Source of the DNA: Protula sp. h YS-2021
Lineage: Eukaryota > Annelida > Polychaeta > Sabellida > Serpulidae
Assembly: GCA_949752745.1 (NCBI GenBank)
Contig: OX457031.1
Span: 38,599,502 to 38,663,501 of the forward strand
Length of the DNA: 64,000 nt
Reading direction: 5' to 3'
Made by a program: the position numbers and the translations under genes. Below the pieces are notes generated by a model. It did no database searches. It worked only from the letters and a program-made list of their open reading frames with translations, and was not told the DNA's origin. Below, piece after piece: positions 1 to 64,000 of the stretch (position 1 is the first letter of the stretch; each line of letters starts with the position of its first letter).

Positions 1-1576
1 GTTATCGTGTGCATGACATTAAAATCTGAAATAAATAATCGAGCTTGTTTTAATCTACTTCCTTTGGGTCTTCTCCAAAGCAAACAGGTGCTTTGCTTTC
101 TTATAGTAAAACAAAATACTTTACGTATGTTCAAATAAAATGCTTTAAGTGACTATTTAAACAAAGGAAGGCCAGTTTCACATTTACTGAGCAATTTTTG
201 ATATCAATAATTAATTTTGATCTCAAATATTCTTCTTTTATGAAGAATTAATTTCTTTTATCTACAAAAAACTATATTTTATATCTCTAAATTAATTTCA
301 GATCTCAAAAATTATTTTTTGACATTTCAAATATTCCTTGATATTAAATTTAATTTAGATAGATTTTGAATTGATCTTAGAGAAATATAAATTTTTACTT
401 ATATTTTAAAATCTGCAAATGATTTTTGATCTAAATAAAAATACATTTTGATGTGAAAATATCAGAGTCTATTTTTGATATATAAAATTCATAAGAAAAT
501 GCCTGTGAATAAAATAATGACTACCCTTGTATACAGAATCTTTCTTTTCATATTGTGCAACACATAAATGAATTATTTCATGAGATCAAACATTGTTTGG
601 TTATTACTTGAATCAACAGTTCAATTTTACATTCAAAATTTACTTGGCAATTCGTTAAATTTTATTTAAATGTGTGCCTCCTTTAAGATTTTTTTAGTTT
701 GTAAAGCTGATTTTTTATATCAAATATTAATTTTTGCTATCTAAAATACAACTATTAATAGGAAAACATTATAATATTTACAGTGATTTATTTAGCACTG
801 AATGTTAAAAGGGCATTCCATATTAAACATGCCAATTATGTGTCTATTTTCAAAAGCTTAAGGTATTATTTTAACCTTAAAAACATTCTTGATAAACTTG
901 AAAATAAAGATTTCAAATTACAAAAAAAAAAAACAACTAAATATTAACATGATGCCACAGTGGGATATGGCCTTATTAGTATACTCACTAAATATCACGG
1001 GAAGCCAACAAAGGATAAATATAGATAACGCAGGTACACAATAATAGAAGAAGGGGGTTGATAATTAAGGAGGTGCCCCTATTATCTGTTTTGTGGCATT
1101 ATCTCTTTTGTGGCATTTTCTAACATTATTATTTTTCATCTTTCCAACTCTCAGGAAAAGTTAGCAATAGCCGGTTTCTCAGGGGAAAACAGAATTAATT
1201 TCTCTTCAAACGATAAGGACAAAGTCTCGATTACATGAATTCAAAGATATAATAGAGACTCTAAAGATATGATTACGAAGTGTTTATTAGGAACAAACAT
1301 GTAAGTGAAAAACTCAAGTAAAAGAGAGTGGGGTATGATGAGGAGTGGAGCAGGTAAATAACGTAAGAATTGTAGAAATTAAATAAAGTGCGTGTTTTGT
1401 TTTGTTTTTGTTTTTTTTTTTTTTTGTTAATATAGGAGAAGTCAGATTCATACGTTTGATTTTTATAATTATTAGAATCTTTCATCAAATGATAAATATA
1501 TATAAGTATTTAAATATAAATCAAGAGCAGGCATTTGCAACAACTTAGCAATCACACATTTTTTAAGTATGAAATC
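1..1576. other. AT-rich intergenic DNA, no gene seen
   Basis: No exon or RNA gene is supported. The first 500 bases are very AT-rich, with loosely repeated words such as 'gatctcaaatatt', and there is a long T tract near 1409-1425. The 71-residue minus-strand frame at 1273-1488 is lysine/asparagine-rich low-complexity sequence and is not a credible gene. Confidence 0.6.
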
Positions 1577-1582
1577 TTTAAT
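1577..1582 (-). promoter_or_regulatory. Candidate poly(A) signal (ATTAAA) of the 1658-5300 gene
   Basis: Plus-strand 'tttaat' reads ATTAAA on the minus strand, about 75 bases beyond the stop codon of the RL-repeat gene. The variant hexamer and its spacing fit a short 3' UTR. No downstream GU-rich element was established. Confidence 0.3.
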
Positions 1583-1657
1583 GTTTGCTAATGTTGAAAC
1601 CCAAAATGACAACAGTTGATCGCATATCCGACAGCGAAATATGGTACTTGTAAATTG

Positions 1658-4600
1658 TCAGTTGAACCATTTCTCCCTCCTCTGCATTTCTTTCTGCCTG
1701 ACGGTTGCTCCTGTTTCTTGAAATTGACGGATTCTTTCCACGTTATTCATAAGTGTCGTTCTCTCTGGATAGAGCAATATTCGCGGATTATCCAGTCTGG
1801 CTTGACTGGCGCATGTTTGGGTTTTCAGAAACTTTGTCACCTGCAACAGACAAGAACAGACAAGTCAATTAAGTGTGTTTCAACCACTAAATACTTTTTT
1901 TCGCAGCGTCTAATCAATGTCTTTCTTCCGACATTGAATACCCATCGGCCAGCCGCCATGATATCATTTAAAGTTCGCCTTTCAGACGTCTATGGAAGCT
2001 CGTCCTTCTGCACAACTGAATTTTCCCGGCGTCTACACATCGTTGGGAAAGAGGCATTGATTTGACACACCTCTGTGAGATCCATGGAACGTCGAATGGT
2101 AAATGAGTAAATTACCTGTTCCTCATAAGTGTCTTTGGGAACTCCGATTTCTGCTTTAAATCTAGTTTCTATGCCTTCTATTGCTGGATAGCATTTTTGC
2201 CCATATCCCGGTGGTTTTAATTCTTCGGGTTTTCGCCTTGGCTCACCGCCTCCACTGCTTATAGTGTGGGTTGTGTGCAGTTTGTCATATATTTCCTGGT
2301 AAATAAAATCTTATGATATAATTATAGCTACAAATGTCTTTGAAACACTAAGTGATTTCCTTTTGTAAAAAAAAAAAAGAAATCTTTCCCTTATGCGCTC
2401 TTCAAAACTGTCTTGGGTGAGGTTATTTTCTTCAAAACGCTCAGCTTCTACTGTAGTTTAACCGTTTAAGAGTATGAATATTAAAACTCAACTCCATAAA
2501 CACCCCCCCCCCCCCCCATTCCCGGTTGGGGTTATTTACTGAGCAGGCGTCCTGGTCATAGGTGTCCAGATTACAGTCTTTTTCGCTAATTTTCACAGGT
2601 TTTAGAGTGACGGGCCGGTAGGACAGTCTAGGAGACGATAAATTTGTAAATGGAAACTTTAAAGAGCTCTCCTACACGCAAATGTTTCAGTTAAGAAAGC
2701 GGGTGAGTTTCTTCCTATCCGGGGCCAAACGAAAACTTTGAAATGCAACAATCCGTTCAAAAATGCGCAGAGGCCTCTTCCAGCCTGGTCCAATACGCTC
2801 TCCTTCCGTACTCTCGTAAAGATTTTAGCAAACTAAGAATGTGAATTTCTTCTTGAGACCTGAGCAAAACTTTGAAATTCAGAAATTCGTTCAAAAAATG
2901 CGAAGAGCTCTCCTGCCACTCCAAGCTTCGGTGCCATCCCAATAGCCGTTGGGGTGGCATGTGAGACAAAGCGATGACACAACGTTACCATTCCGCCTGA
3001 GCTCTCGAAATAAAACTCACCTTTATTTCATTATCAGTAGCAGGCTTCCTCGACACTGAGTTGGTACAAATTTCGGGTGGTTTTTTCTCCGTTTGACATT
3101 CAGGATATGTGGTGTGGAGCCTTTCTATGATGTCAGACAGTTGGGTTGTTGATACATCCTTATTCTTTGATATCACATCTTCCGCGCGCTGCTGTTCAAT
3201 AATGTAGTGAGATAACAGTTCTATTTTGCTTAAAAGTTTGGTTCAATTTATATTCAACAATGGTTTTGCCTATGTTGAACAAAACCTTATCATATTTGTG
3301 AATCACATGACTATTAAATTAAATAAATGAATGCTACTTTGTGAATAAGTGCCTGCCTGGTAAATATTGTGATAAAAACACAGCAGTATCTAGTGAGTGG
3401 GACCACCAGTGGAACTGAACTAAATCGGTCTGATTTCTGGGGAGGTCGTATTTTAGCTTATTTCGTTACTGGGGGTAACTGGAATGGGATTGCTTAAAAA
3501 AGTGGTCGCATTTGCATGGGTGGTCCAGTTTGTCAAGCGGTAAAGCTTACAGCTTCCTTGTCTGGGTCAATGGTTGCCATGAGTATTTGTGTGTTGTAAA
3601 GCCGGTCGACGACCTCCTCTACATCTACGCCATGTTTCTTGCTTATGAGATCTTCCGCTTTTGCAGGTTCGCCTGTATTGCCACTCGTCACCTATAATAG
3701 TATGTTTAATGACATAGAATAAAAAAGAACTAGACCGTTTTCACTAGTAAGTAACGAGAATTACACTTGGAGCCATAAAAAATATGATTCTGAATATGTA
3801 ACATTTCAGTATTATTTAAAAATCTTTGTTAAAAGTCATGCCGAGTTGTCAGTTGCATTAAAATTCTACGCCAGAGATGCTGCATCCCAGTGAACATTTT
3901 GACGGCGATAAAAAGTTCATCTGGGATCGCGTCAGTGATCCCTGCTAAACTGCAACATTAAGTCTAGTTTTTATTTGGTTTGATTGGTAGTGACCACAGA
4001 TCAAGCCTTTCACACAACATTGAATAGGCATCGGATAAGCAACGATGTGAGAACGCTATGTGCAGACGCTTGCAAAAAATCTTTGACAACATTAAATCTG
4101 GTTGTAATTTGATTGTAATTTTGTAGCAATCACAGATGGACGTTTACGCAACGTCTTTAACATACGTTGAATAGAAAGGCTGTTTAGACGTTGCATTACT
4201 TTTTGCTGTCAAAAACCCAACTTGTTCCAATGCAGAATTAACGTCTTTGGTGCAACATTTAATAAATTTGGAAAATTCGACGATTTGTGTAGACGTCGAG
4301 AAATCCAAATTGCAAACAAACTTGGTAACTACAGAAAAAAATTAGCCTTTCCCGCCCCCATACCCATTCCCTCCCCTTCTCCACCCCTCCCCCTCCCCTT
4401 TCGTTTTTCATGACTGCAACTACGGAATGAAAACCAGCGGCGTCTGCCCTCTACCCTATCCCCCAAACAAAAATAACCTGCTAAAAATTATTAATCACAT
4501 CACCGTTTTGTAACAAAGGGGTTTGGGGCAGCGAAAAACAACACCGCGTCTAAAGATCATTTCAATGGCTGTTATAGCTGCTGAGCTGGCGTCGATCTAT

Positions 4601-5300
4601 GGTCGCACGTGTGATTACAACCAAATTACCACCAGACTTAATGTTGAGGAATCTTTTAGGGTAAAATCAACGTCTGCACATCGTTGCTTATCCAAAGTGT
4701 ATTCTTCGTCGTGTTACAGACGTTAATCCCACTCAAAACCAAATTACAACCAGTTTCAATATTGCGATTTGGCCAGGATCACTGACCCAGCCTCAGATCG
4801 AAGTTATCTCGGCGTCAGAATGTTTAGTGTGATATAACGTGTGGAAAACTGCGTTGCGTTTAGTTTTGATGCAAATAGCAACTTGGCATGACTTTAAACA
4901 AAGAATTTTTACCGAATTCTTAAATTTTAAGCCTTCAGAATCGCTTTTTTGTGGTCCAAGTGAAATTTTTGATACGCTGATCGAACACGAACTAGTCACA
5001 GGTTTACTCAGTTCTCGCAAATTCATTCATATCGTCAAAATTTAAAATACATTTTAGGGCTGGGGAGGCTTGAATTATCCACAAGTATCCAAGGAGGTGA
5101 GGCTGTGATGTTTGCTTGTTGCCTTTCACTTTGATATTGCATTATAAATTATGTTTTAACTATTTTTTTGCGGTTGTTATTCTAAAATTTCAATTTATTT
5201 GGTTAATGTTTGTTTTCAGGTAATTTACATTCTTCAATAATGTACTTACCTTTGTATGATGTTTAAATAATCTGTCTCCAATTTCTTCACCTTTTCCCAT
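1658..5300 (-). CDS. Unrecognised five-exon gene with repeated 'RL-H/Y-x-T' motif (~241 aa)
   Basis: Coding exons, all phase 0, are complement(5250-5300, 3551-3691, 3021-3191, 2116-2295, 1658-1840), encoding 17, 47, 57, 60 and 60 residues. Each internal boundary has AG/GT; donors are gtaagt, gtaagc, gtgagt and gtaatt. The start at 5298-5300 opens MGKGEEIGDRLFKHHTK. The repeated motif appears once per exon: DRLFKHHT (residues 9-16), DRLYNT (46-51), ERLHTT (87-92), DKLHTT (125-130) and, weaker, KFLKTQT (184-190). Exons 2 and 3 also share KAEDLISK/RAEDVISK at residues 28-35 and 66-73. No signal peptide or membrane segment is visible; the protein is charged, and its last exon is basic (EMQRREKWFN). 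The one-motif-per-exon design suggests exon duplication. I do not know the family. Short repeated motifs of this kind occur in axonemal microtubule-associated proteins, but that is only a guess. Introns contain transposon DNA. Confidence 0.75.
3890..4835. mobile_element. Foldback / long-TIR element in intron 1 of the RL-repeat gene
   Basis: The ends are long imperfect inverted repeats: the left arm (from about 3890, with 'gcgtcagtgatcc' and 'gcaacattaagtc') matches the reverse complement of the right arm (to about 4835, with 'ggatcactgaccc' and 'caatattgcgat'). Inner inverted copies of 'ggataagcaacgatgtg' and 'gtgcagacg' also pair. No coding sequence is recognisable, so it is probably a non-autonomous foldback element. 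Boundaries are approximate and no target duplication was found. Confidence 0.6.
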
Positions 5301-6343
5301 CCTTATCCCTTTTAGAAAAACAACAACAGTTAACTTGTCATAAAATATACAATCGGTTTATATTTCTATTGATTTAGAAAACGTATAATATACTCTCTGC
5401 CTCCAGTAAGAAAAGAGTTGAGTTATATTAGTATAGAAGAACAGTTCAATATTTGATTAACCAGTTGCCATAAGTTTGTCATGAGTCGCAGAAACACTCC
5501 TGTTGTTTACGGATCAATTATATGACTGGCTTGTGTAAAAATCAACCTTACTGCTAAGCACAGAAAACGTTAAGACGTTAGTTCAATAAACGGATCGTCT
5601 CTCTTGTAAATAAAATGCTTGAAAATGGATTGGGATTATCCGGATAAAGCGACAGCCGTGTATACAAGCAAGGCTTTTTAAATACATACTTGTCTGTCTG
5701 TTGACGGGTAACGCAGAGCGTTGTCAGTGGTAGGGGCAATAAACCCAATTGGCTCAGATACAGCAAAATATACACTTGGCAGCAAAATTTAACACAAAAA
5801 AATCGAATGTAAAAGAAAATAATGATATTTTCATACAATTTTCTCTTTTAAAATACAAGCTCTAAAACCTAGTTACTGATCATGTTCTTTCCAAGTTCAA
5901 ACAAGGATGTTACCGAAACCTACTTTAGGTGAATAGCGTAATACAAAAGATGTTTAAGAGATTAACCATATCGTATATTTTTTGTGGAAAATGCATTGAA
6001 AATGAAATGTATTGGGTTTGATACTTGCGTCTCCAGATGTTTCACATCTGCGAAAATTACAGATGAAGATTTATTACTGTCTTACTGTTGTGTACTCTAT
6101 ATTGCTCAAGTTACTATTTTTATTTTTTGTTGGTAAAGTGAATAGAGCATGACGAAAGCATTTGTAACAATTTTTTTTAAACCAAAATTTCACTTAGTTC
6201 AATTTACTAACAATAATTAGCAGATATTGATTTATTGTAAGTCAACATGGAGTATTATTGACCAGTACGGAAATTTGCTGAACTATTTACATTGGCTACA
6301 ACTTGATATTCATTATGCCTATTTATATGAGATAAATGATATA
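5301..6343. other. Intergenic DNA upstream of the RL-repeat gene
   Basis: This stretch must contain the promoter of the minus-strand gene starting at 5300, but no clear TATA box or other site stands out. The 86-residue minus frame at 5578-5838 lies in transposon-like sequence ('ggattatccggataaagcgac') and was not accepted. Confidence 0.4.
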
Positions 6344-6425
6344 TACAGTAAAACCTAGTTAATCTGGTCACCGTTGAGACGGACAAAAATTTCCGGATTA
6401 GCCAGGTGTCCTAATTACCCAGACT
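6344..6425 (+). repeat. pogo/Tigger-like TIR fragment
   Basis: The words 'acagtaaaacctagttaatc' and 'ccggattagccaggtgtcc' resemble the terminal repeats of pogo/Tigger-type elements (CAGTAAAACC followed by 'taatccgga' words). No transposase is present. Assignment rests on remembered terminal patterns only. Confidence 0.4.
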
Positions 6426-6984
6426 ATTATATATTGTCTCGATTTTTAATTGAGAAATATAGTATTCAACACTTGAAGCGTGGGGTAGGAGTTGGCCACT
6501 GTTTTCACCAAGATTTCAATCGTTTCTTTTGTCTGCATTTTCAATCTCATAATCATTCAGTGAAATACGTTGAAGTATATGTCACGTGATCTTCGACATT
6601 GAACATCCAGCTCAAAGCTCATATTACGACGTCACCATTTAGTAACTCCGAAGTTAAAATCCAAGGTTAAAATCTCTAGCGTTTTCTCAGATAACTCCTT
6701 TTTATGTCACCTTGACCCAAGGTCAAGGTCAATGTCAAAATTTTATGTTACTATGTTATGTATAGCAGTTTACAAAGAAAGATCTTTACAAGATCTGAGT
6801 TGCAAATAGAAAATAGAAATAAAAATATGAAAGGTAAGAAGAACAGGTTAAAAAAACAACATGACTTCTTCGATTTGAGAACTATCCGTACGGCATAGCA
6901 GTGAAATGTAACGACTTTGCCGGCACATATCCCACATGGAACAGATTTTATGCGATTCGTCTGAACAAATTCAATGGCCGCTGT

Positions 6985-7135
6985 CTCGGAATTACCTACT
7001 ACACCAGAACCCCGGAAATACGACCACCTGCGGAATGGGCCAAAGTGGTTGTATTTGCGAGGTGGTCTTATTTGCGGGGTTCCAAGCAAGGTGTCCTATA
7101 TTGGGACATTACTGGGTCATAATGAACTCTTGAAT
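6985..7135. repeat. Small palindromic DNA-transposon remnant ('gtggtcgtatttgcgg' family)
   Basis: 'agaaccccggaaatacgaccacc' pairs with 'aggtggtcttatttgcggggttcc' about 40 bases later, making a short hairpin-like element. The same words recur at 3395-3540 and 9690-9870, which marks an interspersed family, probably a pogo/Tigger-type MITE. Confidence 0.5.
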
Positions 7136-7271
7136 CCTGGTGAATAAGAAATAACAACAAACATTGATTACATAATCGTTTCCTTCTGTTTACGTCTCTC
7201 ATTGGCAGCCATGGTTCGAAATTCTTCTTTTTTTACATTTTATGGCGCGAGTGAATATTTGGCGGTATATA

Positions 7272-8578
7272 TGTTACAGTCAATGTTGGAAACCCGCCAT
7301 TTCACGAAATGGCAAACCGTGTTGGGCAAATTGGCGTAATGCCTAAAATCATTTGCCGTTTCACGAAATAACCTAAAAGTTAGGTTATTTCACGAAACTA
7401 CCTAAAAATCTCACATTTTATTTCACAACTTGGCAAATCAAGATCAGGCAAAATTGTGAAGTAAGCTTTTTTGCTCGAAATTACTTACATTCGTGGCAAA
7501 TATTGTGTCTTTTATCTTTTACAATTGCAATAAGATTACTTCAGTTTTCAAATACACTTAGTACATCATAGTTGGTTTGTTCCTTTAATTAATACATCAC
7601 AGTTGATTGCAACTGATCACAAGCTATTAACGAGATCATATTAATTGTAATTCATGGTAATACACACCAGTGTTTGTGTTCCTTTTGGATTGATTTAATT
7701 GCTATTAGGATAAATTTCAGAACAACACACTGAACTGGGTTAAGATGATACACTCAGGAACTAGTCACCGATCTGCCGTTAACCTACTCTGAAAAAGAAC
7801 ATCCTATAACATCTGCTTTTACCTACTCTGGAATTAAGTCGTTTTCATGGGTTGGCCATAATAAGGAAACTTTATCCATGTTGGCCCTCCGGAGAAGATA
7901 TATTTTGATATAAATTTACCTGAAATCGGGACGCTTTTATCAAATTGCTAAAACATGGGAGAATCAAATGAAAATAAATACGAACAGGAGCTGTACAAAG
8001 TATTTGAACAGCACAAATCGGTCTTTATGCCAAAAGACCAATATTACTCGACTGTGGACGAATTAAAAGCACGCGACTTGAACACTGGCACAAAAAGCAG
8101 ACGTGAATATGATATTCTCAACAAGTATGAAATTATTATTGTTAACATAAGTTTTGGTCATTATAACTCGGATAATATTTGAAAATTTCAATTTAAAATA
8201 GAATTGGAGAATAACCTTATTGGGATACAACAGCTTTAATATTACTCTTAACTCGAGTTTTAAAGATAAGAAAAATACTAACTGTCTTTAAAATTCTGCA
8301 TTTTTGTTCATGTTTTTGTCTCATATGTATGCTAAAACTTACAAGATTTTCCTTTTTTTAATTTTCAGATACGAAATTCTGCAATGCGGTGATGTGATAT
8401 TCACATCATTCTTCGTGTGGTGTGAAACATTCTCGTAGGATTGATTGTATTACCCGTATTTCACGTAATGGCAAACCGAAAATTTAGGTAATTTCGTGAA
8501 AGAACCTAACTTTTAGGTTATTTCGTGAAACGGTTTGCCATTTCGTGAAATGGCGGGTTTCCAACATTGACTGTAACA
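7272..8578. mobile_element. TGTTACAG-ended DNA transposon, copy A (TATA TSD)
   Basis: A 1307-bp element begins TGTTACAGTCAATG and ends with the inverted CATTGACTGTAACA, flanked on both sides by TATA (7268-7271 and 8579-8582). Both ends carry inverted units of 'tttcacgaaatggcaaac' and 'acctaaaagttaggtt'. It contains a short split gene fragment (7955-8438). The same termini and TATA duplications recur at 34742-35912 and 41530-42601. The TGTNR start and 4-bp duplication match what I recall for GINGER-type elements; that family assignment is inference. Confidence 0.75.
7955..8438 (+). pseudogene. Transposase N-terminal remnant, two exons, inside element A
   Basis: Exon 1 runs 7955-8124, with donor gtatga; exon 2 starts at 8369 after 'ttttaattttcag' and stops at 8436-8438. 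Splicing gives about 79 residues: a charged N-terminus, then KSRREYDILNKYEILQCGDV across the junction, then an unrelated short tail. The 'KYEILQCGDV' segment resembles the N-terminal region of KRBA2-like/integrase-type transposases as I remember them. The catalytic part is absent, so this is an internally deleted, non-functional gene. The intron and terminator lie entirely inside the element. Confidence 0.5.
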
Positions 8579-8861
8579 TATATACACAATCAGGGGCCAA
8601 TTGAGAACCGGGGTGAACTCAAAGTTGAGATGTTAAGCCTATATTGATACAATTGATATGTAAAACGATCCATTGCAATTACTGCAAGGATCCAAAACCA
8701 GAGATGTCGATTCAATTAGTGCTTTAATCGGTCTATTGCAATTATAGTTTTGATCTAAAGCCAGAGTTGAAATCCAAAGAAAAGATCCAAAGCTAGAGTT
8801 ACAAGCACAATTCATATTTAGTATGAGCAATTTCACATATTTCCAACATATCTCCGCTATC

Positions 8862-9538
8862 GGGGGACATACAAACTGATCAACGGTAAACTGACCAACG
8901 GCAAACTGACCAACGCCTCAATGAAAAAAGACAACTGACCAACTTTTCATACACAATTGCTTACAACACAAAAAAAACTTACACTGCTAAATTACACCAC
9001 ACGAAACGAAGTGCTTTCTCACATCATACAGATAGCACATAATCCCTTCAATGTCGTCGAGTGTCTACAATTATGTGGCTCTTCCGAGGTTTTAGTGCCC
9101 ATCTAATATCTCCGAAAGCGTGTAATACAAAGAAAACCCATACCTGGTGGGGCCGTGTGTCATCTCCGGAGCATGACGTATGTTTTATACGTAATCTGTC
9201 GTTTATGACATGTATATTGTTTAGAGAGTTGTAATTCTATTTGGCAGTTCCACCCTAGTTTACCCGCCTCCAACCACTATCGAGTTGTGAAAACGTACCT
9301 AAAACCAGTTTTCTCAGGTGTTTGTTGATCGGACTAATGGGTTTTAATCGAGGAGTAAAACGTATGTTTTCCATGTATCTGTCGTTTATGGCATGTATGT
9401 TGTTTAGATAAGTGTAATTTTATTTGGTAGTCTACAGAAAATAAATGTTTGAAAAAGTTGGTCAGTTGTCCGTTTTTTTCAGTAAGGCGTTGGTCAGTTT
9501 ACCGTTAATCAGTTTGTCGTTGGTCAATTGACATCCCC
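8862..9538. mobile_element. MITE with 'aaactgaccaacg' inverted arrays
   Basis: The left end 'ggggacatacaaactgatca' followed by repeated 'aaactgaccaacg' units is mirrored at the right end ('cgttggtcagttt ... gacatcccc'). The interior of about 500 bases has no coding sequence, but holds a direct near-repeat ('gtcgtttatg(a/g)catgtat(a/g)ttgtttaga') at about 9210 and 9385. The element is about 677 bp. No target duplication was obvious. Confidence 0.7.
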
Positions 9539-9689
9539 ACAATCAAAAGGCGGTTTAGGTAGAAAGGTGGCTATCAAACGTCTTTTTGTTTCTTTTTAAT
9601 ATGTACCCCATTCTTTTTTATATCACGTGGCATTGTTTACTTTGTTTACTTTGGCATGCATGTGTGTTGTTTGCACACAACTCAAGTCA

Positions 9690-9870
9690 ACCCCAAGTAA
9701 ACAGTGGTTTTATCTGTGGGGTTAAAAGTGCGTTTGGGACTGAGAAAAGTGGTCTTTGGTCTTATTTGCGTTGTGGTCTTATTTGCGGGGTTCCGTTATA
9801 GTAGAAATGAATGGATAAAATTCGGTTCTGGCGAAAAGTGGCCGTATTTGCGGGGTGGCCGTGTCCCGGA
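9690..9870. repeat. Second copy of the 'gtggtcttatttgcgg' repeat
   Basis: It contains 'gtggtcttatttgcggggttcc' and 'agtggccgtatttgcggggtgg', matching the remnant at 6985-7135. It is a tandem or compound remnant of the same small DNA-transposon family. The plus-strand frames here (9586-9967) run through the repeat and are not genes. Confidence 0.45.
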
Positions 9871-10374
9871 CCTCTGGTGTATGTGGCTGCGTTTTCTGTC
9901 TTATACGTCAAACGCTATGAATTTGGATTGCGATTTTTTGGGTAGTAATTTGGCAACAAATTTGTAGAAAAGTTTCTGTTTCATATCACCAACTAGAACT
10001 TCGTTGCTGCTTCGAAACTGAAAGATTGCAGATTCCTTGAAGATTTCTTTGATTGTCTCTGAAAAAATTGCATTCATAGCAGCAAAGGGCCTATTCCACC
10101 AGTCACTGGAGCCATTTATCCATTTTTATGTAGGGATCCTGCAAATAAAGATTAAAATTTCTTAACATTGCCCCCCTCTCCCTCCCACAACCCCACCCAA
10201 TGAAATAAGTGATAGCACCCATTCAATATGAAAGGAATGTTACATGGTCAACAGGGAAGTACAAGAAAATAGTCCAAAAGTCAAAACTGAATATTGACCG
10301 AAACCGCATGGTGAGGTCAATGTGCACTTTTGACTGAGGTTTGACTGAGATTTGGTAGGTTTGCAGTGTATGCC

Positions 10375-10572
10375 TTAGCTTCTTAGCTTGTAAATCCGAC
10401 GAGTGCGTGAGTCACTATCATATGCTTTCATAAAGTCCATTACTTGTTGGATTCTTGTGTCTGTAGATACATCCAGTTGTTCCTCGACAGATGGCCTTGC
10501 TATAGCTGGATTCTCGACTTCATACCTCTTTCTGGTATGGCAGCTGTCTAAACTGCGGTATTTCTGGCGTAA
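10375..10572 (-). CDS. Orphan coding-like frame, possible terminal exon (unknown)
   Basis: The minus strand is open for 65 residues and ends in TAA at 10375-10377. It reads through SCHTRKRYEVENPAIARP, SVEEQLDVSTDTRIQQ and VMDFMKAYDS, with codon use and charge pattern typical of real protein. An acceptor-like 'cag' lies near the start, but a good donor (GAG/gtgagt) sits only about 40-50 bases upstream, too close for an ordinary intron, so the exon structure is unresolved. It may pair with the open block at 10760-11041. No family is recognised; decayed transposon coding sequence is possible. Confidence 0.35.
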   Translation of the reverse strand, partial: LRQKYRSLDSCHTRKRYEVENPAIARPSVEEQLDVSTDTRIQQVMDFMKAYDSDSRTRRIYKLRS

Positions 10573-10759
10573 TCAACACTTTCCTGTTGAAAATTCTAAC
10601 TCACCTCAGTTCGTGTTGGGTTCAAGGAACCATCCCAGTGTCTCAACATATTAGTCCCTCAACATCATATTCAGTCTATTCGCTACTTTGGAGGGTACCT
10701 AATAATGTTTTCGTCGGTATAGTCCTTATGTAACCAAAACTTTTCATGTCAATATGTGT

Positions 10760-11041
10760 TTAAGCGTTGCTCTTTTTCATGATAAACAGTCGTCGGATTC
10801 GGTTTGGTTCCACATCTTCAGATTTGCTGGCGGCTGCGGAACGGCGTATATATTGCTCACCACAAGCAAAAGGTTTTATTTTATGGTATGTTTTCTTGGG
10901 GTCACCAGGCAATTTACGCGCCCTTTGCCGCCACCTTCGCTCTTCTAGCCTCTTCCTTCTTTGCCCTGGATTCGTCTTAAAATAGACGAGGCCTTCTATT
11001 GTTGATGCATCGGTATGTGAGGTATGAAATACTTTTTTTAT
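10760..11041 (-). CDS. Orphan coding-like frame (unknown, lysine/arginine-rich)
   Basis: An open minus-strand frame of 93 codons ends in TAA at 10760-10762. The strongest part reads LEERRWRQRARKLPGDPKK, then KIKPFACGEQYIRRSAAASK and EDVEPNRIRRLFIMKK. It has no early methionine, so if real it is an internal or terminal exon. Its RIRRLFIMKK end loosely resembles RIQQVMDFMKAY in the next block downstream (10375-10572), hinting at one gene or a duplicated segment. I cannot name it. Confidence 0.35.
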   Translation of the reverse strand: MKKVFHTSHTDASTIEGLVYFKTNPGQRRKRLEERRWRQRARKLPGDPKKTYHKIKPFACGEQYIRRSAAASKSEDVEPNRIRRLFIMKKSNA

Positions 11042-11992
11042 TTAATGATTCCGGGGTTCTGTCTTTGAAATACGATGCAAAACAGTATGGCAAAAATCCT
11101 GAGACGTTTTGCCCTACGCCCTCAGATGCGATGTCAACTTGGATGGAGTTTTGCAGCAGGAATGGAAGGAGGCTTTGGCTAAACTTTCCATTGCTTAGAA
11201 ACACAAAAGGGTTGGTGCGTCTAAGCTTTTCTAAGCGTCTAAGCTTTTCTAAGCGTTTACTATTTTCATTAAGAAATGTTCTCTTCCTTATTTACCTTAA
11301 CGCAGTAACATCCACATAAGCATTCATATTTAATTTCCTCTTTGACGCATGACTTTTATGTAAAGCATAATCATACAGTTTTTTCTGAATACAGGAGTAT
11401 TCTATGGGCAAATGTAGAAAAACTGCATTAAATCACAGTAACATAGAATCAAACACAACACAACATGAAGTTAAGTGTTAGATATGAACTTTTACACCAG
11501 ATTGAAATCTTTGTTCCTAAAGTCCTATGTCATATTCTGCTTTTTTAACTTTTCGTATGGCATTTTGAACGGAGAAGTAGTTAGTACTAGTTAGTAGTGC
11601 TACACTGTACACTTCTGTTTGTAGGAGCAATAAAACCACGGTTCCAATGTTTCAACTGTCGACACTTACACTACCAACATCTCACCTAGACTCATTTAGA
11701 ACAGTCTTGTTTTGGGGGCGCTGGGATGGTGTGAGAGGGACTTTCGCTCTGAATTATGTCTTCAAATTATTGCAGGGTCCACATCGGTCGATTTATTTTT
11801 GCAACTAAGAGTTTCTTCATATTTTTATTTTGTATGCATAGCAATTCCGCGAATAGCAACATTACAGATTTTATAGATATTATAAATTATAATTCGTAGA
11901 TATTGTATTATCGCCCAAGCAAGGATCAAAACCGTTAGTCCCGAGCGACCTTTTTCCAGCCATCTGTCCTACCCAGATCTGTGGAGGGGGAG
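11042..11992. other. No supported gene
   Basis: The plus strand has a good polypyrimidine acceptor at about 11107-11124 ('ttttgccctacgccctcag'), followed by a short open frame (CDVNLDGVLQQEWKEALAKL, stop near 11198), but nothing connects to it. A duplicated word 'gtctaagcttttctaagc' lies near 11219-11248. The remainder is featureless. Confidence 0.3.
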
Positions 11993-12184
11993 TCACCTGT
12001 GCCAATTCTTCATCACTTCTTTCGTGTATCGATTTCCGAGGGAGTGATATATGGTGCCTAGCTTCAAGTCACCTCTTCCTAAGATAAGTTGTATATCTCT
12101 CTGTCGGAGCATGAAGCCTTCCATTGCTCCTCCAATAGAGAACAACTTCACATGTTCTGAGGAACGAATCCTGCATATCGGTCC
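11993..12184 (-). CDS. Orphan 63-codon open frame, unknown
   Basis: The minus-strand frame is open between TAG (12185-12187) and TGA (11993-11995). It reads IRSSEHVKLFSIGGAMEGF, MLRQRDIQLILGRGDLKL and GTIYHSLGNRYTKEVMKN, a balanced protein-like composition. There is no upstream methionine and no confident acceptor. It could be a transposon gene remnant or an isolated exon. I do not recognise it. Confidence 0.3.
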   Translation of the reverse strand, partial: GPICRIRSSEHVKLFSIGGAMEGFMLRQRDIQLILGRGDLKLGTIYHSLGNRYTKEVMKNWHR

Positions 12185-14269
12185 CTATTATTCAAACATT
12201 TGCTGAAAGTTCATGCACAATATACCTCTTTTGCAAAACAGGCACAATTTTTAATGGGCTGTGTATCTTTTATTTCTTCGTTAAAGTGCAGAAAAGTTCT
12301 TTTCATGTGACTAAAATCAAGCCACATATCATGTGACCAAAGTCAACAGACCAAAAATTTTAATAAAGGGGTAATAGATTATCTCTGAAATATGTACTAC
12401 ACCTATAATATTTAAAACTCAATTTCTTCCATGCTTTTTAATTATCAATTCAAAGGTTTTTGGTGAAAAATCTAAAAATTTGCTTTCACTTTTTCACGTG
12501 ATAAATTGTGCTCCTTGTGCGTACACAAATGCCAGTTACTGGGAGAGATTTGTGGTTATTTCTCTAATCTTTTCTTTTCGTTGCACTTTGAGGGCTTTTA
12601 GCACTTGTGGTCGTTGAATCTCGCATAAATCTTGCACAAAGTCGTCACAGAAGCGCTTCGAAGCGAGTGCAGTTAACTTTTATATCGTTATATGGCGAGG
12701 ATTTGAAGCGGTAGCTGATCTTCTAGTAGTGAGTCGCTTCTTGGAGCTATGGTGCCCAGTAATATTGAAATGATGCTTTGTAAACTTCATCTTGTACGTA
12801 AAAACTTAAGACGAAACTTTGTAATTGATTTTATGGGACAACTATCATATTTTAATGAAGAAACTTTGAAAATATTGTAATATAATAAGGTTTATATTTT
12901 TCTCATTTCCTTATCGCTATGGCATTTCTATATCCTTTTCCTCGCAATTAGCTTATAAGTGCAAACATTAAATAGGGATTCTGCTTAATTCCTTTTTTCA
13001 AAAATGATCTTTTTTAAACTAGAGTGGCAAGTGATCCCTTCTCATCAGGATCATAATATGCATCAAACAGAATGGTTACAGTAAATACGGCTTATACGGT
13101 CTAAGAGCTCCAACTACATCTTAACATTTAAGAACAAACCAAATACGGATTTAATCTTCTTTGAGGGATTGCAGTGTCATGTCTAAATCATCATAGACAG
13201 CAAACAGAATGTCGAGGGCTTCTTTTAAACAGTGGTCACACTAAATACGGCTCATGCGTTTTTTCAACCCAGTCGACTTTAGTCGGTAGGCTATTCCAAT
13301 CCTTTTTATCATTCATTGATATGTGTGTTTTAGACGATGCCTGGTTTATTAACGCCAGTGGGAACATTCGTCCTCTGTGTGTGCTGTATGCAAAATTTTA
13401 CAAGAGATGCTTCTTCACGTACAGTTTTGAGCTGATTTCTTTCAAATTGTGTACGAATATGCCCGATATAGTCCTGTCTTGAGAAATTACTTTCAGTGGC
13501 GATCTGCCAAAAATTAACCACATGGAAGCATTTTGAAATTATTTGTGGGCCATTTTTTGAAATGAGAAATCTCCTCTGTAATTTTGATTGGAATTCTTCT
13601 AGAAGAATGTTCTTCCAGAAGAATGTTCTTTAAATAATCTTTTCTTTACAAATTCTCCTTCTTGGCGATATTTTTAAAAAATCGGTTCAGATGAAAAAAA
13701 AAGTAAAGAAAATGAAAAGGGTCGTTAATGTATGTTTTAGTCAGTTCTTTTCGTCGTTTTCTGTTGTGGATTCGACATCCATTGAGTGCTCACATGGCAA
13801 TTTGCTATGCAATAAGCTGGCACTCTCCGGTGGCAGCACAGCAAGATAAGTATTAGACTAAAACATATTACCAATAAATTGCTTAACAGATAGCACCAAA
13901 TTTTCTCACAGGATAAAAGCTAGTATAAAAAGAAATGCTACCGATGATGAGGAGTTCCAACATAAAAATTTAATAAATGCTGCTCCATCTATAGTTCAGA
14001 TCGAATCATGCGAAATGGTTGAACTTTCTACATCTTAAACTAAAATTGTCCGAGTCGATCTGGTGAATTAAGTACAACAGGCTTGTAGGATTGCTAAAAA
14101 TTTTTAAATACATTTGTATGACCTTTGACGGATATCCAAAACACACCCTAACATAAGTATTGAAATGTAAAAAGAGTGTCCAAGGTAATTATGACCAGCC
14201 GAGGTCTAGTGAATCTGGTATCAAAAGGCTTTTATGGTCCCCAAAAAGGGATAGTCATATTGAAAAACC
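12185..14269. other. Intergenic DNA without a supported gene
   Basis: It contains one copy of a dispersed repeat (12480-12690, related to 19660-19880: 'atttgtggttattt' ... 'gtcacagaa' ... 'gcgagtgca') and a duplicated 'agaagaatgttctt' near 13600-13630. The 102-residue plus frame at 13174-13482 overlaps sequence resembling the neighbouring degenerate repeat and shows no domain. Confidence 0.4.
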
Positions 14270-16070
14270 GGTTATCCAAACAATCCTACAAAATTATTGA
14301 GAAATTCATTCAAAATCGTGCGACAAGAAGCATTTTGAAAATTGGCTACTAATTTTTTTAATGTCCCTATTTAGCCAATTTTCGGCATATCGCTAAAAGG
14401 TAACTTTTCAAGAGAGAACTGGACTGTGAAAATTTATTCTAAATTTGAATACAACGGATCAAAATTTTGTTAGACAAAGCGTTTTGAAAACTGACAATCA
14501 ACAAATCATAAATAATACAAACTTAGCCAATCATTAGTAGATACCCAAAGAAGTAATTTTTAAGAGAGGACAGTCTATTGAAAATTTATGCAAAATTTAA
14601 AGGCAATCCGATCAAAATTTTAGAAGAAAGATCCTTGGTTACTAAAAATTAAAAAATGCCTTCCATTTGTCTAATTTTTGGTGCATCACTAAATAATTTC
14701 AAGAGAGGCCTATCCAGTAAATATGCGGATAAAATTTAAAGGTTTTCTGATGCAAATTGTTGGAGTAGAAGCATTTTGAAAATTGGATGCCAAAACATTA
14801 TAATAATAATTATAATTTTATAAATTTATAATAATAATTATAATTTTGAACAGAGAACCATCTAGGAAACAAAAACATTGTTCGAAACTGGAAAGAAATC
14901 TGATCAAAACTTTGGGAGAAAAACCATTTTGAAAACTGTAAACCAACAAATTACTAATGCCCCCCCCCCCCCCACCCCCACTTAACCAATTTCTGGTGGA
15001 TCGCCAAAAAAAATTATTTTCAAGAGAGAACAGCCTAGTGAACATTAATACAACATTTTGAACAAATTTTGGTGGGTAGCCAAAAGTTTTCAAGAAAGGG
15101 AAGCCTGCTCGGTAAACGTGTATGCAAAATTTGAAAGAAATTCGATGGAATATGTGAGAATAGAAGCATTGGCTATAAAAAGATGCCCCCGCCATTTATT
15201 TAATCAATGGCGGATCGCCAAAAAGAGACTTTACAAGAGAGGACAGACTACTGAACAGTTACGCAAATTTGAAGGTAATAAATTTTAAATTGTGGAAGAA
15301 AAAGTTTTTGGAATATTGACAACCATAAGAAAGATTTTAAAACGCTCTCTATTTGGCAAATTAAAGAGAGTCCTACTAAATAAACATTAGTGCAAAATTT
15401 GAAAAGAATGTGATCCAAACTGTGAAAGAAGAAGCATTTTAAAATCACTATTAGATAAGTTAAAAATGCCCTCCTTCTATTTAGAAATTATCTTTTAGAT
15501 CTTTTGGAACTTTTCACGACAGAACGCCTTAGTGTACATCTACGCAAAATTTGAAGATAGTTCCATCAAAATTGTAGAACAAGAAGAAAAGAAGGAGAAG
15601 AAGAAGAAGATAAGAAGAGGAGCTAGTAGAAAAAGGAGCATTTTGAAAGCTGGCTAATAAAGATTCATTAATGCCCCGCATTTGGCCAATTTTGGGTGGA
15701 GAGCCAAGATAATAAAATTTTGAAGAGACAATAATCTAAGCAACAATCGGGTACAATTGAAATTAAAAATGCCACTTCCTCCTAATTAGCCAATTTTTAG
15801 CGGATCGCCAAAAAAAAAAAAGAACTTTTCGAGAGAGGCCTACTTAGAAAACATACGTACAACTTTTACAGATAATCGCATCAAAATTATGGGAGAAGAA
15901 GTATTTTGAAAATTAGCAACCAAAAAACTTTCATTTGCCCTCCATTGGTCAATTTTTGGTGGATTGCAAAAAAGTGAAGCCTATCTAGGAAACATTCTTA
16001 CAAAATCTGAAAGAAATCTGATCATAATTTAGGGAGAAGAAGCACATATAACACGCATACATACAGATGA
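14270..16070. repeat. Degenerate tandem array, unit about 150-200 bp
   Basis: About ten diverged copies of one unit follow each other. Shared words are 'ggatcgccaaaaa', 'ttttcaagagaga', 'aaaatttgaaagaaat', 'gaagaagcattttgaaaa' and 'aatgcccccc(at)ttagccaat'. Copies start near 14390, 14530, 14690, 14990, 15200, 15500, 15690, 15790 and 15950. Divergence between copies is high, so the array is old. It also contains a TAATAATTATAAT stretch (14800-14840) and a GAAGAA run (15588-15615). Confidence 0.7.
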
Positions 16071-17658
16071 CGAATGCCCTTCTCCTGATGGAATATGAGA
16101 AGTCGAACGATATCTGCTGAATCTGCCAACAATCCCACTAAGTTTCAACTTTCTCCGATGTTGAGCGGTTAATTAATTTCGTATACAAGATTTCTCGGTA
16201 ATGATGATATACGCCTGTCCTTTTAATGTAACGTGCGTCAAAAGTTGAAAGAACGGTCCGACCTACCCAAGGAATAAACAGAAAAGGTTTAACGTCGATC
16301 CGACTTTTCGTTCTGGAGATATCTTGCACACAACATTTTGTTCACAGCAGACTGATACTCACAGACACAAACACAAGTACATAAATACACACACACACAC
16401 AGAACGTACAAACACTATAGGTCTCCCCTTGGTTGGGTAGACATAATTAGTGATAACAAAATGTTACATTCTCCACTAAAAGCCAAATGGGGGGGGGCAC
16501 TTGATATCATATGCGTTACCATGGTGTCCAAAAAACTAACGTGGGGAAAGGCGCTAATTTAAAGGTCATGCGATGTCCAAGTGGTTCTTTTGGAGCTTTA
16601 AAAGCGGATATTATTTCATAGCTGGCATTCCCCGTTGAGAGGTCGTTTGAAAAAGTCATGGACAAGCATGGTAATTGGTGCTTGGGGCTCCTATGAGACT
16701 AGACCACCTAGAATTTGACAAACTTTCAAGTAAAATATACCTTATTTTCTTAATTGTTTCCAACCACGGAAGATGTCCTTTCTCATTTCACCAATTTAGA
16801 TCTTCAGCTTCGAGGGAACAGGGTAAAAAATGAAAGATATAATAGAAATATATAGAAGAAATGTCGCAAAACAGCTCATACTTGGAACATAAAAGAAATT
16901 AAAACTTGAAACCATTTGTTAAAACTTTTAATATTTTTTTTAAATGGCATATATGGTGTTAAAACCCAATTGCTCTTTGGTACAAGAGAAATTTTACAGT
17001 AAGGCGAAATCTCTTTTTATTTCTTTCATTTTTACCCGGTTATATTTAGTCGAAACGCGGAATTTTGCGCATTTTTATTGGGAACGTCAAGTGTGATTTG
17101 GCTAATGAGATAGTATTATATAACATTACAGTATTTCCAAACTGTCACTACATTTTAACTACTATAAAGGCAAAGAGAATATGTTTTATTTATCTCTTTA
17201 AATTTTCCATTTCTTTCTTTGTGTTTTTATTCCATTACCTGCAGATCATTCCCCACACGATTTTGCTGTGGCTGTTGGAACCAATTTAAGATTGTTACTC
17301 ACCGCTATGGTAGTTGTAGTCAATTCATTTCTGCAAAAAGTTCTTTTCAACACTTTTGCAAAGAAAACGGATCGTAAAATAGTTTCAGACATGCCGGTTG
17401 AGGCAAATTGATAGAGTATCATAACTCAGAAGTTTAAAATGTAGGTAAGTTGAGGTTTACCAGAAATTATGGGCGATATTATGAGTTATCGTGCAGCTGT
17501 TATGAGACTTATAAGCCTATTCGTACTTGTTTCCGGATGTTTCCGAAGGAGTTGTCGTTTCGGCTGTATTTTTGGGTAAATTTTAAAGGGATGACAAGGG
17601 GAAAACACCAAAATTCTAGTTTTTCTTTTAACATACACACTTTCTGATGTAAATACAC
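16071..17658. other. Repeat-rich intergenic DNA
   Basis: 16110-16330 is a copy of a dispersed repeat also seen at 27020-27250 and 27320-27480; shared words include 'ttccttgggtaggtcggacc' (inverted here) and 'atcggagaaa(a/g)ttgaaa'. A short (CA)n lies at 16386-16401. 16740-16830 is an inverted copy of the 46086-46270 and 53035-53290 repeat. No gene is supported. Confidence 0.45.
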
Positions 17659-17666
17659 CATATGAT

Positions 17667-18164
17667 GTAGTCCCAGTGGACCCTTTCTGTCTTCCTAGGT
17701 CAGAAAGGGTCACAGTTCCTGTAATAGAAAGCACCATTGATCTCAATTTTCGCGGCTCTAGATCTTTCGACGCATGTTCCAGGGCACCGAGGTTCGGAGT
17801 GGCATGCATTTTCTTAAAAAGCCCACTGAGAAGTATCCTGGCGCTCTATTTTCGACCTCGTCCAAACTACCAAAGTGGAGAAAAGGGTGGTTTTACAACT
17901 GCAGATTCATTGTTTTTGTGGGCGATAATGGGAGATTCTTTATTCTGATCTGAGAAAACATCTATTTCTCTCATTACAAAATTGTTATTTGACCATAAAA
18001 ATTGTGCGCCATAATTTATATTTGGGTTATTTGTGTGATGCACCCTTTCTAAAATAACGCCATTAGCCCCAGTCGTGCTTCGAGATTGCAAAGATTGAGA
18101 TCAATGACAAGTTATATTATAGGAACTATGACTCTTGCTGGGAAGCAAGAGTCATCTAGGACTA
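17667..18164. mobile_element. hAT-like MITE with perfect 8-bp target duplication
   Basis: The element begins GTAGTCCCAG and ends CTAGGACTA, a short terminal inverted repeat, and is flanked by CATATGAT at 17659-17666 and again at 18165-18172. An 8-bp duplication is characteristic of hAT-type transposition. Length is 498 bp with no transposase. A second long copy lies at 45586-46082 and a partial one at 44690-44900. A short inverted repeat around 'gactcttgctgggaagcaagagtc' marks the right end. Confidence 0.75.
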
Positions 18165-18279
18165 CATATGATCCTTTGCAAGGCCCAGACCATACGAGTA
18201 GAATGGGATATATAGTAGAATGAGACATTTGACGCAGATAGGCTAAAACCTGCTTTGCTCTTTTACTAATGGCTATCCT

Positions 18280-18800
18280 TAGAATCACATACTCATAATA
18301 TTACAACAGCATTAAAAGTATCATTTGTTGATCAAGAGAAAAGTTAAGATTAGCCAGATTGATCAACTGTCTTTCTTTTTTTTTTTTTTTCTTTTTTTGT
18401 TGTTGTTGTTGACGTCGCCATCTTGGTTCTGCAACGTCGTTTGTATTGCTGTTGGTGATTAGTTAACGTGCAGACCGTCGCCATCATGGTTCTGCGACAT
18501 CGTTTGTAACGCTATTCGCGATTGGTTAACGTTCAGGCCGCCATTTTATTTCCCAAACTTGTGTGGTGTTTACCTTAGAAACACAGTTGATACTTTTGTG
18601 TATTTTATTATCCGTACATTAGGAAGTCGCTGTGTTTTGTATTAGCAATGTTTGGCTTGACCTCCTCTGCCAGTGGTATTTATTTATTAAGTGTAATTTG
18701 AGGGATATTTCCCTCAAATCATTTAAAACCCATAATTTTGTCCCAATTACTGTCTCTTCCTTCTAAATACTATTTTACATATTATTCAACACCTTTTAAC
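18280..18800 (+). repeat. Dispersed repeat R2, copy 1
   Basis: It shares long colinear similarity with 53470-53850 and 53940-54290: 'agtatcatttgttg', 'caagagaaaagtta', 'gttgacgtcgccatc', 'gtttaccttagaaacaca', 'gctgtgttttgtattagca' and 'gtcccaattactgtctc'. A duplicated 'cgtcgccatc(t/a)tggttctgc' occurs inside this copy only. No coding sequence is present. The family type is unknown. Confidence 0.65.
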
Positions 18801-21800
18801 AGCCAACTTGTGAATATGTTTTTTGCAAATTGGAATTTTTTTTTATTCTTGCCGGTTTATAGCTATCATTTCTCTATTCATTTATCCTAACTAAATTCAG
18901 TCGAAGCGCAAAAGTTTTCGGTATAAGTCCAAGTACGAATCCGCTTGTAACATAAAATTGAATAGAACATTGAATTTTGTTTAATCTTGCCAGTTTTGAT
19001 CATTACGTTATACCTTTATCCCAACCATATTCGGTCGAAACGCAAAAAACTTTTCGAAAAAAGTCTGAACACGAATCTGCTTATTAATCGATGCAGAATT
19101 AAGTATAAAATTTGTCTGCCCACCCCTAATGTTTAATTTATAGTTTCATCCATGCTTTTGAAACATCGTTATCCCAACAATTCATCTAGCCACAATTCAT
19201 CTAAAAGTGACAGGTACGACAGAAATTTCCAATTAATATTTCTTGCTATGCCCGTGAGTTGGTCGAACGAAAGGTTTGTGGATAATGACAGCACATTTTA
19301 GGAACCTCATATAATTTTCGTCGGGCATCACCCACTCAGAGAAAATTAGGTTTTCCGAGTGCGTTCTCTAGGGGCGCACAGTGAGCATTTAAACTCCAGC
19401 AATTGAGACACCCATTAGAAATTGATAGAATTTCTTTTGATCCTGAGTAAGCTAGGAAATTTTCTTTTGTTGGTGAGTCAGACGATATATGAGAGGTCGA
19501 TTTAGATCCTGAAACAGTGAAATGAAGTTAGATTAATTATCGTACCAATCTGATTTAGATGAATGGTCGCCAGACGAATTGTCAGTAGATGCATTGTCGC
19601 CAAATGAATTTTCGTGGATTCGAAATATCAATTAAAGTTTCTGGTGTAAAATTACAAAATTTACTTGCACTTTTTTCATGCAATAAACCCCGTGTGTGAA
19701 CAAATGTAAATTATTGAGGGGATTTGTGGTTATTTACATATTCTTTATTTTTAAGAAAGCGTAACACAGAAATTATATATCATTGAGGGCCTTTAACAAT
19801 TGCTAATAAAGACTTGTGAGCCGCCGCTTAACCTCGCACCAAATCGCCACAGAACTGCCTCAGAGCGAGCGCAATTGACTTGTGTAATCGTTATATACAA
19901 GCAACCGTCCGACCTAGTCTCCAAATTTGAAGTCGATCACACTTATCGTCTCCGCACACAACATTTTGTTCAAAACAGAGTGGCACATACTCAGACGGCG
20001 TATCAGGATTGGGCGTTTTTTAGCGGTTTTTTTTTTTTTTGTTAGTGAGCAAGACTCATCACTTGTGGAGTGTCCGTTATGTGAATATGTGTGTGTAAAG
20101 TTTTTCAAAATTCTGCTCTCCCTACATTTCTGGACCGATTTTTTAAAAAACAATTGGCAGGAAGTATCCCGGAGTAATTCTTCACAGAGCTTCTTTTGCG
20201 ATTTGGCCAAATGTGGTAAAACACAAAGTCCAACCCGATTGCATTGAAATTTGACAAAAATGTTCCACCCAAGCTCCTGCATCAGTCTTTTATTTTGTTC
20301 GACGATTTGACTAAAATTGTCCATTATATTGACCAAAAAACTACAAAACTGAAAAATCAAAATATGCTCGTGCTTGACGCTCCTGTACCAGCCGCGTAAT
20401 CATTGTCTCGATAGCGCAAGCGTTAAGGAATTAGACTGGTAATCACTAGCCCATACGATTTTTTCGTTGTCTCCCTTTTTCGATTTTGTATACAATATTT
20501 ATAGTTTTCGTCCCATAGAAGCCGTGGTTTGCGTTGTCGCAAGCACGAAATTGTGAGTTAAAGCCCCAGTCAGAATTTATTTTTGTGTGTGCTTTGCTTA
20601 CCTGCTACAGCTTTAGTGTTATTCAAGATACTTCATAAGTATTAATGAAGTTGTAGTATTTTTGCTATCGTCTCGGCAAAAACTGGCCAAGTAAACGGAT
20701 AGCTTTAAGAGAAACAGGAAAAATTGTGTTCGTCTCTCAAATTCTGTCTGATTACTTTTTATAGCAGTGTTGCCTATGAGGCCTTCTGCCAAGTCTAAAT
20801 TTTGTCAAAATTGGCCGGTTTCTCCGTTCACCTTTGTAATGTCTTTCCTTTTACACCGGCTACAATGACCGCTGACATTATTGTTTCCAAGGTGCAAAAA
20901 ACTGCGGTTCTTGCCGCCAGGCAAAATACTTTTTGCAAGTGAAATGTAGAAAAAAGGAAAACTCGATGCTGCGCTGTTGCTCCGCTGAGACTCGCTACAG
21001 TCTAATACTACCGTAGTCCCTTGTGACATCGTCCGATAACGATAGCAACCATTAGCCACACTATTTTGTCTACAACTGTTTACTTGTTGGTCATTTTGGT
21101 TGAACTTTGTTGTCCTAAGTTATCATTGCAGTTTGCCTTTAATCCCTAGTGAAGTGTCTGAGGGCTGTGTGAGCTTCACAGTTCTGCGTCCTAACAAGCC
21201 GTGCACAGAACAGTTTGCATCTCAGTCCCCGCCCCCATACCTGGGCTGTCCCCCAGTTCCCCGACCATTTCTCACGGGTCCAATTGCCTAAATATTATTT
21301 TAGTAACCAACATGTTACTCGATTGACGAGTGTGCGATAGTACACTAAATTACTGTGGCAGTTTCGAAAAATTAAAGAGCTAAAAAGATAAAATTACAAA
21401 GTTAAGCAATTCTATTTCTGGTACATTTCAGCACTTCCCATTTCTGGGACTCTTTTTCATTTTTACCGGGTTTTTTTTTCTACTTTTCTGGAAAAATAGA
21501 CTTTTTCTTTGATAACTGTCAACCCTGCAACCTATTTGTCTCCCTTTTAATACGGACACCTTTTAAAGAATGCGCAACTTTTGCTGAAATTGGCATACGG
21601 CATTTAGTTAAATGTTAAAATGTCAGTTAATACTTAAAAAAATATCCCCCCCCCCCCCCCACGATTATAAATCTCGGGTGAATGTCGTAGATGATAATTT
21701 CGGCAAAATGTCGCACGGCAAAATATTCGGGATATTCTTTGTGAAATTTTTGTGAAATCTCATGTGATGGCGTTTTAAATTGAAATTGCGCATATTGAAA

Positions 21801-21990
21801 GAAATTAGAATGCTGAAGTTGTATTCCTATCATTTCTTTTTAATTTAGCCCAAGGAATTAGCAGTTATGAAAAAAGCCGAAAATGTTAATTGACTAATTC
21901 TTAAAAAGCTAGTCCGACTCGGTTCGTGTGTGATTCCTTCTCAGTGTTTCTACTGAGACCTTGACTAGAAATTCAGCTTATTTGGTCATT
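18801..21990. other. Intergenic DNA with dispersed repeats
   Basis: 18880-19100 holds two copies of a 'ttatcc(t/c)aac...ttc(a/g)gtcgaa(a/g)cgcaaaa' repeat, found inverted near 52660-52930. 19660-19880 matches 12480-12690. 20395-20570 has tRNA-like words, but the A-box and B-box spacing is too wide for a tRNA. The frames at 19800-20360 cross a poly-T tract and lack coding signal. There is a poly-C tract at 21645-21661. No gene is supported. Confidence 0.4.
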
Positions 21991-21999
21991 TTCAACGAA

Positions 22000-22640
22000 T
22001 TCTGCCGAAAATCCCCCCCCCCCCCCCCCCACCCCGGCGAAAAGCCCCTCCATTTTATCATCCCCGGCGAAAAGCCCTCTCCCGTCCGGCGAAAAGCCCC
22101 TCCTCTTCCTCATTTATGTTTTACTGGTATTTTTATTCTAGCTGCTTAAACCATTTTGTCATCAATTTTTTTCTCGATATGCTTTGTATGTTTTGTATAT
22201 CCTATGTGATTATCTAGATGCATTATCAAATATGTGCCTTATCATAAATGTAATTGTGAAGCCTTAAAATATTACAATCGTTAAACTAGTTTGTTCCCGA
22301 GATGCCATCGCAAACTCCGAACACGGCCTCGGGTGTGGCCTCAAGGATATGAGTGACGATCGGTCTAATCCAGCTTACAATAGTCTATTTTTGTAGTTCA
22401 ATCACAATAGACGATGGTGCCTTTGTGGTCTCCACATCAATCAACTCTGTGCTTTGAGGTTTTCACATTACATAATAGTTTAATTTTGACCGTTGACCTG
22501 TGACTATAATAATAACTATAAATTAAAAATTTTAATAATTAATGAAGTGCCGGTGGGGGAACTTTCACCGGGTTGGGGTTTCACCCGGGGGGGGGGGGGG
22601 GGATTGGGGCTTATCGCCGGCGGGCTTTACGCCGTACCAT
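22000..22640. mobile_element. Poly-C/poly-G-ended foldback element
   Basis: The left arm has three direct 'ccggcgaaaagccc' units after a C tract of about 17; the right arm has 'ggggcttatcgccggcgggctttacgcc' and a G tract of about 15. The arms are inverted relative to each other. The interior has no ORF worth reporting. This is a foldback or MITE-type element; exact ends and target duplication were not resolved. Confidence 0.5.
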
Positions 22641-22789
22641 TTTAGACTTACGTTCTGATAAATGGCAGAAGATTTTCAAAGCGGGCCGATGTTTAATTTC
22701 TTGATGTTTTAATTTCTTAATTTGTTTAGTTTTTGTTTCTTCTTTCTCTCCCCCGTAGAGGGGAAACATTTTGTCTTTGTCTGTTAAAC

Positions 22790-23270
22790 ATTTTGCTTTT
22801 TTGGAGTTTTTTTTGCGTGTGTTGTATGTGTTTGTCTGGTGTGGGCACTTGACTTTGTTGACACGAAACTCGAGCACGAGATATCGGATCAGCTTCAAAT
22901 GTCGTGGGATTAGGCCTTGGCTGTGTCCGCCGGCCAGTGTTGTATTTGCTTGTATCGGACAACACGTGACGCCATATGGCTTCAAAATGTGAAAAATTTT
23001 GTCATTACTGCAAACCCAAAATGAAACGGTGGATCAGCTTGAAACTAGACAGGGTAATGCCTTGGACGGTCGAACGCTTTATAGTGTATTTGGTATGTAT
23101 TACACATCAGGTGATATGACCTTAAAATGTTTTTGTGGACACTTAACTTTGTTAACACAAACTTCATGTGATTATGCATTGGGTGAGTCCGCCGGTTGGT
23201 ATATGTTTGGCGTATACAGGACAGCGTCTACGCCATGTGACGTCAGAACGTGAAAAACTGTTTGTCGCTC
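22790..23270 (+). repeat. Two-copy direct repeat, unit about 310 bp
   Basis: 'gacactt(g/a)actttgtt(g/a)acac', 'gtgagtccgccgg'/'gtgtccgccggcc' and 'cgccat(a/g)tg(g/a)c(t/g)tca(a/g)aa' recur in the same order near 22845-22990 and 23140-23260. The overlapping ORFs in all frames are shadows of this duplication. Confidence 0.5.
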
Positions 23271-24891
23271 TTGAAATTCAACGGAAATTCGCATACGTCT
23301 CCAACTTGCTAGGATAATATCCTTTGTAGCTGGAACTATTTCTGACATTTGCTCAGCTTGTACATGCATTATGGACGTAACAAAACGACATACCCTTATT
23401 TTAGCCGGAAAATATGTAACGCTTGTTTTTACAAATAGCAGTTTGGTATGCTGTGGTGTGAGAAATAAAACTCCCGAGCAGTGAATATCTTTTTTTTTTT
23501 TTTTTTGCTTACTTCAGGTAATGGTGTTGGTGCGTTTGCAGGCTCATTCCCAAACTTTGGTTAATGTGTCACTGTTGTGTTCAGAACTATATCCGTTTGG
23601 AGATTGGGGGGAGGAGTTGGGACACACCTCGCCCAACCCCCCCCCCCCCAAAAAAAAAAAAAAAAAAATCACAGTATATGCTTGCCTATACCCAAAAACA
23701 TCGGGTAAAGGATTTAAGATTGCGTTGGGAGCCGTACCCAGGCTTGAGAAAGAGGTGGGGGGGGGGGGCTGTCAACGCAACCCCCTCCCACTTACGTTTT
23801 AGTCAAAGGCTTGTCAGGATTTGGGCACGAGGGAACGGGTTTCTACAGGTCCCCGATGTGACTGTTGATTTTACCTGCATCAGAGTGCGTAGGGGGATGT
23901 GGTGGCGAAAAAGAACAGTTGCAGGAAGAAATTGGTGATGTACTGACCACCTTCTGGACCCGGACCCGCAAAAGAAGACATACAATAAAAGCTATCTGTA
24001 TTGATCCGGTGTGACAGTGAACACGGTCCCCCAGTGATTACGCCCCGCGGACCATTGATCACTAGGTTTTAGGTCCCCCTCTAGTGATTACGCCCCCCCC
24101 CCCCCTTTAATATCATGGATGTGCGTTATTTATGGTGCCTGAACTCTGTCAAATTATAAATTTTAAATAAAGTAGGAGTAAATAAGAGTTACTTTCGTAA
24201 ATTTTATTGCAATTTCATATCATATTTATTGACATACAACAAATATAACCAGTTTTAGCAAACACTGTACAGATGCTTACATTCTATATATTATATTGCA
24301 TAGACTGGAGTATAATGATCTGCTGGGTTACTGATATAAATGTTCCGAGTAGATTTTCTTAACTTGCCAAGTGCTTTAAGTTTCGATGAAGCAGCTTTTA
24401 TGTGAGCCACTTGTATGTTTGATTTCCTGCTGTATCTCGACCACGTGGTGTATAAACACAAATGTCCGTATAGAGCATTGACGCAGTAGCTAAAACTTCG
24501 TTTTCCGTCGCCCAGACGCCAGGTTTGGTTTGACCTTTTTAAAAAAAACTGGAACTGCAACCTATACCAGAGAAATGTTCGTCATTTTCATATATATATT
24601 CTGTGAGCACTTTTCTGAGATCAGGGATTTACCAGTTACAAATTTTGGCCATCGTGTTGCATTGATCTCTTCAGATGAAAGCATATACATTTGCTGTAAT
24701 TAATAATCTATTCATTCTAAATTTGCTGTTAGATTTGGGAGTGAATAGTGTCACTTTTAATTTAATGTTAGTTCACTAATTGTATGTAACAGTGTTTTCG
24801 ACAAAGATTTTTTTTTGAAAAATCGCCGGACAGTTGCTCTTGATTTTCAGAGTAGTGCTGCTTCAGCTGTGGAATGTAGGGCATCAGTATC
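23271..24891. other. Sequence upstream of the sulfotransferase gene
   Basis: It contains C/A and G homopolymers (23636-23668, 23757-23768, 24093-24105) that generate long false frames. The 89-residue minus frame at 24291-24560 could not be tied to a family or splice sites. The promoter of the plus-strand gene at 24892 must lie here or further upstream, but no TATA element is convincing. Confidence 0.35.
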
Positions 24892-26705
24892 ATGACCATC
24901 TCAGATCTAATTCACATCAAGCACAAATTGACGTTAACGTCTGAGCAAGCGCCACGATGCTGGGGCACGAGACTCACTCGCTTCAAGTGTATTGTTTTAA
25001 GTCTGACGGCTGTTCTAGTGCTTAGTCCGGTCATTTTTCGAGCTTCTCAGGATGGCACAAGTAAAGTCCCACAAGCAGTTACTATGTTAGAACCTCTGGC
25101 TAACATGACCGGCGATCTGTCGTTCAATAAGATCCACTACAAGCACTTACAGCGCAGGCTGCCGCAGTGCGTTGTGATAGGAGTGCGCAAGGGTGGCACC
25201 AGAGCTCTCATAGCATTTCTCAAGATGCATCCGGATATCGTAGCCACGGGCGAAGAGGTGCACTTCTTTGACAGGGATGAAAACTACGCCAAGGGTCTGG
25301 AATGGTACAGGAGCAGGATGCCGTATTCCCTTCCAGGTACTTTTTTCTTAGCGTGCTATTATGTCTTGTTTTATTTTATGTGAATATAGTATATATCATA
25401 TATACTGTGTAGTGTAGTGGTGTATATTATACAGTACACGGTATTGAAACGAGCAAAGGTGTCTGTTCCTCGACTGTCTAGCAGTTGTTAAACATCCAAC
25501 AGCTTTGCAACAAAACTTAAAGGGGGCTATTCTCAAGCCTCTACAGGGATGTACAACAGAGCTACTATATGTACAGCAAAAGCGAAACACCCCAGTGGTT
25601 GTTAACGGATGCGCAGGTTACAATATGTGACGTATAGTCAAACAATGGCGTAGTTTAAAAGTGGAAAAGCCTCTGTGTTACGTTCAAATGGGCAGGAATG
25701 TAACGATTGTAAAATACTCCACTGTCAATACATTGTGTTAGTTTGTTCTTCTTAGAGAAATGAGGAGATGAAAGGGCATTTTTGATCTGGGGATCAAAAT
25801 TAAAAGATATAATTATTATTATTTCGTTCAGTTCATTTTATCTATTCTTGCAGACAGCTCTAACTGCAGTACATTAATGGAGTACTAAAGGCACACAAAA
25901 GGGATGAGAAATTGAAATATAATTAAACAGTTGAGAGGTGTCTTTAACTTACATTTCAGCTTCAAGATTGTCAGTATTTTAAAATCGCAGGCAAATTGGT
26001 TGAGTCATCAAAGTGTCAGTTCCTGCAGATGCGTTGACTGTCAATTTCTATATATGTGTGACTGATTTTACAGGTCAAATCACAATGGAAAAAACACCGG
26101 CGTACTTCCATGACGCGCGGTCAGCCGAGAGGTTACACCGCATGAACAGTTCCTTGCGTCTGCTCCTCATTGTACGCGACCCGGTCGTGCGGGCCGTCTC
26201 AGACTGGTACCAACTGGACCTCAAGCGACAGAAAAACGGCAGGGATTCTATACCATTCGAGAAGCTCGCTCTACGTCGCGACGGCTCTATCAATACGTCA
26301 TATGACGTCTTGCAGCGCAGTGTGTATGCGTCAGCTTATAAGCGCTGGACGAAAATATTTTCACCGCGACAAATTCACGTTGTTCACGGCGAGGCATTCA
26401 TGAAGGACCCATCTCAAGGACTTGAGAAGATAGAGCAATTCCTAAAGATACCTAGGTACCTTACCCCAGATTTGTTCTTCCTGAATGAAACCAAAGGATT
26501 TTATTGTGCGTTGGACAGATCGAAAGGTGTTGAGAAATGTTTGAATGATGATAAAGGGCGGATTCATCCGTACGTAGATCCCCGAGTTTTGCAAACACTT
26601 AGGCACTATTATAAAAAATTCAATGAAAGATTTTTTAGGGCCACAGAGCAGAGGTTTGATTGGGAGTATGAACCGCGAAATGCGCGCGTGCGTGATCGTC
26701 ATTAA
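24892..26705 (+). CDS. Heparan sulfate glucosamine 3-O-sulfotransferase (two exons, ~358 aa)
   Basis: Exons are 24892-25336 and 26074-26705, joined in phase 1 (donor CAG/gtactt, acceptor tttacag). The product transfers sulfate from PAPS to the 3-OH of glucosamine in heparan sulfate, in the Golgi lumen. It has type II topology: a short basic N-terminus, a membrane anchor around residues 29-48 ([17 protein letters not shown]), a stem, then the sulfotransferase domain. The 5'-phosphosulfate loop is GVRKGGTRA (97-105, Lys100). The catalytic-base Glu lies in EEVHFFD (Glu122 by alignment with HS3ST1 Glu90). MEKTPAYF follows the junction, and the 3'-phosphate site is [16 protein letters not shown]. 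The conserved Cys pair is in [18 protein letters not shown], followed by [10 protein letters not shown]. Length and motifs match an intact family member; the HS3ST subtype is not resolved. A transposon begins 10 bases after the stop. Confidence 0.93.
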
Positions 26706-26715
26706 TGCTGAATAT

Positions 26716-27744
26716 CAGGGGTGCACACAACGAATTTTTTACCTTCGCCAGTTTGGCGAAGGACATTCAGCTCCTCACCTTCGCCAAATCGAATTCACCT
26801 TCGCCAAATTAACTCTTTTAATGACACTGTAACTTAATTTGTTTATTGAATCTAAACCATAAATAGAGCTACATCGGTAGTTACTCAGTGCTGACCGATT
26901 TGTAGCTTTCATCTAAAGCGTTTAACTTTTCATCAAGCTTGATTATTAAAGCCTCAACATCTTGCGCGGAGACTTTGTCATCATCATCCTTGCTACCGCC
27001 GTCATCATGTGTGCAATCAATCTCGATAACGGAAAGTCCAATCGATTTCAAATTATACATGAGTATTTCTTGGGTCAGTCGGGCGGTTCTGTCAACTTTT
27101 CACGCATGTCATGTGATTAGGTCAGGGATATGACGTCATTGCGTAAAAATCTTGTGTACGAAATTATTTCTCAGCCGTTAAACATCGGAGAAAATTGAAA
27201 TTTAGTGGGATTGTTGCTTGGTAGGTCCGAAATTTTTTCACGAGTAGAAGAATGAATGCGGTCTATGTCGTCATCGCCTAAAATATGAATATATTTTGAA
27301 CAAGATCTTGTGTGTAAAATGTCTCGATAAGGCAAAGTGGTATCGATTTCAAATTTTATATGGGTATCCCTTGGGTTAGTCGGACGGTTCTATCAATTTT
27401 TATGTTACGTGATTAAGTCAGGCGTATGACGTCATGGCGTTAAAATTTTGGGTACGAAATTTCTCAGCCGCTGAACGTTGAGGAAAGTTGAAACATTGTG
27501 AGATTTGTGTGATCTGGCCGCTCTAGTTTCAAATATGGAGATCTGGAATTAAGTATACAATGCTATACGTAAAATCCTAAAAATGGACAAGTTGAACGAG
27601 TGTCGTCATTCCTTGCGTTTGCCAGTAGGATAGCTGTGCATTCAATTCACGTTTACCTAAATCCAAAATCAGAATCTGTTCACCTTCGCCAAATGGATTT
27701 CAACTTCGCCATGGCGAAATGCGAAGGTCTTGTGTGCACCCCTG
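26716..27744. mobile_element. 'CAGGGGTGCACAC' TIR element immediately 3' of the sulfotransferase stop
   Basis: The left end CAGGGGTGCACACAACGAA is mirrored by the right end 'ttgtgtgcacccctg'. Both ends carry inverted 'accttcgccaaat' units. CTGAATAT occurs at 26708-26715 and 27742-27749, an 8-bp duplication overlapping the last bases of the right end, which suggests a hAT-like insertion; the exact boundary is ambiguous by 3 bases. The interior has two copies of a dispersed repeat (27020-27180, 27320-27480) and a coding remnant on the minus strand. Confidence 0.7.
26881..27018 (-). pseudogene. C-terminal coding remnant inside the CAGGGG element
   Basis: Forty-five codons ending in TAA are open on the minus strand. 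They contain an acidic stretch (GGSKDDDDK) followed by a predicted helix SAQDVEALIIKLDEKLNALD. The composition is protein-like, but upstream sequence dissolves into noncoding repeat. It is probably the tail of a gene captured or carried by the element, now truncated. No family is assigned. Confidence 0.4.
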
Positions 27745-27749
27745 AATAT

Positions 27750-28789
27750 GCATGAAAGCGTGGTGAACATTTAGAATGTTTTGTGCGAAGGCTGAGGCTG
27801 AAAAACGTGTAGATGGAGAGATGTGTCGATGTCTTAAGGCATTGTTCATTCGCTGGTTTGTTTCCAGTGACGCCTTCTGAATGTCACTGGATTGTGTGTG
27901 CGTGTAGCGTCGGACAGCTAAGTGACAGGGCAGTGATTTTTGTTGACGCATTATCGAGTGAGGGGATCTTGATAGACTGTGGTTTGTGTTGAGAGGTGTG
28001 ACTGATGCGTCCGAAGATTATGTCATGTCTTGAATTCATGTAAACAGTCTTAATTGGTAAAATTTACTTTAACAAATCGACATAATGACAGGGAAAATTT
28101 TTCAAAAAGATAAGGCCTTAAAAACGAAAAAAAAAGTATCAGGTCAAAAAAATATTGGAAATGTTGACACGTGTGAGAGAATCATTATTGTAAAATAACC
28201 CGTTACTCATGCATTTTATCAGCCAAAACGGTCAGATGATCAGCCATAAAGATGTGTTTATTGTTTAAGAAACGAATACAACCTTCAGGAAATTCCGGTT
28301 CAAGCATATGAAAAAAAAACGAATAGAAAAGCGTTTGTGGTGCCCGAGACTTAGATTCTTGGTGAGAATGGATCGCCTGTGATCCCGATCATTCTCTCTA
28401 CTTGTTTTGAGAAGAATAGTCCAGACTTCATGGCCTCAACGTCTTCTTGTGATTTGTGTGAATATATGACTTTCTGCTCCTGGTATTCAAAAGTGTGGCA
28501 TGTGGAACTTGGTTGGTTTTTTGGCGTCGGGATTGTTGTGTAAAGATGGCCTTTTGTGTTTGGTTTACATTGTCAGGAGGTTTTATTGCGATTGAATGAT
28601 GCGGAAGTATAACGCAGAGATCAGTTTTTTCATGTTGCAGATATTGAAATGAACAGAATACAGGTTATGTGCTTCGAGAAAAGTCACTTGATTTACTTCA
28701 CAATGTCTTCCGTGTATTAATTAAATCTGCGCAGTAATGTGGAAGTTTTGATGGGCTTCTGGGCGCCCAAACGAAACAATTCACCCGGT
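27750..28789. other. Intergenic DNA, no gene
   Basis: If the sulfotransferase transcript reads through the adjacent element, part of this could be 3' UTR, but no convincing AATAAA was seen close by. The 83-residue minus frame at 27700-27951 starts in transposon sequence and is not credible. Confidence 0.35.
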
Positions 28790-29175
28790 GAGATTTTAGT
28801 CGCCCAGGTGCTCCTCAGTAATTGACATGGGGAGGTTTTTACCGCTCCCTCCCCCCCCCCCCAGATGCTTTTCAGTAATTGACCCGGGGAGGCGTTTTAG
28901 TCCGCTCAGGTGCTCCGTAGTAATTGACCCGGGGAGGCGTTTTAGCCCCCCCCCCCTCCTCAGGTGCTCCGTAGTAATTGACCCGGGGAGGCGTTTTAGC
29001 CCCCCCCCTCCCCAGTTGCTCCTCAATAATTGACCCGGGGAGGCGTTTTAGCCCCCCCCCCCCCTCCCAGTTGCTCCTCAATAATTGGCCCGGGGAGGCG
29101 TTTTAGCCCCCCCTCCCCAGTTGCTGCTCAATAATTGACCCGGAGAGGCGTTTTAGTCCCCTCAGGTGCTCCTCC
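28790..29175. repeat. C-rich minisatellite, unit about 50-65 bp
   Basis: Six to seven tandem copies share 'gtaattgacccggggaggcg', 'ttttagccccccccc' and 'aggtgctcc'. The C tract length varies between copies (about 6 to 13), which accounts for most unit-length differences. The overlapping repeat-peptide frames on both strands are artefacts of the array. Confidence 0.8.
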
Positions 29176-32100
29176 GTTCGTGTGTATTGTTAAGATTTTT
29201 CTCCGCGGTATGGCGGCCAACTATAAAGTGGTTGCGTAGAATGACGACGTAATCTCAGTTCTGGTAATATAGAATGTAAAATTAGCGGTAGTGTATTATG
29301 TAGTGTATCTGTATAGACTTCTCTAGGACTGCAGCGATGGGTCGAATAGCACACGGCATGTATATTAAGGCTGGCGTTTGAACTGGCGTCGAATTTCCAC
29401 CGGTCAAAATGATTGAGAGAAGCTAATTGGAAAACGACACCAGTCAAAATACGAGTTGTTATCTCCCGAATCTCTTCATAAACTTCTAAAAGGATACTCC
29501 AAATTATATGTGTAATTGTCAGGCTAGCAGCTGTCGTTAATTTTATCATAATTACTTTATTCATAGTTCCCGCCGTCCTGGAAATTCCTGGAATTTCATA
29601 GCAGTCCAGGAAAGTCCTGGAAATCTAAATTGTATTGAAATTATGACAACCTGATAACACCACAAAATATGATTGAATTTCATTTGAAAATACATATAGT
29701 GAGAATTTTTATGGTTAAACACGACTTTTATTGTCATAGAAAGTGCGAAAACTGTTAATTGCTGTAAAAGTGTCTTAAAAAGTCCAGGAAATATGTCTGA
29801 AGAAGTTCTTGAAAGTCCTCAATTTTTTTGGAGCGAAAAGAGCGGGAACCCATTTATTTAGAAATCACGTCATAAGGGAGTGGGTTGAAATTTTCGAGTG
29901 CCAAACAGCCGTCGTTGTGGTCCTTTTATCTAAGAAATAATTACATGCCTATGGTCTTTTTAACATACCCCAGTTTAGCCACCCGTAATTTCTTCCTCAT
30001 TTCCTATCTGTTCTATTGAGTAACATCTGTGTAATTTATCAGTTAATTGTATTGTTTTTATTTTATCATTATATTCTGCTTTGCAGACAGGCCGACGTTG
30101 TCATGCTGGTCTTCCATTGTTAGCCTTCCATACGTTTCACGTTTGCTTGTACCTGAGACCGATTTCTGAAGTTCACGATTTTTTGGAGGGTTTCACTCCT
30201 TTTTACCGCTTAATTGTTCTAACTTAAGTTTTTCTTTTCTCTCATCCACAGAAAAAAACGATTTGGTTTTGAATTTGGGAAAATACCTGTAAAGATGGAG
30301 GCCGCTTGTGGCTGATCCCCAAATAGGCTGTGGCTCTGTAGAAATGATATGCATGGCTGGTCCATAACTTTCTTTCTGTAAAATTTTTACTATTTAGTGA
30401 AGCCGTGAGTTGTTGGCAAAATTTACAATATTCTTTCACACTGACATACATATATACACGTTTTTGCATTATTACTTTAAGGACCCTTTCGATAGTTTCT
30501 ATAAAACGGTTATAAGCACCCAACCGGGGCTTTGCCCGGGGGGGGGGGGGGCGAACTGTGGATTTCGGGTGTTGTCCGTCCATGGCCGGACGCAATCCGT
30601 TCCCTATCATATTTGATATATAGATGACCTTTCATAGTGGCGGGAGGTGCACGTTATTTTTATTTTGATCTTGACCCAATTTCACGGTCACAATGCCGCC
30701 ATCTTGGATTTTCACTCAAAATTTCTGGTTAGCAAAACTTACTTGACCGATTCTTTCCAAATTTCAGACAAGGCTTAACCAGTTCGAAAGTGCGACCGGG
30801 GTGATTTTGTGATCGATTAGAAAATTCAAAATGACCACCAGCTGGCGTCTTGGACTTCATCCCAAAATTTCTTGAAACATGAAAACTCAAATAACATTAC
30901 GCATCGTTACCAGATAGACTCGGGTTAGCCATAGGAAACTTACGCTGGAAATTGGCTTTGGGATGAAATGACCACCAGCCGTTATCTTGGATTTTCATCT
31001 GGAATTTCTCGTTTATTTTGCCGTGGGCATAACCTGTTAGTTTTGTACAAAGCGGCTAGTTTCCCATTTTCGCAAACCCGACTTGCATCCGGAAGACTTA
31101 ACCTTTTCTTTTTTTATTTTATTATTATTATTTTTTTTTTATTTATTTATTTTTTTTTTGCTTTCAGTCTGAGCTTGGAATGGCGAGACATGTATTTTTT
31201 TCACAAAAGGTCGCAAAACGTGTGGATTTATTGACAATGCTAAAAATTTTCCACACCGTCAGTATTGGAAACGCGGTTTGCACTTGGTTATTTTGTTCTC
31301 TTGGTTAATGCTCAAATTACAGTTTTGTGTTACACATAATCAGGGTTAATTTTAATTTTCCAAACTGCCGTCGGTAAAGTGTTTCGGTGGTAGGCCAGGT
31401 TAACAATAACCTTGTTTCTCATCTCCGAGATCGCAGAAGTCCAAAAAGACCGGCGAAAAACAATCGGCCGGGGTATATAAAATTATAAGGTAAAAAATTA
31501 CCTGAAATTTATCTGAAATTATCTGAGATTTTTTGCGCAGGGGCTTTTGCCACTGGCATTTCTTTGTTACAAGTAACACTTCTAATGCTTTAATACAGCA
31601 ACTTATTAAGTAATAACGAGTCTTGTATTGACACATAAAAGCATTAAACCATATTTTGCGAAAGAACAAAAAATGTGGGGTCACCGAATGTTTCAAAAAT
31701 AAAAAAAGTTAGTCCCCTAACGGGTATAATTTTTCAATAAAAAAATTGACAAGTCTGCCGGCAGTTTTTTTGAAAGTGGGATGAGAAACAAAGATTATTT
31801 TATCCTTGACCTTAATTACCATCGATTTGAGCTATCAAGTTTTGCTGTAGTTCTCTCTATAATCTAAAATTCAAGGTTCACTGCGCTGAACCATCAAAAG
31901 TGCGTAAAGAAACTTGACGGGTTATTATTTCGTATCCCATTACCTTCAGTGCTTCTGCCGATGTATACACTCTATCTGATCTTTCTTTTAAAATTTATAT
32001 GTATTAAACGTCATACTATGTATTTTTAACTCACGGCAGCATTTGTTATGTAACATATATAAATGTCTTATTTTTGTACCGTGTAATTTAATACCGTTAT

Positions 32101-33648
32101 AATTTATCCATACTGGCATGCATGTTATGTTTAAAGCACTTAATATACACTGTTTAATAATTGCAAAACAAAAAAAATGACAAAAAATAAAGAAGCTGTT
32201 TATGAAATGTAACTTCTGTGTAATAAACCAAGTCTAGTCGAATTACAACAAGAAAGTATCTATTGTGTGTTTTTGCCACGCCAAGACAAACCTTCGGGCC
32301 AGGGATCATTAACACTTGATAAGCCTTTGGCTTGCAAGGGTTATATGAATTTGTGCGAGCAAAATTCGTCCTTTTTTTTTCTTCTTGACACTTTTTCCGA
32401 TTTTTTGTGTCTTCTTCTCTGACACTATGGGTCCTACGACCATGAAACTTGGGACTTATGAAGAGCTTGATCTGAACATGTGCATGTCACTTTTTATTTT
32501 CGTCTTTGATTTCGTTTTCTTTGTTAAAACGCCATGTGAAAAGAGTGTATTTTTTTGCAAGTAAATGCGTAGCATTTAACGGCAGCACAGAATACACATT
32601 TGCCCAGTGAGCTTTGTGCGAGCTCTCACTGCGTAAATAGATAACACGGCGTATACCTGATCAGTCAATAAAACTTAAAGTCAACAACAACCAAACACTA
32701 CTCGGCTTATAAGACGTATTCAAGCTGTGTTGTTTGCAATATTTTATTCGAGAAATAACCCACTGAAGGTAGTATTTTGGGGTTTTAATTTTTGTCAAGT
32801 GTTTAACATTTCGCTAGCGGAATGAGCTTCTCGTCTTAGAACGATTTTGCAAAATTCACAAAAATTCAACCAAAACTCTTGAAAAAAAGTGGAAAATACG
32901 ATATACAGCTGTATGTAAATACGAACAGCAGAAAAAAGTAATAAGACTCTACTGGCCGGTTTGCTCAGTTGGTTAGAAATAACGACCCCCGTTTCGGAGC
33001 CAGTTAACAAATAAATCTCCAGCCAGAATCTTAGTGCTAAGACCGTGCCTAAAATTTTATTTTCAAGCGATTCTGCTCGATGATTGTACCCTCTCATTTC
33101 AAAACCAAACAGAATGACCAAGGGGCTTCTATTTAGAAACAGTTTCCGAATACATGCGCCGGGGCTTCTATTAAGAATCTAGTAAATCCATTCAGTGCAT
33201 AGGAGTCTGTGCCATCGCCAAAATAGAACCAAAGAATTACCGGGCAGTAACTTCCGGGTACAGGCGGTGAACTTGTAATCGGAAACAACTTTAAGTTGCG
33301 GTCATGTCAAAACCAAAGAAAACCCCTGGGGTTCTGTTCTAAAACAGTATCTGAATACAAGCCCCAGGGCTTCTTTACGAGCCCCGCCGCGCTCATCTAC
33401 ACTGTATATATTTTCTTCCCTTAAGGTATATAGTAAACGATGAATAGTTCCAAAGATATATGGCCTGGATAAAGACAGTTACAACAAGTATTTTCTGCGT
33501 TTGCATGCTTACACCTTGCTTTGTTCGCAACAAACTTGTTACTTTGAATAAGATGGGTATTTTAACAGAAATGGAAAGTAACAAATAAAAGTGTTCCCTG
33601 CCATGGCAAAGTCACAGCTTGCGGGCTAGTTTATAACCACATGTAGAG
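29176..33648. other. Intergenic DNA with no defensible gene
   Basis: The 124-residue minus frame at 29190-29564 has a fairly natural composition (LEVYEEIREITTRILTGVVF) but no family match or splice context. 30242-30616 crosses a G tract inside a repeat. 31100-31160 is T-rich. 33120-33170 and 33330-33380 are two copies of a 'ggggcttct(a)tt...aaacagt' repeat also seen near 57970-58030. Confidence 0.35.
32952..33026 (+). repeat. Decayed tRNA-like sequence (SINE head or tRNA pseudogene)
   Basis: 'ggtttgctcagttggttaga' matches a tRNA D-arm/A-box (usual form TAGCTCAGTTGGTTAGA). The outer bases ctgg/ccag can pair about 75 bases apart, and 'gttaacaaataaatctcc' sits where a B-box (GGTTCGAATCC) would be, heavily mutated. 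It is not a functional tRNA gene. Confidence 0.4.
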
Positions 33649-33658
33649 GTACTGATGG

Positions 33659-34368
33659 GGAATAGGCCCACCCCCCCCCCCCCGACCGACCCCCCCCCCC
33701 CCCGACCCAAAACCCCCCGGTTCTCAGGTCTATTTTATATTTTGTAATTGCGATACATTCACGTTGTTAATTACACCACAAATGCACATTGAAGAGACCA
33801 CACGGCGTTTGAAATTGCAAATTCCGCACCACTGAAGGAATTGATAATCATTATAAAAGAAACTTCATACATCCATTGATGATAGCACTCAGTTTTTGAA
33901 ATTGCAATTGCTCTTGCGATTGATGAGTATGTACAGATTAAAAATTGCAATTCATATGCCGGTTGCGAGATCAGTCGAGTTTAAAAATTACAATTTCTCT
34001 TGCGGTAGATGTTACTTAAATCCATTGTGATTCACTTGAATGGGTAATTTTTTGTGACCCAGATTGCTGTTGAAAATCATGGTACCATCATGGAATACAT
34101 CACATCTGCTAAAGGGAATCCAAAGATATTGTACCAAGGGCATTTGTACGTAAAGCAAAAAAAATCTGGCAAATGGCTATGTTTCGTACGAGTGCAAAAA
34201 GAGGCGCCATAACAAATTATCATTACACATTTTCTTTGAGAACGGGGGGAGGGGGTGGGTCGGGGTGGGGGGGTTTACGCCGCCGGGGGGTTTTAGTAGG
34301 GGGGGTTGACAGGGGGGTTAGGGCCGGGGGGGTTTCGGTCGGGGGGGGGGGGGGTTGGGCCTAGACTC
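33659..34368. mobile_element. G/C-tract foldback element with 10-bp flanking direct repeat
   Basis: The left arm ('taggcccacccccc', then 'ccgaccgaccccc') is the inverse of the right arm ('tttcggtcggggg', then 'gggttgggccta'). GTACTGATGG flanks the element at 33649-33658 and 34369-34378, a plausible 9-10-bp target duplication as in Mutator-like elements. The right arm has at least eight G-runs over 34243-34356 on the plus strand. There is no transposase, so it is non-autonomous. Confidence 0.7.
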
Positions 34369-34540
34369 GTACTGATGGTCTTGTATAATATATAGGGAAG
34401 GTAGCAATATCGGCCACAGGATGTGAACTGAACATTAAATCAAGATAGCCGCCATGCCTATGCGTCGGACAACTGACAGAAGGGGGTTTAATGAGTGGTA
34501 ATAAATTTAGCAGCTCTCGAACTTTATCCCAGAACAGACG

Positions 34541-36160
34541 TATAACCTGACGTTGCACAAATACACTTTATATACTTCCCAGCTGCAGAGTTTTATTGGT
34601 CTACGGTGAATAGCAACAAAGATACAGCCTGGAAAAACTTGTCTGAAAAACAGCAAAGTCTAAATTGTGAAAAATCGCAAAAATTACATTTTTTAAAGAA
34701 ATCGCAAAATAACCTAACGTTGCACAACTACACTTTATATATGTTACAGGCAAACTGTCAAATCAGGCAGATTATAATCTGCCTGAAAATTTCAGGCAGA
34801 TTGTAAAATTCCTGGCTCGACCAGGCACATTGTAATCTGCCTAAAATTTTTAGGCAGATTGTAATCTGCCTGATTTTGGAGCCTGAAAATTTGACAATTT
34901 GCCTGAAATGAAATGAACGTTTGTAATCATGATCCCCCCATGCGATTTGGTTCTTGTCTATTCAAATATGTGATCGCAAGAATAAAAGGCAATTCATGTG
35001 GTCAATTGCAATTAAATGGGAGTGAATGGGTCCGCTCGTGCGTTTCATGCGATTTGATTTCTTGTACTAACTAAAAATAAATAAATATGTAACACTGCAA
35101 ATGTATTTATCAGGTATCAACTTTTCACGCCCCTATTTATACTGTGCACAAAAAATCCCAGCAAATACCGGAGGAGTAAGAATTAGGAAGCTACATTGGC
35201 ATGTTGATCTCAAAATATAATACATCATAGAGGTATGGGGGGGGGGGGGGCTGGATTGAGATTTATACCATTGCATTTATTTTTTTGATCAATCACGACA
35301 TAAAGCAATGCAATCAGCAAAAAAGTCGCGCATTTACTTAATCGACAAATTGCAATTAGAAATTGCATTTAAACATATCAATAGCATTATGCAGGTTAAA
35401 TAACTCAAGGCATAAAAGAAAGCAAGTGGTAAACAAATCACATGAAACGAACGAGCAAACCGACCACTCACATGTATTTAATTGCAGTAAGACACATCAA
35501 TCGCTTTTTATCCCTACGATCACATATTATAATAAATGACAACCAAGTCCCATAAAACGCGTGAATAGATACTAAAAAACTAGTGTTATACATGATCATA
35601 ACCAAATTAATCCTCTATTTAATTGCAATTGATCACATCAATCGCCTTTTATTCTTACGACCACATATTGGAATAGGTAACACCCAAATCGCATGAAACA
35701 GCGGGTTATGAATGAGATGGATCATGATTACAAACGTTCCTTTCATTTCACGCAAATTGTCAAATTTTCAGGCTCCAAAATCAGGCAGATTACAATCTGC
35801 CTAAAAATTTTAGGCAGATTACAATGTGCCTGGTTGAACAAGGAATTTTACAATCTGCCTGAAATTTTCAGGCAGATTATAATCTGCCTGATTTGACAGT
35901 TTGCCTGTAACATATACATTCTACCTGTAGGGTTTTATTTGTCAACGATGAATAGTAACAAAGATACAGACTGGACAAACTGGTTCTGAAAAACGACAAA
36001 GTCTAAATTTTCAAAAAATCGCCAAAATTACATTTGTTAAAGAAATCGAAAACTAACCTGACATTTTACAACTGCACGTTATATACTTTCTTGCTGTAGG
36101 GATTTATTAATCTCTGAGAAATAGCAACAAAGATGCAGCCTGGACAAAGAGGATTACACA
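34541..36160. repeat. Tandem repeat of about 165 bp, interrupted by element B
   Basis: Units carry 'taacctgacgttgcacaa', 'actttatata', 'gttttattggtct', 'gaatagcaacaaagatacag' and 'aaagtctaaatt'. About one unit precedes element B and one and a half follow it (from 35913 and from about 36091). Removing 34742-35912 plus one TATA restores a continuous array, which confirms the insertion. Confidence 0.7.
34742..35912. mobile_element. TGTTACAG-ended DNA transposon, copy B (TATA TSD)
   Basis: A 1171-bp element begins TGTTACAGGCAAACTGTCAA and ends with the inverted TTGACAGTTTGCCTGTAACA, flanked by TATA (34738-34741 and 35913-35916). Its ends are filled with palindromes of 'caggcagatta(t)aatctgcctg' type. 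The inverted similarity reaches about 200 bases inward, to 'catgattacaaacgtt'. There is no coding remnant. It inserted into a pre-existing tandem array. Confidence 0.8.
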
Positions 36161-36314
36161 CGGACGGACTCGAGGCGTTTCTACATCCCCGTTGCCGGCT
36201 AGGGCGGCGGGGGATAATAAAAGAGTCACACACAGAGTACTCCAACAGCTTTCAGCTGAACTTTATTTTTCAAGTCTCAGATAAAATCAAACATTTGAAT
36301 CTTATCACAAAATA

Positions 36315-36701
36315 CAGTGCTGTGAAAAACTGGAATACTTTGTTTAGTATCCTGGTACACCACGACTATTGCAAGTCCTCCCACACGCTTCAAGATGTAC
36401 CCCGCATTCTCATTCAAGAACGGAATGCCTTACCACAAAGGGGAAATCAATAACTGCACTGCTTTCCTGCATAGACGAGTTAATTCGTGTATCGCACAGC
36501 AAGGATATTACACCAGATATTGATAGTTTTTTGTGTTTGTGAGATCACAATAAATGTAATTCGTCAAAATTTGTGAAGTTTGTTTTACTGTGTTGCCAAA
36601 TGAAGACTGTTTTCTTACATATAATTTCGTTTAGATCAAAGTGACTGCCACGTACCAAAAATGATCCCGAACTTAAAATTCCACACTTTTTCACAGCACT
36701 G
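36315..36701. mobile_element. Tc1/mariner-type MITE, TA target site
   Basis: The element starts CAGTGCTGTGAAAAAC and ends with the inverted 'TTTTTCACAGCACTG', flanked by TA at 36313-36314 and 36702-36703. Tc1/mariner elements insert at TA and often begin CAGTG. Length is 387 bp with no transposase. The 106-residue plus frame at 36133-36453 runs into it and is spurious. Confidence 0.75.
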
Positions 36702-36703
36702 TA

Positions 36704-37487
36704 TATCGAACATGTAGGCATGTACCTAAAAGCGCTTCTTATTTTCCGCCCAACTGCCCCCAAACCCATTGTACGTTCCAGTTTTTCTACTACTACTAAC
36801 TATCCCAAAGCATTTCGAAACGACCTCGCCATTTATAAGCTAGCACTCGATTCTTGCACGGGTAGCCAATTTGTACAGTTTCTTGAATGCGATAAATTTC
36901 TCCAGCAAAGGCCATTTTCAGTACTTTTTCTGCCTTCTGGCTAAATATGTTTTGCTTCCAAGTTTTATACACGTGGCCGGCCGGTTGATTTCTTTTTTTT
37001 TTTCTTTTCTCGAAATTTTTCAGACACGGCCGGGTCACTTTTAGTACCATGAGAAACAAGGTTGTTTTTCCCCATTTCAAGTCAACAGGCTTCAACGCTT
37101 CTACACAAGTGCTAAGCATGGAGAACTAAGTTGTTGCATTGGTGTACGTTTATTATTCATAAATGTGCGGTGACGTCAAGGTAAATAAATGCCTAGACTG
37201 ATAAATTAGTTTGATCAAAGTGGATCACTTCTGTAAATTATTTTCCGACTGGCCAGAAATAGAGCTCAAACGTTTTCGGTTTAACGCATTCCAATAACTG
37301 AAAGGTTTATCCATAACTGAAAGGTTTATCTCATTGATAAAATCCGCAAACACATTCAAACGCAGATATTACAAATATACCAAGTCCATCTCCAACAGCT
37401 TAATGTACTAAAAAACTCTCTTCAGGGACAGCTGGTTGTTTTTGGATTCGTCTCATTGTTAAATGTGATCTGATTGGTTCCTTTGTT
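36704..37487. other. 3' flank of MMADHC
   Basis: This sequence lies downstream of the minus-strand MMADHC stop. A minus-strand AATAAA is present at 37149-37154, about 340 bases past the stop, and could end the transcript. The frames at 36720-37119 have no recognisable content. 'aataactgaaaggtttatc' is duplicated near 37291-37330. Confidence 0.35.
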
Positions 37488-38038
37488 TTAGTAGTAACCC
37501 ACGCTATTTGTCATTTCACAAATGATTGGATGGTAAACTGGAGCGTCTGTGAATATACAGCCGACGTAAGCATGCGTTCCCCATTTGTGGTGACTTATCA
37601 CCTTACAGCAGCCGAGGTCGTTGATTTCAAAGCCAAAATGGCGGTAACGTTCGTCAGTCTCAAACATTGTGGCATTCGTGTATTCTCCTAGGTACTGAAA
37701 AGATACAACATGACACGTTAAATAATGCACCTGCACTGTATACTAAACTGGTCTATCTTATCGTGTAGCTGTTCCCTATACTACACAAAGTGATACGTAT
37801 CGACGCCTCATTATCACTATAACAACACTACTTACACACATGAATACAACTTTTTTACCCTAATTTGGACAGGTTAATGGGCAAAAATGAGCAAAAGAAT
37901 ACACTATTTTGTTTCACACTGCGAAGTTCAACTAGGCAAGCACTGTAAATTTTTCTGTTATCAAAAATAAACACTGGGTGTAGTTCACCATTTATCTCTA
38001 GCCATCCAAAACAACAAGCCTCTCTCGGTTTTACTATA

Positions 38039-38127
<89 letters not shown>

Positions 38128-41100
38128 ACTAAATACGATTGTATTTACTTAGTGTTGTGTTTGGTCATGAGCAGGGTTCGCGCTGGGTCCTCAGGAAAGT
38201 GAGTCAAAAAAGGAAAGTGTGACTCAGTTGGGTCCAGAAAAACTCGGTGGGTTCCGAAAAAGTGAGTCATTTCGCAAAAAAATGCCCAAAAAGTGGACAA
38301 AAACCCCGCCAACGCGAACCCTGGTCTTGAGTTTTTTATTAGCATCATTATTTTACTTGAAGAAATGGTTCTTGGGAGGGCAATTTACCACACGACTGAA
38401 GAAAATAAACTGTGACAAACTCCAACCACATTTTGCAGAAAGTTTGTGCACAAAGTAGGTCAAGAAAACGCACCCCAAGTCAAAAAAACGTGCAGAAAGT
38501 AGGTACAGAACGTGCAGTATATAGGCCAAGAAAGCTCCTGTGAGTCTACTAATGGCGAATCAAGAACCTTTCTTGAAACATTAGAGGTTCTTTTATTACT
38601 GCACTTTGACTCATGCCCAACGTTTCCTTTGTCTTTGCAGGAAAAATAATGATTTCACAGGAACAAACATCTGGATAAACCTTGAGACGTAAAACTTCCA
38701 AAAGGGTGAAGCATGTTTTGTGTTGAGGAAGCTAAGATGCAAATGGAAGTCCTACATTAAGCTATTTATTCCAGGTGCATACCAGCCACCTATGGCTTTA
38801 GGAAAAGACGTAATAACTCTGTTAAGTTGCGATGATATCTCGCACTCACCGGTCGTCCCGACGAAGGGTCGATAAAGTCGGCCCAGTAGTTGTTTCCGCG
38901 TAGCTCCTTACAAATTTCTGTCGCTCCTTTGATAAACTACAACGCATGAAATTTAACACCCGGTAGGCACATTTACGCATGAAAAAAATTGCCTAGCGAA
39001 AATTTATTGTCTCTAACGCAGCACAAAGATTCACTGGTAATACTAGACTCGATAAAAAAAACAAAGCGAGCAAAGTAAGTCTAAATTTGCCGGATCCCAT
39101 CCCGAGGCCAAAAATAACAGGATACTCACTTGTTCTAACAACTTTTCTCGTTCCTCCTCAACTTCAGAGCTCCAGCCTGTCATGTCATTTTTAGTTTTCT
39201 GACAAATTGTTATCACTGTTAAATCACACTCATCCAAATTCTTCTGCGGGAACAGGTCTTTAAAATCTAGGAGTAAATCAAGTACATATTTATGCATGAA
39301 GTGTTCCAAGCTTTTAAATCTCAGTGTTACTGTTTTTATTTATTTCAAAACATGTTCACGTCAATTTGCAGAAAGGTCTTCGATGGAAGATCACTCATTT
39401 CTCGCCTCTTGCATCATGGCTAGAGTTTATAAACACAGGAAATATTTCGAGGTACCACAGCTCGTTTGTACACGCAGCCCCCACCCCAATCCTTCTTAAG
39501 TTCATCAAATGATAGGACAAGAGTAAAACAAACCTTTTATCATAAGCATCGGACACTCTTGAGCGACGCACTCTAATGTGAGAGAATTCCGAATGCTTTC
39601 TACCTCACCAAACTGAAAAGTTCATTGCAGATTTAGCTACATATTTTATCACAGAGCATATTTTAAACGTATAGCTGCGTTTAAAATTTAATATTATTGA
39701 ATTTCAATGCCACTACACCGTATAATGTGTCTACAACCCTCCATGTTAATGTATTGCTTTGAATTAGAAATACTCATTTCCATATAACTCAAAATAAACA
39801 CTGAGACTGGAACCAACTTCTTTTACAATTAAGTGCTGACCTCTGCCGGCGCTGCGTTGAACTGCGTGACAGCGTCAGCATGTCGGTCGGCGGGAAGTTT
39901 GCCCGTGAGTACGTCACAGCCAGGCGCTCGCTTAGGCTTCTTTGCCACGTGCTGATACTTAACGGTCGTCGATGCGGGGACAGCCCCAACGTGTCCTTCA
40001 AAGCAAGACATATACATGTCCTACTATGAAATATAAGCCAAGAATATACAGTTGCCATTAACTACTGATTCCAGCACTCCTATTCACTGACAGAATTCAC
40101 TTTTATCCTCAAATTTCAATGCAAGAAATAAATGTGAAGCACAATTTGGAGGCATTAATAGGCGACTTAAATAAACTTTGAAATAATAAATAATTTACAC
40201 TGGACTACTCATCATAACTTTCTACCTGGCAAGGGGTAATTTTTGTCTTTTGGTCCGAATGGACCGAGAGGGTGATCGGGCCACCTTGGTTGTGATCGCA
40301 CTGAAGAAAAAATACATAACAGTTCATGCAATTCATGTATATATGTGGTGTTGGGTCAACTCGGCCCCTTGCCAACTCGGCCCTTTTTGGTCAAGTCGGC
40401 CCTGCTAACTCGGCCCCTCATGAAAGTCAAGTCGGCCCCTCAGTCCTTTTTTAAGTCGGCCCTATCACACATACTTTTCAAACTTAAAATACAAAATTCA
40501 ATGACGAAATGTAGTTGAAAATTACAGGGTTTTTCATGTCTCATCTCGGGTGATCACAAGTATGCAGATTTACTGTGATGAAAATAATCCGTACTCATCA
40601 CAGTCAAAATGCACTTAATGATTATTGGACTTGTCGTTGCTTAATCTCAGTGATCACAAATAAATTATCTCCGTTATCACAAATATATAATCTGCCTCAC
40701 CACGGCCTCAACTGCAATTACAGTTCACAAGTGCTCGAGTGGTTTTGGTATGAGTAAACAAGAAAATGGGCTATCGGAGAGGAGTGGATCAGGTTTTTAT
40801 ATTTAGTATTGTACACACCACAATTTGCTTGTGAAGTCACAGAATGATATTGTCCCAGTTTCAGTTGTCAGTAACTGAAAGGAGTGAATAAGGCTTTTAC
40901 TTTAAGTATTTTACACACCACAATTGGCATGTTAAGTCACAGGTATCGTCCGGGTCGTCAGTAACTTGTAACATACTCGGATTTAGTGGTAAAATGGAAG
41001 AAAAAACCAAGGGCTAAATTGTTTGAAATTTATCAAAATCTGTACACAACAAAATGAAGTGAATAATTTGTCAATAGAAAAAAGTTTACGCGCCGCCGAC

Positions 41101-43122
41101 CTAGACTCAGACTTAAAATTCAAAATTAAATACATAGCTTTTAAATGTCAGGCTGAAAGTAGTCTTCGTGTTTGAAAATAGTGGATAAAATACAATGTGG
41201 CATCGCCACTAGCTCACACGGCACTATAGTCTAAAGTAAAAAAATTTGATTAGTAAATATTATAGCAAAGGTTGCAGTACCGAATATGGTGTGTAAAATG
41301 ATGTGCTAATTGTTGATAAAGCACGTCTTAAATTCTGTTATTGTAAGAGTGTTGTTTTTCCAATAAAAATATATAAGGTAGAATTACCCTATATGTTTTA
41401 TCTGAAAAACAAAACACCAAAAATAAGGGAGTCGACTTTTTTTTGATAAGGGGCCGACTTGACTTTCACGAGGGGCCGAGTTGGTAGGGGCCGACTTGGC
41501 AAGGGGCCGAGTTGACCCAAGACCATATATGTTACAGCGGATCTGTAGAATCAGCGAATCTGTAGATCCGCTGAAAATTTTAGCGGATCTAACAGATCCG
41601 TTGATTTTGGGCCGGGAAAATTCGACAGATCCGCTGAAATGATTGACGCTGCTAAAGTGCTGTTGATATTGAGTATTATCATAGCCCATAATAAAAGACC
41701 TTGTTTTCATTGAAATGCCATTTGAAGCGCATTGATTGCACTTCAATGCTAGTGTTACTTTCAATGATTAACGAAAACGACGTAAAATTAAATGTGGGAC
41801 TTTCACTGGGGCAATCAGTTCACTTTGAATCAACGTGTGGTGGACAGGGGTTTGTGAAGTGTAAATGTGCTGGTAGTAAACGGTGCCAAACAAACAGATG
41901 CAAGTGTTTCAAAGCAATGGTAAAATGTAACTCGAGATTTCACTCTAGCCTAGCATGTACAAACAAGATGTAACCCTCCTCAATTGCAATTGGAGCTTCA
42001 TTATCAGAGTAAATTTTGCTCTTCAGTCATGATCACAAGTACTAGTGCTTCTATGATCAGCTTCTTTAAGTTCCATTATCGATGAAAGGGTTTCCTAAGA
42101 GTTATTGATTGCATGAGTGAATTTGGCTTTTAAGTAATCACAGGTAGAAGTTAGTACTTGAGCTATTTTTTAATTAGAATTGTAGCAGTGGCTTATAAAA
42201 GTCTGTTATACCTATTTTGTTGGGTACTATAATGCCAAACATCATAAGTTTTAATGCAAAACAGATCAAAAATTACTTATTTGTATTGATAATGTGGTTG
42301 TATGTTTGTATTAATATAGCGATTGCAAAATAACGTCTTATTGCATTGGTAATAACAGCACCGTTTACACATTAATACCGTATATTTCGGCCATACTACT
42401 CAATATCAACAGTACTGTAACTTCGTCAATCATTTCAGCGGATCTGTAGAATTTTCTCATCCCAAAATCAGCGGATCTGTTAGATCCGCTAAAATTTTTT
42501 AGCGGATCTATAGATTCGCTGGTCGAACCAGCGTATCTACACATTCGCTGAAATTTTCAGCGGATCTACAGATTCGCTGATTCTACAGATCCGCTATAAT
42601 ATATATACGTGAAGGGATTTAACATTCACAGTATAACTCAAATCACACATCGCAAGGATACATTACCAAATGCAAAGTTAATAAATGAAGGAATAAAAGA
42701 CACTCCCAAGGTTTTTTTTTTTTTTTTTGGCAACTTAACACAGTTAACAACGAGCGATAAGTCAAAGCAGTGCGTCAAAGGCATGCGTTCTAAAACTCAC
42801 TAAGCGTTTATCTTGTACATCGCACTGACCAAATGTGTTCAGTTACACATATATGTACAACTAAATACAATGCTCAAGATAACTTATGTGTATTTTAACG
42901 CGTTTAATACAGCTTACCTTCCGTCAATGAGTTACTTATTTTTATCACCATTTGCGTTTCTGATTCATCATATGAGGAAAACGACCGGAAGTGCTGAACG
43001 GCAGCCTGCAAGTTTGGTAAATAAGCCACAACGCGGCGACCCGGCCTCACCAACTGTCCAAACCAAAGCACAGTCGCGGTAAACAGAACTGTGTATAAGT
43101 GATATCTAATCACGGTGAGCAT
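37488..43122 (-). CDS. MMADHC, cobalamin trafficking protein CblD (seven exons, ~314 aa)
   Basis: Exons are complement(42918-43122, 40226-40300, 39841-39995, 39534-39612, 39130-39266, 38850-38936, 37488-37694); phases agree at every junction and the total is 945 nt with the stop. MMADHC receives B12 from MMACHC and directs it to cytosolic methionine synthase or mitochondrial methylmalonyl-CoA mutase. Diagnostic matches to the human protein: [11 protein letters not shown] near the N-terminus, [14 protein letters not shown] in exon 2, [18 protein letters not shown] in exon 5, [12 protein letters not shown] in exon 6, and [12 protein letters not shown] and NDLGCCKV in exon 7. The Cys equivalent to human Cys261, which binds cobalt, is Cys275. 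The N-terminus is hydrophobic/basic and may be a mitochondrial presequence; it is longer than the human one, and an acceptor-like 'tttggtttggacag' at about 43055 leaves the true first exon open. Met58 is a candidate cytosolic start. Intron 1 holds two transposons. Confidence 0.93.
38033..38129. repeat. (TA)n microsatellite
   Basis: An almost pure TA run of about 95 bases, broken by a central 'tgtatacata' that makes it a near-perfect palindrome. It lies in the last intron of MMADHC and is capable of cruciform extrusion. Confidence 0.9.
40345..41526. mobile_element. 'ggtcaactcggccc' TIR element in MMADHC intron 1
   Basis: The left end has about six units of 'caactcggccc'/'caagtcggccc' (40354-40460); the right end has the inverted 'gggccgagttg'/'gggccgacttg' units (41449-41520). 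The terminal inverted repeat is 'tgttgggtcaactcggcccc' at the left, matching with one change at the right, and may extend into 'atatgtgg'/'ccatatat'. There is no coding sequence. It lies directly beside element C. Boundaries are approximate because the flanks are TA-rich. Confidence 0.65.
41530..42601. mobile_element. TGTTACAG-ended DNA transposon, copy C (TATA TSD)
   Basis: The left end is TGTTACAGCGGATCTGTAGA; the right end is its inverse with two transitions (ATAATA in place of GTAACA). TATA flanks both sides (41526-41529, 42602-42605). Ends are packed with 'cagcggatctgtagatccgctg' palindromes, unlike those of copies A and B. Length is 1072 bp. It carries the C-terminal remnant of a transposase (41701-41973) and lies in MMADHC intron 1. 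Confidence 0.75.
41701..41973 (+). pseudogene. Cys-rich C-terminal remnant of an integrase-type transposase
   Basis: An open frame of 90 codons whose last 45 form a zinc-binding-like cluster: [11 protein letters not shown], then [20 protein letters not shown] and [10 protein letters not shown]. The order of Cys/His (C-x7-C-x-C-x5-C-x4-C-x-C-x6-C-x4-H) resembles the C-terminal tail of KRBA2-like/GINGER-type integrases as I remember it. The catalytic DDE core is missing. Together with the N-terminal remnant in element A, it suggests that a full-length relative exists elsewhere in the genome. Confidence 0.5.
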
Positions 43123-45585
43123 TATTAACGGTAAAGCATAAAGAAAATGTAGTCCTTGTTGAATGAGAAAACTGAGTAGACGTTCAGTGTGATTTTTTTA
43201 TTTACATCTCAAACGAATTTACACTGTTAATCGTATTTATATCTCTAAAAACTTTAATGTTATAAAATCTCAAACTACACGGGTCTGACTACCACTGATA
43301 ATCCTCTATATAAATTTAACTATTAAACCTTACAGATAGACATTTACCATTGATGCCATTATTCTCGCCTCGTCTCGGCTTGCTCTGTTCTTTTACTGTA
43401 AAAATAAATGCACGGTACAGGCGTTAGGATATGCAGATGCTAGAAAGGATAGGACAACTACTATTTCTAGCAAACACACCCTAACACACACACACTCTCT
43501 CTCTCTCCCTCTCCCTCTCTACTCCTCTCTCCTCTCTCTCCCCGCACTTACTATTTGTCTCTGTACGGAGATTCAATAAGATTTTGTGCATCCACTGCTT
43601 GTCACCTGTACCAGTTAGATATAGCAAGGTTCACACGGGCTCGTCATGGGCCCGTCAGTAAACTTCTCTTGGTGTTTGATTATAAGATTGTGGCAGTAAT
43701 TGCTTGGCACAGACGCCACAGAGTATGCTAGCGAACAACGCAACGTTCAAATGCCAATAAAAATCAACAATTTTCGCGAAAAAATGTGCATTTATCTTAA
43801 AGGTGCTACAAGATGCGGTTCATTACTGAATGCTGGATCAGTTTTCTGCTCCAACTCCTCGCACTGAAACTGATACACACGCCAAATTAACTGGATTTGC
43901 TGGCCGGTTGTATAATTAAACGATTTAGAAGTCTACAGTGACGTATGCTAAATGTCCTCAACGTAAGAACTAATAATAGCAACTCCTGTGTTCAGGATAT
44001 TTTTACAGACAACCCATAACCTAATCAAAGATGACTCTTGCAGTCTTCCTGTCACAGCAAGAAAGGGTCTGCAGGGACTACCCACAACCCTTTTATTTAA
44101 ATTTCTGGTCACTTTGATGACGTAATATTTAAAACCCAGAACATAAGTAAACATTTGGCAGCTAATTTTTTTCCACTTTAACGAAAAAAAAATTACAGAA
44201 ATGTTGCCTGCTAAAAATTCAGCCTCTTTTTCAAAGCAGTACATTTATTACTGTGTCATATACATGTCATGTTTTAACCAATCACATAACAATTCAGCCC
44301 CGCGTTACAATCTGCATTATGAACAGCAATATATCTATTTTCCATAAACTGAAGATTTTTAATCAAGTACGGCAATATATACATTGCTGTGAAAGAAAAA
44401 TAACCTTTTTTTTCTTACTCCAATCCTTATTCAATCCCAGAACTACCGTAATCTCTTGACAACAGGCACATGTAATACGATGTATTGTGAAATTGGCCCT
44501 GTAAGGTACATGATAACATGTTGTAAACCTGAGAACCATTTAAGTCTTATACAAACGCCAGAATCTGTGGCATTTAAATTAGATGTTGCACTCTCTTATA
44601 CACATGCAACTGCTTTGAATTAACAAGAGATAAATTAAGAACTTTCATCAAACTTCAAATAAACGGTAGCATGTATATCATAGAATAAGTATGTATATCA
44701 TATATACAAGAAAACATCTATTTTTCTCAGTACAAATTGTTATTTGACCATAGCAATTGTGGGCCATAATAATTTGACCATTTATGTGATGCACCCTTTT
44801 TAAAGTAACGCCACTGGCCGCAGTCGTGCGCAGAGATGGGCAAAACTGAGATAAATGACATGTTCTGTTATAGAAACTATGACTCTTGCTGTCATAAGAA
44901 GAAGCTTTTTATTATTGTCTCCCATAAAATCTCCAAAGGTATTTTGAATCAGGAAACGAAAACAAAAACTGTAGTACTCGTCAAAAAGATAAGTTTAAAA
45001 TTAATTATACGCGAACAAGCATTAAAGGCAAATATATTTCCCAAGTTGGCCCCCGTATTTGAAATAAACATCCTAAAGCTATAACTTATAGCAAAATCTT
45101 TATTCTTTCAAAAGAAAATGTAAAAGTACGTTGCTCTCTGATTACAGAGAATCCTATTAAGTCTGTTTAAATATATTCTTTGTATGTTCTCAATGAGTAT
45201 ACACTATGTATTTTGCAGTGGTACACTTAAAATATTATCCGATTCGAAGTATGTTCAGTAGCTGGTGTAAAATAATATTCATATTTGTAGATTACTAGGG
45301 TAAGTAGTTCTAGACAGCGTAATAATTTAGCTTAGTTTTTCATCAAGAAAGAAATGGTTGGCAGGGCGAGCTCTCGAATAACTTGCAGCTCAGCCCTTCC
45401 AATCTTCAAATATGTACTGATTTTATCTTTCCTTATTGTTTTTCATTCTTTGATCGTTATGAAAACTTAACCTAAGGTTTTGTGAATTGTGCACTGTATA
45501 TAGCGGTTTTGTAGTTGGAATAAAATTATTCTCATTCTTATAAGAAGACCGCAAGAGTCATCTTGGACCAGTGTTTTTGGTTCAT
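43123..45585. other. Intergenic DNA between MMADHC and the repeat cluster
   Basis: The MMADHC promoter should lie just above 43122; no clear element was found. 43484-43541 is a CA/CT simple repeat. 43985-44100 and 44690-44900 are partial relatives of the hAT-like MITE at 17667-18164 ('gatgcaccctttttaaa(g/a)taacgcca'). The frames at 44253-45084 are AT-rich and unsupported. Confidence 0.4.
43484..43541. repeat. (CA)n/(CT)n simple repeat
   Basis: A short CA run passes into about 45 bases of CT/CCT repeats. It is a polypyrimidine tract on the plus strand. Confidence 0.85.
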
Positions 45586-46082
45586 TAGTCCCAGCGGACC
45601 CTTTTTATCTTACTAGGACAGAAAGGGTCACAGTTCCTGCAATAGAAATGGCCACTGATCTCAATTTTCGAGGCTCTGGATCTTTCGGTGCACGTTCAAG
45701 GACACCGAGGCTCGAACTGGCAGGCTTTTTCTTTAAAAGCACACTGAGAAGTACCCTGGCGCGTTATTTTTGACCTCAGCGAAACTCCCATATTATAGTA
45801 AAGCGTGGTTTTGCAACTGTAGATTCACTGTTGTTGACGGCGATAATGAAGGATTAAATATTCTGATCTCAAGAAAACACATATTTTTCTCATTAAAAAT
45901 GTCTGACCATAAAACTTGTGCGCCATAATTTCTAGTTGGGTCATTTATGTGATGCACCCTTACTAAAATAACGCCGTTGGCTCAAGTCGTGCGCCGAGAT
46001 TTTAAAATTGCCGTCAATGACATTTCCTATTATAAGGACCCTAACTCTTGCTGTCAAGGGAAGATCGCAAGAGTCATCTACA
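45586..46082. repeat. Second copy of the 498-bp hAT-like MITE
   Basis: Colinear with 17667-18164 from TAGTCCCAG to 'gcaagagtcatcta', sharing 'gaaagggtcacagttcctg', 'tgatctcaattttcg', 'actgagaagta(t/c)cctggcgc' and 'gtgatgcaccctt'. The right terminus has decayed, and no matching target duplication was found. Confidence 0.65.
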
Positions 46083-46085
46083 AGG

Positions 46086-46270
46086 GGGAGGACAACGAAT
46101 GGCTACAGTAGATCCAAATTGGTGAAATTGAAAAGACCATCTTCCGTGGCTGAAAACAATTTTTTGTTTGTCAAATATCGAAAAATAAGGAATATTTGAG
46201 TATAAAAGGTCGCCTAATTTGCATCTGGCTAATTAAGTTTAGTCAGAATTGAACATTTTGTTGTCACCAA
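46086..46270 (+). repeat. Dispersed repeat R4, copy 1
   Basis: 'ctacagtagatccaaa', 'aaaagaccatcttccgtggc', 'tgaaaacaattttt' and 'gaattgaacattttgttgtc' recur in the same order at 53050-53240, and part is inverted at 16740-16830. The type is unknown. Confidence 0.6.
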
Positions 46271-46841
46271 TTACGATCTACTTTAACCATTTCTATCTCC
46301 GCTCCTCGAAGGACTATTGGTTCATCAGCATTGCATTTTGAGAGCTCCATAGCCCCTTTCCCACGATGCACCTCTCTTAATGGAGATTTTATTGCCGGGG
46401 CCTCGAATAAGCACATGAGGGTCCCCAGTGTATCTAACTGGTAGGGGTGGCTATCACTACCGCAACAGCAGGAAAGCAAGTCACACTTGGCAAAAAAAGA
46501 ACTTGTACACGGTGCTCAAATTATCGCCCATTATTTATTCGTGGCAGACTACCTTTTGCGTTTACGTGAATTTCTTATAGCAACTTTGATTAGCTTTATT
46601 GTTTTTTGTCACAGGATGTGAGGTTTATTCTTTTTGTTACTTTATGTTAAAACTTACCTTGCAATTTCTTTTTGTTGACTTTTTACAGGTGTCGACAAAC
46701 ATTTGCACGATGAAAAAAGTTCGCACGTAGACCTGAAATGCATCAACATATTGCACGCATAGTTAAACCGCCACTGTTTTATCCCTAGTAACGTGCATCC
46801 CAAATACAGAAGTGTTTGGATAAAGCGCGCGCCTGTTCGAA

Positions 46842-46893
46842 TGACGTCATTATGACGTCATAATGACGTCATGATGACGTCATAAAGACGTCA
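46842..46893. promoter_or_regulatory. Array of CRE palindromes (TGACGTCA) at exact 11-bp spacing
   Basis: Perfect TGACGTCA starts at 46842, 46853, 46864 and 46875; a fifth, AGACGTCA, starts at 46886. TGACGTCA is the full CRE/ATF binding palindrome, and 11-bp spacing places the sites on one face of the helix. The array is about 160 bp upstream of the TATA box of element E. It could be an enhancer, or an end-binding array for the element; function is inferred. Confidence 0.6.
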
Positions 46894-47055
46894 TAACGTA
46901 AGACTCCCCTCAGCGGTATCACCCTAACCCTAGGCGCAGACAACATGTTCAACAACATGTTGAACATATTGAACTTGTTGAACATGTTGTTCAACATGTT
47001 GTTCAACATGTTGTTCAACAAGATGAACATGTTCAACATGTTGTTCAACAAGTTG

Positions 47056-47063
47056 TATATAAG
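47056..47063 (+). promoter_or_regulatory. TATA box of element E
   Basis: TATATAAG directly follows the left palindromic array and lies about 210 bases upstream of the first long ORF. A canonical TATA sequence in this position suggests RNA polymerase II transcription starting near 47090. Confidence 0.5.
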
Positions 47064-47271
47064 GCTATGCTTAAAGGCTTTTTCATCATTTGAAAAGTGT
47101 ATGTTGAAACGAAAGGATGTATAAATCAACATTTGTTTGAAATCTTACAATTGGCCACAAAGTCTTAAAAGGCACTTAAAGGATGCTCACACTTCAGAAG
47201 AAGAAGAATAGAAGATAGATATGGAAAACCCTGTAAAACTACATATCACTGAAACTTGAGATGAGTCTTCT

Positions 47272-47580
47272 ATGGAAAGTCAAAGCGTCAATATGACTGA
47301 AAAGAATGCACATTCTTGTACAGAATGTGGTGCGTTATACAACAGTCAAGAAGCTTTGTTCAAACATATGGAACATTGTGGTGAGGGTGATGATGACAGC
47401 AGCTCTGAAAGTGAGTCAGAAACAGACTCTGTTTGGTATGATATGGTTCAAGAAGTCTACGATGAATATGATACCAAATTTCAAAAAAAGGTTTCAGAAT
47501 ATGAAGAACAAGGGCTTGAAGATGCGCGTGAAATAGCAAGTGATGACTTTCGACCCATTTATAAGCGTCAACTTAAATAA
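47272..47580 (+). CDS. Single-C2H2 zinc finger / acidic protein of element E (N-terminal part)
   Basis: This 102-codon frame begins MESQSVNMTEKNAHSCTEC. Residues 16-36 form a C2H2-like finger (C-x2-C-x12-H-x3-C: CTECGALYNSQ ... HMEHC). It is followed by an acidic/serine stretch (GDDDSSSESESETDS) and a helical segment VWYDMVQEVYDEYDTKF. It ends at TAA 47578-47580, but the same frame is open for 25 more codons after the stop, and a matching acidic tail follows in another frame (47675-47839), so the gene looks broken or needs an unseen intron. It may bind the element's own palindromes; that is inference. I know no characterised family for it. Confidence 0.55.
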   Translation: MESQSVNMTEKNAHSCTECGALYNSQEALFKHMEHCGEGDDDSSSESESETDSVWYDMVQEVYDEYDTKFQKKVSEYEEQGLEDAREIASDDFRPIYKRQLK

Positions 47581-47674
47581 CTGTTTATGAGACTATTCAA
47601 ATATACCCAACGTCTAGAACAAAAAAAAACATTATCAAACCATTATAGAAGACTTTAATTATTTTGTTGATTAA

Positions 47675-47839
47675 AAACATTACGAGTATTCAAAGGCACT
47701 AAAGGCGGCTATAAGAAGAAACGATGCATTCTTTGAAAAGCTTCTGGATGATGAGGAGGAAGTTGAAAACAGCGACGAAGAAAGTGATATGGATGAGGAC
47801 AGTGAGATGGAAAAGAGTGAAGCAGATGAAGAAAAATAG
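47675..47839 (+). pseudogene. Acidic C-terminal part of the element E protein, out of frame
   Basis: Fifty-four open codons read KALKAAIRRNDAFFEKLLDD followed by a strongly acidic tail (EEEVENSDEESDMDEDSEME) and TAG. The frame is +1 relative to 47272-47580, so a frameshift, decay or splicing separates the two parts. AATAAA follows 21 bases after the stop. Confidence 0.5.
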
Positions 47840-47860
47840 ACTTATTTGACTGAACTTTAT

Positions 47861-47866
47861 AATAAA
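47861..47866 (+). promoter_or_regulatory. Poly(A) signal of element E
   Basis: AATAAA lies 21 bases after the TAG of the acidic tail and before the right palindromic array, so the whole transcript would be contained within the element. Confidence 0.55.
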
Positions 47867-48224
47867 GACTTTGTAAATCAACAAATGTTGTAATATTGTT
47901 ATAGATTTAAGCTGTGTGTATTTAAGTGTATTAATAAAACTATTTAACATATGTCTTGTTTTTTTTTCTGAACCGGCTGCTATTGTTGCATCAATTCTTT
48001 GAACTACAACATGTTGAACAACAACTTGTTGAAAAACATGTTAAACAACATGTTGAACATGTTGAACAACAGCTTGTTGGACAATTGTTGTACAATTGTT
48101 AAACAACTTGTAAAAAAACTTGAACAATACTATGACGTAATATGTTCAACAAAAAAAAATAATTCGAACACATGTTTGAACGAGCTTGCCATTCGAACAC
48201 CGTCTTGTGAATGGGAGGTGTGCT

Positions 48225-49030
48225 CCAACCAAAGTGCTTACAGCCGCCTATGCAAATAGTCCCTTGATTACTGTAAACTAGACATCAAACTGAATCCAAT
48301 GGTGAAATTTTCGTTCAAATCGGTCAACCATAACGAAAATTATTCCATATTTAAGTGAAAATTTTAAGGTGAATCAATAATGCATACAGCCACCGGTGTA
48401 AATAACCCCAAGACTACTTAATGTTAAAACTAGACATCAAATTGACTGAAATGGTGAAATTTTTAATCAAATCGGTCAACTACAGCGAAAGTTATCTCAC
48501 TTTTAAATTAAAATTTTAAGGTGAATCAATAATGCATACAGCCATATAAGCAAATAGCCCTAATTACTTCATGTTAAAACTAGATATAAAACTGAATCAA
48601 ACAGTGAAATTTTTATACAAATCGGTCAACTATAACGAAAGTTATCTAATTTTTTTCACTTTTTACAAAGTTAAAATGGCGGCATGTCACATTATGCATA
48701 CAGCCACCGGTGTAAATAGCCTGTTATTACTTTACACCAAAACTTTACATAAAAACTGAATCAAACAGTAAAAATTTCATACAAATCGACCAAGTATTGC
48801 GAAAGTTATCTCATTTTTTCACTTTTTACAAAGTTAAAATGGCGGCATGTCACTTTATGCATACAGCCACCGGTGTAAATAGCCTGTGATTTTTTTTATA
48901 ACAAAACTTTACATAAAACTGAATCAAACAGTGAAATTTTCATTCAAATCGGCCAACTATTGCGAAAGTTATTTCACTTTTTCACTTTTTTAAAAAGTTT
49001 CAATTATGCTTACAACCACCCATGCAACTT
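48225..49030 (+). repeat. Five-copy tandem repeat, unit about 155 bp
   Basis: Units begin 'tgcatacagccaccggtgtaaatag' or variants near 48236, 48380, 48534, 48697, 48859 and 49007, and share 'aaaactagacatcaaactga', 'caaatcggtcaactat' and 'gcgaaagttat'. Copies differ by substitutions and indels, so the array is moderately old. It abuts element E. Confidence 0.85.
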
Positions 49031-49449
49031 CCTGACGCAGAACTCGTCACTGACGCAGAACTCAGATGCTCGGGAACAGATCAATCAATTGATATCTTTC
49101 TCATCTAGTTATTTAACCTGACGAACATATCATTCCCGTAAATTCAACGGCTCAACTAATTAGAAGAAGAAGAAATAGATATGAAAGAACAGGTGAAAAG
49201 TATTCTCCCTAAAAAATATTAATTTTTCAAACACAGCAGCCAAGGCGAGATGTTTCTCGTCCCCGGCCAGGTCACTTAAATAGCAAATAAAAAAGTAAAA
49301 TGGCTGGGTAAAAAAATTTTATGTATAAAAAAAGATATCGACCTGCCAGTCGGATGTGATCCTTTTAAAAATAGAAAACGTTTACAGAAAAAGGTTGTTC
49401 AGTTTTGAGTTTATTGAAATCGTACGACACGGTAAGGTGCTTCCGTATG

Positions 49450-49765
49450 TTTCCATTTTTTCGCCAAAACCTTGTCACGCCAAACCCCCTCTGAGACGGT
49501 TAGGGGTAGGAAGACTAAATTTGGCAGAGACATAGCATAGCAAGTCTAGTTGGTCCAGCTCATTTTTTTTAGAAATTCATTAACATTTTATATGCAAAAA
49601 TGGACAATGAAATTTTAAATTTGAAAACCTTGTCACGCGAACTTCTCTGAGATTTCTAGGGCTGGGACGATCGAATTTGGCAGAGACATAATATAGCATG
49701 TGCAGTTGGTCCAGCTGAATTTTTTATAAAAAATTCATAACCATTTAATATGCAAAATGGACATT
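49450..49765 (+). repeat. Two-copy direct repeat, unit about 150 bp
   Basis: 'aaaccttgtcacgc', 'tttggcagagacata', 'agttggtccagct' and 'atatgcaaaa(a)tggaca' recur in the same order about 150 bases apart. Confidence 0.7.
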
Positions 49766-50474
49766 CGCGCCCGTTATAAGGCTGGCAAACTCTTTGCTTT
49801 CGCAGTTAAAGGAACTTATGCCATCAGCATAGGCGTATTGATCGCCCGACTCTCAACAATGATATCGCTATTGGATATGCAGTGCACAACTAACTGATAC
49901 ATTGCTGTGTTCGCTTTCAGATCGTTCACACGCAAAAATAGAAATAGTCATATTTTGGGCGCTGTGCAAATGGGTACAAGTTTGTAGCTTTTTTCGAAAT
50001 TTCTGTCCTCTCCCCTTTTTTCTTCTCTTTTTATCGGTCTCGGAGGTTTCCATAAAAGCCCTCCTACTCTATTTGACGGGACGCGACGAAATTTGGCACA
50101 GAGATAGAGGGTAATGAGATATCGTCATATCCGCAAATTTTTTTGACCGTGACCTTGAAGGAAAATTCAAATTGAGGTCAAAGTATTTTTTACCTCAAAC
50201 GGTTTCCAGAAAACTCTTCCTCCAGGGTTTGTCGTGAAAAGAAAACGGCATTTGGCGGAATTTTTTACCTTGAACCTCAGAGGCCAAGGTCAAAGTGAGG
50301 TCAAAATATTTTTTAAACGCCTATTTATCAAGAAAAGTAGACATAAAGGTGCTAAAATTCCAGTTTGAACACATAAAACGTACTCAGTAGGGGATAAACT
50401 TTCATACTTAATCTAGACCTTGAGAGTTTAGGTCAAAGGTCACGTGACTTCACGTGTTGTTAACGGAGGACGAC

Positions 50475-51870
50475 TTGTCTCGAAGCGATTTTGGGCCCAT
50501 TATCGCTTCTTTGGGCCTAAACAACGTTACATAAGAGGTACTTCGGTGATCTTGACCTTCTGGGACACGGTCAAGGTCAAAAACTGAAAGTTGTCTATTA
50601 TCTCAAAAACGGTTAGAGATAGAGCAATTTTTAGCTCATTTTCGATCCCTTGGGCCTATTCAACGTTGCTCGGTGACCTTGACCTTTTGTGTCACGGTCA
50701 AGTCCAAAAACTGGAAGTTGACCATTATCTCGAAAACGGTTAGAGAGAGAGAGAGAGAGAGAGAGAGCGATTTTGAGCTCACTTTCGACCCTTTGGGCCT
50801 AAACAACGTTACATAAGAGGTACCTCGGTGAACTTAACCTTCTGGGTCACGGTCAAGGCCAAAAACCGGAAGTTGACTATTATCTCAAAAACGGTTAGAG
50901 ATAGAGCGATTTTGAGCTCATTTTCGACTCTTTGGGCCTAAACAACGTTACATAAGAGGTACCTCGGTGAACTTAACCTTCTGGGTCACGGTCAAGGCCA
51001 AAAACCGGAAGTTGACTATTATCTCGAAAACGGTTAGAGATAGAGCGATTTTGAGCTCATTTTCGACTCTTTGGGCCTAAACAACGTTACATAAGAGGTA
51101 CCTCGGTGAACTTAACCTTCTGGGTCACGGTCAAGGCCAAAAACCGGAAGTTGACTATTATCTCGAAAACGGTTAGAGATAGAGCGATTTTGAGCTCATT
51201 TTCGACTCTTTGGGCCTAAACAACATTACATAAGAGGTAACTCGGTGACCTTGATCTGGGTCACGGTCCAGATCAAGAACCGAAAGTTGTTTATTATCTC
51301 GAAAACGGTTAGAGATAGAGCGATTTTGAGCTCATTTTCGACTCTTTGGGCCTAAACAACGTTACATAAGAGGTACCTCGGTGAACTTAACCTTCTGGGT
51401 CACGGTCAAGTCCAAAAACCGGAAGTTGACTATTATCTCGAAAACGGTTAGAGATAGAGCGATTTTGAGCTCATTTTCGACTCTTTGGGCCTAAACAACG
51501 TTACATAAGAGGTAACTCAGTGACCTTGATCTGGGTCATGGTCCAGATCAAGAACCGAAAGTTGTCTATTATCTCGAAAGCGGTTAGAGATAGAGTGATT
51601 TTGAGCTCATTTTCGACCTTTTGGCCTAAAAGACTATATGCAAGAGGTGCCTCGGTGACTTGACCACCTCAGTCATGGTGACTGTGAAAAAGCGGAAGTT
51701 GACCACTGTCTTGAAAACGTTTAGAGATAGATCTTTTTTGAGATTTTTCGACCCTTTCAGCCTAAAAAGCGTCATGTAAGAGGTACCTCGGTGATCTTGA
51801 CCATTTCCGGCATGGTCAAAGTCAAAAACTTGAATTTCCAAAAACATTTAGAGGTTTTGCAATTTTAAGC
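50475..51870 (+). repeat. Satellite array, 139-bp unit, about ten copies
   Basis: The start of 'tttgggcctaaacaacgtta' recurs at 50792, 50931, 51070 and 51209: exact 139-bp steps. Each unit contains 'cataagaggtacctcggtga', 'tctgggtcacggtcaaggcc', 'accggaagttgactattatc' and 'gaaaacggttagagatagag'. Central copies are almost identical, while both ends are diverged, the usual pattern for an array homogenised from the middle. The repeated GGTCAAGG words are close to nuclear-receptor half-sites (TCAAGGTCA), but most copies have GGCC there. Confidence 0.9.
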
Positions 51871-53034
51871 TTATTCTCGACCGTTTGTGCTTAAAAGAGA
51901 AGATAAGGGAAGAGGTAACTTCACCTCCTCGTTCATGGTCAGTTCTGAATCTTCAAACTTCCGAATGGTATTTTTGTGACCCCAAGTGTTATTTTCGCTG
52001 CTCGGTACCGAAAACGGTCTAGTTTTTTCCCCCTTAAATTACACATAGCTGAAAAATAAAACGGGGGTTTATATAGGGTTTGGGATAATTTTAGATAAAC
52101 CAAACGAACATCAAATTTTGGGTCGTTGGGTGCCTGTCACTAAAGTCACACATTGAATGGAAGCAAAGAATATTTCATAGCATGTTTCGTTATCCTACCT
52201 ACAGAAATGTTTAAGATTTCGAAAGATTCGATGTCCTGGAAATTATAGAAATTGTGGTCGAAACCTAATAATTGCATTTCAGCTGTTGTTAAATTAACTA
52301 AATATAAGAGGAGAAAAGCTAAATATCATTTATTTTTCCGCGTTAGAAACTATACTGGAGCTTTATTTCGACGAAATGAAGAGCTGTAATTTTAAAGTTT
52401 GATTCACGGAGGCAAAGGTTACAACAACATTTAGTCTTCTGCGAACTAAACAGGAAGTTGTTTCACTTAAGCAAAAAAAAAATTAAAAAGTGCGTTTAAA
52501 GTGTGAGAAGTTCATGACAGCACTCATACATGTGAAGGTTTCTTGATAATTTGTGCATGCCAAGGATGGGAGTTGTTATCCAGCTAGAAGACCAGGTGCA
52601 TATGTTCTTGCAGATTATTTCTCTCCGATCAGAGGATCTGTACTTAGCATTTAGCAGAAAAGTTTTTGCGTTTCGACCGAATTCAGTTGGGATAAGAACA
52701 TAAAGAAATGATAGAAAAAAAAACTGGCAAAAATTGACGAAATTTAATTTTGCCAGAACATATCCACAAGTTTGGCTAATAAAGGGACTGAATAATGTGT
52801 AAAGTAATTTTTAAAAGATCATATGACGATTTGAAAATTCGAAAGTGTGCACGCTGAAAGAAAATTAGAATTTTGATGTTTTTCCTATCATTTCTTGGTT
52901 GATTTATCCCGCAAATTTGCAGTCGAAACGACACTTCCATCCGAAAGTACGAATTAGCTTATTAAGTCACTCCACATACGAGTACGGGTACAGTTCGGGG
53001 GTCAGCGTTCCCCTTACTTTAATTCTGTGCTAGT
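51871..53034. other. Intergenic DNA, no gene
   Basis: It holds inverted copies of the 'cgtttcgacc(g)aattcagttgggata' repeat (52670-52930) related to 18880-19100. No coding frame of interest is present. Confidence 0.45.
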
Positions 53035-53290
53035 TAGATACGATGGGGACGAGAATCATTGGTTACAGTAGATCCAAATAGGTGAAACTGAAAAGAACAT
53101 CTTTCGTGGCTGAAAACAATTTTTATTTGCCAAGTATCTCAAAAATAAGGATTACTTGAGTCGAACGATTTGTCACATTTGCATATGGCTCATTCAGTTC
53201 AGTTAGAATTTAACATTTTGTTGTCACCAATTACGATCTGCTCTAACCAATTCTATCTCCTCTCCCTCGTACACTATGCGCTCACTAAGG
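53035..53290 (+). repeat. Dispersed repeat R4, copy 2
   Basis: Colinear with 46086-46270: 'ttacagtagatccaaatagg', 'tttcgtggctgaaaacaat', 'gtcaccaattacgatct' and 'aaccaattctatctcc'. It lies directly before two copies of repeat R2. Confidence 0.6.
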
Positions 53291-53469
53291 ACTCGTAATA
53301 GAGTCTCTATCAAAGGGTCTATCATCCAGGCAGTTTAATCTTGAACGTTTGTACGTTGTTTTGTACAAGTCTCATACGGTAGATTGGGATGGATGGTACA
53401 AGGTCCAAACCGTAGAATGGGACTCTTTGCTCATTGTAGTATTGGATTTCCTTAGGTCCACATAGTTGG

Positions 53470-54290
53470 AAAAGTGTATCTCATAATATTGTACCATAAA
53501 ATTGAAAGTATCATTTGTTGTTCAAGAGAAAAGTTAATAAAACCAGCCAGATTGATCAGCTGTTTATTTGTTGACGTCGCCATCGTAGTTCTCGGACATC
53601 GGCTGTAACGCTGTTTGTGATTGGTTCATGTTCAAATCGACATTTTATGTCCCAAACTTGTCTGTTGTTTACCTTAGAAACACAATTTTTACTTTTGTGT
53701 ATTTTAATGTCCGTATACTGGGAAGTTGCTGTGTTTTGTATTAGCAGTGTTTGGTTAGACCTCTTTTGTCGGTGGTATATATTTGTTCACGTGTAAGTTG
53801 AGGGATATTTCCCTGAAATTATTAAAAACCCATAATTTTGTCCCAATTACTGTCTCGTCCTTGTAGAAAGCGAAATTAGACTTAGACCGTCAACTGCTGT
53901 ATTCATTTTACTATTGAATGCCGTTAGCACCATATACATGTGGAAGTACATCTCATAATATTGTAATTTAACATTGAAAGTATCAGGTTTTGTGCAAGAA
54001 AAAAGTTAACAAAACTGACCAGACTGATCCGCTGTTTTTCTTCTTTTTTTTTTTGTGACGCCGCCACCTTGATTCTGAGATATCGTTTATATCGCTGGTA
54101 TTGATTGGTTCCAGCCATTTAATTTCCCAAATTTGTGTATTGTTTAACGTGGAGACACAATTTGTACTTTTGCGTTTGTATTGTCTTCATACCGGGAATT
54201 TGGCTGTGCTGTGTATTAGTAATGTTTGGTTGGACCTCCTCCGTCAGTGGTATATATTTTTTCCCTGTAATTTAAGGCCTGTTTCCCCAG
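53470..54290 (+). repeat. Dispersed repeat R2, copies 2 and 3 in tandem
   Basis: 53470-53850 and 53940-54290 each run from 'tctcataatattgta' through 'agtatca', 'gac(gt/gc)cgcca', 'ttgtttac/taacgt' and 'cagtggtatatatt'. They match 18280-18800. The tandem pair is separated by about 90 bases. Confidence 0.65.
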
Positions 54291-54725
54291 TGCAGTGCCT
54301 AAGAATTTTCCGGAACGGAAAAAATTGACAAAATGGCGGACTTTTGAAAATCGGCACTGGGCTATATACGACAGTCTCACGCGCCTACAGGCCGCAATGA
54401 TAGATGGATTCGTTTCAGATTTTGTACACGGCTTCTCTGGATCCTTCCGCAGTGCAGTGACCAAGAATTTTCCGGATCCGAAAAAAATGAGAAAATGGCG
54501 GATTTTGAAAATCGACACTGAACTCAGCGTATATACGACAGTCTCACGCGCCCACAGGCTACATTGATAGATGGATTCGTTTCAAATTTTGTACACGGCT
54601 TCTCTGGACCCTTCCGCAGTGTAGTATCCAAGAATTTTCAGGATGGGACTTAAATTGACAAAATGGCGGATTTTTCAAAATCGGCGCTGTACTTAGCGTA
54701 CCTACCGCAGTCTCACGCACGTACT
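54290..54725 (+). repeat. Three-copy tandem repeat, unit about 165 bp
   Basis: 'aagaattttccgga', 'aaaatggcgga(c/t)ttt', 'tacgacagtctcacgcgcc' and 'atagatggattcgtttcaga' recur three times (from about 54292, 54458 and 54617). The opposite-strand frames across it are repeat artefacts. Confidence 0.75.
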
Positions 54726-57063
54726 GGTTAATGGATTGATTCGTTTAAATGTTAGACACTAGTCTACCTGTCCTTCAACTTTTAAATTTTGCGTAGTCAA
54801 CACGCAACAGCCTTACACACACCATATCGCCGACGGGGGATAGACGTACTCCTCGAGACGTAGTGAAGTTATATTTATTCTGCATGCATTATAACCTATT
54901 CCTCATTATTGTTCAAGTAAAGTGGAGTTGTTGACTTTCAGCCTTTTCTGCTGCTCTTCAGTACAGTATATGAGGTTAAATTAAAAATTCGTCTGTCGGC
55001 CGGAGAAGATTATCATGGTCAGTAATAAAAATATTATCATAATAGTGAATTGCCTGGCTTCTGATTTACAAATAAACCTGTTTTAACTGGTACAAACACT
55101 GTTTTCATGCTCAGCGAACACACATTTTCTATTTTGCTAATTTCGATGTACCGCTCAGTTTCATGTTGCTCGCCTTGAAGACTAATTCATACTTTTCCCT
55201 GGCGTCACTTCCTTGAAAATAGAATACAATAAACAATAAAAAAATGATAGGGTTTAGAAGGGAAAACAACTGATATCTATTGAACACAAGAAAGTTCTAT
55301 AAGTAAGTTCCACATTTGTAGATTTTAGGTGTGACGTTTCGACTGACAATATCAGGGTGAAACATTATAAGAGTAAAATCCCGGAAAGCTGAACAAAATT
55401 TCATTTTTCTAAATATGGATTTTCTTTCTAACAGTGAAATATGCGGAATAATGCAAAAGTCATTTGGGAAAATGTGAATGACTATTTGTTTCGCAGTGCC
55501 CACATAAAACAATATTCAGCATATTATTGATATTTACAATCAGTCGAAACGCATCAAAAACCTCTAAACATCGTAATGTGGAAACTGGATTTTATGCTGA
55601 AATCGAAACTACCAGTAGAAAACGTTTGTTCCAGCTACAAGAATTCAATTAGTGCGAACAAACCCTCAGTATTAGTGTAAGCTGCGAAAATTAATTATTT
55701 GCTCAATATCCTAAAGGCTTTTCTTCTGATCCAGTGAACGGACTTGGATTAAACTTTGTTCAAGTATTCACGGATGAACTCTTGGCTGATTAGAGTTTGA
55801 TGACCTTGAGTCGTCAGTCGAAGTCACGACTGGACTTTGGTGAAACTTGGTGTGATTATTCACGTGGATGATTAGATTTCGGGGGCCTTGAGGGGGCCTT
55901 ATAGGTTCAGGGTCACGACTGAACTTTGAATATTTAATTTTGATACTGTCGTAAGGAAAGTTTAATGAACACGATTCGGCCGAAGCAAGTGAATGAATTT
56001 TGATGAAACTTGTGGCTATTGATGAGGGTAACCTGTACAGCTGATTATTAAGTTTTGGTGACCTTGAGTGGTCATTGAAGTTCACGACGGGGCTTATCAT
56101 ATTTATCTTGTCGTTAGAATGAGTTTGGGAACGGGATTCCCTAAAAGTGAATATCGAAAAACCCGTGTTGAAATCCATGACCTGATAAGATTTGCGTGGA
56201 TGTATAACCACACAAGCTGATAAGATTTGCGTGGATGTATACCCTCGCAAGCTGACCAAATTTTGTCTTTCAGAGGTCATTCAAGGTCATTGTTTTTGTT
56301 TCGATTCCTTTTTAACACCAGTTTGCAGTTGTGAACACGATTTGAACGTGTGAACGGGTTTTAGAAAAGGTTGGTGCAAGTATTTATATGACATAGGTCG
56401 GTCACTTAAAGTCGCTAATATGCCTTGAACCTCAAATTCTAGCATAGTCATTTACCGTTAATTCTATTATAATTACTAGCATCTCCTCGAGTTGATTCGA
56501 TAGTTGCATTGATCTATCCAGTTGTCGGGGCACCCGTGTCCGGACTGACGTATTTTTACGCCCCAACCCTTCGGATTGGGGACTATAGATTTGGGGTGTC
56601 CGTCCGCCCGTCTGTCTGTCTGTCCGTCTGTCCGTCATCGCTTTATACCCCTATGAATTTGAGGGCGGTTGGGGCCTGCTTGTGTTTCACAAATACTTAC
56701 TTGTTAATTTCAATTCTGGTAAACTACTAGAAGAGCTAGAAAAATTGACAATAGATCAAATAGGTTAAAAGTATTCAGGGATCAGTTGACCCCAAAACAA
56801 GCTATAACTCTCAAAACTATTCGAGTCATGTTGTGGCTTCTCCAAATAAACCAAAAGCTATAAATAAGACACTGCAATATTTCTAGGCATGGTTTAGACT
56901 GCAAAAGTGCGAAGTATGCTTCGGGAAAACGACTATTGTATGGCTCCCACGTCAACTGAGCAAAAATCCTACGTTTCGACTGAACAAGTGGGTAAAATAA
57001 AAGTGCGATATAAGATACCTATAAAACTAGTTTCAACTTAGAACATATAAACAAGCAAAATTT

Positions 57064-57152
57064 GAAGAAGAAGAAGAAGAAGAAGAAGAAGAAGAAGAAG
57101 AAGAAGAAGAAGAAGAAGAAGAAGAAGAAGAAGAAGAAAGAAAGAAAGAAAG
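57064..57152 (+). repeat. (GAA)n trinucleotide repeat
   Basis: About 24 uninterrupted GAA triplets are followed by a few AAAG units. It is a perfect purine mirror repeat able to form triplex DNA. Confidence 0.95.
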
Positions 57153-57589
57153 CAGCTTTTTCTTAAATAGCATAGTAGTTATTAAAACACGAATGTTTTA
57201 ACAGTGTAGAGAAGCTTGATATGTAGGTGAAATCTTTCTATTAGTTCTTTCATTTTCAACCTGTTGGCTTGCCATCAAAACATAAAGTTTTTTGCGCATT
57301 CTATCTATTCAGAGCACCAGAAGTGTGTATTTGACGTGTGTGGTATGCGTTGTTGTCCAACAGCCAACCTCTACGGCTGTTTGGTCTGTTGTGTGTAACA
57401 CCGTTTAACTCTGCAGACCCGCTGGGGATTCCGCGAAAATAGTATTAATATCTGACGTTAAGGTGAAACATCTCTGTCTCTTTCACCGGGTTGGATTGCG
57501 CTCAAAAAATGCAATTTTTTCTCGCATTTTTTTTTTTTTTTTTTTTTTTTGATTTTTGGAAGTGTGAATTGGTTTAAAAGTAAATGGGT

Positions 57590-57915
57590 CATGCAGAACG
57601 TGTCCAGGGGTTTGCCTCACATCAAAGGATTAAGTGCCCCGTGTCTGCGTTGCGAGTAAACACGAGTTCTAAAAAGACTTGCAGGGAAGGAGGGGCAACA
57701 TCACGCCGCCCGTTTTTAGTACTCGGTCCATTACATTTCCAGTAATACTACGGAGTAAAGGTGGCAGTGAGGAGTGGGGTGTCTGTTCGCCTTGTGCAAA
57801 GCACAGGATTAAGCAACGAGGCAGAACATGTTTAGGGGCTGCCTCATATCAAAGGATTAAACAGAGTAAACGCGAGTAAGCACGAGTTCTAAAAAGACTT
57901 GCAGGGAAGGAGGGG
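57590..57915 (+). repeat. Two-copy direct repeat
   Basis: 'gcagaac(g/a)tgt', 'catatcaaaggattaa' and 'cacgagttctaaaaagactt' followed by 'gcagggaaggagggg' occur near 57594-57693 and 57820-57915. Confidence 0.65.
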
Positions 57916-58531
57916 GGCTTTTATTAGGAAACGATTTTTTTCAGGTCTTTATTTTAACTCCAAATAGAATCCCCAGGGCTTCCATTTGGAAACAGTTTCC
58001 TAATAAGAGCCCCGGGGCTTTTATATGGGGGGAGGTTCTTTTCGGAAACTCCCGGTAGTGTGAATGATGTTGAGTTCGCGATTTGTCACGTGACATGATT
58101 TAGTCATTCTGTAACTTGACGCGAGTGCATTTAGTGGTTTTGTTACTTATTGCAAAACCAGCGGGCTTTGCGTAAAGAAATGATAGAAAACAAACGAAGG
58201 TGCAGTATATCCTAACACGTATTGCGCCCGCCCCTTTTTAAGCATATCTTCCAGACCGCAGTTGTTTCTCTGCTTAAGTCACTGACAAAACAAGTTAAAA
58301 GGTTTCGCATTGATTAATTAGTTCAGAAATACAGTTATTTCTTAAACATACTGACAATAACAGGGCCAAATGAAAATTAACTGGGCCAAATTAAACAAAT
58401 GAACACAAAAATATCCCTAAAGTGAGGCATATAATAAAAGCAATACGTCATGCTGTATGTTATTTTTCGCCTTCAGCGTACGGTCATCTTCCTCCGGCTT
58501 CAGGCAAGAAATAACATTCCTAATGAACTTT

Positions 58532-58539
58532 TATATAAG
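58532..58539 (+). promoter_or_regulatory. TATA box of the candidate micropeptide gene
   Basis: TATATAAG lies 50 bases upstream of the ATG at 58582. Transcription would start near 58563, giving a 5' UTR of about 20 bases. Confidence 0.4.
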
Positions 58540-58581
58540 CCAGCACCACCTACTTGTTTCTTGTATCAAGAGTGGTAGAAA

Positions 58582-58680
58582 ATGGACGCTTGCTTGGTTC
58601 TGACAGCACTTCAGATTTGGCTTGCCCATGGCGTGTCAGATGTTTTTTGCGGACGCACCAAATTAAGAGTGAGGCGTTGA
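58582..58680 (+). CDS. Candidate 32-residue secreted micropeptide, or first exon of a secreted protein
   Basis: ATG (58582) to TGA (58678-58680) encodes MDACLVLTALQIWLAHGVSD followed by VFCGRTKLRVRR. The first 20 or so residues look like a signal peptide; the remainder is short and basic. A TATA box lies 50 bases upstream and AATAAA begins 4 bases after the stop (58684-58689), so a complete tiny gene would fit in 160 bases. Alternatively, AGA/gtgagg at 58668/58669 is a usable donor, making this exon 1 of a longer secreted protein; no second exon was identified. It is below usual ORF cut-offs and could be chance. Confidence 0.35.
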   Translation: MDACLVLTALQIWLAHGVSDVFCGRTKLRVRR

Positions 58681-58689
58681 AACAATAAA

Positions 58690-60815
58690 CGCTTTCTTTT
58701 TTTGTCACGGGGTGATTAAACTTCACAGCACCGGTTTTTAAAGCGTAGTTTAGAAGTTCTATAATTTTGAACAGAAATTAGAAGTCGCCACCGTTTTTAC
58801 TGTAATCACTATTTTAATTATTTTTTATCTATTTATTATTGTCATTTTGGTCATGGGCGGCTCATTTTCATATTTATACACTTTTATGTGAAACAGAACA
58901 TTCTTGGCGTATCATCGTCGAACGTTGTTCTGATATTTTCGGTTCACGTCGTTCTGTGCAGTTTGCAATGTAATTTTGAGTTGTGAGGCAAAAGCAACCT
59001 CTTGGCTTTACCGAAGGAACATTGTAAATGCCCCAGGGCCTGCCGACAGTGCATAATGCCACGACTGTATAAGCCTTAGAAGATCCTGTCGATCCAGTCC
59101 AAATCAATAATTCTTGCATTTGGGATTATCGTATAGACGAGTCTACGCTCTCTATATTAGGTAAACAATTGCTTTATATGGACAAGTAGCACAATAATAT
59201 TCAAGTAGAGTTATATCAAATCTATATGTGGCTGCGGACTTGTTTTGTCAATGAATGAGTAAATACATGCGAAGTGCTTGTGCCACATATTATAAATATG
59301 TGTGCATTGAAACTGTGCTTAGCCAATGCTCGAAATCCAAGGGAAAATGCTGGATCCATGGTAGAAAGATTTACGTTAATGAGCGCTTGTGTGTTGTGGA
59401 GGCATAAGAATGTGATTTTATGTTAAACGAGATCATTGAAATGTGTTGGCTGTTTATCTCCAGCGTGTAGCGATATCTTCCAGTGAATGTAATATTTTGA
59501 TAAGAGCCTGTTCTTTTTTTTTTTTAATAAGGATAGGAGAAATGCTGATAAATGTGAACAGCTTTAATTTAATTGCTGCTTTAGACCTGGTTGAAAAGGA
59601 ATTTAGTGAAGACAGTAGAACGTCTTTATAACGACAGCGTTTATAACGCCAGTAGCGACTTTGGGGTTCTAGTTAAGATGTTTAAAAGTATCGATTACGG
59701 CAACGTATCGGATATAACGACACAATTTCTTGGTCACCGCCATGCCGTTATAATGTGCTTTTAGTGCAATCACACTGAGTGGCGTTTTGGCCGGGCCCAT
59801 TAGCAGTTGTAGATCACCTAGTATAATTTACTATGCCAATTGCACATACCTACATACTTTGTTGTCCCACATTCTTTGCATTGTATAACACAGGCATGTG
59901 CATATGGTGTAATATACTAAACATACAATGTCTCAAATTTAGATTTACTGTGCAGTATTTCTAAAGTATGGGTACAGAGAAGTGTATGTTTTTCTGCTTA
60001 AGGGTAACGACTGATTTGATAATGCTGCTGCACTTGTCAGTGCAGTGAAGGAAATAGTGCATTTGCTATATTACAGCATTACTGTAACTCGATATGTGAC
60101 GGAATCACATCGACGTAACTGTTGTAATCTTGACCTTAACATTTTCAAGGAGATATATTAGGTCGCATGAAAACCCCATTTATAATGGCAAATTAGCAAA
60201 TGAAAACGAAATTTTTGTGTACCTTTTCAGTTACGTCTTGATTTTGAGCTGAGGATTAGGTTCTGTAATTCTATTATTAAGATATTACATTCGATAATAA
60301 CTTTTAAAAAGTAATATAAAATGGGAAATAATAGTGAGATTTACTAAATTAATTTATTCGATACATCTTCAGATTTATGGATTGTAGTGATAATCAATGT
60401 AGCTAAGATTACGTTCCCCTTATGTCACCTTTTTGTAAAGAAGTTCTGTATCTCCTGTACATGCACATAAGTGTATTACTGAATACCATAACCTGGTATT
60501 AATACTGCATTATGGGACTGCAGTATTATCAATGACCAGTGCATAATATTTCATGAAACAAATGGGCACAGTTACAGAAGTGTCACATTTTACAAAGTAC
60601 GCCTGACACACGAAATCAGATCTTTTGATAATGGAAATAACTGTCAAACGTTTGGTCTAGCAGCAAACATTTAAAATACTTGCGGGTGACATTTTAACAA
60701 CATACTGGGATAGGTTAAATGGATATACTTCCTGGGTAAGCCCGGAATAACTAAATATCTTAAATTGTAAGTGGCAATGGCTTTGCAGTTGTTTTTCAAG
60801 TACTTTGTGAATGAA
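58690..60815. other. Intergenic DNA before the ankyrin gene
   Basis: The 81-residue minus frame at 58874-59119 is Cys-containing, but has no family match. 59622-59765 is a pogo/Tigger-like remnant ('agtagaacgtctttataacg', 'gccgttataatgtgctttt'). The promoter of the ankyrin gene should lie near the end of this stretch; no TATA box is convincing. Confidence 0.4.
59622..59765. repeat. pogo/Tigger-like MITE remnant
   Basis: 'agtagaacgtctttataacg' and 'gacagcgtttataacgcc' at the left, and 'gccgttataatgtgctttt' at the right, resemble terminal repeats of pogo/Tigger-type MITEs. No transposase or clear target duplication is present. Confidence 0.4.
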
Positions 60816-63800
60816 ATGGATGCAGAACCGGAAGTTGAACAATTCGTGGATCAGGTAAGTGAAGTACCGCATAAAAGAAGCGAACATGAATAGCCACTGG
60901 TTACTTGAGGCAGATCATCAATACTTAATCGATTGAAACCAGATTTCATCAATTTTAATGTTGCAAGCACAGCACAGAGAATGGTCCTCAGCTAATTTGC
61001 AAGAGCGTGTTAGCTGAGCTGTCACTGCCTGACTTGTCTCACTCATTTATCGTCTCATTTGTGTATCACGTGTCACAATGATAAAATAGAGGTTACTGGT
61101 TTGCTTTGATTATTCCCCCGTATAACCTTGGGATATAAATTTCAGCTTGCCCGTCTGTCTGTCTGTCCGCTTTCGTGCGCCCTCGTGCCCAGGCTATATC
61201 TCCGAAGTTTGTCGTATAATTTTCCGTTGGCATACGGCTAGAAAGTATATTGAAGGTGTACATCGTCGTATTATTTTTTAAATCGGCCAAAAATTCTCAA
61301 AAATACGACTTGTCAAAAATGGGTGTTTTTCAGGAAATTCGTTAGTGCTGAGATGGTCCAGACGAGTTCTCCAGAACTTTTTGATCCAGCGTTCTGAAAT
61401 TTTATGCAGTGAAAATATATAAATTGTGTAACGTCGTCTTAATTTTTAAATTGACCAAAAATTGTTAGGCAATGTAGGGTTTTCAATTTCATTGAGTTTA
61501 CCAACATCCAATGACATTGTGTGTTAAACGGGGGATCCTGCCTTACTGAGGCTCTAGTAGCAGTTAAATTTGGACCGAATAAAATCAAAAGGACCACATG
61601 GGATACTGTGAAAGAAAAATTCCGCAGAATGCCAGACTATGAGAAACGGCATAACTTTGCCTGTGCGGAATTTACCAATACGGTTTGCCCTATTGCGGGT
61701 TTCATAGATTACCTATAACATTTTCATTGCAATATTTAAAAGAAAACATAGGATGCATGTACCCAATAAATACCAGTAATGTGGAGGTTTCATTTCAAGT
61801 TACGTCACAGTTGTGACGCCAGCTACTGACTACTGACATTATACACACGGCGACGGATCGCTTTCCCCCTTCCGCCCCCGCGTTCCACGTGGATGTTCTT
61901 TTTCATATGGAAATTGGCACTGTTTACTATGAAATGAACTGGTATACGTATCACATTGGTGAAAATTTTAGCGCGGTATGTCTTCTCGGCATGCGCGCTG
62001 CACGTCAGTTACCAAAGGCGTCACAAGTTGAGATGCGCACAAGTGTTGAACATGCAGCAATGGACTGTGCTATCAACATTGTTCAGAATGGCAGTTTTGT
62101 TTGTTTCCAGCCACCTTTGGTACAGGCTTGTTTCCATGGCGACAGTGATGAGGTCAGATCGCTTCTGTTTAAGAAGGAAGACGTTAATTTTCAGGTACTT
62201 TGAAGTAGTTTGTCCGTTCTGAAAGCTCAAACATTTTTGAAATAATGAACGAAGTGACAAAAACTGAATTAAGTTGAAAATTGTGTTGCAAGTGCTGACA
62301 CCAGCATGTTTCGAATTTGGTTTACAAGTTGGAATGTTTCCATATTTTGAGTCATTTAAACATATTTTTTTCTGACTCGATTCTAGGTTTGAGTTTTTGC
62401 CTAAATGGTAGGTCACAAGTGATTTAATGGTTAGTTTGATATTGTAAATAAGGTTAAGCAATGCAAGTCAAATATTCCTTTGAAATTTGTTTGGCCCAAC
62501 CCGGCCGGTATCTGGCCAACCGTACTTTAAGCGACAAGGAACACCTCTAGTTATATATATATATATTAGGACTCAGAAAAAAGAAGCCCCCTACACGCGG
62601 CAGCACACTGCGGTGAAGCGGAAATAGCAGACATATTACTACTCAGTGGAGCCCGCGTCAACACAAAGGACAGCCGCTGGTTGACCCCATTACACCGAGC
62701 ATGTGCCTCCAAGAGTGACGTAAGCTTATTTCATTGCTGACATATATGAAGTTCCTATAATGCAAGTTCGTGTGGTTTTGATAGAGTTGTGGTTTAAACG
62801 GTTCCTTGGTATTCTAGTTGTGCTGAAGGTTTTTCAAACAATTTCACCATCAATTTTGTTTTGTTGAATTGGAGTGCAAATCTGTTATTTTATCCAATTA
62901 GACAGTTATTATGTAAAAAAAAAACAAAAAAAACAATACTGACAACTAAAAAGTAGACTGGGAAAGTAAAAACAGTAAAATCTGGGGTAGTGAGCAACGA
63001 AATCTACTTCTGTTTAGTGAACAGCCTCTGATTGGTGAAATTCTTCCAATTTCTAATTTTTATTGGGAAATTCACTTCTGTTAAGTGAACACCTGTTTCA
63101 CAAACATTTTAGCCGGCCAGGGATTTGTTCATTCTGTTGTGTATTGAATGCTGGTTTGGCCACAAGATGGCCTCAGTACATGGAGGTGTTCATTAAAAGG
63201 GGGTTCTACTGTAGCTTTGGTCACAGGACAAGGTGGAGGTGCTCATTTTTAGGAGGGGGGGGGGGGATGGGGCTGTGCTGTGTATTGAATGCAACTTTGG
63301 CCACAAGACAAGGTGGGGTGCTCATTATAAAGTTGCTGTAATGTGTATTGAATGTGGCTTTGGTCACAGGACACTGTGGAGACGCTGCTTCGTCACTCGG
63401 CCGACGTTAACGCCCGCGACAAGAACTGGCAGACGCCGCTGCACGTAGCCGCAGCCAACAACAGCGTCAAGTGTGCCGACTACCTCATCCCGCTGCTCGC
63501 CAATGTCAACATTTCGGACCGCTCAGGCCGCACCGCACTACACCACGCTGCCTTTAACGGACACACCGAGGTAGGCCCTCTGTATTGCATGATATTGCTT
63601 AAAGGCAACTTGTAAGTTTGGGAATACTGCCTTCAATTTAAACGGTTTAAACCACGCAGCGTTTTGTCCGGGACATGACGTCACAACAAAGTTACGTTGC
63701 TACTTTTTAAAAGGTTCTCAATTTTTAGGAGCCACGGACAAGAGACGTTAAACCTATGTGATTTCTGAAGTTTTATTTGTCGTTGAGCTTTAGGTGACCC

Positions 63801-64000
63801 GCTGCAGAATTTAATAGATTTGGCTGATTTGGTGGGGTTGCCAAACAAAAAACGGAGAGTTAAAATTTTTTCACAACCCTTTTCAGATGGTTAAGATGCT
63901 ATTGGAAAAGGGTGCCACTATCAATGCGTTCGATAAGCGTGATAGGCGAGCAATTCATTGGGCCGCCTACATGGGCCATGTGGATGTTGTGAGACTGCTA
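60816..64000 (+). CDS. PP6 regulatory ankyrin repeat subunit (ANKRD28/44/52 type), 5' part
   Basis: Coding exons are 60816-60854, 62111-62194, 62570-62719, 63370-63570 and 63887 to beyond the window end, all in phase 0, giving 196 residues so far. This family of long ankyrin proteins links protein phosphatase 6 to its SAPS subunits and substrates. Exon 1 gives [13 protein letters not shown], in line with vertebrate starts that end in 'DQ'. Then follow [30 protein letters not shown] ... [60 protein letters not shown] and [20 protein letters not shown]. The TPLH/ALHHAA/AIHWAA repeats are near identical to vertebrate ANKRD28/44/52. About 850 further residues should lie beyond the window. Introns are short (about 320-1260 bases). 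The acceptor of exon 4 (63370) lies inside a local tandem repeat. Confidence 0.92.
62973..63211. mobile_element. Small pogo-like MITE in an ANKRD intron
   Basis: The left end CAGTAAAATCTGGGG and right end 'ggttctactg' are inverted, and 'ttctgttaagtgaac' / 'tctgtttagtgaac' is duplicated inside. Length is about 240 bp. The expected TA duplication is present only on the right. It directly precedes the repeat that contains the next exon's acceptor. Confidence 0.45.
63130..63400 (+). repeat. Imperfect tandem repeat spanning an ANKRD splice acceptor
   Basis: 'tgtgtattgaatg(c)(t)gg(c)ttggccacaa/tcacag' occurs at 63138, 63281 and 63342, and 'ctttggtcacaggacaaggtgg' at 63215. The last copy runs into the exon: 'ggctttggtcacag' then GACACTGTGG at 63370. 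The earlier copies are acceptor-like but lead to G-rich noncoding DNA. Confidence 0.6.

What the first reader, a model, noticed from the sequence alone, without database searches (positions are those of the whole stretch)
46834..48199. Compact transposase-less mobile unit with its own promoter, zinc-finger/acidic ORF and poly(A) signal between palindromic arrays
Everything needed for a transcript (CRE array, TATA, ORF, AATAAA) is packed between inverted arrays of AACATGTT/GTTCAACA palindromes, yet the only product is a small single-C2H2 protein with an acidic tail, now split by a stop and a frame change. Non-autonomous elements usually carry no gene, and autonomous ones encode an enzyme; this has a non-enzymatic gene. 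One idea is that the protein binds the palindromic ends or the arrays regulate its own transcript. It is the strongest candidate here for an undescribed element type.
Basis: partly seen in the sequence, partly recalled or inferred. Interest (0 to 1): 0.75.

Follow-up and report, generated by a model that had tools for sequence, protein, structure and literature searches.

The report
Palindromic gene-carrying satellites of Polinton transposons
The spot is a decayed half of a large mirror-image mobile element that carries its own small gene, makes no mobility enzyme of its own, and wears the same end sequences as virus-like Polinton transposons in the same animal genome, which suggests that it lives off them.

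Summary
46834-48199 is the inner part of one decayed arm (46815 to ~49027) of a larger multi-copy element in this 863-Mb genome. Three complete copies read whole are near-perfect palindromes of 5.9, 7.1 and 8.4 kb, with a divergent gene copy in each arm. Intact copies encode 237/245 aa: two C2H2 fingers, helical domain, acidic tail. Ends are 5'-AGTAG..., and 15 of 15 units checked have exact 6-bp target duplications. Twenty units of 15.6-18.3 kb end in the same motif; pieces of five of them encode a Polinton-type integrase with chromodomain, a packaging ATPase and an adenovirus-like protease (weak match). One palindrome shares 368 terminal bp at 98.9% with such a unit. Two palindromes whose genes differ at 1 of 714 nt have terminal repeats only 80% alike, each closest to a different Polinton. 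A relative of the gene is fused to a Polinton-type ATPase in a database protein.

Best reading: a gene-bearing palindromic satellite of resident Polintons, copied and integrated in trans. Palindromes, termini, duplications and homology are shown. Trans-mobilisation, snap-back copying and protein function are inferred. The paper searches listed no described equivalent.

The parts
46815..49027 (+). Remnant of one arm of a palindromic satellite element (centre-proximal end at left); the centre, the mirror arm and the outer terminal repeats are missing
   Evidence: limits of homology to 29 other copies; no further element sequence in the window
46834..46843 (+). TGTTCGAATG, left member of an inner inverted pair that frames the gene module; internal in complete copies
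46841..46896 (.). CRE-like array, 11-bp period, 4 exact TGACGTCA
46942..47057 (.). Left AACATGTT / GTTCAACA palindrome array, upstream of the gene
47056..47064 (+). TATATAAGG, TATA-like box; also in the five intact copies printed
47117..47839 (+). Broken copy of the C2H2 / helical / acidic gene (intact elsewhere as 237 or 245 aa); open pieces 47260-47580 and 47675-47839
47861..47938 (+). Two AATAAA poly(A)-type signals (47861-47866, 47933-47938)
48006..48126 (.). Right AACATGTT / GTTCAACA array, downstream of the gene
48190..48199 (+). CATTCGAACA, right member of the inner inverted pair
48274..49004 (+). 152-163-bp tandem repeats that belong to the arm; matched in 28-29 of 29 other copies

Best explanation
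The finding is a decayed half of a non-autonomous, palindromic Polinton (Maverick) satellite. A complete satellite has this order: Polinton-type terminal repeat, tandem-repeat arm, array-flanked gene, CRE array, short centre, then the mirror image. In L031 the centre resembles the stretch just upstream of the Polinton polymerase-like gene. The satellites read whole encode no polymerase or integrase. They most likely use the products of ~17-kb Polintons in the same genome, which recognise the shared ends: protein-primed copying, then integrase insertion with a 6-bp target duplication. Because the two arms are complementary, a displaced strand can fold back on itself, and copying of such a hairpin would make both arms identical at each round. 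The terminal repeats are exchanged by recombination with whichever Polinton subtype is present. The carried protein (two C2H2 fingers, helical domain, acidic tail) belongs to a family with a Polinton-linked member and probably binds element DNA, the AACATGTT arrays being the first candidate, to favour satellite transcription or copying. Shown: multi-copy palindromes, termini, target duplications, terminal-repeat sharing, decoupling of gene and terminal repeat, intact gene copies, homology to a Polinton-linked protein. Inferred: trans-mobilisation, snap-back copying, exchange of ends with helpers, protein function.
For: Multi-copy: 293 matches (40 of 4612 candidates scored); 150 gene hits, all E <1e-140, 149 of 150 rows without a stop inside (150 of 6360 candidates scored). 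Geometry: 126 of 150 gene hits lie in divergent pairs within 3 kb, 0 convergent, 0 direct. Palindromes: L031 7055 bp (arm identity 96.4%), L032 5853 bp between termini (94.1%), L035 8352 bp (98.4%). Termini: pattern found 41 + 38 times, 0 in the reversed control; 13 short units (2.7-8.4 kb) and 20 long (15.6-18.3 kb); gene hits in 8 of 13 short and 0 of 20 long. Exact 6-bp target duplications in 15 of 15 units, 11 short and 4 long (one lies in a CT repeat). Helper pieces: integrase rve 7.8e-11 with chromodomain 1.7e-7, ATPase Pox_A32 4.6e-7 / Adeno_IVa2 7.5e-7. Terminal repeats: L031 vs long unit C4:27.3, 98.9% over 368 bp; of 12 short units compared with 12 long ones, 6 have a long unit at 96.8-99.6% over 252-420 bp. 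C2_24 and C2_35: gene 1/714 different, first 350 nt of the ends 80.5% identical with 42 gap columns. Centre: 106 of 133 columns (80%) identical to the region upstream of the polymerase-like ORF. P0007: residues 1-99 are 53% identical to the resident ATPase; residues 197-374 match the gene profile (98.0% probability, E 1.8e-13). Arms: 17 of 23 palindromes have no difference between gene arms, at most 2 in the rest; between elements median 7 over 253 pairs. Maverick ends (AGT)2//(ACT)2 and 6-bp duplications: PMC8097293, passages.
Against: No mobilisation was observed. No profile identified the polymerase-like ORF as PolB (only a weak endonuclease VII match, and DNA polymerase III tau at 0.0045) or the 470-aa capsid-sized ORF; those two names rest on recalled motifs, size and place. 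Five of 13 short units hold none of the 150 scored gene hits and may be plain Polinton deletion derivatives; two of the six close terminal-repeat matches (S_C7_27, S_C3_69) are of that kind. Six of 12 short units have no close helper among the 12 long units sampled: best 90.2% (S_C2_35), 88.6% (S_C5_78, S_C5_7), 83.3% (S_C7_35), 76.7% (S_C4_88), 73.3% (S_C5_3). The fast tree of terminal repeats disagrees with the pairwise identities and was not used. Selection on the gene: dN/dS ~0.24 comes mostly from copies picked by protein score; a DNA-chosen sample gave no significant synonymous excess of shared variants (7 of 24 vs 54 of 269, p = 0.30). In one search, 14 of 23 palindromes have an arm of another element within 0-1 differences, so arm identity is uninformative for them and may reflect recent expansion.
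Confidence: 0.8

Rival explanations
1. A foldback-type DNA transposon (like Drosophila FB or Galileo, or sea-urchin TU) whose long inverted ends are made of tandem repeats, moved by a P- or hAT-type transposase, unrelated to Polintons.
For: Long inverted arms with tandem repeats.
Against: 6-bp target duplications in 15 of 15 units rather than the 7-8 bp recalled for P/hAT; ends shared at 98.9% over 368 bp with a ~17-kb unit of the integrase-encoding class.
Confidence: 0.05
2. Selfish deletion/duplication derivatives of Polintons (snap-back defective genomes) in which the C2H2 gene is just a passenger with no function.
For: Terminal repeats and centre resemble Polinton sequence; snap-back palindromes are known as defective genomes of linear viruses (recalled). 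The unbiased selection test was not significant.
Against: The gene has no significant match in 20,127 bases of pieces of resident long units, while the control L034 matched at 2.8e-71, and no scored gene hit lies in 20 long units. 44 of 46 arms examined are intact, though most were picked by protein score. Relatives in other database contigs are 34-58% identical.
Confidence: 0.15
3. Assembly artefact: fold-back chimeric reads made single arms look like palindromes.
For: Long palindromes are difficult for sequencing in general (established knowledge); no raw reads were seen.
Against: Matching 6-bp duplications on the outer sides of 15 of 15 units; an unpaired centre of 14-149 nt, the 25-nt one seen in both orientations; 63 divergent pairs with spacings of 548-937 bp; arms that differ by a 24-nt length change in L032 and L035.
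Confidence: 0.03
4. Arms are kept alike by gene conversion inside the chromosome (as in Y-chromosome palindromes) rather than renewed by hairpin copying at each transposition.
For: Explains low arm divergence without a replication model.
Against: Units with perfect target duplications, so probably young, already have gene arms with 0-1 differences (C2:24.86, C1:9.4, C2:35.4, C7:35.1), and L032 and L035 keep an unconverted 24-nt difference. Not decisive.
Confidence: 0.3

Closest known systems
Polinton / Maverick (polintovirus, adintovirus lineage)
   Same: AGT-type ends, terminal inverted repeats, exact 6-bp target duplications; up to 98.9% identity over 368 terminal bp with a resident ~17-kb unit of the class that encodes integrase with chromodomain and packaging ATPase; a relative of the gene is fused to a Polinton-type ATPase in P0007
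   Different: gene-bearing units are 4.6-8.4 kb instead of ~17 kb; the three complete ones read whole are palindromic and show no polymerase, integrase or capsid frame; they carry two divergent copies of a C2H2-acidic gene
Foldback elements (FB, TU, Galileo; recalled)
   Same: whole-length fold-back structure with tandem repeats in the arms
   Different: 6-bp target duplication and Polinton ends; a protein gene in each arm
MITEs / non-autonomous DNA transposons
   Same: would depend on enzymes made by another element with matching ends
   Different: several kb long and carry an intact gene
Virophages and other satellite viruses of DNA viruses
   Same: logic of a small element that exploits a larger virus-like one
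   Different: no capsid gene seen; packaging unknown

Membership tests
Polinton/Maverick | 6-bp target site duplication | tested here: met
   15 of 15 units, 11 short and 4 long
Polinton/Maverick | AGT-type termini and terminal inverted repeats of hundreds of bp | tested here: met
   criterion from PMC8097293 passages
Polinton/Maverick | Encodes DDE integrase with chromodomain and packaging ATPase | tested here: not met
   met by pieces of the 17-kb units; not met by the three palindromes read whole. The palindromes are therefore not filed as Polintons but as their satellites
[quoted passage not shown]
   long open frame in L037, L080 and L038 with motifs recalled from PolB; no PolB profile hit; the PF03175 genome search did not complete
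Polinton/Maverick (17-kb units) | Double jelly-roll major capsid protein | tested here: inconclusive
   470-aa ORF in L083 of suitable size and place; no Pfam or PDB sequence hit
Foldback elements (P/hAT-driven) | 7-8-bp target duplication (recalled) | tested here: not met
   6 bp in 15 of 15
MITE | Short and without coding capacity | tested here: not met
   8 short units with gene hits are 4.6-8.4 kb; intact gene
Satellite virus / virophage | Packaged into particles with help of another virus | not testable with these tools
   no particle or extrachromosomal data

The most novel reading that the evidence does not exclude
A new class of hyperparasite: gene-carrying palindromic satellites that amplify in an animal germ line by hijacking Polintons. 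They swap terminal repeats to match each helper subtype, encode a Polinton-lineage DNA-binding protein that favours their own copying, and perhaps travel in Polinton capsids, so a virophage-like relation inside an animal genome.
Probability: 0.35. Interest if true: 0.88.

Novelty: new variant of a known kind. Interest (0 to 1): 0.74.

Why it matters
The listings of six paper searches for Polinton derivatives, palindromes, foldbacks or hyperparasites (the longest result lists were cut to the top 15-20) show no title or abstract start that describes a palindromic or gene-carrying Polinton derivative. If the helper relation holds, Polintons in animals support satellites of their own, as giant viruses support virophages. 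Matched but swapped terminal repeats would be a readable record of the contest between helper and satellite. Identical arms and near-identical copies suggest recent activity. Maverick particles have not been observed (abstract start of PMC8097293), so an abundant satellite with linear palindromic DNA would offer a new handle on how these elements copy themselves.

Tried and rejected
A protein search with the open piece of the broken ORF found nothing; the intact gene found 3 proteins and its profile 7 (the last of these, P0008, E 3.3e-5, was left out of the alignment). Viral contig scans with the gene, its alignment and the polymerase-like piece found no relative. Rfam (gathering threshold) and tRNA scans of the window were empty. 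Single-sequence model poor (mean pLDDT 46.6); alignment model better (72.0), but no fold match at E <=0.001 in the viral or PDB library. The 205-aa ORF next to the ATPase in a long unit is not a relative of the gene (probability 1.2%). The 39-kb pair was dropped as a mis-pairing of ends. Host naming was not attempted.

Full report
WHAT IS THERE. The window lies at G000:C8:38599502-38663501 of an unnamed 863-Mb genome in 218 contigs. It holds sulfotransferase exons (Sulfotransfer_1 6.1e-15 and 5.4e-7); I take the host to be an animal (inference). The array motifs exceed shuffled expectation by far; TATA and AATAAA were not tested against chance.

THE UNIT IS LARGER. A DNA search of the own genome gave 293 matches, with 40 of 4612 first-look candidates scored. 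In the 29 other fetched loci homology reaches left to about 46815 in 20, and right through the 152-163-bp tandem repeats in 28-29. Many loci held a second, inverted copy. Longer stretches showed why: L031, L032 and L035 are near-perfect palindromes (arm identity 96.4, 94.1 and 98.4%) whose gene points outward from the centre in each arm. The window copy is one decayed arm, without centre, mirror arm or outer ends, and nothing of them lies elsewhere in the window. Its best match (L002, 92%) lies in a 4348-bp unit (L034) with an exact 6-bp duplication, in which most of the mirror gene is missing.

ENDS AND TARGET DUPLICATIONS. The palindromes end in AGTAGGGTGATAATG or close variants, among them AGTAGTATG. 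A 29-base pattern with up to 2 mismatches occurs 41 times forward and 38 reverse, and never in the reversed control. Pairing gives 13 short units of 2.7-8.4 kb and 20 long units of 15.6-18.3 kb; 13 of 79 ends stayed unpaired and one 39-kb pair was dropped. Both junctions were read for 15 units, 11 short and 4 long: all 15 have identical 6-mers on both sides. One of the 15 (L031) lies in a CT repeat, where a match is weak evidence. Vertebrate Mavericks have (AGT)2//(ACT)2 ends and 6-bp duplications (PMC8097293, passages seen).

THE LONG UNITS ARE POLINTONS. Pieces from five long units encode an integrase with chromodomain (rve 7.8e-11, Chromo 1.7e-7), a packaging ATPase (Pox_A32 4.6e-7, Adeno_IVa2 7.5e-7), a NADAR protein (9.6e-19) and an adenovirus-type protease (Peptidase_C5 5.2e-4, 20.2 bits against a cut-off of 21.3). 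The integrase, NADAR and protease frames were each read in one copy. A long polymerase-like frame (L037, L080, L038) and a 470-aa capsid-sized ORF (L083) have no telling profile hit; I call them PolB and capsid from recalled motifs, size and place only.

SATELLITE AND HELPER. The outer 368 bp of palindrome L031 are 98.9% identical to the end of long unit C4:27.3. The left end of that unit and the right end of another (C6:18.85) also agree over just this stretch (99.5% over 369 columns), so sharing stops where the Polinton repeat stops. Of 12 short units compared with 12 long ones, six have a match at 96.8-99.6% over 252-420 bp (C2_24, C1_9, C1_108, C5_82, and C7_27 and C3_69, in which no scored gene hit lies); the other six reach 90.2, 88.6, 88.6, 83.3, 76.7 and 73.3%. 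C1_108 is an unpaired end 2.9 kb from a divergent gene pair. Gene and terminal repeat do not travel together: C2_24 and C2_35 differ at 1 of 714 gene positions while the first 350 nt of their ends are 80.5% identical; C1_9 and C2_35 differ at 2 of 738 and are 78.0% identical (gaps not counted). The simplest cause is exchange of ends with different Polinton subtypes. The centre of L031 is 80% identical (106 of 133 columns) to the stretch just upstream of the polymerase-like frame. The gene itself has no significant match in 20,127 bases of long-unit pieces, while L034 as control matched at 2.8e-71.

THE GENE. Intact copies encode 237 or 245 aa: two C2H2 fingers (zf-C2H2_6 1.2e-8, zf-C2H2 4.1e-6, two stretches each), a helical domain (residues 102-211, pLDDT mostly above 90 in the alignment model) and an acidic tail. 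Of 150 scored gene hits (6360 first-look candidates), 149 list no stop inside and 126 lie in divergent pairs. Relatives occur on other database contigs (source ENA): P0002, 236 aa, is 48% identical. P0007 bears on origin: its first 99 residues are 53% identical to the resident Polinton ATPase and residues 197-374 match the gene's profile (98.0% probability, E 1.8e-13; 1.3e-9). So the gene's family is linked to Polintons. Constraint on the gene is likely but not shown: dN/dS of 0.24 came mostly from copies chosen by protein score, and the DNA-chosen sample was not significant.

ARMS EVOLVE TOGETHER. In 23 palindromes (20 chosen from the 63 divergent pairs, plus L031, L032, L035) the two gene arms have no difference in 17 and at most two in the rest; between elements the median is 7. 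For 14 of the 23 another element's arm is also within 0-1 differences, so the contrast says little. The informative ones are L035 (0 substitutions inside, at least 18 differences to others), L077 (1 vs 10) and L078 (0 vs 5). The unpaired centre is 25 nt in 14 of 23, 14 nt in 4 and 19-149 nt in 5. L032 and L035 have arms that differ by one 24-nt length change. This fits renewal of both arms through a folded single strand during copying; chromosomal gene conversion is a live rival.

HOW IT MOST LIKELY WORKS. Helper Polintons supply polymerase and integrase (presence of an integrase gene is shown; action on the satellite is inferred). Shared terminal repeats make the satellite a substrate. Complementary arms allow snap-back copying. 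The C2H2-acidic protein probably binds element DNA; the dense AACATGTT arrays that flank the gene are the first site to test.

NOVELTY. Searches covered the open paper library; exact phrases for non-autonomous Polintons or Mavericks gave 0 papers, and no listed title or abstract start described a palindromic or gene-bearing Polinton derivative. Only listings were seen, plus passages of PMC8097293 and PMC6431247. Repbase entries and most subscription papers were not searched. Known parts: Polintons, foldback structure, non-autonomous elements. New: their combination with a Polinton-linked gene in both arms and helper-like, swapped ends.

Noticed in passing
24880-26705: Exons of a sulfotransferase gene (Sulfotransfer_1 5.4e-7 and 6.1e-15).
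   Followed up: partly
34763-34873 and 35783-35891: Two arrays of a 29-bp palindromic unit in inverted orientation about 1 kb apart, perhaps ends of another small mobile element.
   Followed up: no
50484-51802: Tandem array of a ~139-bp unit, about 9.5 copies, just right of the finding.
   Followed up: no
L050, L051 (G000:C5:82020171-82026340): A short unit inserted in GTTGAAC-type repeat sequence like the element's own arrays, target duplication TTGAAC; possible preference for such arrays.
   Followed up: no
L081:813-1265 (-): The long unit on C3 carries a NADAR-domain protein (9.6e-19), an accessory gene near one end.
   Followed up: no
L034:1840-6187: A 4348-bp unit with the gene in one arm only and most of the mirror gene missing, ends AGTAGTATAG, duplication ATTGTG: a form between the full palindrome and the window's single arm.
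   Followed up: partly
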